Below are positions 1-64,000 of a stretch of DNA of 64,000 nt, piece by piece. This stretch comes from Citrus sinensis (Eukaryota > Streptophyta > Magnoliopsida > Sapindales > Rutaceae): assembly GCF_022201045.2 (NCBI RefSeq), contig NC_068558.1, forward strand, positions 47,533,501 to 47,597,500, in the 5' to 3' direction. The position numbers and the translations under genes were made by a program. Position 1 is the first letter of the stretch. Every line of letters starts with the position of its first letter. The notes beneath the pieces are model-generated. The model was not told the DNA's origin and searched no databases. It saw nothing but the letters and a program-made list of their open reading frames with translations.

Positions 1-214
1 TTTATAAAAATAGTTTTATAAAACTGCAAATTTTCATTCCTTATGAGAGAGCTGAGCTGCTTTTGTTGTTGAAAAATTACTACTTAATTTTTCCGATAAT
101 TTTCGTTGAACGAAAATATTCACCATAATGAAGTAGTGAAAACAGTAAACTCATCATCAATGTCTCGAACATTATCTAACTTTTTATTCACTGATTTACG
201 AAGTAACTTGATGC

Positions 215-369
215 AGGATTGGCTTATTAAAGTGACGAAGGGAAGGATACACACAACCAACACGGAAAACAAATGCTCCTCAGGATTGGCTTATTAAAGT
301 GATGAAGGATACTCTTTTCAAAAAAAAAAAGTGATGAAGGATACACACAACCAACACAGAAAACAAATA
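215..369. repeat. Short duplicated block upstream of the ATP synthase delta-like gene
   Basis: A phrase beginning AGGATTGGCTTATTAAAGTG occurs at 215 and again at 282. The adjoining phrase TACACACAACCAACAC followed by GAAAACAAAT occurs near 247 and again near 342. The copies differ at one or two bases, so this is a local duplication of roughly 60-70 bp, partly overlapping and split by an A-run near 321. No gene is seen in 1-600 otherwise; it is AT-rich and probably holds the promoter of the next gene. Confidence 0.7.
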
Positions 370-663
370 AACATCACATGTCATTTTCAGGCTTTGAAGG
401 CCGCTTTAATCACAGGTCAGGATGTGATTTGCAGGCTCCAACGTCGAAGTCCCAATGCGACCCAATCCAAAACATTCTGAGCCTTGGGCCACATCTCGCA
501 GAAAGTAAAACATTTGTGGCTGAAACTCGTCCACATCTAATTTTGCTTACAAGAAGAAGAAGAACAACAACAACAACAAAATTATATTAGATTTCTTTCC
601 TCTCCACCCAACCCAAGGCCAACGGACAAAAGTTTGGTTTCTTCCATCCGCAATTTTGTATCC

Positions 664-1377
664 ATGGATACTCTTTCAAGCTCTGTTTCCACCTTCAAAT
701 TTGCAGCTCTTCACTCAACACCTCGAGAATTACATAACTTCAAAGCTCCTCCAAACACATCCCAATCTCATCATCAGTTTCATCCACACCAGTCCCACCT
801 CAGCTCAACCAGACCCAACAAAACTGCCGCTTCTTTCACTCGCAGGAGCTTCTCTAATAGTTATCCATCGTTAACTTCCTCCTCCGGAACCTCAACTCCC
901 AAGTCAGCTTCCCCAAATAGCCATCAGAAACCTGCCAGCGGCTACGCTGCAGCCCTTCTAGACAAAGCTCTATGCCACAGTTCACTTGAAGCTGTCCAAA
1001 GGGACGTCCTAAAGTTATCAAGGTTGCTCAAGAATGAGCAAATTCAAGCTGTCTGTGCTGACCCTTTTGTGGGTGATAAAGACAAGGGGCAAATAGTGAA
1101 GGAACTGTTGAGTAGTTGGAAAGTTAATAGCTATTTGGCGGCTCTGCTGAGGATGCTGATTGAGAGAAATAAGGTGGCCATGGTGAGTGATGTTTTGGAG
1201 GAATTTCAGAGGATCTATGACGACTTGATTGGGACTCGAGTTGTGTTTGTTTCGTCTGCAAAGAAGATGGAGGAAGATCAACTCTTTTATATTGCTAAGA
1301 GAGTTCAAAACCTTTGTGGGGCTGCACAAGTCAAGATTAGAAATTTGATTCAGGAGGGAGTGCCATCCTATCCTTAA
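664..1377 (+). CDS. ATPD: Chloroplast ATP synthase delta-chain-like protein, short at the C-terminus
   Basis: A single-exon frame of 237 residues from the ATG at 664 (MDTLSSS). A Ser/Thr/Pro/His-rich N-terminal segment of about 80 residues, poor in acidic residues, looks like a chloroplast transit peptide. From about residue 83 (YAAALLDKAL) the protein follows the delta/OSCP family, which forms the peripheral stalk linking F1 to the stator. Family-like stretches include a helical block with LLRMLIERNK and a later VKIRNLIQE. The plastid delta chain normally continues about 35 residues past this point (the part after VKTVIDASLVAGF in Arabidopsis); here it ends in EGVPSYP and a stop. No continuation is visible in the next 300 bp in any frame. 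It may be a diverged paralogue or a decaying copy rather than the main delta gene. An upstream in-frame TTG at 634 is not used. Confidence 0.75.
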   Translation: MDTLSSSVSTFKFAALHSTPRELHNFKAPPNTSQSHHQFHPHQSHLSSTRPNKTAASFTRRSFSNSYPSLTSSSGTSTPKSASPNSHQKPASGYAAALLDKALCHSSLEAVQRDVLKLSRLLKNEQIQAVCADPFVGDKDKGQIVKELLSSWKVNSYLAALLRMLIERNKVAMVSDVLEEFQRIYDDLIGTRVVFVSSAKKMEEDQLFYIAKRVQNLCGAAQVKIRNLIQEGVPSYP

Positions 1378-1682
1378 TCATGTTCATTGCAATTTATAGA
1401 GCTGACGCAACGGTTATGTTGCTGTATAACTAAAGATTGTTGTATTCTCAACAAGGTTACCTTAACAGTCCTTCACAATTAGTGTTGTAATTTATTTATT
1501 TTTTTATTTTTTATTTTTTGGTGATATCAAATTAGTGCAAAAACCCTCGGGTGCACTGATTAATACGAGAAAATACATCTAAATATATATAAAATGGGAG
1601 ATAAAAATTGATTGTCTAAAAATTTAATTCGATGAAAAAACGATTTTTGGGCATAAAATAATCAATTGGGCTTTTCAAACAG
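1378..1682. other. Short AT-rich spacer
   Basis: Holds the probable 3' end of the delta-like gene, T-rich runs near 1490-1530, and the promoter/5' leader of the following PPR gene. No other gene or repeat is seen. Confidence 0.5.
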
Positions 1683-1814
1683 ATGATTTGCTCGTTACCA
1701 AAAAGTTGGGAAACAAAAAAAGGCAAACGCTTTAATACAACTCTCCAAGTCCAAAAGGACCAAGACCCAGTAACTGCTTCTCTTGAGTTCGAGCTCTGTT
1801 CAGTTGGGGTTGCG

Positions 1815-3398
1815 ATGCTGCGTCATCTCCACCAGAAGATCACAGCCCCAAGTTGCCTTCTCCAATCAATCGGAGGCGCACGATGTTCTCTCTCGACCAT
1901 CACAGTCACACCCCCCATCAAACCCTGGCCCCAACGCCTCTACCCAAAACGCCTTGTCTCCATGATCTTCCGTCAGCAAAATCTCGATCTTGCCCTCCAA
2001 ATATTCCACTACGCCGGAAAATTCCACCCCAACTTTTCCCACAATTACGACACCTACCACTCCATCATCCACAAACTCGCTCGCGCTCGCGCTTTCGACG
2101 CTGTCGAATCTCTCCTCACTGAGCTAAAACAAAACCCGGAAATCAAATGCGGCGAAAATTTATTCATTACCGTCATTCGTAACTACGGTCTCGCCGGTCG
2201 CCCTGAATTAGCCGTCAAGACATTTTTGCGCATTGAAAAATTTAACGTGCAACGTTCTGTACGGTCGTTGAATACTCTGTTAAACGCTTTAGTGCAAAAC
2301 AAGAGGTATGATTTGGTTCATTTGATGTTCAAGAATTCCCGACACAAGTTTAAGGTCGTCCCGAATGTGTTCACTTGTAACATTCTGATTAAAGCACTTT
2401 GTAAGAAAGATGACGTTGAGGGTGCGATTAGGGTTTTAGATGAAATGCCATCAATGGGAATGGTGCCTAATTTGGTGACGCATACGACAATTTTAGGTGG
2501 GTATGTTTGGAGAGGAGATATTGAGAATGCTAAGAGAGTTTTTGGCGATATTTTGGATCGTGGGTGGGTTCCTGATGCGACAACGTATACGGTTTTAATG
2601 GATGGGTATATTAAGCTAGGGAGATTAACTGATGCTGTCAAGGTAATGGATGAGATGGAGGATAATGGCGTTGAGCCTAATGAAGTTACTTATGGGGTTA
2701 TGATTGAAGCCTTTTGTAAGGGGAAAAAATCAGGTGAAGCACGTAACTTGCTTGATGATATGCTTCAGAGAAAGTACGTACCCAGTTCGGCTCTTTGTTG
2801 TAAGGTTATTGATTTGTTGTGTGAGGAAGGCAAGGTTGAGGATGCTTGCGAGTTGTGGAAAAGACTTTTGAGGAAGAATTGTATGCCAGATAACGCCATT
2901 TCTAGCACAATTATTCATTGGCTTTGTAAAGAAGGGAAGATTTGGGAAGCCAAGAAGTTGTTTGATGAGTTTGAGAGAGGTTCCATTCCTAGTTTGTTAA
3001 CTTATAATACGCTGATTGCAGGAATGTGTGAGAGTGCGGAGTTAACCGAGGCGGGGAGGTTGTGGGATGATATGGTGGAGAAAGGGGTTGAACCAAATGT
3101 GTTTACTTATAACATGTTGATTCAGGGTTTTTGTAAGATTGGTAATGCAAAGGAGGGGATTAGGATTTTAGAGGAAATGCTGGATAAAGGCTGTTTTCCA
3201 AATAAGACAAGTTTTTCTTTGTTGATCGAGGGCCTGTACGAGTCAGGAAATGAAGGAGAGGTTGGTAAGGTTGTTTCAATGGCAACGGCTAGTGGAAGTG
3301 TTGAAAGTGATTCCTGGAATTTTCTCTTGACCAGGATTGTTAGTGATCTGGATAGTGGGGCTGGTGCACTTGATGAATTATTAGTAAAAAATTGCTAA
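1815..3398 (+). CDS. Pentatricopeptide repeat protein, P class, probably mitochondrial (At5g16420-like)
   Basis: An intronless frame of 527 residues from the ATG at 1815 (MLRHLHQK). An in-frame ATG at 1683 would add 44 residues; I prefer 1815 because the segment after it is Arg/Ser-rich and typical of a mitochondrial presequence. From about residue 100 the protein is built of tandem 35-residue PPR motifs with recurrent signatures such as NVFTCNILIKALCK, VTYGVMIEAFCK and LLTYNTLIAGMC; I count about eleven. There is no E, E+ or DYW tail, so it is a P-class protein expected to bind organelle RNA and act in its processing or stability. The run PKPWPQRLYPKRLVSMI-like segment before the repeats and overall order match my memory of Arabidopsis At5g16420. 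The RNA target cannot be read from the sequence. Confidence 0.88.
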   Translation: MLRHLHQKITAPSCLLQSIGGARCSLSTITVTPPIKPWPQRLYPKRLVSMIFRQQNLDLALQIFHYAGKFHPNFSHNYDTYHSIIHKLARARAFDAVESLLTELKQNPEIKCGENLFITVIRNYGLAGRPELAVKTFLRIEKFNVQRSVRSLNTLLNALVQNKRYDLVHLMFKNSRHKFKVVPNVFTCNILIKALCKKDDVEGAIRVLDEMPSMGMVPNLVTHTTILGGYVWRGDIENAKRVFGDILDRGWVPDATTYTVLMDGYIKLGRLTDAVKVMDEMEDNGVEPNEVTYGVMIEAFCKGKKSGEARNLLDDMLQRKYVPSSALCCKVIDLLCEEGKVEDACELWKRLLRKNCMPDNAISSTIIHWLCKEGKIWEAKKLFDEFERGSIPSLLTYNTLIAGMCESAELTEAGRLWDDMVEKGVEPNVFTYNMLIQGFCKIGNAKEGIRILEEMLDKGCFPNKTSFSLLIEGLYESGNEGEVGKVVSMATASGSVESDSWNFLLTRIVSDLDSGAGALDELLVKNC

Positions 3399-6300
3399 TT
3401 GAAGATCCACGCCTTTTTCATGGCATGTTGCACATTGCTCATGGTACTTAGGAGACATGGATCAACCAGCTGTTTCTACCTTGGTCGAGGTTGGAATTCA
3501 CTGGCAAGTAGCTGTTACATGGATCACATGGAACTGAAGCTGCCTTTGTCGCGCGAGCATTTGGCAAACAGCAGAGTCAAAAACTGAGTCCAGTTTGATT
3601 TAGATCAATGACTTAGCTGTTAAGGTCCAAATTATTTGAGCAGACTAGGAAGTGATTTAATTATTAATGGCCTGTTTGGGGAAGGACTAGGTCAAACAAC
3701 AAGGACGGGAACATTTTGCTGTTTCTGTTATTTGATTGTGAAATATGTACAAGGTCACGCTCCAAATTGTTTTCAAAGTGTAAAGAGACTCAGTCAGGTA
3801 TGTCTGTTTTATGCTGATCGTGGAAGTGGATTGGGGGCATAATATGTTGATATATTTCCCCTCTAGCCATATATTGGCAAGTCTCTTTTATTAATATTTT
3901 TAGTTAGTTTATTTATTTTTACTGAACAGGGAATTGAATTGGGCATTGGAGAATAAATGAGTTTAAAGGAATGTAATTGGAAGAGAAATAGAAGATTATA
4001 GCACGAGCAGGCTTCGGAAATTAAGGACTAAGAATTAAGAGGACAAGGAATTAAAAGAATTAATTTACTAACGTTTTAATCCAAATTGACATGTGATCCA
4101 TCAAACTCACGTGAGAAGCAATATTACCATTATAGTTACCACGTGCATGGCATTAAAAAGAAATGAAAATCCCAATTTGATTCAAGTAAATGGAGCAACA
4201 ACCACCAATGGGCTTTTGGTCCAATGGGAGAAGTCGCACTTACAATATTGAGTACAAGGGTTCGAGCTTCCATAAGAGCATTATGGAGGTTAGTTTCAAT
4301 TCTTCCTCAATTATCAATTAATTGAGTGAAGACAGTTTCTCTCTTATGAAATGTGAGTAGAGCAGGCATCCCTCGAATATTAGAGAGAGTTTAAAAATAT
4401 CTGGGCATATACTTCAGTGTGTCAATGTATGATGGTGGTCCCAGTTATATAGTATGATTGTAAATATTAATTATAATGTCTGATGTAATGTCAGTAATAT
4501 CTGTGTATAACAGACTTCAAAAAAAAAAAAAAATGGAGCAACAACCACGGGTTTGAGAAGAGCCAGCCGTTTGAATTTATTTCTCATATTGGTTTTATAT
4601 TTTTTTTTATTTCTAATTTAATTATATGTAATTAAATTTTTATATTAGGGTTAAGGATGATGCGTTGTTCAATAATATAAATTACTTTTTATTTAATTAA
4701 ATTTTTATATATGTATTTCAATATTTATTGTTTTTGTTTCACATAATTAGTTGAATGTTTTTAAATCTTTTCATTATTACTGTCGTGTATTATTAATTGT
4801 TAAGATAAATATTTCACTAAATCTCTACTTGGATTTATAAAGTTTATATATGATTATTTTTTATTATGTGTTTTTCATTAAGTTATTTACACTGAGTGCT
4901 TATGAAAATTTTGACTCTTTGTTATTCAATATGTTTATAATGGATGCTTAAATATCATACTATTAAAAGAAGAAAAAAAAACTATATATAATTAATTTTA
5001 ATTGAGCTTAATTTTTATATTCATGAGTAGATATTATATTGATTTGGAGTTGTCACTCCAAAATTTAAAATTGATTGATAATTAGGTAATTATAAAAGTT
5101 TTAATCTCTTGAATTCTTCCGTTAATTTCCTCGTTCTAATTTTAATTGCATCTTTAGTTTAAATCTCTTCAAACAAAATATTCTATTTTTAACTAGGTTA
5201 AGAGTTATAATTAGCTTAAGTTAAATTTGTCTTTCATAAAACTAGCAATCCATGTGAGTTCGTTCTCATTATTCCTGACTTCTATTCTAATAGACTCGTG
5301 CACTTGTGAGTTCATTATAATTTGTACAACATGGATTCAATGCATCAGAGGGCAAGATGTGTGTTGGATCATCTTAATATTTCCGCACCTAAAAAAGCAA
5401 AATTTTTTGTTCTTGATTTTCCTGTTAACGTTGTTTTGTTGTTGTTAGAGTCAGAATAGGTCCGATGGGTTTATAGCTAGGTGGTAGTTTGATCAATCAT
5501 CATCAATTTGCAGGTAAACGGTTATTTTTGATCCCATGACAAATCGTGGAAACCTCAAAGTGAACATTTGACAGACAATATGCATTTGTCTAGAATTAGA
5601 TCATTCGCAGCTAAACACCAATTCTTCGAACGTCTGTGTTATTTTCTTGTTGATAAAATGAGTTTGAAGTTTGAGCTGCCAAACCACTCTCTGTTCATTT
5701 CGTAGGGAGAAGCTGAATTTGAATCTAGTGGTCGAAATCAACCCATCATCCATCCCGTTGCCGACCCTAGTGAGTAGTAGAGAGGTGGTCCTGACCTGAG
5801 GGCTGTAAATTTCCAAATTGTTCAATATGTATGTGTTAACTGTGTACATGAAAATTCTTCATCCGTTGCCATTGGCATTACTTACTCTTCTTCTTTTCCT
5901 TTTCTGCTATCACCGGGAAACTTTCCACCAGCTATCTAAGACTTGCCTGGAGGATTCTTAAAAGTTGAAAGCTATAAAACTAATTGGGTTAGGGACCCTT
6001 CGTGGGTCTGGGTCAGCTGTGATCCGAAGATAAAATTTAAAAAAAACTCTCAGGTGGTTGTGGCTTATTTTCCATGTTGAACAAGTCAACCAATCCGCGG
6101 AGATTATTAATTTTTGAAAGAAAAGTCGTAGCTTAGGCGTAGTCATCTTGGACAAATGCTAGTCTGCTGGTACTTTTTATATTTGAATGGTGGTTAGATT
6201 AGTAGTACTGCCGTCCATTTCACGTGTTAGCCGTGTACGGGTCTTTGATTTTTTTTTTTTAACCATAAAATAATGTCACTGAATTTGATTTTCAACTTAC

Positions 6301-8029
6301 AAAAGTGACACGAGCCTAAAATGCAATTGTTTCCTTCAATTGTTGAATCTTCATTCATTATTTCTCGTCACAATTTGGTCGGACATGAAACGCCTCTTCG
6401 GCACTACTGCATCATGAAATGTGAAATTTGAATGATGTCGTAATTAATTCATACAAAGAAGATTACATACATATTATTAAATACCTCATCACTAAAGATA
6501 ATAATTGCAGATTTACAGTATCACATTAGTAGTTAACAGTGCTTAGCTTTGCATAAATAAATTACCGGCATTAGGCTTTGGGTTGTAATTAAAATTAAAC
6601 GTAAAAAGAATAAAAAAATAAATCAATCAAAATAAAGAAATTATTAAATTAGTTATCAATGAAGAGCCCAACGATATAAAAAGAGAAAGAGAGAGAAAGT
6701 AAATAAGAGACATATTATTTACAGAAAAATTTCATTTAATTTTCAGTATTTGCAAATAAGGAATGAATCATCTTTTTATAATTTTATAATTATATAAATG
6801 AACTAAATAATTAATTAATAAATACATCATTAGTCATAAGTTCTTATGAGATAAAAAAAAAATATTTTGATAAATATTTACATAACTATAATTATTTCAT
6901 GACATAAACTAAACGGACAATTTTGTTCCGTCGTTTCATCTTGCCGCGTAAGTTGGTTTTTAGAAGAGGGTCGTTGGTTACTATTATTATTACATTTTTA
7001 TCCTTTCTACGTGGGATGGGATGGGATGGGCGTCGGGTGGGGCAGGGGCCGGGGCGACAGCTACTCTCTTTCTTATACAGAAGAAAACCAACAGATAAAA
7101 TAAAATAGAAAACATAAATAAACACTTCTATTTATTTTTTAAAAAAAAGTCTTTTTTTTTTTTTTTAATTATATTTTCATATTATTAAGTTGAGCTAAGC
7201 TTGTTTGTTTGTTTGTTTGTCTGGGTCTCTTCTATTTGGTCCGGCTGCTGGCGAAAGGCGTGTCCTTTCCAGTTTCCAAGGCTGAAATCGGGAATTTTCA
7301 GGGGCATTAACTCTTTTCATCTGTTGACTTTGTTGACTCTGCTGCTCGCTCTTACCTCTTAGCTGGAGTTTGGTTCTTCAAGTTGAATGTTGATGAAATA
7401 AACTCCTTGTTTCTTGATCTCATTTGTTCAACTTTGACCAAATTGACATCTGTCTACAACATGCATACCAGCTCTATGATGGCAATTGTAAGTGAATTTT
7501 AAATTTATTATTATTATTTCGTAAACTGACTCCAAGCAATAATCTGGCTTGGCTGAGTTGATTTGTTTTTCTTTCGGGGATTGGATTCATCAGATGCACA
7601 GTCTTTTGCTTATTAGGAACAACTCGATAATGTATTATCAATGTAATGATTTTGTTGTTTTGTCTTCCAAAAAATTCGCAAGCTCACTAGGCACATCTAT
7701 TGAAGTTATTTATACTTCTCAAGGAATATGACTTACTTTTGATTCGGCAATTTTATTTTTCTTGGTCCTCCATATTCTCAGAAACTAATTTGTGGCTTAT
7801 AGGACGAATTCATTTTTAGACTCTCGAGTCGTGATTATTCCAATCAAATTGCTGGCTGACTTATTTCAAATTGGAACTGAATGTAGGCATATCAAGTGAA
7901 AGTTTAGCAGGGTGATTTAGGCATCAGACAGTCGACAATTGCCATACAATTTGACTCCTGCCATTTGTAGTTGCTATTGGCATGGAAAGAGAAGGTTTTG
8001 CTGCCTAGCTTTTGCTGGGTTGTTTTGAT
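3399..8029. other. Large intergenic region
   Basis: 3399-3900 is probably the 3' UTR of the PPR gene. 4206-4530 is a SINE (listed separately). The remainder is AT-rich with no supported gene; short frames near 5227, 5601, 5958 and 6900 have no recognisable family and random-looking composition. 7200-8029 is less AT-rich, contains TTGAC motifs near 7325-7335 and 7434, and is probably the promoter and 5' leader (perhaps with a 5' UTR intron) of the U-box gene. Confidence 0.5.
4206..4530 (+). mobile_element. tRNA-derived SINE with A-tail and 18-bp target duplications
   Basis: The element is flanked by perfect direct repeats AAATGGAGCAACAACCAC at 4188-4205 and 4531-4548. Its head carries a box-A-like TGGTCCAATGG (about 4217-4227) and a box-B-like GGTTCGAGCTTCC (about 4259-4271), the internal Pol III promoter expected of tRNA-derived SINEs. 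It ends in a run of A. A body phrase (ATCCCTCGAATATTA, near 4369) recurs in the element at 33300-33563, so both belong to one family. The perfect target duplications indicate a fairly recent insertion. It lies on the plus strand in intergenic DNA. Confidence 0.85.
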
Positions 8030-11000
8030 ATGATGGCACTGGATGTGGTTACTAGTGCTTCAACTGTTCCAGCTTCGGAAGCGCTTTCTCAGATTGTAGA
8101 GGCCATTCTAGAGGTGATGATTGCTTCTAATAATGTTCTCATTAAGAAGGAGAGTTTTAAGGAACTTGCAGCTTATTTGGAAAGGATTGTCCCAGTCCTA
8201 AAAGAGCTGAATAAAAGAGATCTCAGTCATTCTGAGGGCTTAAATAGTGCTATAGAGATTCTCAATCGAGAAATAAAAGGTGCAAAGGAACTTACGACAG
8301 AGTGCAGCAAGAGAAACAAAGTGTATCTCTTAATGAATTGCCGGGCAATAGTTAAGCGCTTAAAGGACACTGCTAGAGAGATCAGCCAGGCACTAGGTAT
8401 CCTTCCTTTGGCCTCCCTAGATCTTTCAACAGATATAATTGAAGAGATTGAGAAGGTCTGTGACAATATGCAGAGAGCTGAATTTAGGGCAGCTATAGCT
8501 GAAGAAGAAATTTTGGAGAAAGTTGAGTCTGGAATACAGGAAAGGAATGTTGATCGTTCTTATGCCAATCATTTACTATCTCTGATAGCAGATGCTGTTG
8601 GTATCTCAACTGAGAGGTCAGCGTTGAAAAAGGAATTTGATGAATTCAAGAGTGAGATTGAAAATTCCCGGATGAGAAAGGATCAAGCAGAGGCTGTACA
8701 AATGGATCAGATTATTGCTTTACTAGAAAGGGCCGATGCAGCTTCATCTCCAAGGGAGAAGGAGATGAAGTATTTCTCCAAGCGGAAGTCTTTGGGTAGC
8801 CAGCCTTTGGAACCTCTCCAATCATTTTATTGCCCAATCACGCGGGATGTCATGGTGGACCCTGTGGAGACTTCTTCGGGACAGACATTTGAGAGAAGTG
8901 CTATAGAAAAATGGTTTTCAGATGGGAACAACTTGTGTCCCCTAACCATGACTGTTCTAGACACATCAATTCTAAGGCCAAATAAAACCCTGAGGCAATC
9001 GATTGAAGAATGGAAGGATAGAAACACCATGATTACAATTGCTTCCATGAAACCAAAACTCGTGTCCACGGAGGTTGAAGAAGTGCTTCATTGCCTGGAA
9101 CAGCTACAAGATCTCTGTCAACAAAGAGACCAGCACCGGGAATGGGTAATATTGGAGAACTACATACCAAAACTTATTTATTTACTTGGTTCCAAAAATC
9201 GTGATGTAAGGAATCGTGCTCTTATCATTCTTCACATTTTGGTAAAAGATAGCAATGATACTAAGGTACTCTTAACTTAAACCACCATTTATTCAAATTT
9301 TGTTTGGCTGTTATGTTTCTTAATAAGATAGGACAAGGAAGCTTTCAACTCATTGTAAAACTTTGTCCAACATGAGTTGTTGCTTTATCATTATGCATGT
9401 TTATGAGTTTGATTCTAAACTGATCTATAAGCTCCAGACATATTTGTTCAGAGTTTTTTTTTCCTTGCATGTGGGCGGTTGATTTACCCCTTACGCAGAT
9501 TTAGATTCTATTTTTCAATTTTACTATGGGAAGTGGGTATGCTAATTGTTAAAAAATTTGCAGGTTGCTTTATGAAATTTTGTTTACCCTGATAACTGAA
9601 GACATTTTGCAGGAAAGACTCGCAAATGGTGATGATGCAGTTGAATCTATTGTTCGATCTCTTGGGCGTCGTATTGAGGAAAGGAAGTTGGCAGTTGCAT
9701 TACTTTTGGAATTATCCACTTGTAATACATTACGAGACCAGATTGGGGACGTTCAGGGCTGCATTCTCCTCTTGGTGACTATGGCAAGCAGTGATGACAA
9801 TCAAGCTTCCAGAGATGCACAAGAACTATTGGAGAACCTCTCATTCTCTGACGATAATGTGGTTCAGATGGCAAAAGCAAATTATTTTAAACATTTGCTT
9901 CAACGGCTTTCTGCAGGTTCTAAAACTTCACGTGTTACAATATAGTTTCTCTGACTTTGAGTCAAGTTAGTTTGTTATTTTAGACTTTGAATTTATTTGC
10001 TAGAAGATGCAGAATAGGTTTATATCGTTTCTTTTCTAGCCAATGGATTTTATTCATGTTCTAATAGTGCTGTTTCATTTATTTGTGCAGGACCTGAAAG
10101 TGTAAAAATGCGCATGGCAACAACCTTGGCTGAAATGGAGTTGACTGACCACCACAAAGCATCTTTGCTTGAAGGAAATGTACTGGGTCCACTTCTTCAC
10201 TTGGTTTCTCGTGGTGACATTCAAATGAAAAAAGTGGCCGTTAAAGCTCTTCGGAATCTTTCAAGTGTGCCCCAAAATGGATTGCAGATGATAAAAGAAG
10301 GTGCTGTTGGACCGTTAGTAGATCTTCTCCTTCATCACAGCTCATCATCCTCTAGCTTACGTGAAGAGACAGCAACTGCAATTATGCATCTTGCAGTATC
10401 AACCATGTACCAAGAGTCCAGCCAGACACCAGTTACGCTGCTGGAATCTGATAAAGAAATTTTTATGCTCTTCTCTTTAATTAATTTGACCGGGCCAAAT
10501 GTGCAACAAAGAATTTTACAAACCTTCAATGCTTTGTGTCGATCTCCTTCTGCAGGAAATATCAAGACCACATTAACACAGGTACATCCTAATGGAAGAA
10601 GAGGTGTTTGTGTGTGCTTGGGTACATGCATGCTCTGTCTTTGTTTATGTTTCCTCATCCTGAAAGAAAGCTAGTGCCTATTCTTTGGAAATATAAGTAG
10701 AAATTTTAATTCTGCGTTGCATTAGATATTGACATATAGTGAAAACAGTTTGTATTGCATTGTTTAGGTTAATTTTTGAGTTCTTTCATGTTATTTAAGT
10801 CTCTGTTTTTTTCAACCCACACCTAATTCAAATACCTCCATAGTGTGACTTCCTCTATAATCAGTTTCTGTGGGATTTCATTTAAATCCATATTAACTGG
10901 TTTAATAATTGGCAGTGTTCGGCTATTCCAGTTCTAGTTCAGCTATGTGAGCATGATAACGAAAATGTCAGAGCAAATGCAGTGAAGTTGTTCTGTTGCT

Positions 11001-11911
11001 TGGTAGATGATGGAGATGAAGCAATCATCCGGGAGCATGTGGGTCAGAAATGCCTTGAGACCTTAGTCACCATCATCCAATCTTCTCACAATGAGGAAGA
11101 GATTGCCTCCGCAATGGGAATTCTCTCTAAACTTCCGGAAGTACCTCAATTCACTCAGTGGCTTCTGGATGCCGGTGCACTTCCGATTGTTTTAAATTTT
11201 CTGAAAAATGGAAGGCAGAATGATCCAAATAGATTTCAAGTCGTTGAAAATGCTGTTGGAGCCTTACGGCGTTTCACTGCTCCGACAAACTTGGAATGGC
11301 AAAAGAGAGCAGCTGAAGCTGGTGTTATTCCCAAGTTGGTTCAGTTACTAGAGTATGGAACCACCCTGACAAAAGAACATGCAGCCACGTCTCTTGCTCG
11401 TTTTTCAAAAAATTCCCTTGGGCTAAGTCGACCAATACCGAAGCGTAAGGGGTTCTGGTGTTTCTCACCTCCACCAGAAATTGGCTGCCAGGTTCATGGA
11501 GGATTATGTGGCATTGAATCATCTTTTTGCCTTTTGGAGGCTAATGCAGTTAGACCACTTGTTAGGGTTCTTGAAGATCCAGATCATGGGGCCTGTGAGG
11601 CTTCTTTAGATGCATTAGTAACATTAATTGAAGGTGAAAGACTACAGAATGGCAGCAAGGTGCTTGAAGATGCAAATGCCATAGACCGTATGGTAAGATT
11701 TCTTAGTTCACCCTCTCCAAAATTGCAGGAGAAGGCTCTGGATTCTGTAGAAAGGATTTTCCGACTGCCAGAGTTTAAACAAAAGTACGGGAAATCTGCT
11801 CAGATGCCGTTGGTCGACTTAACACAACGAGGCAACAGTAGTATGAAGTCTCTTTCAGCCAGAGTACTGGCTCATTTGAATGTGCTCCAAGATCAGTCTT
11901 CTTATTTCTAA
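8030..11911 (+). CDS. U-box E3 ubiquitin ligase with ARM repeats (PUB43/PUB44-like)
   Basis: Four coding exons: 8030-9265, 9613-9916, 10091-10581 and 10916-11911, all with GT-AG introns and consistent phase, giving 1008 residues. The start is the ATG at 8030 or 8033 (MMALDVV); the upstream in-frame TTG is not a start. Residues 1-230 form the helical U-box N-terminal region. The U-box (YCPITRDVMVDPV to about residue 327) starts near residue 263 and recruits the E2 enzyme. The rest consists of armadillo-type helical repeats for substrate binding (for example LLHLVSRGDIQMKKVAVKALRNLS). Length and order fit the long PUB43/44 group, which includes Arabidopsis SAUL1, a ligase controlling senescence and immunity at the plasma membrane. 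Family membership is firm; the exact orthologue and substrate are not. Confidence 0.9.
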
Positions 11912-13489
11912 AGAACTTTTAGTAGGTTGAACCAATTTGAATTTTATAGAAATTTTTGCGCTGATGAGATAATGATGGCGTACCTCTCCTTGATGCTTTC
12001 ACAAAGGCAGCACCCAGAATCATCGAACAATTGGAGGATGACTTGCGCGTGCAAAAGCATGAGAGTTTGCATGTCTAAATCTGAACAGAGCATGCCTTTC
12101 ATCTTAGGACAGGACATGATGGTGGTTCATTTCAAAGCCAATACCAATGTAGTTTTCTGAAACGACTTCTTATTTAAGAAGAACATTTGCAGTGTGTCCT
12201 TCTGGTGGTAATGAAAACCATTATTGGAGGGGTGAGATTCCATTATTTTAGCGCCGTAAGGTTTGATCTTGTCTGTACAGTTGAATTGAAGCCCAATTGG
12301 TAATTGATTTCATTGGAGGAGGAGAAAAGTCGGCGTTAATGTCCCCAATATTAGACTATTATTCATAGTGAATTTTATTTTTTCAGAGCTGGATTCTTTT
12401 CCTACCTCCTTTTCTTTCTTTGTGTTATAGCCTCTGCAATAATCCGCGTGTATGCTATCACAAGTCTTCTAATGAAATACTTTGTGATTTTGTGAAAGTA
12501 CCCCAACGTTGGCCTTCAATAATAGCAGGCTATGCGAAATGCTGGGACTTTGAAGACTTCGGGGAGAAGCATTTTTATTCGTTGCCGTAACAGAATATGA
12601 CGGTAATTCTGAAAATATTCTGAAATTAGACATTAATACATGCCAAGGCTTTGTTACCCGCGGCCGTGGCCCGTGGGGTAACAAGCCTGTCCGGTTGTCA
12701 TGTAGTTAGCCCATCGTTGGATGACAAACAAAAAAAATCCTATGGACTAAAGTACGGACAGATGTTACAAGAAGTAGACGGCTATTCTGGCAAAGAATAG
12801 GTAAAAGATTGGGAAACAGATATGCCTCAAGGTCCAGGGAGGAGCAAGAAACAGCCTACAAGGCTAATGGACTGTTAACTTCAGTGAGCTCCGCGGGAGC
12901 AATAACTTGGTTGGTTGAACAAAATATAAAAAGAGCAGAGGAGAGAAAAGGACAAGAAATAAGAGGAAATAAGATGAATTCTATATCTAATTAAAAAATA
13001 ACAATGAAAATAAGATTGATTCTTTTTCTTCTCTTATTTTCTTTTTTTTTTTTCCATTCATTTCCTCTCTTAGTACTTCTTCCAACCAAACATAGGTGAG
13101 AAACAATTTTTGTGCAACATAGTAGACAATGAGAAGGTTAAAAGCGGAGAACAAATAATTGGTAGCACCAAACAACATTACATCTGAAAACCCGGGGGTA
13201 AGGCAGCTGGATCCATAAACACAATCTATTATATTGTTCATATTCTTCAGAAATTCTACAAAAATAAAACACAAGTATTTCTCTATAAAAAAAAAAAAAA
13301 AAGAATATCGAACAGTAACAGTAATCTGCTAAATTGAGCAGTAAACTAAAACGTCTAACTTATAGTTGTTCCCCATTGGAAAAAAGAAACAAATTTATCA
13401 AAGAATTTAAAAATTAACAAACATTTAGAATCTCATTTTTAATCTGTCACCATCAGTGTCGAATCTAAAAATTCTTCCAACCCATTATC
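11912..13489. other. Intergenic region between convergent genes
   Basis: The U-box gene and the Ca2+-ATPase gene point towards each other, so this holds both 3' UTRs. 12180-12660 is ordinary sequence; 12790-13010 has an AG-rich stretch. A T-run at 13041-13052 and an A-run near 13288-13302 are present. No supported gene. Confidence 0.5.
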
Positions 13490-17717
<4,228 letters not shown>

Positions 17718-19680
17718 GGTATTCTAAATTTGGGGTTCAATCTATCTCTCCAAACCGAAAAAAAAAATAAATAAATAAAAACATCAACTTCCTGCAAAAC
17801 TGTTCAAACACATGAAGCAAAATTCAGCAAAACCATATAAATAAAGCTATGATTCCATACCAGAAAAAAGAAAAGAAAGGAACACACAGCACATAAGAAA
17901 AATTGAAGTTTTAGAAATGAAAACAGACAACAACCATGAATTACAAACACAATTACAATCCTTTTTCTTTAACACCAAAACTAACCACCACCCACAAAAT
18001 AAATGAATAAATAACACAGTAAGGGTGGTTCAACAAACCCAAAGGATAAATAAACCGGATACGACTACAAAATAACAGTAAACATAAGTAACAACCACTG
18101 ATTTCAACTACAAATTTTTCTCAAAACAGAACGAAAGACCCTCAGTTTGCAGTTTGCAGTTAATTATAAAAGACAAACAACAAAGAGAGTAGAAAAGTAC
18201 CCAGAGGGGGGGGGGGGGTGTGAAGAACCTTTAAAGATGGAAGAGCAACTTACAAGAAAGGCGGTGGCTAATGGCTTGGTAACGAAGCAGAAGACTAAAA
18301 AAATTCTCTTCGACGACCACAAAATCTAATCTTGGGCCAAGCAAGTAAGCGGAATATATACACATCTCATAAAATAATAAAAATGAAGAATTGTGGTTAC
18401 ATTATGACCGGTCAGTGGTCACTTTTTTTGAACTTCTACGGTTCCCTCTCTGCTTTCTAGGTGTAGAATATTTGAATCTTCCTTCTCCTAATCTTCCCTT
18501 TCAGTCAGCAGTTATTATTATTATTATTATTTTTTTCAAAATAATTGCCCTCGCTCGTTGGTGTGCTTACAGATTCGACCTTTGGAGTTGACTTTTAACC
18601 GTAGACAAGAAAATTGGTAAGATTTCGACCAATTTACTCTGATTTTTGGGCCCGCCTAAAACCGAAAAAGATCTTTTAACAAGACTTTTTTTTTATAATT
18701 TGTCACATTAGTTGTTGCTGGAGTTCTTAGATGCGTCTTTCAGTTGGATTTTTTTTTTTTCCAGAGGGAGAGATATTAGAGGACATCTTTTATATTATTT
18801 CCATTTAATATATATTATATATATAAAATATGTGTACAAAATTAAAACTTTGACTATTAATTATATAATATTTTTTTAAATAAATGTACGCTGCATTAAC
18901 TATAGTACGTAGAGGTACTTTAAAATCACTCTTTCAAAAGATAAAAAAGTAATTTTGAATTGTCAAAAAGAAAATAGTTGTATGAGAAAGTAACCAGATA
19001 CCTTACTAATTTTTAAATGCATCTATTAAAAACTCTTGAATTATTTTTAACTAACCTAATACTTAATTCTATAATGGTGTGTTTACTTGTGACGCTAGGA
19101 ACTTAAAATTTAGAATGTGAATAATTAATGATGCTTATTTAATGGAATTCGGATCTACATAATAAATTTAAATATAATTTTAAATTCAATAATTTATGTA
19201 ATATTATTAAATAAAAATTATTTATTATTCAACAATTAAAAATTCAACATAAATAATATACAATAACACCATAAATGCATAATTTAAAATTTCACAACAT
19301 AAATCAATCAAAATTATAGAGTTAGTTATACTAATACATATTAAATAAATAATTTAAATATAAAATAATACGGATTCGATTTAGAATTTTTTCAGATTCA
19401 GATTTGTCGGATATTTGTGGGTGTGGACCGGATCCAAATTTTCTTGCCATCTCTTCCTTATAAATCATAATGGGCTAAGTGGGCGGTGAAGGAAAATGAT
19501 TAAGGAGAAAGAGACCAAAGATTCTAACAAAACGGCAAATCTGACTCCCGTTTTTAGCTCAACAAGTGGAAAACCATTAAAATTTACCCGTGAAAAAACT
19601 ACAAACGTCAATTTTACCAACACAGAAGAGCTTCTCTTACAACTTTACCAACCAAATCCAAAACAATCAAATTGAAAATA
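17718..19680. other. Intergenic region upstream of the Ca2+-ATPase gene
   Basis: 17718-18340 probably holds the 5' leader, a leader intron and the promoter of the ATPase gene (minus strand), including a G-run near 18206-18218. 18700-19480 is very AT-rich with no recognised feature. A 58-codon plus-strand frame from about 19497 ends just before the retrotransposon; it has no recognisable family and I do not call it a gene. Confidence 0.45.
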
Positions 19681-19685
19681 ATGGC

Positions 19686-21067
19686 TGTTGTGCAAATTTT
19701 AATGTACTCGCAAGCGCACGAATCTGTTGTAGTATAGATTAATGGTGACGAGTGTCGATCCCACGAGGAGGTGGATTTTAATTGTATAGAATTAATTTTG
19801 TGAATGGGTGATTGGATTTGTGGTGGAAATGATTGGAATATGCTAAAACTTAAATTAAAATGGAGAGAATAAATTCTAAAATTGGTATTGAAATGGTGAG
19901 AATAAATTGAAGAGAATTCTATTGAAATGACGTACTTGGGTATCTGGATCCGTATCAACATGCATCATGGGCTAAATATTCCTTATTAATGCCAATTAAA
20001 TCATGAGGGGGGAATCCACACCTCATGAACCACGCTCTAATCAATATGGTGCTAAGGGCTTATCGTGCCAAATAATAATAACCTTATACTAGAGGGCCGG
20101 TGAAACCAAGGCGGTACTAGACAAGATTAGTATTATTTGTCGACGAGAAGTCAAAACATCCACAAAAACTAGAGGGGAAGAGAAAATAAATTTACCAAAT
20201 TAAGCCCATGACACATGTTGAGACTTTACCTTCAACCCAAGCTTGAAAGAAAATTAGCCACTCATAATTGAACTAGGGGCAAAATAGGAATTTATTAAAA
20301 TACAAAGAAAATACAAGATGGAGAGGGAATTACAGAAAACAGAGTCCAAAAATGGATTCAGAGATATCAAATTAGGGGGGGGATGCCCCCTTTTTATAGA
20401 TACATGGAGTAAATCATGGCCATCGGATTAAAAACAGTTTGGACGCTCAGGATTGCGCCACGTCATCAGTCAACAGTCCACGGTTTGACCACGCAGATGA
20501 ACAGTAACACGGTTTGACCCGACTTTGAACAGTAACGCGGTTTGACCCGGATGAACAGTAACGCGGTTTGGTTGAAAATAATCATGTGTGATGCATGCAC
20601 CGTACGCGAGATTTTTCGTCCACTGATATGCTGCCACGTCACCATCAACAGTACATAAGAATTTTAGTCCAACAGGATCGTGACACCTCATCAATCAATG
20701 CCACATCATCGGCCAATGCCACGTCATCATCCGTCTATGTAAACAGTGTCGTGAACAGTAACGTATACAGTACCGTACACGTGAATAGTACCGTACATGT
20801 GAATAGTGCCATTTTTCCTTTTATGCTCCTCCTAAGGTTTTCGACCGTCCTGAGTTCAAAAGTGATGTCCGTTTTGCCGTCTGATCTCTCCTTTATTGTG
20901 AAATGACTATAATGCCCCTAAAATACATAAAATACTTAATTAAAATAAAACACATGTAATTAAATCACAAGAAGGTTAAATATATAAAAGTAAGGGTTGT
21001 TAGCAAGACTTAAAATGTAAAATGACGGTTTTCTCCTTTATAAATATGCATTTTCTAACACTCAACA
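19686..21067 (-). repeat. 3' LTR of the retrotransposon
   Basis: Same 1382-bp length and ends as the other LTR, with about five base differences. The TATA box copy is at 20387-20399. Its left edge meets the target duplication ATGGC at 19681-19685. Confidence 0.95.
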
Positions 21068-21068
21068 C

Positions 21069-21080
21069 ACCCCCCAACCA
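21069..21080 (-). other. Polypurine tract of the retrotransposon
   Basis: Minus-strand TGGTTGGGGGGT directly abuts the 3' LTR, the position required for plus-strand priming. Very similar tracts (GGTTGGGGGG) occur at 22439-22448 and 22900-22910, the latter just past the LOG-like frame. The 21081-22990 interval is otherwise AT-rich, with many homopolymer runs and a TA repeat near 22466-22487, and no coding frame. Confidence 0.8.
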
Positions 21081-22584
21081 GCTTATTGCTAGTCCCTAGC
21101 AAATAAAGCGAAAATAAAATTCAAATTCAAAATATTTTTATTTTTATTTTTATTTTTTTTAATAGAAACACTCGTATTTATTCCATCAGATTAATGATAG
21201 CAATCAAATAAAAGTATAAGCATTATCTCCAGTCTAAAGCAACATCACACCCACATCAACCATCCACATGAATTAGCCCAGTAGACTTTGTTTTAGCTAC
21301 TCTCAAGAATGACATGTCAAACCCCAAAATCTCACTGGAAGTAGTGACACTCTCACAAATAAATTAATCCCAATAAAAATAGTCACTCCAATGAATGGTA
21401 ATTGAGAGAGAAAATAATAAAGAAGTGATATCACATGCTCTCACCAAGATGAAATAAATATGCCCTCAGCTTAGAAATAATACGATCTCAAGTCAAATAA
21501 AATGTTAGTCAACCCACTTTATTTATCTTTTTTTTTTTTTTAATTATGCATCACTACATCTTTTTAGCCCATATAACTAGCTTCTACTTCGGACTATAGT
21601 TCCCTAAAATCAAGAAGGACTTTTATTAGGACGTAACGTAGGCTAGGGACATGGTTAACAAAGAAGGGAAATAAGGAAAACAAAGTGTATGTTTGAGAAA
21701 AATGCAGAGAACTTTTTTTTTTTTTTTGGAAGTTGCAAGGTGGATTTCACCTATTTTTATTCTTTTGAAACAACAACTTTTGTTTTTGTTTTTGTTTTTG
21801 TTTTTTTTTTGTTTTTTTTTTTTTGGCATAACTTCACTGAACAACATAATTATTTACATTTTCTCAAACATAAATAGGTGATGGAACTTATAAGACATCG
21901 GGTAATACTCCAAATCGGAGTGGGTCAAGATGATAAGTTGACAAAGAAAATGTTTTTTTTTTTAAAGGCTCAAAAGGGTTAACTATGGATATTTAATAAA
22001 AGGGATGGCTAGAAAGGCTCAAACGGATCAAAGATGGCCTTTCCATCGTCTTTTAGGGCTCTGAATAACCTTCCATATCTACTAGTTAGATGGGCCTCCA
22101 AATGTAGCAACACACTTTTTTTTTTTTTTATTAAGGGTTAACTCAAAAGAAATCTAGAGATCGTGTATACAATAATAAACTGTTAAGCTGTATAAAGAAT
22201 GGGCAAAAGGGTTACTCTCCAAGAAAAATGATAGGCTCAAAAACTCACTCGGTACTTATTATGACATGTTCATTCCTTCAAGCAACTCATATATGTCTCC
22301 AACATCAACATGTAGAGTAGCAAACATAATGTAACATCACTTAAGACCAAAGATAATACAAATACTAAAATTTAAATTAATCATGTCACCCAATGTTAAA
22401 ACAAATCAAAATTTTTTTTTTTTTAAAAAAACATTCTACCCCCCAACCTATTCTAAACATAAAAATATATATATATATATATATATGCATGCAGAAATGT
22501 GAAAATGATGTAGAAAAATTAATTTAGAAAAGTTACATTTAAAATGATAGAAAAGAAAATGATTTTTTTATTATTTTTTTTAAA

Positions 22585-22812
22585 GAAGATGTGTTTCTAG
22601 AGGAACTACACTCCATATTCAGCCATCTTCGACTCAAAAGTTGGAAAATGCATTTTTATAGAGGATAAATTAAAAAGAAGAAAAATAAACATAAACACAT
22701 AATAAAGAAAAAAGAAAATGTCTTAATTTTTTTTTTAAGTTTTTTTTTTAATTTTTTTTTAAACGATGAAGATGCGTTTCTAGAGTCACTACACTCCATA
22801 TTCAGCCATCTT
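22585..22812. repeat. Direct repeat pair in the 3' untranslated region of the retrotransposon
   Basis: About 45 bp containing CACTCCATATTCAGCCATCT occurs at 22585-22629 and again at 22768-22812 with a few differences, each followed by a short similar tail (AAAAGTT) and preceded by T-rich sequence. This suggests a tandem duplication of about 183 bp inside the element's non-coding 3' region. Confidence 0.8.
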
Positions 22813-22996
22813 TAACACAAAAAGTTAGCAACAGTTAGTTTTTACAACAAAAAATTAGTAAAAACTTAACCAAAATTTCATAATTGTCGACTATTCCCTC
22901 CCCCCAACCAGAACGAAACATTGTCCTCAATGTTTGAAATGAAAGAAGTAGAGTTTAGAAGACATCACCTGGGTGGTGCAACACAGAAGAAAATAT

Positions 22997-23665
22997 TTAC
23001 AGGCGGAGAGTTAAATCTAATTTGTACTTCTTACTGCTGCTACTGTTACCATCATTATTTGGGCGCTCCAACACAAAGGTCCAGGGGTCTGGCTCCGGTT
23101 TATACGCTTGTAACAGATCAAGTAGCTCATTAGCAGTGTGAGCACAAATAAAGAGTTTTTTCACATTAGCGGGAATGAAATAGTTTTTTATTGCATGGTT
23201 AAGAAATGCGATAAAGCCATCATAAAAGTTATTGACATTTAACAAACCGATGGGTTTTTGGTGGATGTGCAGATGAGCCCAAGATGCTAGCGTGATAAGT
23301 GCCTCTAGTGTTGCAAGATCTCCTGGAAGGAAAATAAAAGCATCAGCATGATTAAGCATTTCAGTTATTCTTTCTTGCATACCTGAGATGACTAACTCTT
23401 CTCCAGTTGATGAGTCAGACGAACTGCCCAATGATTTTAAGACTCTTGGGATGATGCCTAACACTTGACTTCCTCTGATAAAAGCTGCTTCGGAGACCAT
23501 TTTTGATAACCCTCGGTTACCTCCTCCATACACCAAATGTAAATTTCTCGCTGCTATGCTTCGACCAAGATCTATGGCTGCCTCAACGAACTCTTTATGT
23601 TTGCCATATGTAAATCCAGAAAGCACACAAATGTTCTTGAATTGTCTATTGGGAGTAGCTGACAT
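22997..23665 (-). CDS. LOG-family (cytokinin riboside monophosphate phosphoribohydrolase-like) protein carried by the retrotransposon
   Basis: A frame of 222 residues from the ATG at 23665 (MSATPNRQFKNIC); the longer open frame above it lacks an ATG. It follows plant LOG enzymes over most of its length: ICVLSGF near the start, LVYGGGNRGL in the Rossmann nucleotide site, LGIIPRVL, then GMQERITEM, HADAFIFLPGD, ASWAHLHIHQKPIGLLNVNNFYDG and a C-terminal helix. LOG enzymes release active cytokinin bases from their 5'-monophosphates in the cytosol. The active-site loop around residues 119-128 departs from the usual PGGxGTxxE form, so catalysis is doubtful. Host LOG genes have several introns; this one has none, as expected of capture through RNA. 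It ends about 90 bp before a purine tract. Family assignment is firm, function is not. Confidence 0.85.
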   Translation of the reverse strand: MSATPNRQFKNICVLSGFTYGKHKEFVEAAIDLGRSIAARNLHLVYGGGNRGLSKMVSEAAFIRGSQVLGIIPRVLKSLGSSSDSSTGEELVISGMQERITEMLNHADAFIFLPGDLATLEALITLASWAHLHIHQKPIGLLNVNNFYDGFIAFLNHAIKNYFIPANVKKLFICAHTANELLDLLQAYKPEPDPWTFVLERPNNDGNSSSSKKYKLDLTLRL

Positions 23666-23985
23666 TGTGATACTTCTCAAAAACAATTTGTGAGTGCTTG
23701 ACAAAAAAGAAATCACATTTAAGAGTCTTGGTGATAGTGGGTCATGGTTGTGTATGAGGTAATATGTCAGTGTCAAATAACGCGTAAAGCACGTGGCTCG
23801 CAAGTCAAAAAGAAAACAGTAAAAAGGAAAAAGCAAACAGTAATAAAATTATTAAAGACAATAATGCAAACAATAAGACAATAGTGAAATAAAATAACAA
23901 TAAAGTAAAAGGATATTTACAGGTAGTTGCGACTGTGGCTCACATCTTCCTCTGGTTTTACGTCCAGAAACAGCTTGAACGCCCT

Positions 23986-24543
23986 CTATGGGTCGAGGAT
24001 AGGCTTCCTATCCAGTTTTCTTATAAACTGGCAAACAGGGTCGTTTATAGTCAGATTCCCGAGACTATATCGTGCATGCTCTTTCTGGAATAATGGCCAT
24101 AACTGGAGAATCGCTCCTTGCACATATCCACTGGGATGCGTTTCAAGAGACAAAATGATATCATCCAATGACTCCTTATTCAAGCCATCCCTAATGAATT
24201 GAATCTTATCTTCCCTGTTATCAGACACCATTCCTAAAGAACATGGGTTTTTATTGCAACTCATTCTGGCACACTTATGACAAGCAACAGAAATTCTTCG
24301 AGCTCGTCGTTTTCTTGCATAATTTCCTTTACCACAACCAGGCATGTATGCAATAAATTTTGGAGGTAACTCACCTGCCGATCGTACTTTAGCCTCGATT
24401 AACCAACGGATGTCAGCAGGTATGTTATTCCTCATGAGTAATCGCATGCGTTCGGACCGAGCTTTATAGATCGTAAGGAGGGCATTCTGAGGAAGTGAAG
24501 GGAATCGCTTGTGAAGCTTCGCTAGAATCTCGTTTCTGTCCAT
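23986..24543 (-). CDS. Carlavirus-type nucleic-acid-binding-like protein carried by the retrotransposon
   Basis: A frame of 185 residues from the ATG at 24543 (MDRNEILAKLHKRFP). Residues 70-101 carry the signature of the cysteine-rich nucleic-acid-binding proteins of carlaviruses and vitiviruses (family Betaflexiviridae): a Gly-rich turn, YARKRRARR, then Cys88, Cys91, Cys96 and Cys101, followed by a Pro/Gly-like turn, an Asn and IQFIRDG. In carlaviruses such as potato virus M this small 3'-proximal protein binds nucleic acid through the basic run and zinc-finger-like cysteines and acts against host silencing. Here it has a longer N-terminus and about 65 extra C-terminal residues (to LDP). It sits between the 77-aa frame and the LOG-like frame. 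Homology is from motif recognition only; convergence on a basic zinc-binding motif is the main alternative. Confidence 0.65.
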   Translation of the reverse strand: MDRNEILAKLHKRFPSLPQNALLTIYKARSERMRLLMRNNIPADIRWLIEAKVRSAGELPPKFIAYMPGCGKGNYARKRRARRISVACHKCARMSCNKNPCSLGMVSDNREDKIQFIRDGLNKESLDDIILSLETHPSGYVQGAILQLWPLFQKEHARYSLGNLTINDPVCQFIRKLDRKPILDP

Positions 24544-24684
24544 ACCTTCGCCTCAGAATATCAGTTATTATGGGAAACTGAAGTAACCGACTTGATTGTC
24601 ACGGAGTACCGTTATCCGCCACTTCACCGGGGTAACAAACTAAAGCACACAAATATAAAAACAAATTAAAACACACAAAGAAAA

Positions 24685-24918
24685 TTAAAATCGTCCTCTT
24701 ATTGAATTTACCTCAAGCTCCAACTGGATGTCGTAAACACTTCTCTCAATGTCTCTGAGTTGGTGTTCTAAACCCTCAACATAGGCTACTAACTCTGGTG
24801 GTTGTAGAGTCCAAATGCGATGTGTTTTACAAAATTGAATCTGTCTTTTGAGATGAGTTTTGACACGTTGAAGTGGTTTAAGAATGTTCAGGAGGAACGG
24901 TCTAAGTATGAGACTCAT
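24685..24918 (-). CDS. Small unknown 77-aa frame of the retrotransposon
   Basis: Starts at the ATG at 24918 (MSLILRPF), 130 bp after gag-pol. An upstream GTG could extend the frame with a strongly hydrophobic stretch (FILPLSFLLSLLIM), but there is no ATG there. The N-terminus is hydrophobic/basic; the C-terminal half (VEGLEHQLRDIERSVYDIQLELEV) has heptad-like spacing and may form a short coiled coil. No family is recognised. It is the first of three same-strand frames occupying the place of the env-like region of Athila relatives. It may be a real accessory protein or chance. Confidence 0.4.
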   Translation of the reverse strand: MSLILRPFLLNILKPLQRVKTHLKRQIQFCKTHRIWTLQPPELVAYVEGLEHQLRDIERSVYDIQLELEVNSIRGRF

Positions 24919-25047
24919 GATTAACAATGATAAGAGAAAACTTAATGGTAAAATAAACACACTTATGCAAAAACAATTTCAATTAGCAAAAGAATAATAA
25001 TAAAAAGAAAGAAAGAAAAATCAAATCAACGAGAAGAAAAAAAAAAT

Positions 25048-28000
25048 TCAATTCAAATTTGGTGGGTCACTCAAATTTATTTCGGTGTCTTCTTCATGTG
25101 GTTGGTACTCTAGATATGGCTTTAATCTTTGACCATTAACTTTAAACGTGACACCATTCTTTGGGTCTTTAATTTCAATTGCCCCATGTGGAAAAACAGT
25201 ATGAACAATAAATGGGCCAAACCATCGAGAGCGTAACTTACCTGGGAATAGGTGCAAGCGAGAATTGAATAAAAGCACTTTCTGACCTGGGGTGAAAGAT
25301 TTTCTCATAATTTGCTTGTCATGGAAGACTTTCATTCGTTGCTTGTAAATCTTGGCATTTTCGTATGCATCATTGCGAATTTCTTCAAGTTCTGCCAGTT
25401 GTAATCTTCTTTCTGAGTTGGCTTGCTGCATGTCAAAATTGAATTTCTTGATGGCCCAATACGCACGATGCTCGAGTTCCACAGGTAGGTGGCAAGCTTT
25501 TCCATACACTAGCCTGTAGGGTGACATCCCAATCGGGGTCTTGAAAGCCGTTCTATATGCCCATAAGGCATCATCAAGTCTTAATGACCAATCTTTTCTG
25601 TCCGGCCTCACCGTTTTTTCTAATATGTGCTTTATTTCTCGATTGGAGATCTCAACTTGGCCACTGGTTTGCGGATGATACGGGGTCGCCACTTTGTGTG
25701 TGATTGAATACTTTGTCAAAAGAGCTTTGAATGCTTTGTTACAAAAGTGGGCACCACCATCACTGATTATTGCTCGAGGGAATCCAAAGCGCGAGACAAT
25801 GTTGCTTTTCAAAAATCCTATCACCACCTTATGATCATTGGTCCTACATGGAATTGCTTCTACCCATTTTGAGACGTAGTCAACACCAACCAATATGTAT
25901 TGATGGCCAAAAGAATGGGGAAAGGGTCCCATGAAGTCGATACCCCATACGTCAAAAATCTCAACCACTAAAATTGGATTTAGTGGCATCATGTTTCTTC
26001 GTGTAATGCTCCCCATTCGTTGACACCTATCACATGAAGAACAAAAAGTGTAAGCGTCTCGAAATAGTGTTGGCCAATAGAAACCACATTGTAAAACTTT
26101 AGTCGCTGTTTTCTTAGCACTGAAATGGCCTCCACAAGCTTGTTCATGGCAGAATGAAAGGATATTCTGAATTTCATTTTCTGGGACACATCGTCTAACA
26201 ATTTGGTCTGCACAATACTTGAACAAATACGGGTCATCCCAAAAGAAATTCTTTATTTCCGCAAAGAATTTGATCTTGTCTTGCTTGGTCCAATGCTCTG
26301 GAAGTTTACCTGTAACAAGATAATTAACTATATCAGCATACCAAGGTAATACTTCCACACTCATTAATTGTTCATCTGGAAATGACTCATTTAATATTAA
26401 TGGCTCTGTAATTGTGTCAAAGTGAAGACGAGAGAGATGGTCCGCCACAACATTTTCTGACCCTTTCTTATCTTTGAATTCCAAGTCAAATTCCTGCAAA
26501 AGTAACACCCAACGAATTAGTCTAGCTTTTGCATCTTTCTTTGTGAGAAGATATTTAAGAGCAGCATGATCTGTGAATATAATTATTTTACAACCAATGA
26601 GATATGATCGAAATTTTTCCAATGCAAACACTACTGCTAGCATTTCTTTTTCAGTAGTTGAATAGTTCAACTGTGCATCATTCAATGTCATACTAGCATA
26701 GTAAATAACGTGGGGAATTCGATCAACTCTTTGTCCTAATACTGCTCCTACTGCATAATCAGATGCATCACACATGAGCTCAAATGGTAATTTCCAGTTC
26801 GGGGCCTGAATGATGGGTGATGATGTCAACAACTGTTTTAATTTTTCAAACGCCATAAGACATGAATCATTAAAGATAAAAGGTACATCCTTAGCAAGTA
26901 AATTGCATAAGGGTCTAGAAACTTTGCTAAAATCTTTAATGAAACGTCTATAGAAACCAGCATGCCCAAGGAAAGATCTTACTTCTCTGACTGTTTTGGG
27001 TGGAGGAAGATTAGAAATGAGATCCACCTTGGCTTTGTCAACCTCAATACCTTTACTCGAAATGATGTGACCGAGAACAATACCTTGTTTTACCATAAAA
27101 TGACATTTCTCCCAATTTAAGACCAAGTTCTTCTCGATACATCTCTGCAGAACTAGTGTTAGATGATGTAAACATTGATCAAATGAATCACCAAAGACAG
27201 AAAAGTCATCCATAAAGACTTCAAGAAATCGTTCAACCATATCAGAAAAAATGCTTAGCATGCATCGTTGAAATGTAGCAGGTGCATTACATAATCCAAA
27301 TGGCATTCTCCTATATGTAAATGTGCCAAAAGGGCAAGTGAAAGTAGTTTTCTCTTGATCTTTTGGTGCTATGGGAATCTGATTATATCCTGAGTAGCCA
27401 TCTAGAAAGCAATAAAATTCATGGCCTGCTAATCTATCAAGCATTTGATCAATAAATGGTAAAGGAAAATGGTCTTTACGTGTGACAGAATTCAACTTTC
27501 TATAATCAATGCATACACGCCATCCTGTAGTTACTCTAGTGGGTATCAATTCATTATCAGCATTCGTAACTACTGTGACTCCTGACTTTTTGGGGACAAC
27601 TTGTACAGGACTGACCCATGAACTATCAGAAATTGGATAAATGATACCTGCATCTAATAGCTTAAGGACTTCAGTTCTAACAACTTCTTTCATGTTAGGA
27701 TTTAACCGACGTTGCATCTCCCTAGTAGTTTTAGCATTTTCATCAAGGTGAATGTAATGCATGCAGTCTACTGGGTTTATACCTTTAATGTCTGCTATGG
27801 TCCATCCTAATGCCCCTTTGTGCTCTTTCAAAACATCCAACAACTTACCTTTTTGTTCGTCATTGAGGGATGCTGAGATGATTACCGGTAGAGTACTTTC
27901 TTCTCCCAAAAACGCATATTCCAAAGTGTTGGGCAATGGTTTGAGCTCGAGTTTCGGTGGTGATTCTGATGATGGAATGAGTTGCTTCTCTGATGGTGCT

Positions 28001-30438
28001 AGTTGCTCAACTCTTGACTTCCATTTATTAGTGTCCATAGATGGTGCTGAGTCAAGCAGGGCATTGACCTCATCAACCGATCTGTCAATATCAAAATCAA
28101 AACCAAAGTGAGTTAAACATGTTTGTAAAGGATCATCACTAAGGTTTGAAAGAAAAGTGTCATCAACTAATGCTTCGATTAAATCCACATCAACAATTCC
28201 ATCATCTGCACTGTGAGGTTGTTTGGCAATGTTGAAGATGTTCAGCTCCATAGTCATGTTGCCGAAGGACAACTGCATATTTCCAGTTCTACATTGAATG
28301 TGAGCATCCGCAGTTGCCAAGAAAGGTCGGCCTAGAATAATGGGGATGTGCTTCCTTGAATCCTGTATTGGTTGAGTGTCAATTACAATGAAGTCAACAG
28401 GAAAATAAAATTTGTCTACCTGGATAAGCACGTCCTCCACAATACCACGAGGTATTTTTGTGGACCGATCTGCAAGTTGTAACACCACTGGAGTTGGGTG
28501 TAATTCTCCCAGTCCAAGTTTCACAAACACTGAATAAGGTAACAGATTTACACTAGCTCCTAAATCCAACAAAGCATTCTCAATTGTGTGGTTCCCTATA
28601 CTACATGAGATAGTGGGGGAGCCTGGGTCTTTGCATTTTAAAGGAATTTTATGTTGGAGTATAGAACTAACGTTTTCTGTTAAAAATGCCTTCTTTTGAA
28701 CATGCATGTTTCTCTTTTTAGTACAAAGGTCTTTAAGAAACTTGGCATAAGATGGAACTTGTTTAATAGCATCAAGCAAAGGGATGTTAACACTTACCTG
28801 TTTGAAGATTTCAAGAATCTCACCTGTGGATTTTCCCTTTTTTCCTTTCGCTAACCTCTGAGGAAATGGAGCTTTGGGAACATATTCTTGTGGGTTGGTT
28901 TCTTCTTTCTCCTCCGGTGATGAGTCATCAACATTCACAGGTACAATTTGATTTTCTTTTGTCACTGGCATCTCCACCTTGTTGTCGACTTCTTTTCCTT
29001 TTCGCAAGGTCATTACTGCTTTGACCTCTCCATGCTGTTGTGGTGAACTGGTACTTGCTTCATGTACTCCTTTAGGATTAGGCACTGGTTGACTTGGAAA
29101 CTTACCTTTCTCAACGGTCATTGCCAAGGTCTGAACTGAAGAAGCAAGTTGTCCCACCATCTTCTCGAGGCTTGAAACTGATTGGGCTTGTGAATTGAAG
29201 CCTGCTCTCAACTCATTTCGTAGTCCATCAATGGTGCGATTCTGTTGCTCAATCGTGGAGTGAGTAACATTCTTGAAATTTTGGAATGCATCCTCCCATG
29301 GTCTGGGTTGAGAGTAGTTCTGGTTCTGATTGTATGGTCTGAATGGGGGCTGAGAGGCTTGAGGAACTTGAGGAATTTGTTGCATTGGTGGAGCTGGAGC
29401 TGCTGGTCCATTCTGTTGGAATCCTTGAGACCATGAAAAATTGGGGTGGTCTCTCCATCCAGGGTTATATGTGTTGGAGTATGGGTTGTAATTTGATGGC
29501 TTTCTCATTACACCTATGGCATTGGCTTGATCTGAGTATGAGTCCTGGTCATGTGGTTCTGTTGATTTAGCAGTCGATAACGATGCTATTTGTCGAGCAA
29601 GACCTTCAACCATCTCCTTAACTTCTTTGATTCCCGAAGTTGACTCGCCAATTTGAACCTCATTTACTCCCTTAATTCGTCTAGTATTCCTGAGTGATCG
29701 ACTCCGTTGTTGGGAATTATCCGCTTGTCGCTGGAAGAATTCCCAAATCTCTAATGCACTTTTTGACATTAGCTCTCCTCCACTTGTCGCCATTAGCCAT
29801 TCTTGCACATTTGGCAATAATCCCTCCAAAAAGTATTGGCATTGGTGCCATTTCTCGTACCCATGATGTGGACACTTCAAGAGTAGCCCATTGAATCGCT
29901 CCCATGTTTCGAAAAATTGCTCGTCCTCTCTCTGGGTAAACTCCGAGATTTCCCTGCGAATAGCATTGGTTTTATGCATTGGGAAATATTTATTTAAAAA
30001 TTTTGTAACCATTTGTTCCCATGATGAAATGCTATTGGCAGGTAAAGTATTTAACCATGAACGAGCTCTATCCTTTAAAGAAAATGGGAATAGTCTAAGT
30101 TTGACATCATCGTCTGAAAAATTTTCATATTTAAAAGTTTGACAAATGGCATGAAAATCATTCAGATGATTATATGGATCCTCATTTTCTAGGCCATAAA
30201 ATGTGGGGAGACAATTTAGCACACTAGGTTTTAATTCGAAACTCCTAGCAGCTACATTTGGGTATCTTATGCATGATGTACTCAAATTAGCTAAGGGACT
30301 GAAGTAGTCCTTAAATGGCCTCTCCTGTGGTGCTTGTAAATCCATTTTATTTTTAACGTGTTTGTGTGTGCGAAGTGTTTTTTCTAATTCAAGGTCTATA
30401 GGTTCAAGATTAGGTAATAATGACCTACGACCATGCAT
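25048..30438 (-). CDS. Retrotransposon gag-pol polyprotein
   Basis: A single uninterrupted frame of 1796 residues from the ATG at 30438 (MHGRRSLL). Domains in order: gag with a retrotransposon-gag capsid-like region (about residues 50-250) and a Gln/Pro-rich linker; aspartic protease with LLDLGAS near residue 620; reverse transcriptase with FMDD near 1072; RNase H with [13 protein letters not shown] near 1220; integrase with an HHCC zinc finger near 1430 and the acidic core in [15 protein letters not shown] and the HPQTSGQVE segment (about 1500-1595). The RT wording ([24 protein letters not shown]) is typical of the Athila lineage. It lies between the primer site and the extra 3' frames. It appears whole. 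Like other single-frame elements of this kind it would be cleaved by its own protease. Confidence 0.93.
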
Positions 30439-30825
30439 GCAAAATAAATAAAATAAAAATAAAGATGCAAACAAAACAAAAAATAAAGATGGGAACAAAA
30501 CAAATAAAAATAAAGAAGAGAGAGAAATTACGATACTAACCTTATTGCGCTATTACAACCTTTCTATAAAAATACACAAAAATAAATACGTGAAAGAAAT
30601 TAACTAAAAATTAAATTAATAAGATAAACAAAAAAATTACAAAGAAAAATAAATGGAAAATTAAATTACAAAATTTTAAAGAAGAGAAAAAGAAAAGAAA
30701 TACTAACCTTTAAATGTAGATTCACTTTTTTTTTCTTTTTTTTTTTAATAATAAAAAAAAATACAAGAAAACAAATAAAAGAAATTATTCACAAAAATTA
30801 ATTCTATGAATTAAAATTACTTACC

Positions 30826-30843
30826 TCCCCGGCAACGGCGCCA
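30826..30843 (-). other. Primer-binding site, complementary to tRNA-Asp(GUC) 3' end
   Basis: The plus strand reads TCCCCGGCAACGGCGCCA, identical to the 18-nt 3' end (with CCA) of plant tRNA-Asp as I know it, so the element RNA is complementary over all 18 bases. It lies six bases inside the 5' LTR. A tRNA-Asp primer site is typical of Athila-type elements. Confidence 0.9.
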
Positions 30844-30849
30844 AAAACT

Positions 30850-32231
30850 TGTTGTGCAAATTTTAATGTACTCGCAAGCGCACGAATCTGTTGTAGTATA
30901 GATTAATGGTGACGAGTGTCGATCCCACGAGGAGGTGGATTTTAATTGTGTAGAATTAATTTTGTGAATGGGTGATTGGATTTGTGGTGGAAATGATTGG
31001 AATATGCTAAAACTTAAATTAAAATGGAGAGAATAAATTCTAAAATTGGTATTGAAATGGTGAGAATAAATTGAAGAGAATTCTATTGAAATGACGTACT
31101 TGGGTATCTGGATCCGTATCAACATGCATCATGGGCTAAATATTCCTTATTAATGCCAATTAAATCATGAGGGGGGAATCCACACCTCATGAACCACGCT
31201 CTAATCAATATGGTGCTAAGGGCTTATCGTGCCAAATAATAATAACCTTATACTAGAGGGCCGGTGAAACCAAGGCGGTACTAGACAAGATTAGTATTAT
31301 TTGTCGACGAGAAGTCAAAACATCCACAAAAACTAGAGGGAAAGAGAAAATAAATTTACCAAATTAAGCCCATGACACATGTTGAGACTTCACCTTCAAC
31401 CCAAGCTTGAAAGAAAATTAGCCACTCATAATTGAACTAGGGGCAAAATAGGAATTTATTAAAATACAAAGAAAATACAAGATGGAGAGGGAATTACAGA
31501 AAACAGAGTCCAAAAATGGATTCAGAGATATCAAATTAGGGGGGGGATGCCCCCTTTTTATAGATACATGGAGTAAATCATGGCCATCGGATTAAAAACA
31601 GTTTGGACGCTCAGGATTGCGCCACGTCATCAGTCAACAGTCCACGGTTTGACCACGCGGATGAACAGTAACACGGTTTGACCCGACTTTGAACAGTAAC
31701 GCGGTTTGACCCGGATGAACAGTAACGCGGTTTGGTTGAAAATAATCCTGTGTGATGCATGCACCGTACGCGAGATTTTTCGTCCACTGATATGCTGCCA
31801 CGTCACCATCAACAGTACATAAGAATTTTAGTCCAACAGGATCGTGACACCTCATCAATCAATGCCACATCATCGGCCAATGCCACGTCATCATCCGTCT
31901 ATGTAAACAGTGTCGTGAACAGTAACGTATACAGTACCGTACACGTGAATAGTACCGTACATGTGAATAGTGCCATTTTTCCTTTTATGCTCCTCCTAAG
32001 GTTTTCGACCGTCCTGAGTTCAAAAGTGATGTCCGTTTTGCCGTCTGATCTCTCCTTTATTGTGAAATGACTATAATGCCCCTAAAATACATAAAATACT
32101 TAATTAAAATAAAACACATGTAATTAAATCACAAGAAGGTTAAATATATAAAAGTAAGGGTTGTTAGCAAGACTTAAAATGTAAAATGACGGTTTTCTCC
32201 TTTATAAATATGCATTTTCTAACACTCAACA
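30850..32231 (-). repeat. 5' LTR of the retrotransposon
   Basis: 1382 bp, nearly identical to 19686-21067. In element orientation U3 lies to the right; a TATA box (CTATAAAAAGG on the minus strand) is at 31551-31563. Upstream of it are repeated GAACAGTAACGCGGTTTGACC-like units, TTGACC (W-box core) motifs and three CCACGTCA motifs. Short open frames inside the LTR occur identically in the other LTR and are not genes. Confidence 0.95.
31551..31563 (-). promoter_or_regulatory. TATA box of the 5' LTR
   Basis: Minus-strand CTATAAAAAGGGG, preceded (to its right in the window) by about 670 bp of U3 rich in W-box cores and ACGT-core motifs. It probably sets the start of the genomic RNA within the LTR. 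The same motif is in the 3' LTR. Confidence 0.7.
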
Positions 32232-32236
32232 ATGGC

Positions 32237-33285
32237 AAGCTCCTGCAAAATCAAAGCTAGTACCACCGCTCAAAATCAAAGAAGATGAAAAAGAAAAAAA
32301 CGATAGTGTTTTTATAAGATGAGTGTTGTTCCGGTTCGCTGCTGGTGTAAGCGTTGCATTTGGTAAGGTTGGAGATAACAAAATAATCGTGGTGGTGTGC
32401 GGATGCCCAGTGCGTGCACGCGGGTAGCTTTGCTTGCTTCTGTTTTTGGTATGTACCAGTTTGCTTTTGCTTAAGACGAAAATGAATGAACAAATGAGCG
32501 AAAGCCCAAAACGAGAGCCAAATTGTCGTTTTGTCAGCGAGTCGGTCTCAATATCAGCACTCGTGTCAAAGACTCAAAATGAGCGAGTATGATTTCATGA
32601 TCAAGCTTCAAGCCTGCTTCCAGCCTCTGGGAGACTTCTCTGCATCACCACCAGCCCAGGCTGCAACTTAAATATTCCAAATACCCGGATTATGACATTG
32701 TTTTATTTAAATTCTTAATGAAACTCAATTCCTTTAATTTTTAAAAGCAAGTGGCGTGAGGCAAGGAAATTAAGATAATATAATGGCTGCCCACCTTGAC
32801 TGGTTGGTGGGACTCGGTGGTACCTTTCACTTTCACATAACTAATAACAAGGTTATCTTTTCACTCACTTAAATTATTGGGAAATAACAAATAAGTCCAA
32901 TGAATATATTCTCATAATATTTTGTTATTAAAGAATTATAAAATCTTATATTTTACAATTTTGTATTAAAACTATTAATTTATCGGTAGTTGATCATTGA
33001 AATATTAATTTTGCCCTTTACTTTGAAAAAATATAAAAAATTATTAATAAATTTATATAATATTAAATACAAAGTATTTTAATTTTTTTTTTGTCAATAC
33101 CAATTGCATTACGTTTTCAATGATAATTTTGCCCTTTATATTTAATGAAATTATAACTTTGGTTTTATTTTATGTATAAAAATATTTTTACCCATGTTAC
33201 ATTAATATGATGTCAGTGATCAATTAATAGTCATGACAGAAAAGTAGTAAATATAAGATTTTTGTAATTCTTTAATAATAAAGAC
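32237..33285. other. Intergenic flank right of the retrotransposon
   Basis: 32240-32700 is of moderate GC and contains short frames (for example from 32579 on the plus strand) with no recognisable family. 32700-33285 is AT-rich. I support no gene here. Confidence 0.4.
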
Positions 33286-33299
33286 TTAAAAGTATAATC

Positions 33300-33563
33300 A
33301 TTCTGCCAAGCCACTCCCTCACAAGTGTGAGAGAAGCAATTTGAATTCCCACAGATGTATTGTGAATATTTAATTTAAATTTCTTTCCTTAAATTTTAAG
33401 TGAAGATAGTCTTCTCTTATGGGCGGAGTTGACATCCCTCGAATATTAAAGAATGTTAAAATTTGGGCAAAATTTGAACAGTGTTATATAAGATTTGATA
33501 TAAACTTGTTTCAATAATTATATGATTGTAAATATCATAAGAAATAGTCTTATAAAAAAATGT
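33300..33563 (+). mobile_element. tRNA-derived SINE, second copy of the family at 4206
   Basis: Flanked by CTTAAAAGTATAAT at 33286-33299 and CTTAAAAATATAAT at 33564-33577, a 14-bp target duplication with one mismatch. The head has a box-B-like TTTGAATTCCC near 33341. The body shares with 4206-4530 the order AGTGAAGA, TCTTCTCTTATG-like, then ATCCCTCGAATATTA and a following TTTGGGC/TCTGGGC phrase. It is more diverged than the first copy, hence probably older. Confidence 0.7.
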
Positions 33564-33615
33564 CTTAAAAATATAATATTTATCATACCTTAATGTTATT
33601 TCTCAATAGTTTAAA

Positions 33616-34795
33616 GGGTCCGCCTAAGTTACGTTAAACGTAACTTACGGCTTGGCTGTGAAATTTCATCCAGCCCCCCATATTCGCTGTTATTTATATT
33701 ATATTCATAAATATTATAAAATTTTTTGATTTAAAAAATTTCATTTAACCCCTTACACTCAATTTTATTTTATTAAAATCTTAGAGTATGAATTCGCCCC
33801 CTATAATTTTAAATTCTCAAAATAACCTCATTTAATTAAAAATTTTAATTATTATTAATTGAATTATAATTATAATTATTATTTTATTATAATCATAAAT
33901 ATATTTATATTTTTTAAATAGATTATTATTATTATTAATCACAAGAATAAAAAGTATTACAATTAATTAATCTATTAACAATAATTAATAATAATTTTTA
34001 TTAAATTAATAATAATTAACGATAATTATTATTAATAATTAATTTTTGAAAATTAATGATAATTGTTCAGAGTCCTAGGAATGCCAATGCCCACCTAGGC
34101 TTAGCTAGCAAAGTAGCAACATACCCTCATCACTGATATTAATTGCAGTACTACTTAGTGCCATAATTGTCCAAGTCCTTGTTAGTTTTGAGAAACGTGT
34201 GTTTCTGATTTTGTTAAATCTCTTGTTTGGTTAACAAGAAAGCTATTGCTTTAATTTCTTTTGCAGCCAGAAGTGAATGCATACAGTATGATATAAATAT
34301 CGGGCAACTTGTTCAGAGTCAGTCACAATCTATTAACGATAATTGTTAATTATTATTATTATTCAAAAATTAATTATTAATAATAATTATCGTTAATTAT
34401 TATTATTATTATTAACAATTTAATAAAAAATATTATTAATTATTGTTAATAGATTAATTAATTGTAATACTTTTTATTCTTGTTATTAATAATAACAATA
34501 ATCTATTTAAAAAATATAAATATATTTATAATTATAATAAAATAATAGTTATAATTATAATTCAATTAATAATAATTAAATAAGGTTATTTTGAGAATTT
34601 AAAATTATAGGGGGCGAATTCGTACTCTAGGACTTCAATAAAATAAAATTGAGTGTAAGGGGTTAAATGAAATTTTCTAAATAAAAAATTATTATAATAT
34701 TCATGAATATAATATAAATAACAGTGAATATGGGGGGCTGGATGAAATTTCACAGCCAGGCCGTAAGTTACGTTTAACGTAACTTAGGCGGACCC
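33616..34795. mobile_element. Mutator-like foldback element with long terminal inverted repeats
   Basis: Both ends read GGGTCCGCCTAAGTTACG inwards, and the element is flanked by the 9-bp target duplication TAGTTTAAA (33607-33615 and 34796-34804), the size expected of Mutator-like elements. The inverted arms run about 445-470 bp each (33616 to about 34062, and about 34325 to 34795) and are over 90 percent identical by eye. Each tip holds a near-perfect 11-bp palindrome, TAAGTTACGTT and its complement. The core of about 260 bp is not repeated and no transposase is present, so it is non-autonomous. The flanks are well preserved, suggesting moderate youth. Confidence 0.88.
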
Positions 34796-34804
34796 TAGTT
34801 TAAA

Positions 34805-36529
34805 TAGTTAAACCACTCGGATTAACAAATCAAATGTTTGGCCGCTTCAAAAAGTAATTATCAAGTTGTTGAAGTCTTTTCTTTATTTCATCTCTGTTAA
34901 CTCATGATGCGCATGGTAACGTGATAACGCGTTTTAAAAGTCACAATGTCAAATAATAATAATAATAATAAGTTATAGTTATAAAATAAAAGTTGATTGT
35001 ATTTAGTGAACATTCGGTTTAAATTATATTTTTAACAAAATTAATTAATACATTATAAATTTATCATCAAACAACAGTGGGATAAACTTTCATTTACTTA
35101 AAGCTACAATTATAATTGTTTACCAAACACTTAATAATTGTGGCTTTAAGGTTTTTAAACCACAACTCCCAACAATAGCATCAAACATACCCTTCCTGGA
35201 TGAAACTTATTTTAGAACTATATTTTCACTCTTTTAATTATTATTATTATATATAATAATTTTTTATTTATTTATGATAGTTAAAGGAAATCATTTGAGC
35301 GAAAGAGTAGGTAGATGTGCACATAAGATATTAGTTAGTCCTTATATCCATAATTTACTAAGCTATGAGTTCAAGTTTCCATACAAAAATCAAATCTTTT
35401 ATTTTAGTTGAGATGTGTCTAATATTGGCACACATGTAGTTAAAAACAGTTGTGATATTTAAACCTCCTACAATTTATTTCACCAATCTTAACAAAAATT
35501 GAGGTAGTTTACAATTAGAGGAGTCAACTGTAATTTTTTTGGTGGTCAAACTAAACTAATTTGAAGGACTTTCAAACATAAGAATGAACAATCCTTAACA
35601 TGTAATTTATCAAAAAGAGTTCGGATATACCAAATTAACTTATGAAAAATTTGAATTTGGAACGTAGATAATAATTTTTTAAAAAAAGTAATGAGAAAGG
35701 GAAATTTTGAAAATAATACTAAATATAGTTAATTGAGAAGTGGGGACTGATGAACTGTATTAAGGTGTTAGGGTACTTCAAAATAAGCTCTAACGTTGGA
35801 GTTAAGTGCAAATTTTTAGCCAACCCATTAAAAAATTCTCACAAAAATATATTGAGTGGAGCTTTAACACTCCCGTAAAATCCTTATAAGTTATAGCAAC
35901 TGTTTGAATTTTCTTTCCTAAAATACCCATAGTTTAATTTACAAAATATAAACTTATATATTAAAATTAATCATCTTGCCACATAAGACTTTAATTTTTT
36001 ATTTATAAAATATTTATAAATCTAGATTCTTATACTTTTTATCAAAATGTTTATAATTATAAATATAAATTATGAAATTGAAATGGGGTGTGTAATATAT
36101 ATATATATATATATATATATAAGAATAATTTATTTATGTATTTAATTGAATTTTCATTCAAATTAACAAACGAATTAATTTAACTTTAATTACTTGAATA
36201 ATTTCAATTAAAAATAAATTTTATGATAAATTTTTAGGAGCGTCAAAGGACTACTCAAATAGATTAGTAGGTGTCTTTAACAAAAACAAAAAAGTTGTAA
36301 AATGATAAGTCTGTAGTTCAAGCCCATTAAAAAGGCCCAAATAAAACAACGGACATATTCTTTTTGGTCGAAGAATGCAGCGGATAATGTCGCGCCACGA
36401 GGGATGCGAAACCGACTCTATCGATCGTACGGCGACGGAAAACATGCCAGCGTAATTAGGTTTTTATTTAGGTATATAAAATATTAAGGCCAGCTGCTCA
36501 TATCAAGTTTCGTCTTACCCTAATTTCAC
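34805..36529. other. AT-rich intergenic region
   Basis: No gene supported. A TA dinucleotide repeat lies at about 36095-36121. 35290-35480 has a weak SINE-like look (a box-B-like GAGTTCAAGTTTCC) without clear ends. The last 100 bp approach the RS31 promoter. Confidence 0.45.
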
Positions 36530-36736
36530 GCTCTCTCTCTCTCTCTCTCTCTCTAGGGTTTTGTATCATATCGAATCAAAGATTATAAGGTAATTTGTTT
36601 TCTTTCCTTATATTTCTAACGAAACTTTATAATATTTTAATCGTATACGTTCTGGTATATACATATATGTAATGTTGCTTGGTATTCATATATATATTGA
36701 ATTTTAGATTCTCACATAATCGTTGGTGAAGGCACG
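36530..36736 (+). promoter_or_regulatory. 5' leader of RS31: CT repeat, telobox-like motif and leader intron
   Basis: A CT repeat of about 12 units (36531-36554) runs into TAGGGTTTT, a telobox-like motif common in plant translation and RNA-processing genes. A GTAATT donor at 36590 and a TTTTAG acceptor ending at 36707 bracket a likely 118-bp leader intron, leaving a short second leader exon before the ATG at 36737. Confidence 0.6.
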
Positions 36737-39401
36737 ATGTCGAGGCCCATTTTCGTCGGGAACTTCGAGTACGAGACTCGGCAGTCGGAGCTGGAACGTT
36801 TGTTCTCCAAATACGGAAGAATCGAGCGCGTCGACATGAAATCTGGTAACCGTATGCTCTTTTTTAGATGATTGACCGAACTGTTGGCTTTCGTTGCATT
36901 CTTTTATCTTTGATTCTTTGAAATTATTTTTATAAATTTGTTTCACTAACACCGTATTTATAGTTATGGCTTCAAGCAGTGCTTTATGCCTTTTAGAGCT
37001 AATTTATTTTTCCGCTTTAGATACTGTTCTAACTTAATTTGGGAGTGAAATCTCCAAGACGGCTCTTGAGGAGAAGCTGATGGATATCTTTTGGTTATTG
37101 ATTGGATTAATGCCTGCTAACTGGCAGTATTACCTATTTAAGATTCTGGGCCATTGTGTTTGCCTTGACTGATTTTATTTTTTTGTTATTACCGTTGGAA
37201 TTGTTCATTATAATAGGTGACTAGTTAAGTAATGAAGTGGTGTCCTCCCTTCTGTTAGAAGAGTGTCTTATGAATTACCTTTTCTTTCCATGTTGTTGGG
37301 ACTCGGGAGATTGTAGTTAGTTTGCATATTAGTATTTTTTTTTGGCCTTTCTAATTCTTTGTCTTTTTCCGTCGAGTACGTGGATTCATTGGTTGATAGT
37401 TTTCCCCCCCCCCCCCCCCCCTTTTCTTTCTTCTCTTTCTTCTCTTTCTCTTTAGGTACACGCTCTTCTAATGTTTTCTGTAGTTGGTCTTATGGGTATA
37501 CTTGCTTTCCTGATAATTGCCCTATTGACATAGTGGCCCACTGCATAAACCTCATAATGTTGATTGTATGGACATAAGACAGGTGTCATGAGTTCCCGGC
37601 GCAGGTTCCTGATATGTTAATTTAAAAAACATAAGAGCGTTTACATGACTTGGATATCTTTCTACAATTGCAGTAGTTATATCCAGCTATGGCATCCAGG
37701 CAGAAATTAAAATGGAAACCTCAAATTTTCAATTTCTTTGGAGAAAGCCTCCGTATTAAGTGTTTGTTTTGACGCAGGAACTTCAACTAATGGAAAGTGA
37801 GCTTTTTCTGGGCTCGCCAACTACTCTGCAAATAACTCTTATTGCAATGGAAACTTTCCTGCCTGCCTCTCTCCTTCACTTCCATTCACAGATGGCATCA
37901 TCCTGCATTCTCTTCACACAATCATCTGTCACTCACCCACCTCACCGCCAAAGTCTTACATTCCACAAGAATTGTCGTGGTGGGGAGCAATCAAATTATT
38001 ATTCATGCTTCTACCATTCACTATAGGAGGATCAATGAATTCTTTCATGCCATGCCTTCCATTACTGAATACGTGCTGTCTGAATTCTGAAGCATGCTTA
38101 GCAATGACGTCTCAGACCTGAATCTTTGGATTTTAGTTCTTTAATTTTGTTCATCATGCAACGCTTCTACATCTTATGTGCATCAGCCTTCATTATGCAG
38201 GTGTCGTAATTTTTTTTTTTCAAAGTTTACCTCAGGGAAAGAAACCCTGGTTTGGCTGATGTACCGAAGGTTGTGTGGATATAACAAATGTCTCGCATCA
38301 TTATTTCCATATCTGATTTGCTCATGCTATTACAGGGTTTGCTTTTGTTTATTTTGAGGATGATCGCGATGCTGCTGATGCCATCCGAGGACTTGACAAT
38401 ATACCATTTGGTTATGACAGGCGCAGGCTCTCCGTGGAATGGGCAAGGGTATGTTTTGATTATTTCTGTTTATAGGGTGACTCTGTTTTCTTTGTTTCTG
38501 TCCTCTCTTCTTCATAGTAACTGGAACTTTGCTGTAGCCATTTTTTTTTTTTTTTGAAATGGTTGAAATTTCAACACTCTTAACTCATATTTTATTATTA
38601 CATGGCAAATCCTTTTTTTTAAAAATAAAATTAGGGGGAACGTGGTAGGCATCGCGATGGGTCCAAGTCAATGGCAAATCAGAGGCCGACGAAAACTTTG
38701 TTTGTTATCAACTTTGATCCAATTCGAACGAGGGAACGGGATATTAAAAGGCATTTTGAACCTTATGGAAATGTCCTTCATGTCCGGATTCGGCGCAATT
38801 TTGCATTCGTGCAGTTTGAAACACAAGAAGAAGCAACCAAGGCCCTTGAGTCTACAGATAGAAGGTTGTAACATGGCTATTACTTAATGTTGCATATTGT
38901 GATTATTGTTTTGGCTCCTAACAAACCACTTTGCTCCCTGCAGCAAGTTGGTGGACAGAGTTATTTCTGTGGAGTATGCTCTAAAGGATGATAGTGAGAG
39001 GGATGACAGGTATGACAGTCCTAGAAGAGGTGGTTATGGTAGGCATAGTCCATATGGGAGGTCGCCAAGTCCTGCTTATCGCAGGCGTCCGAGTCCTGAT
39101 TATGGTCGAGGTCGCAGTCCAGCTTATGATCGGTACAATGGTCCAGTGTATGACCAGCGAAGGAGCCCTGATCATGGGAGGCACAGAAGTCCTGTTCCCG
39201 TCTATGACAGGCGCAGGAGTCCTGATTATGGAAGGAACAGGAGTCCCAACTTTGGTAGATACCGCAGGTAGTTTGTTAGCAGCCAAGTATGTGAGCTTTG
39301 TTACTCTATGTTGATATATATGCTTTCACACATATAGTAATCACCTTTTCCCTTCAATCTCTCTTAACAGTCGATCACCGGTTAGAAGGTCAAGAACTTG
39401 A
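36737..39401 (+). CDS. RS31: Serine/arginine-rich splicing factor RS31
   Basis: Five coding exons: 36737-36845, 38336-38448, 38635-38864, 38944-39267 and 39371-39401, phases consistent, giving 268 residues. Two RNA-recognition motifs are present: the first starts [23 protein letters not shown] and continues [16 protein letters not shown]; the second is [19 protein letters not shown] with [10 protein letters not shown]. The C-terminus is a domain of RSP/YGR repeats ([13 protein letters not shown]) ending RRSRT. Order and wording match Arabidopsis RS31, a plant-specific nuclear SR protein. The first coding intron is 1490 bp, far longer than the others. In Arabidopsis the corresponding long intron is alternatively spliced to stop-containing mRNAs under light control; a pyrimidine tract with acceptor at about 37455 suggests the same here. 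Confidence 0.95.
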
Positions 39402-40551
39402 AGCATCATATACTTGCAGGGAAGAAGCTGGCTCAACCCAGACTATATGTCATTTTGTGGCTTTTTAGCAGTTTTAGATGTACTCTGTATAAATAGAAAT
39501 TTAAAACTGGAGATTCAGTTCTCGGTTGTGCGGGTATGGTTGGTTATGGATTCCCAGCATTTGCAATGAAACGGTATTTAAACCTCATCATCTTTTGTTT
39601 GAACTGAATGCTTGGGGCTACATAGGGTGGGTAATTTTTAGTTATGTACAATTAGAAAATTTAAATCTGAAGGACGGTTTAGCAGTTAACTTACCGTCGT
39701 CGTAATCTGTCGGTTGATTTGAAAGTTTAATTTTGAAAATGTAATGCTAAGCAATCCTGTCTTACCTGTTGGAGCATATTGAATGAATGAATAAATTCAT
39801 AATCCGAGAGGTCCATTAATTTGTATATCATAGAAACGAATGACTTCTCTTCCCCCTGCCCACCCTCATCTCTTATTTGAGGAGGCCGAAGATGCATCTT
39901 ATTTGAGGCGGTGGAAGATTCCAGTTAACTGGTTAGCAGCTTGTATGTCTTTTGGTTCAGAAGAAATGACTGAACGAAGGATATGAGAAAGAAACAAGAG
40001 AAAAAAGGGTGCGAATTTCGTATGAAATTAAAAGATATAATCGAGATTTTTGTTTTCTCCTTGCTTTTTCTTCCCTTATTTATTTTCTATTCTTGTCCTT
40101 TCTTATCATATTTTCCAAGTAAACATGGATTAAAGATTATAAAATCTGATAAGTCGATGTTTGCTGCACACAACAAAAGAAAAATTGTGAATGGGTCCTA
40201 TATAATAAATATCCTTTTGAAAAGAAGAAAAAGATGATCATTTTTCTGAGTCTTGCAAAAAATATCCAAGCAGCGTGGAAGATGGAAGGGGGAGTATGCT
40301 GTTAATTGAGTTCGCCAGAGCAGAGTTAAGTTTACATCGGATGGATAGATTAGTGTGGATGACAGTCAGAAGACTTGCCTTTAATTTGGGGTACCACACT
40401 TGAACAGTTTTTGATAATTCATTTCCATATTACTAATAATCTGACTTTGTCCTTACAAAGCATAGTTTTAACTAGAAGGAAAATAGATGGCAACAGTGAT
40501 GACAGTAACCAAATAGTACCGATGATTAATCAGAACAAAGAAGCAGAGGCT
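39402..40551. other. Intergenic region between convergent RS31 and KIC-like genes
   Basis: 39402-39620 is the likely 3' UTR of RS31. 39980-40240 has a short plus-strand frame of hydrophobic/basic composition without a recognised family. 40300-40551 is probably the 3' UTR of the KIC-like gene. No supported gene. Confidence 0.45.
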
Positions 40552-40938
40552 TTATTGTTGTTGATGATCAAGAGCCTTCTGGAGCCAGGCCTCAGCATCC
40601 TGCATCATGCCAGGGCTGAGTCTGACCATTAGAATGCAGAATTCAGTCTCATTGAGGGCACCATCACCGTCAAGATCACCTTCTCTAACCATAGCCTCAG
40701 CGTCTTCTTTAGTCATCCCATCCATCCCCATCCCCAGAAGTGCCGAGTTTTGCCTTAAACTCCCCGGCGTTATCAGCCCACTGTCCCTGTCCGCTAGAAG
40801 CCGAAACCCTCCACACAATTCCGACACAAAGCTCTCCACATCAAGCTTCTCAGCCATCACTGGCAACAAATCCTCGTACTCACTTCCCGTGCTCGTTGTT
40901 CCTTTTGCGGTCCTACTACTGTTATTACTTTTTTCCAT
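40552..40938 (-). CDS. KIC: KIC/PBP1-like single EF-hand calcium-binding protein
   Basis: Intronless, 128 residues from the ATG at 40938 (MEKSNNSS). An in-frame ATG at 41025 would add 29 residues that do not look like the family. One canonical EF-hand loop is seen at residues 88-99 (DLDGDGALNETE). The preceding stretch YEDLLPVMAEKLDVESFVSELC and the tail RLSPGMMQDAEAWLQKAL match Arabidopsis KIC, which binds Ca2+ and then the kinesin KCBP to regulate trichome shape, and its relative PBP1, which binds PINOID kinase. Which partner applies here cannot be decided from sequence. It is convergent with RS31. Confidence 0.9.
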   Translation of the reverse strand: MEKSNNSSRTAKGTTSTGSEYEDLLPVMAEKLDVESFVSELCGGFRLLADRDSGLITPGSLRQNSALLGMGMDGMTKEDAEAMVREGDLDGDGALNETEFCILMVRLSPGMMQDAEAWLQKALDHQQQ

Positions 40939-43677
40939 ATTTCTGGTTTTTAATGTCAACTGAGTTTCCGCTTTCCAACTAATGGGATATGTATGCACGT
41001 AAAACACAAACGCACACACCCACATATATAGGAGTTACAGAAGCCTTTTACAATTAGTTAATTAATTAATTAATTATAACCTTAATTAGAGAAAAGTATC
41101 CACGCTTTTCAAGCAATATAATTAGTTCTCCCGTTGTGCCAGTTTTCAGTCCCCTGGTTTACGTTTTGTCTTGATCTCAGCCATCCAATAATTACACTGA
41201 TGGGTCGTTCCAACTCCAAGACAGTTTGGACGGCTTGATCCATTAAAGCAAACACGAATGTGTGATCCATGATTCTTGAAATGATATGTGTCCGTGGATA
41301 TGCCAGCTCTGCATAAAGTATTCTCGTTCGAGTAATCGAGTAGGAACGTGATTAAATTATTTTCCAATTAAAGGACTTGGAGTTTCGAGGAAGGTGCAAA
41401 TGGAAGAGAGAGTCTGAAGAGTGGGACGTACACGTAATCTTCTTGATAAGAGTTGCAAGGAGTTGCTGAAATTGTCCAGAGCCGAACTTCGGTGAAGCTT
41501 CCTTTCCTTGATATCACATTTTGGATTCTTTCTTATTTTTTCGGTTGAATCATATTCATTATCCGCCGTCCATTTATTATATATTATGAATACTCATTAT
41601 TAACTGTAACTTAGGCCGACCCAAACTATAATCTGACAGAGAATAGGGCCAGCAACAGCAAGCCAGCCCCTTCTTAGCTTTAGGTCCTACCCTCGGCCCC
41701 TGACCCTGAGGGTAGCTTCCTTCCTTCCTTCCTTCACTTGGATGATGATGCACGGACCCTTAATTACCAAAAACATGTGTTGTGCGTGCATGTCATTTAA
41801 AGTGACCCAATATACTGATTGATGATGTTTCATATCCAACGATATGTATTCATCTCTATCTGCATCTCAACTTGATTTTTTTGGATTTACTATAGATGTA
41901 TGTATGGTGAGAAATTATAGAAACGTGAACACAACTCAACTCAGTATTAAATTTAAGTCGTTAATTTTTAAGATTAATGATGACCTCTTAATAGAAACTT
42001 TTTAACTTCTTAATTGATTGCCGCGCAAAGAAGACTTATCGTCGGTGCTACTTGCTATTAATTAGCGCATTCGGGACATGCCACTGTTACATTGATGATG
42101 GGCCTGGCGTTGGTCAATTTCCAGAGAAAATGAAAAAGACGAGCAAATAAATTACAAAATTGGATGTGGCGCATAAGGCTAAGAATAAAAAGATAAAACT
42201 GCGCCCCAGCAATCAACGTGCCCCGTAAGTATGGGCCCAATGGGTGGTGGTAGTTGTACCAATGTGGGCCTCGCATCATAGTTTGATGTAGCAAAGGTTT
42301 GTTTCCTTTTTCACATCAATCGATTGGGTGTCAGTGTGACCACTCTATCATAAAGGGATGACAAAAATTTCCCGGGTGATTACCCTACCACGGGTAGAAA
42401 AAAAATCGCTCGGGTACAGGCCGGTGGAGGTCCGTTATAATGAGATCGAGAATTGCGTCAGATTTTATTTTTATTTTATTAAAACAAGAAAACAGGTATG
42501 GGTATAATTTTTTACAGGGTCACATTAATTTGATGGATCGAATACAAGTCTAAAACATTAATTTTTTTTTTTTATATCCATTCATTTGACAGATTAAATA
42601 AATATTAAAGTGAAAATTTAAAACCTTAAAACGTAAACGTCACTATTTAGTATTTTAGTAGTAGGAACAATCAATTAATGTGATACCGTCCCACACATTT
42701 ATTTATAAATGTGTGCCTGCACATTTATTTATACATGTGTGTCATTTAAAATCTTATCCTAATTGAAAACAAATGCAATGGAATGATGTTCAAATTATGA
42801 TTAGTTAAAAAGGAGTAAAGGATGGATAAAGAAATACTAGAATGGTGATTTTTTGTTTTAAATCCCAATATTTAGTAATACATTAATTCAAATTGAACTT
42901 AACAATTATTAAATCATGACTAATATTAACCTAAAATTAAAAAAATGATTTTTTTAAAATATTTTTAAATAAGGTGTTGCATGTTCATCTAGAGCTAAAT
43001 AGTTAAGTATTGTTTTTTTTCTTTTTTAAATGTATGCAGTTATTAAAAAAATAAAAAGGAATATAGAGGATATGCAAACGCGACGGATATCCCTAATTTT
43101 AATTTGAAAATCCCCAACCCATACTCGTTCAAGCCCACGATGGATATGAGACGATGACAGAGATATCCTCTATCAAATAGGTACGGGTACGCATATTAGT
43201 ATCCCCGCACAATACCCGTCTCGTTCCATCCCAACCTTCCCCCACGTTTACATGCCCTTTGCTAACTTATTTGTTGGAAAGATTTTTCTTTTTTCTTTAT
43301 GATTTGTTTAAAAAACAGAGAGGGGTCATCACTTTACTTAAAGGATATGTTTGGTACTCCTTATTATATGTTATTAGAGCCTCTTAGAGTATTAGATTAT
43401 TACAATACAATATTTGGTAGTTATAATGTATTGAACTAATTAAAATTATAATGCAGTTAAACCCATATCAACTGAACCCGTTTTAGGGATAGGGGATGTG
43501 TTGCAGCACTCTACCACCACACCATCTGCCTTTACCGCACTATGCCTAGCTTTGCCAATTGCCACCATCCCACCGCACAAACACCATTGCCATGTGTGCC
43601 CTTCGCATTCTTTCTTCTCTCTTACAAACGCACGACACTCCACCACCACGCCATCTTACTTCGCTGCACGATAGCCA
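40939..43677. other. Large intergenic region
   Basis: 40939-41400 is probably the promoter of the KIC-like gene. A solitary Mutator-like end (GTAACTTAGGCCGACCC) lies at 41606-41622. A TTCC repeat is at 41718-41733. 42346-43240 has G/C-rich ends with 'gggtac' and 'ccccgc' phrases and an AT-rich middle, reminiscent of a decayed non-autonomous hAT element, but clear target duplications are missing. 43500-43677 is CCACCA-rich. No gene supported. Confidence 0.4.
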
Positions 43678-43685
43678 GCTCCATC

Positions 43686-44826
43686 TAGGGGTGGCAACAT
43701 GGATCAAGATTCGTTTTTTTGATTTGATTCGATGCGAATTAAATGAGTTTGGGTTTGAAAAAATCGATTCATTTAATAACCGGGTGAATTTGATTCGATT
43801 CGCTAATTAAACAAATCAAATGTGGGTTTGAAGATTTTGATTCGTTTAGTATTCGTTAAATAAACGGGTCATAAATGAATCGAATACAGGTCGATTCGTT
43901 TAAAATTCGTTTATTATTTGTTTAATTAAATTACTTTTTTATCCTTAAATTTATTTAAAAGCTTTTTAAAATATGAAGGTTAATATTGTAATTTTAAGCA
44001 TAACACATAAAACCAAAAGACCAACCCTAATTTTACACTTCACATGCACTTTTTTCTCATCTCCTAGCAACTCAGCCGCCACTGCTACATTTTGTCATCT
44101 CTTTCCCTTCATTTCCTTCTCCAAATCCTTTTCTTTTTCTTTTTAATTTTACATCCAGCAAGTGTTACGTTTTGCCACTGCTCCAAATCCTTGGATTTGT
44201 GTGAGTGTGATAGGTAAAGTTTTGTCTTGTTTAATTATTATTTCCTTAAAAATACTACAAATTTGCTATATATTTGATATTTTGAAATTTTACAATGATT
44301 ATTATCAATATTGCAGTATGTTAAATTGTTAATAACATTTTTATTTACTTTTTGGTGTAGGATTTTTGTTTTCAAGGTGAAAAAAACAAATGAAGAGAAT
44401 TAAAGAAATTACCTTACTTTATACTTTGAATTTTAATTATTGTTATTTGTATTATTAGGGATTTGGTATTTGGTATTTAGATGACTGCATAATATGGTTT
44501 GAGTTACTTGTATTTTGTTGTGGGATGTTAAAATTGTGATTTTTTATATTTAATTTTACTTAATTTTGTTTATTAATTATATTTTTCTAAACGAATTGTA
44601 AACGAATCCTGATTCGATTCGATTCGGTTCGACTCGTTAAGGATAAACGAATAATAAACGAATTCAGATTCGATTCGATTCGTTTATCAATTATATTAAA
44701 TGAATTAAACGAATTGAACCGAATATTCGTTTAATAAATGAATCGAATCCGAATCCGCAGAATTTTAACCCAATTCGTTTACAATTCGATTCAAATTCGA
44801 TTCGTTTATTCGTTTTGCCACCCCTA
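43686..44826. mobile_element. Non-autonomous hAT element
   Basis: 1141 bp, beginning TAGGGGTGGCAA and ending TTGCCACCCCTA, perfect 12-bp inverted ends. The 8-bp target duplication GCTCCATC (43678-43685 and 44827-44834) is diagnostic of hAT. Both subterminal regions are packed with GATTCGATTCG and AAACGAATCGAAT-type motifs in both orientations, the usual transposase-binding arrangement. The AT-rich middle has no transposase. The perfect ends and duplications suggest recent movement by an autonomous partner elsewhere. Confidence 0.9.
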
Positions 44827-44834
44827 GCTCCATC

Positions 44835-46343
44835 ACCACCCCATCGTGCAACACCACTATTGTGCATGCTCATACCATCTTGAATCATCAAACCACAAGT
44901 TTGATTTTCGAAATTCGAATTTGGGTTTGATTTTTGAATTTGTATTTGACTTCTGAATTAGGGTTGATTTTTTTTTTTGTTTTTGTAAAATCAATGTTAA
45001 TAATGATTGAATCCATTGCTGAGTGATTTTTTTTTTTTTGGTTAAAATTTTTTGTAGAATCAGTACTTATAGTTTTAATTGGAAATGCAACTGCCAAGTT
45101 AATTCGTCTCATGTTTAATTTCTTTAGAATTTCCACACATCAGGATCTCAATTTTATATATCTAGTTGTTTATAATCTTGCCAATTTTTCTTTGCTCTTT
45201 CTATGTTACTTTTCATTTTAATTAAAGCTTGAAATCCCTGCAAAAGACTACTTAGTTCTATTTTCCTTATAGACTTGAGATAAATAGAGTTTAGACAAAC
45301 TAGCTCATTCTGTTGATTGAGGGAAATTTTATTAACTTTTTCTTTGACGTACACGCCAACACTCACCACAATAATCATGAAAATTTTCTATTTCTTCCTA
45401 ATCTTACAAATGATTGCTCCATTTTCTAGACTGGCGATGAGGAAGTATCTATTTGTTGTCGATAGCACACGAAGCCCAACTAACGTTTTTGGACATTCAA
45501 CTGTTGCCTGAAATCGACTCAGATTTCTCACAATCGAATTCTCAATCAACGAAACCAGTGACCAAGATCAACTTTGGGCATTTCCCAGTGTCTTTTTCGA
45601 AGTCCTCCCATTTTGAAAGGAGCTTACAAGATACCTATTTCTCAAGCACTCATTTTCAACCTATTCATGCGGACAACTCCATACAATATTTGGGAGCGGA
45701 CATCATTGTTTGGATCATAATTTTCTTTTAAAGAAGTTTTTCAACCTTATGCAACTATTAGAACTCTAATTTATCTTGTTTCCTTGATTTTGTTAGTTGT
45801 GACTAAAGTCTATTTTGTGGTTATATTGTAGTATATTTAAACTTTTATACTATCATCCTAAGATAACTTTTGAATGAATCTTGTATATTTTATCTATTTA
45901 TTTGTGTTGTAATATTTTTTTAGAAGTTATTTGATTGAATTATGTGCTTCGATCTTTATTTCACTGGGTACATATTTAAGATGGTGAAAAAATGAATGTT
46001 ATGTTGCCAGAAATTTTAGAATTGTTAATTTTATATACGGACCAAATATTAATTGAAACAAAAAGATTAGTTCTAGTGGAACACATGTATATGCCGCATC
46101 AACTAAATAAATTGATTACAAATACAGGAAATGTCAAAAAAAGAAAAAAGAGAGCAAAAGCAAATAAATGTACTAATATTTTACAGTGTGGATAAATTAC
46201 AAAATACGATATCAAATACATTTGGAGTTTTATCCACAGTAAGAAAAGTCCAAAAATTGAAAAATAATTTCATTTGAAAAGATTTTTGATGAATAAATTA
46301 ATTAATGCACAACGTGCATCAACACGAAGATCATAGAAATTGG
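44835..46343. other. Intergenic region
   Basis: Ordinary AT-rich sequence. Short plus-strand frames at 45317-45511 and 45453-45731 have no recognisable family; one contains an ATG-initiated hydrophobic start (MKIFYFFLILQMIAPF) of 44 residues that could be a secreted peptide but has no supporting motif. 46200-46343 is the likely 3' UTR of the Yippee-like gene. Confidence 0.4.
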
Positions 46344-46800
46344 CTACCAATTATCCTTGGCAATCTTGAACTTTTCGAGAACGATTTTGCCCTCTTTATA
46401 CTTCTGGGATTCCTCGAAAGCTCGTTTGTATGTCCAGCCCAACAATTCCCCACAATCAGCGCAATAGACATCGGCAACTGTGTGCAGACCGGTGAGGAGA
46501 TGCTGATCCTCTTTGGGCCCTTCGACTATGTTCGCCGCGTGACTAAACAGAAAGGCTCGCCCACTGCTTGCCTGCAGGACATTTTATTAAATTTAATTCG
46601 ACAACAAAAATAAAAATAATTATCAATTTTAGAGAAAATATAATATAAAGCTTCATATTATACAATCGAATCGACCCCGTCGAAACCGGAATTTGGTGAC
46701 TCACCTGAAATCCTTTTGAAACAATATCCTCATGACACGAAACAAGATTCCGGCACCTGTAGCAGCTGTACCTCCGTGGCCCGATCAAATTATCCGCCAT
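46344..46800 (-). CDS. Yippee-like zinc-binding protein
   Basis: Two coding exons, 46800-46705 and 46571-46344, joined at a GT-AG intron in phase 0, giving 107 residues ([13 protein letters not shown]). The Yippee fold's zinc ligands are two CxxC pairs, Cys13/Cys16 and Cys69/Cys72. Conserved family wording includes [31 protein letters not shown] and [17 protein letters not shown], ending DNW. Yippee proteins are small, highly conserved eukaryotic proteins resembling the cereblon/MsrB-type beta-tent; their biochemical role in plants is poorly defined. The length is normal for the plant group. Confidence 0.92.
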
Positions 46801-47985
46801 TCAAGATCAGTTTCAATATTATAAGCTCATCAATGCTGATCAGAATTAATTCTAATTAATCCCATCTAACCGCCCTGAGTCATCTAAACATTAATGGTTG
46901 GTTTAACGATTGGTGGTTAAACATAATTAATGCTTGTATGGATGATAGAAATGGCGTAAACAAATGGGGTTGATAAAGATAGGATTGGCCATCAAGACTG
47001 CCTACTACAAAAATAATACATATTGTTTTAAAACCAAGATTATAAAATTCTATGCAAACAAACTTCTAATAAATTATATGAATATGGCTCTTGTTTGTCT
47101 TATTTATCCATCAAGAAACTATTTTTCGCAGAAGGAAAAAAACAAAAACCAACTTGGCTAGATAGTAATTTTGTCGCACGTCATGGTCTTTTGTGTTTTC
47201 TATTTCACTCAAATGAATGGAAAACCTCCGAGCATTATTTCGTTTGTTCATCCAACGCCGACCAATCTTCTATAAGTTTTTGATGAATTAAATTACCATC
47301 AAATCTCTTTGCAAAAGAACAAAAATTGAAAGTTTTCAAGTAAGAATTTTCGTGCAGGAATCTGATTCGAGAATTAATTAGTAACATCATTATTAGGCAT
47401 GATGATGCACCAACGATATATTAAGAGATGGTCTAATCACAAGATTAATATTATGGTTGATGATCTAAGAGAAGTTTTATTTATTTATTTTTTTAATAAT
47501 CCAATGTAACTCCACAAGGTATTAAAAATATTAAGTAAAACCACACCTTTTTATGTTTGATTTTTTTAAGAATACGTTTGCCTAGATCTTGAATGATTGA
47601 ATTTGCTCTCAAGTCAGCGCAAACACAAAGAAAGGATTCACACGTAAACATGATTAAACATGCGGGCACAAGTTGGAAAACATAATTATTGGGGCCAAAA
47701 CAATGAAAATGAATAAAGATGAGGGGCTTTAAGAACCAGTACCAAATAAATCTTGTACTCTTCCTGAACAGGTCTTGAAACTGAAAGGAAGGAACTCAAA
47801 TTAGGGTTTTGTTAGATATACCCGGAATCCCATCTCGCTGCATTGCTAAAGCCGGGGTATGTATGAAATCTAATTCTCAATAATCATTCGGTGTTGATAA
47901 CGATGGCGATTCTTATGTTAAATTGCAACAGGTATAAATCGTTGATCCATAATATCATTGCGGTTGCAGAGCTTCATAAAAGGAA
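46801..47985. other. Intergenic region between divergent Yippee-like and RPC11 genes
   Basis: Holds the two promoters. AT-rich and without a recognisable gene or repeat. 47760-47985 is the likely leader of RPC11, with TTAGGGTTTTG (telobox-like) near 47800 and a possible leader intron ending before the ATG at 47986. Confidence 0.45.
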
Positions 47986-48549
47986 ATGGAATTTTGTCCG
48001 ACGTGTGGTACGATGTTGCAATACGAGCTGCCACACATGGACAGTCCCTCTAGATTCTCCTGTCCTGCATGTCCCTACGTCTGTAACATGGAGAGCAGAG
48101 TGAGTAATATGGATTTACGGCTCTCTCTCTCAGTTTTTTTTTTTTTTTTTTTTTGGGCGATCCCTATTCCCAAATGCGTTCGAGATTTTTTACATTTTGG
48201 AGGTTTTTTTTTTTTTAAAAAAAAAAAATATATCCAGGTTAAAATAAAAAGAAAGCAGCCTCTTTCCAAGAAAGAAATACAACCAATTTTCACTCAAGAT
48301 GCAATGATGGAAGGCCCCCAAACTGAAGGTTGTCGTTGTCCTTTTCTTTTCTTTTTCGTTTATTTATTATTGTTATTGTTATTATTTCTTTCACTCAATG
48401 CTTCCCTGTTTTCGTTGGCAGTAACATGCCCTGCTTGCAAACATGGAAAGGCCGTTTACCACGAGCTTCAGACTCGATCAGCTGATGAGCCCATGTCAAT
48501 ATTCTACATGTGCGCTAACAAGAATTGTAAACACCGATGGAACGAGTGA
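47986..48549 (+). CDS. NRPC11: DNA-directed RNA polymerase III subunit C11 (RPC10/RPC11, TFIIS-like)
   Basis: Three coding exons, 47986-48099, 48238-48328 and 48422-48549, giving 110 residues. The N-terminal zinc ribbon has Cys4, Cys7, Cys26 and Cys29 (MEFCPTCGTMLQYELP). The second exon carries VKIKRKQPLSKKEIQPIF. The C-terminal TFIIS-type ribbon has CPACKHGKAVYHELQTRSADEP followed by FYMCANKNCKHRW; the acidic pair in RSADE enters the polymerase active centre to drive RNA cleavage. The subunit is needed for Pol III transcript cleavage, termination and reinitiation in the nucleus. Reading straight through the introns would give a spurious longer frame; the GT-AG structure restores full family identity. 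Confidence 0.95.
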   Translation: MEFCPTCGTMLQYELPHMDSPSRFSCPACPYVCNMESRVSNMDLRLSLSVFFFFFFWAIPIPKCVRDFLHFGGFFFFKKKKYIQVKIKRKQPLSKKEIQPIFTQDAMMEGPQTEGCRCPFLFFFVYLLLLLLLFLSLNASLFSLAVTCPACKHGKAVYHELQTRSADEPMSIFYMCANKNCKHRWNE

Positions 48550-49002
48550 GAAAAGAAGAAGATTGATGATCTGAAGGCTGTTTCTCAATCAAATCTTTCT
48601 TCTACTTCTTTTTTTCCCATTTTCTTTCCGGTACTACAAAACATAGGTTTATTTTGATCGTGTAATTGCATTTTGTAATACATGCCTGCTGAAGAAAGAT
48701 GCACAAACAAAGCTTGAATTTGTTGAGATATCAGCAAATCTAGCTATGTACTCGCACTTCCAAACAAGCTTAGTAGGAAATTAGCTCCTACCAAATTCTA
48801 AAGTATCACGAATTCCTTTGAAAAAAGAAAAAAAAAAAAAGAAAAAGAAAAAGAGTCGAATCCTATACAATGGGTCATCCTTGTTATAATAATCCATATG
48901 AATTTTCTTTTAAAAAAAAATAATAATAAACAATGGATAATGTTATGAACAATAGTGAGATCGAACTTGAAAAAGAGAATGGCCGTGTAAGATAGCTTTT
49001 GA
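48550..49002. other. Intergenic region between convergent RPC11 and WNK genes
   Basis: Two 3' UTRs, A-rich runs near 48827-48853 and 48911-48930. No gene seen. Confidence 0.5.
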
Positions 49003-49898
49003 TCAATTAACGGGCAGCCTCTTCTTTGCCATCCATCTCTTTCTGGAGGCCTCCAATGCCTCTTCTTTCATCTTAGATAATTCTTGGAACCAGTGCTCAT
49101 ATTGAGCCTCAATTGCATCGATTTCCATCTTTAGCTCATCTACATCTTTGCCAGTCAAGGACAGAGATGAATAGCTGCTTGTCAAGCTCAATACTGTGCT
49201 CAGGTTGGGGAACGTCAGCTTTGAATTTTTCACAAATTGGTAAAGTAAGATGTCTTCTCCATCCTCGCTATAGTTTCCTTGCAATTTACACTCATCATAA
49301 CACAAATCCCCTAGTTCTAACTCAGATACATAACCATTCAAGTCCTTATAGCTTCTATCAGTACTGTAGTCAGAAAATTCAGATGCTTTATCATTTTTTG
49401 TGGAAGTATCGTCAACAAAAATATCTGAAGCAACTGACGATTGTGACTCTTGATCTTCCAATTTGGCCAAACTTGGAGAAGAAATACCTCCTCCACCGGC
49501 GTTATCATGAAGGTTTTCACCTTGTGCTGGTGCAAGATCTTGGGAAGGATTTCTAGTAGGCCCAGAGACAACATCTTGCTTAACCACAAACTCAGAAGGA
49601 ACACCAGCGCCCATTGCATCCCATGGGGATGGTGTTGAGGTTTTGCCGTTTCCCAGGATGGGAGACACACTATAGAAACTTAATGCTCCACTGGAGGAAT
49701 AATCATATGAGGGTTTCCAACCAGGCAATAGTTTCATTATCAAGTAATCAATAAATTCAGCTATGAAGGCCACATCATGATCCGCCAAGTCTAGTTGTTC
49801 AACCATCTCTCCTGCCACTGACAGTGCAGTATCACTGTCAAGGTAAAAGAGGAAATGTATATTCCTCACCCGACCTATAAGCAAAGGGGGAAATCAGG

Positions 49899-49932
<34 letters not shown>

Positions 49933-52076
49933 TTATCATTAAAAACAAAAAAAGTACATGTCGAACAATTTGAAACAAGAATGAACATCAACATTTAAAC
50001 ATTAAGAATCACTTACCTGATGAGTCAGCAATACGCAAGGTCAATGATACAGAGGTGTCATCATTTTTTGTCCCTCTCAGCCTAAACTCATTGTTCTTAT
50101 GCATCCTCTGAAATTCCAAAACTGGACAATGTGGGCTTCCATTGTTGCTTTCTGTACATGTGCTTAAAGAGAGCTGCTTATAGTCTGAGTCTATATCCAT
50201 GGAAGAGGGTCCAGACATGGGTAAACGTAACATTTTCAGACTTTGAATAGGTAACTTCAGGGGATCGCAAATAGGTTCCTTTTGATTCTCCACTTGCAGG
50301 AATGGATCTTTCAAAAGATCTTTTGCAGACAATCTCTCAGAGGCCGGAACCAGACATTTCTCAATAAATCCCTTAATTTGGGGATCATTCACCTTAGCAA
50401 GAGAGGCAGGTTTGATGCCCTGCAACAAAAGACCAACTCGGCATAATAAGCTTTCACTGAAAGGAAGTTCAACAACCCTATATATGCTAGATAAGAGGTT
50501 GATGATTGGTCAACTTACAGAGGTAACCTTCTTAAAAATTTGAGCTGGATTTTTGCATTCGCTATATGGATACTCAAAAGTAACCATCTCTAATATGCAC
50601 ATCCCAAAAGAATAAATGTCAACAAGTTCATTATATTCCTCCTCATACAGCTCTGGAGCCATAAATTCAGGAGTTCCTAAGATAAAAGAAAGGAGAAGTT
50701 CAGCACTCCTCATTGAGTCAATTTAAACTAAAGCATAGACATTTAAAGAAATCAATTTTTTACCAATGACACTTCTGGCGGTAGGCTGTTGCATGGCAAT
50801 TGCCAATCCGAGGTCTCCAATTTTAACCTCTCCGTGATTGCCATTAACAAAGATATTGTCACATTTTAAGTCCCTATGAATAATCGGTGGATTGTGACTG
50901 TGGAGATAGACTAAACCATGAAGAATCTGCCTTGCCCAGTTCTTTATGACCTTTATATCAACATTTTTGTGCTTCTTACGATATCTGGTAACAGAAAGGT
51001 ACAAAATTACTTCAAATGCTCATAAGAGTAATGACAAGAACACAACTGAAACACAACTAGAAAACATACTGCCGCAGATTTCCAGAAGTGAAGAGCTCAG
51101 TAATCATGTTAACAGTTTTCTTCTTGTCATCCACCCATGACTTATAAAACTTAACAACATTATCATCTTTCAGAGATTTCAGCAAATGAACCTCTGAATA
51201 CAATTTTTGCAAATCTCCTGGCAACTGCAAGACATCATCAATCTTCACTCGGCTCCAAGCAACTTCTATCCCAGCGAATTCATCAAATGCCTTGTAACTG
51301 GAAAAGGGTGTCATGTAAAGCCCAGTAAGAACCATCCTGAACTAAAAGACTGGAGAGAGTAATAGGAAAAAGGGAAAGAGAAGTTTAGAAATCATACACA
51401 GTCTTAAAAGCACCCTTGCCCAAGACCTCATCATACTGTTAAATATATATAAAAAAGGGAAAAATAAATAAATAAATAAATAAATGACCATGGGGCAGAA
51501 AAGAGAGAATTCTCAATTCCAACAAAGAAAATAATACCGACATAAGATACAAGGTTCCCCCTTACTGAAGTTAAAGCCAAATAATGAAAATAAAGACAAA
51601 AGAGAAAATCACTTTACAATGAACTACATATACCAATCATGGCAGCTTGAACCATTTCCTCGATTTGTTGATAATTAGTTAAAAGAAAACTGACCCTTGA
51701 ATACAACAATATCCATCAACTGATAAGAGTTCAAGGAATGGCTTGAAAATGAAAGTATAAATCAAATAACTATCGTATTTTTTCATACTAGCTAGAAGGG
51801 AAGCAAGGGCAATTAAATCAAGGCAATAACATTGCCCATCAAGGTCAAGCAAAAGTTTAAATCTGCAAATGCCAATAAATTATAACATATAGACTACATA
51901 AACAAACTGAGGCCGCATGGAATTAGTTAAAAGCAATGATACAGTCACGCAGAGGCGCAGATAAGAGTGATATAACGAAAGACTTAGCAAAAATTGCATA
52001 CCCTTACGTATCGACCGCTGGGATCCTTCTCGACGAAATCAGAATCCGCATCGGGTGGCTCTGCTGTTCCCAACAT
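49003..52076 (-). CDS. WNK: WNK (with no lysine) family serine/threonine kinase
   Basis: Seven coding exons on the minus strand: 52076-52002, 51435-51398, 51297-51070, 50984-50764, 50676-50519, 50419-50017 and 49874-49003, phases consistent, 664 residues. The ATG at 52076 (MLGTAEPPD) gives a short leader before the kinase domain, which spans about residues 25-285. The WNK hallmark is present: the usual strand-3 lysine is replaced (VAWSRVKI) and the ATP-binding lysine sits in the Gly loop, GKGAFKTVY, Lys36. [15 protein letters not shown] and [27 protein letters not shown] follow. An OSR1-like/autoinhibitory PF2-type segment ([28 protein letters not shown]) comes next, then a Ser-rich tail and a C-terminal coiled coil ([24 protein letters not shown]). 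Plant WNKs act in osmotic, flowering-time and clock signalling. The subclass is uncertain. Confidence 0.93.
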
Positions 52077-53315
52077 TCCTGACAAGAACCAAACAGCTAC
52101 CAAAAAGAAAACGGCAATTATGGGTTTAATATTTTTCGTTTTTAGGAATTGGGGGTGAAACGGCGACGTTTGTAGTCGGAGAATGATTCGGAGGCAATCC
52201 AAAAGGAATCGAATGCCGCCGATTTCAAACGGAAGCGGCATTCGATTACGATGTCGTTTTCCAGAGGCGATGAATAATCTTGACTATTCATAACCCCACT
52301 GTCCCCTCCGCAATTCAAATCCGTCATTCTCATACCAAACCCAACTTTATCCAATTCTCCAATAACATTTTGCTCCAAAATAATTAAATCTAATTTTTAT
52401 TTTTATTTTTATTTAATAAAAAATAAAAATTTATAAGGCAAATTTGGAGACGTGAGAAAAGAAGCTAAGTAGTTAGCAAAAGCGTTTGATTAAAGTTTGA
52501 AATGGAGAGGGAAGAGAGACAAAGGCCGTGATTTCGTTATGAGTGTGTCGGGTGCGGGAACGAAGGTAAGAACGAACATTTGTGCGGATTGAAGAACCCG
52601 CGGGATCTAAATTGAGTAAATGTTGATCGTAACTGATAAACGACGCCGCTTTTCTTGGATTTTTTTTTTTAATTTTATTTTTTATTGACTTGTCAAATAA
52701 CGACTATGACTATGCACAGTAATTAACTTTCAAGGAGTGCATTCTGAATGAATTTATACCTCTTTTTACGTATATAATTTTAGTTGTCCATAATATTTTC
52801 ATTAATAGATATGTAAAATGAAAATAAGATACTGTTGTTACTTATGAAGTTATGATACCTATTAAAAAACTTCCCTTTTTTTACTTTCAATTTAATTTTT
52901 TTCTAAACTTTAGAGACGCGTAAGATTTTTAAAATTAAATAAGGGTAGATTTTTTAATTATTATAATCAAAGTACTCCCATTTATATGTTGAAATTGTTG
53001 CATTGATAATGATTACATCAAATTAATCATAAAGTTAATATGACAGTTCTTGATACAAGTATTTCTTGCCTTACTCAACAACATCATTCCCAATCGGCCA
53101 ATTTCATACATTTTATTTTTCAATTGTAAATCTGCCCATTACCTTTAAAATGCCTTGTGTCAAGTTTATGGTAAACAAGTTAACAACACACTATGGAAAA
53201 CTAAGTAGCTATTGCATTCATCCTACTAACAGTTCGTAATTATCAAAACGGCTTATTCCAATTTTTTCTCGATTTACTTTTGTATTAAAAAACATCTGCA
53301 GTTAACTGCCAACTA
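52077..53315. other. Intergenic region upstream of the WNK gene
   Basis: 52077-52580 is the likely leader and promoter of the WNK gene (minus strand), with moderate GC. 52660-53290 is AT-rich without features. No gene supported. Confidence 0.45.
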
Positions 53316-53389
53316 GGTGTCGTGGTGTAGTTGGTTATCACGTCAGTCTAACACACTGAAGGTCTCCGGTTCGAGTCCGGGCGACGCCA
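53316..53389 (+). tRNA. tRNA-Val (anticodon AAC)
   Basis: A full cloverleaf. The acceptor stem GGTGTCG pairs with CGACGCC with discriminator A at 53389. The D arm (GTGT/TCAC-type) encloses AGTTGGTTA. The anticodon stem TCAGT/ACTGA holds loop CTAACAC with AAC at 53350-53352. The T arm is CCGGTTCGAGTCCGG. The internal Pol III promoter boxes are intact and there is no intron. It closely matches the plant tRNA-Val(AAC) I know. Confidence 0.96.
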
Positions 53390-53400
53390 TTGTTGAAAAC

Positions 53401-53406
53401 TTTTTT
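53401..53406 (+). terminator. Pol III oligo-T terminator of tRNA-Val
   Basis: Six T residues begin twelve bases after the tRNA 3' end, the normal RNA polymerase III stop signal. Confidence 0.8.
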
Positions 53407-53518
53407 CCCTTTTAAAATTTTTTGGATTTGAGTATTTGACCTCCCTGTATATTTCATTCTTCGCTCAGTGTAGAAGTAGCATAATAATCCAAAAATTTAG
53501 CGGGATATCCCGTGCGAA

Positions 53519-56500
53519 ATGGATCCGCAAAGAGTGGGGAAATTCTCGAGAACCAAACACAAAAGAGCTAAAGCTGACTTAGCGGCAATCCTTCGTAAAT
53601 CATGGTACCATTTAAGGCTGTCGGTGAGACACCCGTCGCGGGTTCCCACGTGGGACGCTATTGTACTCACGGCGGCTAGCCCCGAGCAAGCCGAGCTTTA
53701 CGAGTGGCAGCTCAAGCGCGCCAAGCGCATGGGCCGAATCGCCAGTTCCACTGTCACTCTTGCCGCGCCGGACCCCGATGGCCAACGGATCGGCTCCGGT
53801 GCAGCCACTCTCAATGCCATCTTTTCCCTCGCTATGCACTATCAAAAGCTCTGCCTGGATATTGGCCCTGAGGTAATTTCACTTAACTACAAGCTGTCAG
53901 TATAATTAGCGTCGTCATTTTCGCCAGGCTTGATTAAAACGAAAATCGAACACTTGGCAGATTTTAAGAATCTTGTATTTCAAAAAAAAAAAAAAAAGAT
54001 GATCTTGATTGCTTTATGTTATGAGAATACTGGCTTTACAGCTATCTGTTGTGGTATTGGTGAAATGGAAATCCTTTCAGTTTCTGGCTTTAATGGTGTA
54101 TTTTTATTATCAACAGGCAATTGCAAATGGTGGGAATTCTGGATCTTTTATGAAGAATGAAGAATCTCTTAGTGCAATGGTTAAATTCATGGCCAAAAAG
54201 CATATACTATTGGTTCATGCTGGAGGTGACTCCAAGAGAGTCCCATGGGCCAATCCTATGGGGAAAGTTTTCCTTCCGCTTCCTTATTTGGCTGCAGATG
54301 ACCCGGATGGACCTGTTCCGCTGCTTTTTGACCATATACTTGCAATTTCTTCTTGTGCAAGACAAGCTTTGAAAAATGAAGGTTATATGTGTGCTTTGTG
54401 ACGTTTCACTTAGAGTTGATTGGCAATAGAATACATGCATCCTTATTTAGACATTCATCACATTTGGGGATCAAGAATCTCATTATCATTCAAGTTGAGT
54501 GGAGGATGGTATGCTCTATTGGCTTTCACAGATGAGGATATGTGTGAACCATACGAAGTTATATAACATTACAAATATCAGAATGGCTGTTCAATTTCAC
54601 TGCATTTTACAGCTTGATGTATTAATCTTCTATCTTTACTTGAGCTCCTCCAATGCCAATTTATCTTGCTGCTTAATTGTATATAATGTACTTGAGCATG
54701 GTTTAGGTTCTGTGCTGTCAGACCAGTGCATTAGTTTCCTGTAGCCAGAATAATCTCAGTTTTAAACCATTGACCATAACAATAATTTATTTTTATTTCT
54801 ATCATCCAAATATAATAATAATAGTAATAACATCATCATTGCTACATAATATCCATGCATTGACAGTGTCACACTGGTTTACTTTCTTGTTACAACTTTT
54901 GATATTCACCTTGGGAGTTTTTTTTTTTTCCCTTTTTTTATTGCAGGCGGAATATTCACAATGACTGGGGATGTTCTTCCATGTTTTGATGCCTCCACCA
55001 TGATTCTGCCAGAAGATGCATCCTGTATCATAACTGTTCCCATCACCCTTGATATTGCATCTAACCATGGTGTTATTGTGGCAGCAAAAGACGGGATTCT
55101 CAATGAAAATTATGCACTTAGTCTAGTTGATGATCTCCTTCAGAAACCAAATGTAGATGAGCTTGCTAAGAATCATGCAATTCTAGATGATGGTAGAGCG
55201 TTGCTTGACACAGGAATAATAGCTGTTAGAGGGAAAGCATGGGAAGAGCTGGTCATGCTTTCTTGTTCCTGCCCACCAATGGTTTCAGAGCTTCTAAAGA
55301 GTGGAAAAGAGGCAAGTTATCGGTTGGCAATTTTATTCTTTGGATTGAAAATGTAATATCAAAAAGAAAATGGATGTATTTCATATATTTTTGTCATCTC
55401 TTGGCCTCTGATTGTCCTTGTTTCCTTATTATGATGTCTTGCTCTATGAAAATTACTTTCATATTTTGTCTCTATCAGAAAACTGTTGATTGCCTCTGAG
55501 ATGGAACTTGTACCTTTTGGCAAAGAAACTAGAAAATTTTTTCCCCTTTTTTATTAGTCGTTATATGGATTTCTTACAACAAGATTATAGAACTTTTATC
55601 CTGTGCTCACAGTTCAATTGTTGGCATTTGTTCTTTGTAGATGAGTTTGTATGAAGATCTGGTTGCGGCTTGGGTACCAGCAAAACATGACTGGCTGATG
55701 TTACGCCCGTTGGGCAAAGAACTTGTTAGCAAATTGGGAAAACAGAGGATGTTCAGCTATTGTGCCTGTATGTTAATTACTTTTTTAAATATCAAATCTC
55801 GTTTTTCTTTCTTGTTACTATCTTCATACTTCCTTTATTGATGTTATCCTTGCTTAATTATTCCACTGCAGATGAATTGCTGTTTCTACATTTTGGAACC
55901 TCAAGTGAAGTTCTGGATCACCTAAGTGGGGATGTTTCAGGACTTGTAGGTCGAAGACATTTATGTTCCATCCCAGCAACCACTGTATCTGACATTGCAG
56001 CTTCTGCTGTTGTTCTTTCTAGCAAAATCGCGCATGGCGTCTCCATTGGGGAAGATTCTCTTATATATGATTCAAACATTTCCAGTGGAATACAAATCGG
56101 CTCCTTATCCATAGTTGTTGGCACTAATTTTCCCGAAGAAGCTGGTTCAACAGCAGAAGATTCATTTAGATTCATGCTTCCAGATCGCCATTGTCTTTGG
56201 GAGGTTCCCTTAGTAGGATGCACTGAAAGAGTATTAGTCTATTGTGGCCTCCATGATAATCCAAAAAATTCACTTACCAAGGATGGGACTTTTTGTGGTA
56301 AACCTTGGCAGAAAGTTTGGCATGATCTAGGCATTCAGGAAAGCGACCTGTGGAGCTCCACAGGCAGTCAGGAAAAGTGCTTATGGAATGCAAAAATATT
56401 CCCCATTCTTTCATACTCTGAGATGCTTACCTTAGCAACATGGTTGATGGGCTTGAGTGACCATAAAACTGGATTCTTGCTTCCCTTGTGGAAAAACTCA

Positions 56501-58540
56501 CGCCGTGTCAGTTTGGAGGAGTTGCACAGGTCGATTGACTTTTCAGAAATGTGTACTGGCTCCAGTAATCACCAAGCAGATCTTGCAGCTGGAATTGCCA
56601 AAGCATGCATTAATTATGGCATGCTTGGGCGCAACTTATCGCAATTATGCGAAGAAATTCTTCAAAAAGAACTCTCTGGGGTTGATATATGCAAAGACAT
56701 TCTAGACTTGTGTCCCAGACTTCAGGATCAGAATTCCAAAATTCTTCCGAAAAGCCGGGCATATCAAGCGCAAGTTGATCTTCTCCGTGCATGCAAAGAA
56801 GAGACAACAGCTTCTGAGTTGGAGCATAAAGTTTGGGCTGCAGTTGCTGATGAAACTGCTTCAGCCATAAAATATGGCTTTAGAGGTTCTCATTGCTTTA
56901 CTATTATCATACTCTTGTAAAATACTAAAAAGCTGTATAGGCACTAATAAAAGAGTGATCAATCTTAATGTTAATTTATAATCTTCATAACTTATTCAAC
57001 GGCCCATAGTTTACGAGCAACTTTTTTTTTCCCCAATTAATTGTAGAATACCTTCTGGAGCCCCTCAGCAGAGGTTCTTCAGCATATCAGAATAAAAATG
57101 ATGATGGCTTTGTGGATCATCCTTTCCAACCAAGAACTGTAAAGGTTGAATTACCAGTTCGGATAGATTTTGCTGGGGGTTGGAGTGATACTCCTCCTTG
57201 GAGTTTGGAGCGTGCTGGTTGTGTTCTCAATGTGGCAATAAGTTTGGAAAGTTCTCTTCCGATTGGCACCATCATAGAGACAACAAAAATGAGTGGCGTA
57301 TTGATTAGTGATGATGCTGGAAACCAGTTACATATTGAAGACCTCACCCCCATTGCTACTCCCTTCGACCATAATGATCCATTTCGGCTCGTCAAATCTG
57401 CATTGCTAGTAACTGGCGTTATTCATGAAAAACTTATTGAATCCATGGGCTTGCAGATCAGGACGTGGGCAAATGTCCCCCGTGGTAGTGGCTTAGGAAC
57501 TTCTAGCATCTTAGCAGCTGCTGTTGTAAAAGCTCTTCTGCAGATAACCGATGGAGATCAAAGTAATGAAAATGTTGCGCGGCTTGTTTTGTTGTTAGAG
57601 CAGCTCATGGGCACAGGTGGTGGCTGGCAAGATCAAATTGGAGGTTTGTACCCAGGCATTAAGTTCACTTCAAGTTTCCCTGGAATACCATTGCGGCTCC
57701 AGGTGATCCCCCTACTGGCTTCTCCTCAGCTGATTCTGGAGTTGCAGCAAAGATTGCTTGTGGTATTTACTGGTCAAGTAAGTATTCTAGACCCCCCCCC
57801 CCCCTTTCTTTAATTTTATGGTTCACCCCTTGTTTTCCTATTGGATATTTATTTTTGATTTTTTCCCTGATACAACATTAATTTTTAAGGGTTTTAAGAT
57901 TGTATTGATGTTTAAAGCTTTTCGTGTTAGATAGGCTAATTGTGTCAGTCTCAGTTTTTTTTTTCCATCGAATATCCTAAAACTCTGTTACTTGGCCCTC
58001 AACTTAAAAAATGAATAAACCAACATTTTCAATGGTAGAAAAAAGGATGATATTGAAACAAAGACTTGATTCTCTTTTATTGTTGGGTTTTGTATACAGA
58101 TATTTTTTTTGTCCTTGACGAATTTTGCAATTACTTAACAGGTTCGACTTGCACATCAAGTGCTACAAAAGGTGGTGACTCGGTATCTTCAAAGGGATAA
58201 CCTTCTTATATCAAGTATCAAGCGTCTGACTGAATTGGCAAAGAATGGGAGGGACGCCTTAATGAACTGTGATGTAGATGAACTGGGAAAGATAATGCTG
58301 GAGGCTTGGAGATTGCATCAGGAACTTGACCCCCATTGCAGCAACGAATTTGTTGACAGGCTGTTTGCATTTGCTGATCCATACTGTTGCGGCTACAAGC
58401 TAGTCGGTGCTGGTGGAGGGGGCTTTGCATTATTACTCGCCAAGGATGCTGAATCTGCCACAGAATTAAGACGCATGCTGGAAAAAGATTCAAATTTTAA
58501 CTCTGAAGTATACAATTGGAACATCTACTTAGAATCTTAG
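53519..58540 (+). CDS. FKGP: Bifunctional L-fucokinase / GDP-L-fucose pyrophosphorylase
   Basis: Seven coding exons, 53519-53872, 54117-54381, 54947-55311, 55641-55767, 55872-56885, 57047-57777 and 58142-58540, giving 1084 residues (Arabidopsis FKGP has 1055). The N-terminal half is the pyrophosphorylase: GGDSKRVPWANPMGK near residue 154, GGIFTMTGDVLPCFD, and a fucose-1-phosphate-type domain with SSKIAHGVSIGEDSLIYDS. The C-terminal half is a GHMP kinase: RIDFAGGWSDTPPW, the ATP loop PRGSGLGTSS near residue 853, GTGGGWQDQIGG and GAGGGGF. The enzyme salvages free L-fucose to GDP-L-fucose in the cytosol for cell-wall and glycoprotein synthesis. Intron 3 begins with GC (GAG|GCAAGT at 55312), a rare but recognised donor; all others are GT-AG. 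It begins 130 bp after the tRNA. Confidence 0.96.
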
Positions 58541-59428
58541 CCCGTATGCTGGGAAACTTCAAGAAAATAGCTTATTCTTTGTTGTGTCTTTAGATGCTCA
58601 TATTGATTCTATATTGAAGTCATTGTTGTATAAGTGAACGAGTCTGTAAGCATGTATACGAGAAAACAAATTAAAATACTTATTCTCGGTAATAAAACAC
58701 GACAACGAAATTCAGAAGAAGAAGGCCGATGCATGTGTATTTTGTTTTTTTCAATGAACTTGCTTAGATATTGCTTCCTCTTATTGAGTTGGGGCATGGC
58801 CTAGAAAGGGAGCATCAACTTTCTTGTTCAAATGATGATGACCTGTGACGTAGGCCCAAGCCAAGCATATCTTGCTAAAATGGCAAAGAATCCAAAGCGC
58901 TTTGGATTCCTTTTTCTTAACCGGAAAACGTCACCGCTTTTGCTTACATAGTTGAATTTTATTTTGGTCATGAATGATTTAGGCGTCTCAAATTTCACAA
59001 TCTTCTTCTTTGATCACCTGTTGGTCCCCTTCCTGGCTCGGCAACACAATATGATTCCCACTATTATTATATGACCCTTCAATTTTCCGACTAGAAGCCA
59101 AAACGGAAAGAAAACATTTAGAATGTGGCCATCATTATTATCGTATTTATAGTTCTTTTCATATTCAATGATAGCGAGCCTTTTCTGAAGAAAATAAATC
59201 CGGAAAAACAATATCAAACGATATTCGGTAACGGTGGTTGAGCTGACGCTTTGGCCAGCTAGCCAATCAAGTGCTGCCACCGCGTTTTATCAAGTTTTTA
59301 ACTCGAGTGGGGTCACATCTTCTTCTTCTTCTTTTTACCATTTTTTGGCTTTTGCTTTACCAAAACGAGAACTTATTTTTCACTATCTGCAGTCGCTGCA
59401 GACCGGGAAGCAGAGAGAAAGAGAGCAG
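58541..59428. other. Intergenic region between FKGP and the LRAT-domain gene
   Basis: 58541-58700 is the FKGP 3' UTR. 59150-59428 is the likely promoter and leader of the next gene, with TTC repeats near 59317-59335. No gene supported. Confidence 0.45.
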
Positions 59429-61062
59429 ATGGGTCTGCTCACAAACAGAGTAGAGCGAAATGAGATCAAGGCGGGGGATCATATTTACACTTACAGAGCT
59501 GTTTTTGCTTACTCTCACCATGGTATTTTCTATCTCTTTCTTTCTCGTCTTTTGTTTGTTTGTTTGTTTTGGCTTACAGATTACGATTTTCTTTAATCTT
59601 TCTTGAATTTTGCAATGTGGGTTCGTCGTTTAATACTCATTCTTTTGTTTTTGCGTTTAAGATTTTTTTTCCTTGTATTTGATTCAATTCCACCGCTGTT
59701 TTTGGTTCAATTTTTTCCTAAATTGCCTTTATTTCATTTTAATTCTTATTTGCACCAATTCTTCTTCTTCTTTTTACCCTTTTGGGTTGCTTTTTTTCTT
59801 TGTTTTTCCATATCTGTATATTATGAGGGCTCTTTCTTTCAGCTTCTGCAAAGCAAACTATCCAATGGAAGCTGTGAATTGGCTCCCACTGCTTCAGGGT
59901 AACCAAAAAGCAAAACAGAATTGTGAAATGAAAGCATGTTTCATTAAAATGCCTGTGCAGATTTATGACTACTATTGTCCATTGCAGTTTTTTTTTTCGC
60001 TGATTACTAAGATTTTTTAAGTTGACTGTGCAAGAAAACATCTATGCTATTGGATCATTTACTATTTACAGTTATGTTTCTTTTGGTGGCTGAGATGGTG
60101 GGAGACCTAAGAATATTTTGTGGATTTAGATTTTTCTCTTATTATTGTGCCTTACATAAGATTTGGATAATCTTTTCCCTTCTCAATCAGATATATATCC
60201 CATTCTGATGCAGAATTATTGGTTAATCATCCGTAAAATAATTTGTAACAGTATCTTATGGGGTGGAGTTTAAATGTTCTTGGTCGATTGATAATAAGAT
60301 CCTTGTGTTTTCAACAGATTATTTTGTGATTGAATCTACTCTAATCATGAGTTCTGTTGAATATCAAACCATACAGGTATTTATGTCGGGGGAAGCAAGG
60401 TAGTGCATTTTAGACCTGAACGGAACTTAATTGTGGGAGCGGAGACATCTTCTGAGACACAGAATTCAATCCTCCCATCATCCTGTCTGATCTTTCCTGA
60501 TTGCGGATTCAGGCAACCCAACAGTGGAGTCATCCTCTCGTGCTTGGACTGTTTCCTTGGAAATGGATCACTGTATTGCTTTGAATATGGAGTTGCCCCA
60601 TCAGTTTTTCTAGCCAAAGTACGTGGTGGTACGTGCACAACTGCAACATCTGACCCACCAGAAACAGTCATCCACCGAGCTATGTATCTTCTGCAAAATG
60701 GATTTGGTAACTACAATGTGTTTCAAAACAACTGTGAGGACTTTGCCCTATACTGCAGAACAGGTCTTCTGATTGTGGATAGGCAAGGGGTTGGATCAAG
60801 TGGTCAAGCTTCTTCTGTAATTGGTGCCCCATTAGCTGCCATTCTTTCTTCTCCATTGAAGTTACTGATGCCTAGTCCTGTTGGTATGGCAACAGTTACT
60901 GCTGGGATGTACTGTATGAGCAGATATGCTACAGATATTGGTGTTCGATCTGACGTGATCAAGGTGGCAGTGGAGGACTTGGCTGTGAACCTGGGCTGGC
61001 TCAGTCGTCATGAGGAAACAAGTGAAGAAAACAAGTCTTCTAACCAACTGATAGCCATGTGA
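59429..61062 (+). CDS. LRAT (NC) domain-containing protein
   Basis: Two coding exons, 59429-59522 and 60377-61062, around an 854-bp intron, giving 259 residues ([22 protein letters not shown]). The start chosen is the first ATG that opens the family's N-terminus. The LRAT/H-rev107-type thiol fold shows its catalytic His at H31 in SHHGIYVG, a second His in VVHF, and the nucleophile region [10 protein letters not shown] at Cys151. A Gly/Ala-rich hydrophobic C-terminal segment ([23 protein letters not shown], about residues 190-215) may bind membrane. Family members in animals are acyltransferases or phospholipases; the plant proteins have no settled biochemical role. Family assignment is firm. 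Confidence 0.9.
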
Positions 61063-62179
61063 CAGTTATCCCTGGTGCATGCAAAGCTGGGTAGATATAC
61101 TATTGGCAATTAGCATAACAAGCATTTAGTGCCATTGATGATATGTAACTTATGGTGTTTGTGTTTCTCCTCCCATTCTCTTTTCTCAAGGTTATCCTGC
61201 AACTGTATTTTGGGTGTTAAAACTTAAAAATATGTATCAAATATTGGAAAACTTGGAATAATTGTGGTTTAAATCAAGTATTGGGTGCTCTACCATTTAA
61301 TGTTATTTAAACTTCACTTTTGGACTTTATCAGCTGGTGATATTAGAACATTAGTTGGCAATATGTAAACTGGAGAAATTCTGAAGCCTGATACTTGCTT
61401 AAATTGAAGAAATGTCAGAAGAGCGTAAAAGCTGAAACTTGACATTGGTATAGGCCTTAGAAAGGCACGCAAGTAATTTGTATGAACTTGTATCAGCCTG
61501 TGACAAATGACATTGAAGAAAATTCTGTTGTGTTTTGTTTTGTTGTGTCTCGCATTTGGAAAGTTGTTCTTTACTCTTACAATTGATTAATTTATTCTCT
61601 CAAAAATCCCAAATCATCATCGTAGGTTTTGCTTAATTTCCTAATGGCGTATATCGTTGTATATTAATGACTGGATTCATTGATATATGAAGCCGCCCAA
61701 CAAGAAATTTAAGCCACTTGTATAGAGTAGAAACATGAAAGTGTAGAGCCTATCAAATGAAAGTTAGGCTATGAAATATTGAAATGTACGACATAAACAT
61801 AACGAATAATTAATGGCACAACGCTGATCGCACAATCTACATCGGTGTATTGCATGGTGTAATGCAATAGCCCAAAGTAATGAATTGACCTCTCTGTCTC
61901 TCTCGAAAAAAAAGCAGTAACTTTTTCTTTTTTTTGTTTACTTACTTTAACGTACATAATAAACAATATCTATCTACTGGTAGAGCAAACTTAAAATTTA
62001 TTATACATAATAATGAGATGATAGAATTTCGGGGAAACAAAACAAAGCTTTATTGGACATTCAAATGCTTCTTTACTGCACAGTATGTCAAGTGTAAATT
62101 AAGTACTTTTTGCTAATTGACTCTCTGGGATCTTCGAAACATTGATAGAATTGATTTCTTCTGTCAAATCAAGATAAAC
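61063..62179. other. Intergenic region between convergent LRAT and ALMT genes
   Basis: 61063-61560 holds the LRAT gene's 3' UTR; 62100-62179 is the 3' UTR of ALMT. AT-rich between, with short frames of no recognised family. No gene supported. Confidence 0.45.
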
Positions 62180-63847
62180 TCAGACCTTTTGGGGGATCTT
62201 AACTGTTTCGGGATCTTGGTTTTCTGAAGTGAGTTTTTTAGGGGATTGATTGCTTTTAGATTTCTTGTTATCAGTTGTGGGCTTGAATTCTGCAAGGACG
62301 GCCAACTCATTGACTCCATTGACAATTACTTCGATTTTTGCTGCATTTTCTATCAACAAAGACGCTAAAGTGGCCAGGGGAAGAATCTCCATGAAAGAAG
62401 ATGAGGCTCTGATACTCGTGATGGGCTCTGTATTGCAATTTCCAGAAGCTTCCACTGTTGACGGGGATGGGTTTTTAATACTGATGTTGTGATTAGGAAG
62501 TGAAATCAAGGCGTGTTTAAGTTCTTGCACTGCAAAGTTCATTTCTCCAACTGATAAATTTATTTTAGATGATTGTTTCATTGTTTTCAAGGCAAATGCC
62601 AATTCTTGCAAGACGTTAGAGGAACTGCTACTCAATCTCATGCAAATATTGTTCAAATGCCTCTTTAGATGAGGAGGTGCCTGTGGTCAAAATTATATGA
62701 TAAGTTGCTTATTGGAGAACAAAAAATATCAAAGATTTATTTTTAGTGTTTGGTGAAAGAATTTGAAACTGTGTCCAGCACAAGACTTATTTGATTATAA
62801 ATATGGGATTCTTTATTGAAATTAATTAAGTGGGTTACCTGAGTTTCTGAATCTACGCAACCATGGAGAGTCTCAATACAATAAGCACAGTTACGTATTG
62901 AAGCCCCAATCTTGAGATACTGTTTCCATGGGTGTCTGAAGCTGAAGCGACCATGTGCTGGTTCCCATCTCGCAAAGTTGGCCTGCAAAGAAACATAAAT
63001 TAAGTTTTAATTTGGATAAATAAATTAAATTCAGTGCCATTTATGTATTATCACTTACAATAATTGAACAAATAAAAAGTAGCAAACTACCTTCAATTCT
63101 TCTGTCGCCTTTGAATTGAGCGCGCATCTATACCCTTTCATTTTCTTACTACAAGCTTCATCTTTAGCAGTCGAAGTTTTGTTGTGTCTAAAGTATTCAA
63201 CCACGCACTCTGAAAAGAAATGAAATTCGACAACGGATTAAAAAACGCCACATCAACATATATATCATGGTATTGCATGTTTCATTGCGTATAGGTTTAA
63301 TATGGTTTTTGACTTTTTGTGAACATACCATCCAATGAATGAGCTAATTTCTCCAAGTTTTGACAAATAAGAAGGTGAAGCTCATCACCTGCCCACATGG
63401 GACAGAAAAGCATGCTTATAATTATGCAGATGGAGGCTCCAATGGCGATTGTCGATAATCTTTGTTGGGCCAGCTCCAACAATTTGTCCACACGATAGCC
63501 TGAAACCGACACTAAGCTGAAAGTGAGGATGAAGATCATGATACCATAGTCGAATCTGGCTTTGATTGTTGGCATAAATCGAGAGAATGTTGCTGCTGAA
63601 GCTGCAGCGAAGAGAATTAATTTGTTAGTGTATGCGTGTGTGTGTATTATATATATAAGAATTAATTAAAATATAAATGGCCAAGCTAGGAATATTTTTC
63701 ACTTACCTAAAAGGAAAAGTGAGATTCCAAGAACTATGGGCTCTAAATTTTTTCCAGAGTGAAAAGCAATCCAGTGAACACCAACTCCAAGTGACCCAGC
63801 AAGAAACGTTCCTATTGCTCTATTAATGCATTTTCCGAGTGTTGCAC
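62180..63847 (-). CDS. ALMT: Aluminium-activated malate transporter family anion channel (5' part outside the window)
   Basis: Five minus-strand exons are visible: 63847-63707, 63601-63329, 63209-63091, 62982-62839 and 62680-62180, in consistent phase. The first enters after an acceptor at 63848, so the start codon and first membrane segments lie beyond 64000; 63849-64000 looks like intron with a TA repeat. Visible are membrane segments typical of the family ([25 protein letters not shown], then [32 protein letters not shown] and [25 protein letters not shown]) followed by the long cytosolic domain ([20 protein letters not shown]). The C-terminus is Lys/Ser-rich. ALMT channels pass malate and other anions at plasma membrane or tonoplast. 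The ALMT10/2 subclass is my guess. Confidence 0.92.
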
Positions 63848-64000
63848 CTGAAATTAACGCGTACCATCAGTTACGTACAGTAATTACATGCATGCATATG
63901 CATATATATATATATATATCATTTCTAATTAGTAATTTCTGACCATATTAAAATTAGGGATAAATTAAAACATAAGAAAACATAAATTTTAATATATTAT

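Follow-up and report, generated by a model that had tools for sequence, protein, structure and literature searches.

A young Athila-like retrotransposon of Citrus sinensis with p10, NABP-like and LOG-like genes behind pol

The window (the whole stretch of 64,000 nucleotides of Citrus sinensis DNA that was analysed) contains a complete Ty3/gypsy LTR retrotransposon on the minus strand (19686-32231), in which pol is followed by three frames that are kept as proteins. This is probably an autonomous Athila-type element with a lineage-old p10-NABP-LOG module, retained because it is helpful to the element. High copy number and recent insertion are combined here with three adjacent genes under measurable constraint, one of which is common to plant RNA viruses and another of which looks like a hormone-pathway pseudoenzyme. 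To our knowledge, extra genes in plant retrotransposons are familiar, but few of them have been shown to evolve under selection or have been linked to a function directed at the host. Three ideas can now be tested directly: that a retrotransposon protein suppresses silencing, that genes have passed between flexiviruses and retroelements, and that a dead paralogue interferes with LOG.

Structure and age of the element

The earlier note had described a young, apparently whole element, and the structure bore this out (Table 1). The LTR ends of the element are TG...CA, and the paired LTRs differ by 5 mismatches over 1382 sites; at a rate of 1.3e-8 per site and year, this divergence places the insertion at about 0.14 million years ago. 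ATGGC is duplicated on both flanks, a primer-binding site follows the 5' LTR, and gag-pol is a single open frame. Pfam searches (E up to 1) identified gag, protease, RT, RNase H and integrase domains in gag-pol, with RT and RNase H preceding integrase, and found neither a chromodomain nor another RNase H there. This domain set, a primer-binding site that we take to be of the tRNA-Asp type, and the presence of frames 3' of pol would fit the Athila lineage.

On the minus strand, pol is followed by p10, the NABP-like frame, the LOG-like frame, 1.9 kb of apparently non-coding DNA and the 3' LTR. The three open frames do share the strand of gag-pol, as had been noticed earlier, the LOG frame extending over 22997-23836 with the ATG of the conserved protein at 23665. 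They had also been said to fill the interval between pol and the 3' LTR; this part of the description failed, with no convincing gene in the last 1.9 kb. The polypurine-like sequence GGTTGGGGGG occurs at 21070, 22439 and 22900 (minus strand) in the 3' part of the element, and 0.02 occurrences would be expected in the whole window.

Table 1. Positions of the element's features in the window
Feature	Position	Strand	Details
Target-site duplication, left	19681..19685	.	ATGGC; flanking sequence
3' LTR	19686..21067	-	1382 nt; self-BLAST
Stretch without convincing gene, LOG frame to 3' LTR	21068..22996	-	1.9 kb; two more GGTTGGGGGG motifs (22439, 22900)
Polypurine tract	21070..21079	-	adjoins 3' LTR
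LOG-like protein	22997..23665	-	222 aa; PGDLATLEA replaces PGGxGTxxE; C-terminal LDLTLRL
Nucleotide-level conserved tract	23904..24063	-	NABP 3' end and DNA past its stop; A-B comparison
NABP-like protein	23986..24543	-	185 aa; basic stretch and four cysteines
Conserved non-coding block	24598..24620	-	upstream of NABP frame; GGCGGATAACGGTACTCCGTGAC; 23-mer shared by A, B and C examples
p10	24685..24918	-	77 aa; basic, pI 9.7; no known family; frame from ATG
gag-pol	25048..30438	-	single frame, 1796 aa from first ATG; open frames, Pfam
Primer-binding site (30826-30843) running into consensus 5' splice site AG/GTAAGT (30819-30826)	30819..30843	-	after 5' LTR
5' LTR	30850..32231	-	1382 nt; self-BLAST
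Target-site duplication, right	32232..32236	.	ATGGC; flanking sequence

The AG/GTAAGT behind the primer-binding site resembles the splice donor of a retroviral leader, and the genome holds 630 exact matches to the 25-mer spanning both signals, compared with 0 for the reversed control. The donor was picked out by eye, as were T-rich tracts ending in AG before the cargo frames. The module could be made from a spliced subgenomic mRNA that joins this donor to acceptors preceding the frames; such a candidate leader donor would explain how the downstream frames are translated.

Families, selection and conserved DNA

The genome search covered 299.7 Mb in 11 contigs. With NABP as the query, at least 150 matches of 98-100% identity were obtained among 1884 candidates, the copy counts from protein searches being lower bounds that rest on the best 150 matches; by count from the table, 149 of the 150 matches listed were free of stops, which is a best-case sample for intactness. 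Family B surfaced in a search of the genome with a Populus NABP relative, and family C, which is older and mostly decayed, in a search with a diverged LOG. The families A, B and C were assigned by query and identity: for loci L001-L008 the criterion was identity of NABP to the window copy, for L009-L038 it was identity to the Populus NABP, and L049 and L051-L068 overlap largely with elements already in L009-L038. Among the A and B loci, pol, p10 and NABP were found together in 38/38 and LOG in 37/38, in the order pol-p10-NABP-LOG; LOG is missing from one A copy (L006), and its match lies in two pieces in four B copies. In the LOG-centred loci, NABP was present in 30/30 and p10 in 28/30. The search for other copies with this gene order, which had been proposed as a check, was therefore positive: the genes co-occur more often than by chance, and this genome has the same order in three families that have diverged from one another. 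The proteins of the window copy differ from those of a B copy (L009) by ~26% in pol, 45% in p10, 32% in NABP and 26% in LOG.

Ratios of dN/dS were obtained by the Nei-Gojobori method, with pol represented by its last ~300 codons. Of the 240 A x B pairs, those with <80% of codons covered or with saturated synonymous sites were dropped from the medians (pol 70/240, LOG 58, p10 8). The A-B median for pol was 0.09 (170/240 pairs usable), a value that is rough because pol synonymous sites are near saturation, and the medians for the cargo frames were 0.37 for p10 (232/240), 0.26 for NABP (240/240) and 0.23 for LOG (182/240). Over the usable pairs the three cargo frames gave 0.21-0.42, at a dS of ~0.7-0.9. 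Bootstrap intervals for the window copy against L009 all lay below 1 (pol 0.07-0.17, p10 0.19-0.66, NABP 0.16-0.40, LOG 0.14-0.33), and comparison of the window with a C copy (L041) gave 0.25 for NABP and 0.18 for LOG. Between B and C, LOG was again low (~0.20), and the two NABP values, 0.59 and 0.77, had intervals that included 1. The A-B comparison is the robust result: all three frames are kept as proteins. The dN/dS check suggested by the earlier note thus came out well below 1 in each frame between families A and B, and the module is therefore selected cargo.

Within families the picture was mixed. The ratios were 0.10 for pol, 1.38 for p10, 0.07 for NABP and 0.20 for LOG within A; 0.76, 0.64, 0.29 and 0.49, respectively, within B; and 0.51 for p10, 0.51 for NABP and 0.60 for LOG within C. 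The within-family NABP values are deflated because the loci were picked by NABP identity, and the mixture is what one would expect of recent copies, some of them dead, combined with this bias in the choice of loci. When L009 (B) was compared with two C copies (L041 and L039), dS was ~0.50 for LOG and only 0.11-0.14 for NABP. From this contrast, families B and C appear to have swapped cargo genes, giving the module a mosaic history.

Two tracts of the module are also conserved as DNA. The 23-mer GGCGGATAACGGTACTCCGTGAC upstream of the NABP frame is exact in 51/68 loci and has 734 exact genome copies (control 0). Inspected by eye, this block holds a short upstream frame of seven codons (MADNGTP) in the examples from B and C; the A sequence has GTG for ATG and is otherwise identical. 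The tract over the 3' end of NABP shows an A-B identity of 90-95% in 40-nt windows, and a 34-mer from it has 646 exact genome copies. Between L001 and L009, the last 25 codons of NABP have a dS of 0.12, compared with 1.12 for the remainder (Fisher p 2e-4). Over the 22 codons past the NABP stop, the same two copies have 4 base differences, all of them amino-acid-changing by eye, which speaks for a constraint on the nucleic acid rather than on a read-through protein; exchange between families is an alternative explanation for the conservation of this tract. One diverged NABP relative (P0059) stays in frame past the stop position of the three families, on sequence like that of the conserved 3' tract. 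The two blocks folded no better than shuffled sequences (z -1.46 and 0.51), showed little covariation (3/33 predicted pairs with a double change on 20 rows; covariation term -0.47) and gave a single Rfam match of no note (E 0.83), and a scan of viral contigs with the non-coding block returned 0 matches. Any of three causes would fit these blocks: binding of a protein, a role in splicing, or exchange between families at this place.

The three module proteins

The small basic p10 has no relatives outside citrus that could be recognised by name in the homologue search. A sub-threshold SKA1 match, found in 2/6 sequences, was rejected as a family assignment.

The NABP-like protein reaches the Pfam cut-offs only through its relatives. 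The window copy by itself scored E 0.0095 and 0.035 against the viral profiles, below their cut-offs. A homologue search returned 260 relatives, the named members among the best 120 coming from Citrus, Xanthoceras, Acer and Populus, genera that we take to represent the Rutaceae, Sapindaceae and Salicaceae; for both NABP and LOG, the closest named protein among the matches listed was from Citrus x changshan-huyou. In an alignment of 60 near full-length sequences, including the window copy and 57-98% identical to it, 56/60 matched the carlavirus profile Carla_C4 (PF01623; best E 3.7e-8) and 55/60 matched Viral_NABP (PF05515; best E 1.1e-8), both at E up to 0.1. All 6/6 hand-picked relatives passed at least one curated Pfam cut-off. 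The viral match spans 80-100 residues in several relatives and ~27-50 residues in several others. The likeness to viral nucleic-acid-binding proteins that had been claimed from the window copy therefore stands for the protein group, by profile match in its members, and falls below threshold for that copy alone. At the level of profile homology, the element NABP is shown to be related to the flexivirus cysteine-rich proteins.

As in the cysteine-rich/nucleic-acid-binding proteins of carlaviruses, trichoviruses and mandariviruses, a basic stretch is followed by clustered cysteines, and in the 60 aligned sequences KKRRA and the four cysteines behind it are near-invariant. Unlike the flexivirus proteins, the element NABP is carried by a retrotransposon, is mostly 182-185 aa long and has a conserved C-terminal half with the signature DPVCQFIRKLDGKPI. 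Its cysteines are spaced C-x2-C-x4-C-x3/4-C, and the spacing in flexiviruses is wider. Viral contigs scanned with the NABP profile contained 49 pattern stretches and 0 relatives, and a profile search of the PDB gave 0 matches. The structure model was poor (pLDDT 60.2), and a fold search with it gave viral matches at E 2.5 or worse, including a trichovirus 15-kDa protein at rank 2 (E 4.2, not significant). According to the available part of PMC12172455, viral NABP-type proteins act against RNA silencing as suppressors, and the one from chrysanthemum virus B, p12, is also a transcription factor that induces hyperplasia.

Similarity of the third frame to LOG proteins, also part of the earlier description, was confirmed. 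The frame scored 95.1 bits against PF03641 (E 4.9e-27; cut-off 27) and 125.7 against TIGR00730 (cut-off 96.35). The NCBIfam LOG equivalog gave 92.4 bits, under its cut-off of 300, in a library of bacteria and archaea in which true plant LOGs may fail too. Among the best 120 of 752 homologues, the named members were all from citrus. Among solved structures, the Arabidopsis chain 2a33 comes closest (E 1.1e-44); it is identified as AtLOG3 in the accessible text of PMC4979012. In the same text, Arg99 and Glu122 of the Corynebacterium glutamicum enzyme (CgLOG) are proposed to be catalytic, PGGxGTxxE is the nucleotide site, and alanine at the tested residues, Ser19 excepted, almost abolishes activity (PMC4979012). 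When CgLOG positions were transferred by eye via 2a33, the element loop had Asp for Gly116, Ala for Gly118 and Ala for Glu122; in the window copy, Ile replaces Lys100 and Thr replaces Glu125. Like plant LONELY GUY enzymes, the element protein is similar across the whole core and retains the active-site Arg (in most copies), but it lacks PGGxGTxxE and the catalytic Glu. This final Glu was missing in 48/48 fetched loci (A 7, B 30, C 11) and in 19 further LOG-centred B loci, with PGDLATLEA, PGDLATFEA and other loop variants among the A, B and C loci. A change in hormone state, as suggested earlier, through a protein that raises cytokinin is unlikely for this reason, the catalytic Glu being replaced and the glycine loop altered relative to the enzyme described in the accessible text of PMC4979012. 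The protein is probably a LOG-derived pseudoenzyme that would work by binding rather than by making cytokinin.

A further difference from plant LONELY GUY enzymes is the C-terminal tail, which ends KKYKLDLTLRL in the window copy. LxLxL occurs in the readable tails of 7/7 A, 26/27 B (3 more being unreadable) and 10/11 C copies, one of the C tails lying behind a stop. We take this to be an EAR-like motif, with TOPLESS as the presumed partner. By shuffling, LxLxL is expected in the last 12 residues in 1.5% of cases and anywhere in the protein in 34%. The linker before the tail had pN values of 0.20-0.23, compared with 0.06-0.17 for the tail itself and 0.08-0.14 for the LOG core; the tail thus evolves slower than the linker but not slower than the core. 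Nine probable host LOG loci (56-93% identity to the searched exon piece) were compared. At the one position checked, 8/9 have GAG or GAA and then a GT donor where the element reads on intronless, which points to capture of the element LOG from a spliced host LOG mRNA. Readings of the host tails reached a splice donor before the tail in 8/9, and the ninth (L075) has no LxLxL. The structure model of the LOG-like protein was too poor to use (pLDDT 41.5).

Possible roles, alternatives and related elements

In the mechanism that we propose, NABP would enter the nucleus and bind RNA of the element or host nucleic acid, and might weaken silencing or shift host transcription in the manner of its viral relatives; by this analogy, a silencing-suppressor role is plausible. 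The LOG-like protein may have been copied from a spliced host mRNA and then lost catalysis. It could act by binding, through a dimer with host LOG, nucleotide sensing, or docking of a TOPLESS-type corepressor by its tail. More speculatively, and with rather low confidence, the element could belong to a plant retroelement lineage that has run an accessory programme in the style of a virus over a large part of rosid evolution, in which a silencing suppressor or transcription factor of RNA-virus type and a LOG-fold pseudoenzyme with a corepressor-docking tail would blunt silencing and rewire cytokinin or developmental control where the element transposes. Such retroelements may even be the source of the flexivirus cysteine-rich proteins, because NABP relatives occur in several rosid genomes.

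Four other explanations were weighed. The frames could be passengers, picked up by chance, drifting and useless to the element. The moderate to high within-family ratios (p10 in A, 1.38; pol in B, 0.76) and the stops in many family C copies are in keeping with this, but neutrality is largely refuted by the A-B ratios of 0.21-0.42 in the three frames at a dS of ~0.7-0.9, and the NABP relatives in what we take to be three plant families also count against it; passengers are a highly improbable explanation. A remodelled env-like region, whose proteins would serve particle assembly or RNA packaging rather than act on the host, is the alternative to which we give some credence, while still judging it unlikely. 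The position after pol and the probable splicing resemble env, and NABP could chaperone or package the element RNA; against this, no frame matches a Pfam env family, a weak objection since Pfam gives poor coverage of the env-like proteins of plants.

The remaining alternatives concern single proteins. That the LOG-like protein is an active enzyme, releasing cytokinin or acting as another phosphoribohydrolase that drives cell division, is favoured by its clear LOG homology, its purifying selection and the Arg kept in most copies. This candidate was rejected for the loss of catalytic residues, the changes at Gly116, Gly118 and Glu122 being accompanied by replacement of Lys100 and Glu125, and we regard it as very unlikely. 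The likeness of NABP to flexivirus proteins might reflect convergence on a basic patch and cysteines rather than descent, as could be argued from the short match in several members, the sub-threshold window copy and the lack of structural support from the model and fold search. Two separate viral profiles nevertheless match nearly all 60 sequences, in several over 80-100 residues, and we hold convergence to be quite unlikely. An Athila-type element with a selected, helpful module is the explanation that we prefer.

The earlier note knew of no described element with this pair of genes. Steinbauerova et al. reportedly found two Athila-like elements with similarity to LOGL4 in 2011. Among open-licence PMC papers, none was found that joins a carlavirus-type NABP with retrotransposons, and no retrotransposon protein with an EAR motif came up in the titles and abstract beginnings of those listed on this subject. 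The NABP-LOG pair is thus unreported within those papers, but a LOG domain in citrus elements is already in print: the available part of PMC9289625, citing Steinbauerova et al. 2011, reports that consensus sequences of LTR retrotransposons from Citrus sinensis and C. clementina contain a YgdH/LOG domain, as do those from poplar when the filter is relaxed. These citrus elements, which share the LOG-family domain with the present one, very probably belong to the same element group. That part of the paper gives the domain and the species, and mentions no NABP neighbour, loss of the active site, tail or selection test (PMC9289625). The LOG part was already known. As far as the searches of open-licence PMC papers go, the novelty lies in the NABP partner with its relatives in other rosids, in p10, in the evidence of selection, and in the tail and changed active site of the LOG-like protein. 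Ty3/gypsy elements of Phalaenopsis with an AlkB m6A demethylase are comparable in that they too carry an additional gene resembling one of the host, which may help against control by the host, but the gene is a different one, and RNA binding and demethylase activity were shown for it in vitro (PMC9289625, in the part available).

Two observations concern the surroundings of the element. A gene at 14909-17717 runs in the same direction, and the 3' LTR begins ~2 kb upstream of its start; its product is presumably an ER-type calcium ATPase. Outside the element, on its other side, 33615-34064 and 34348-34796 form an inverted repeat of ~450 nt with 90.7% identity.
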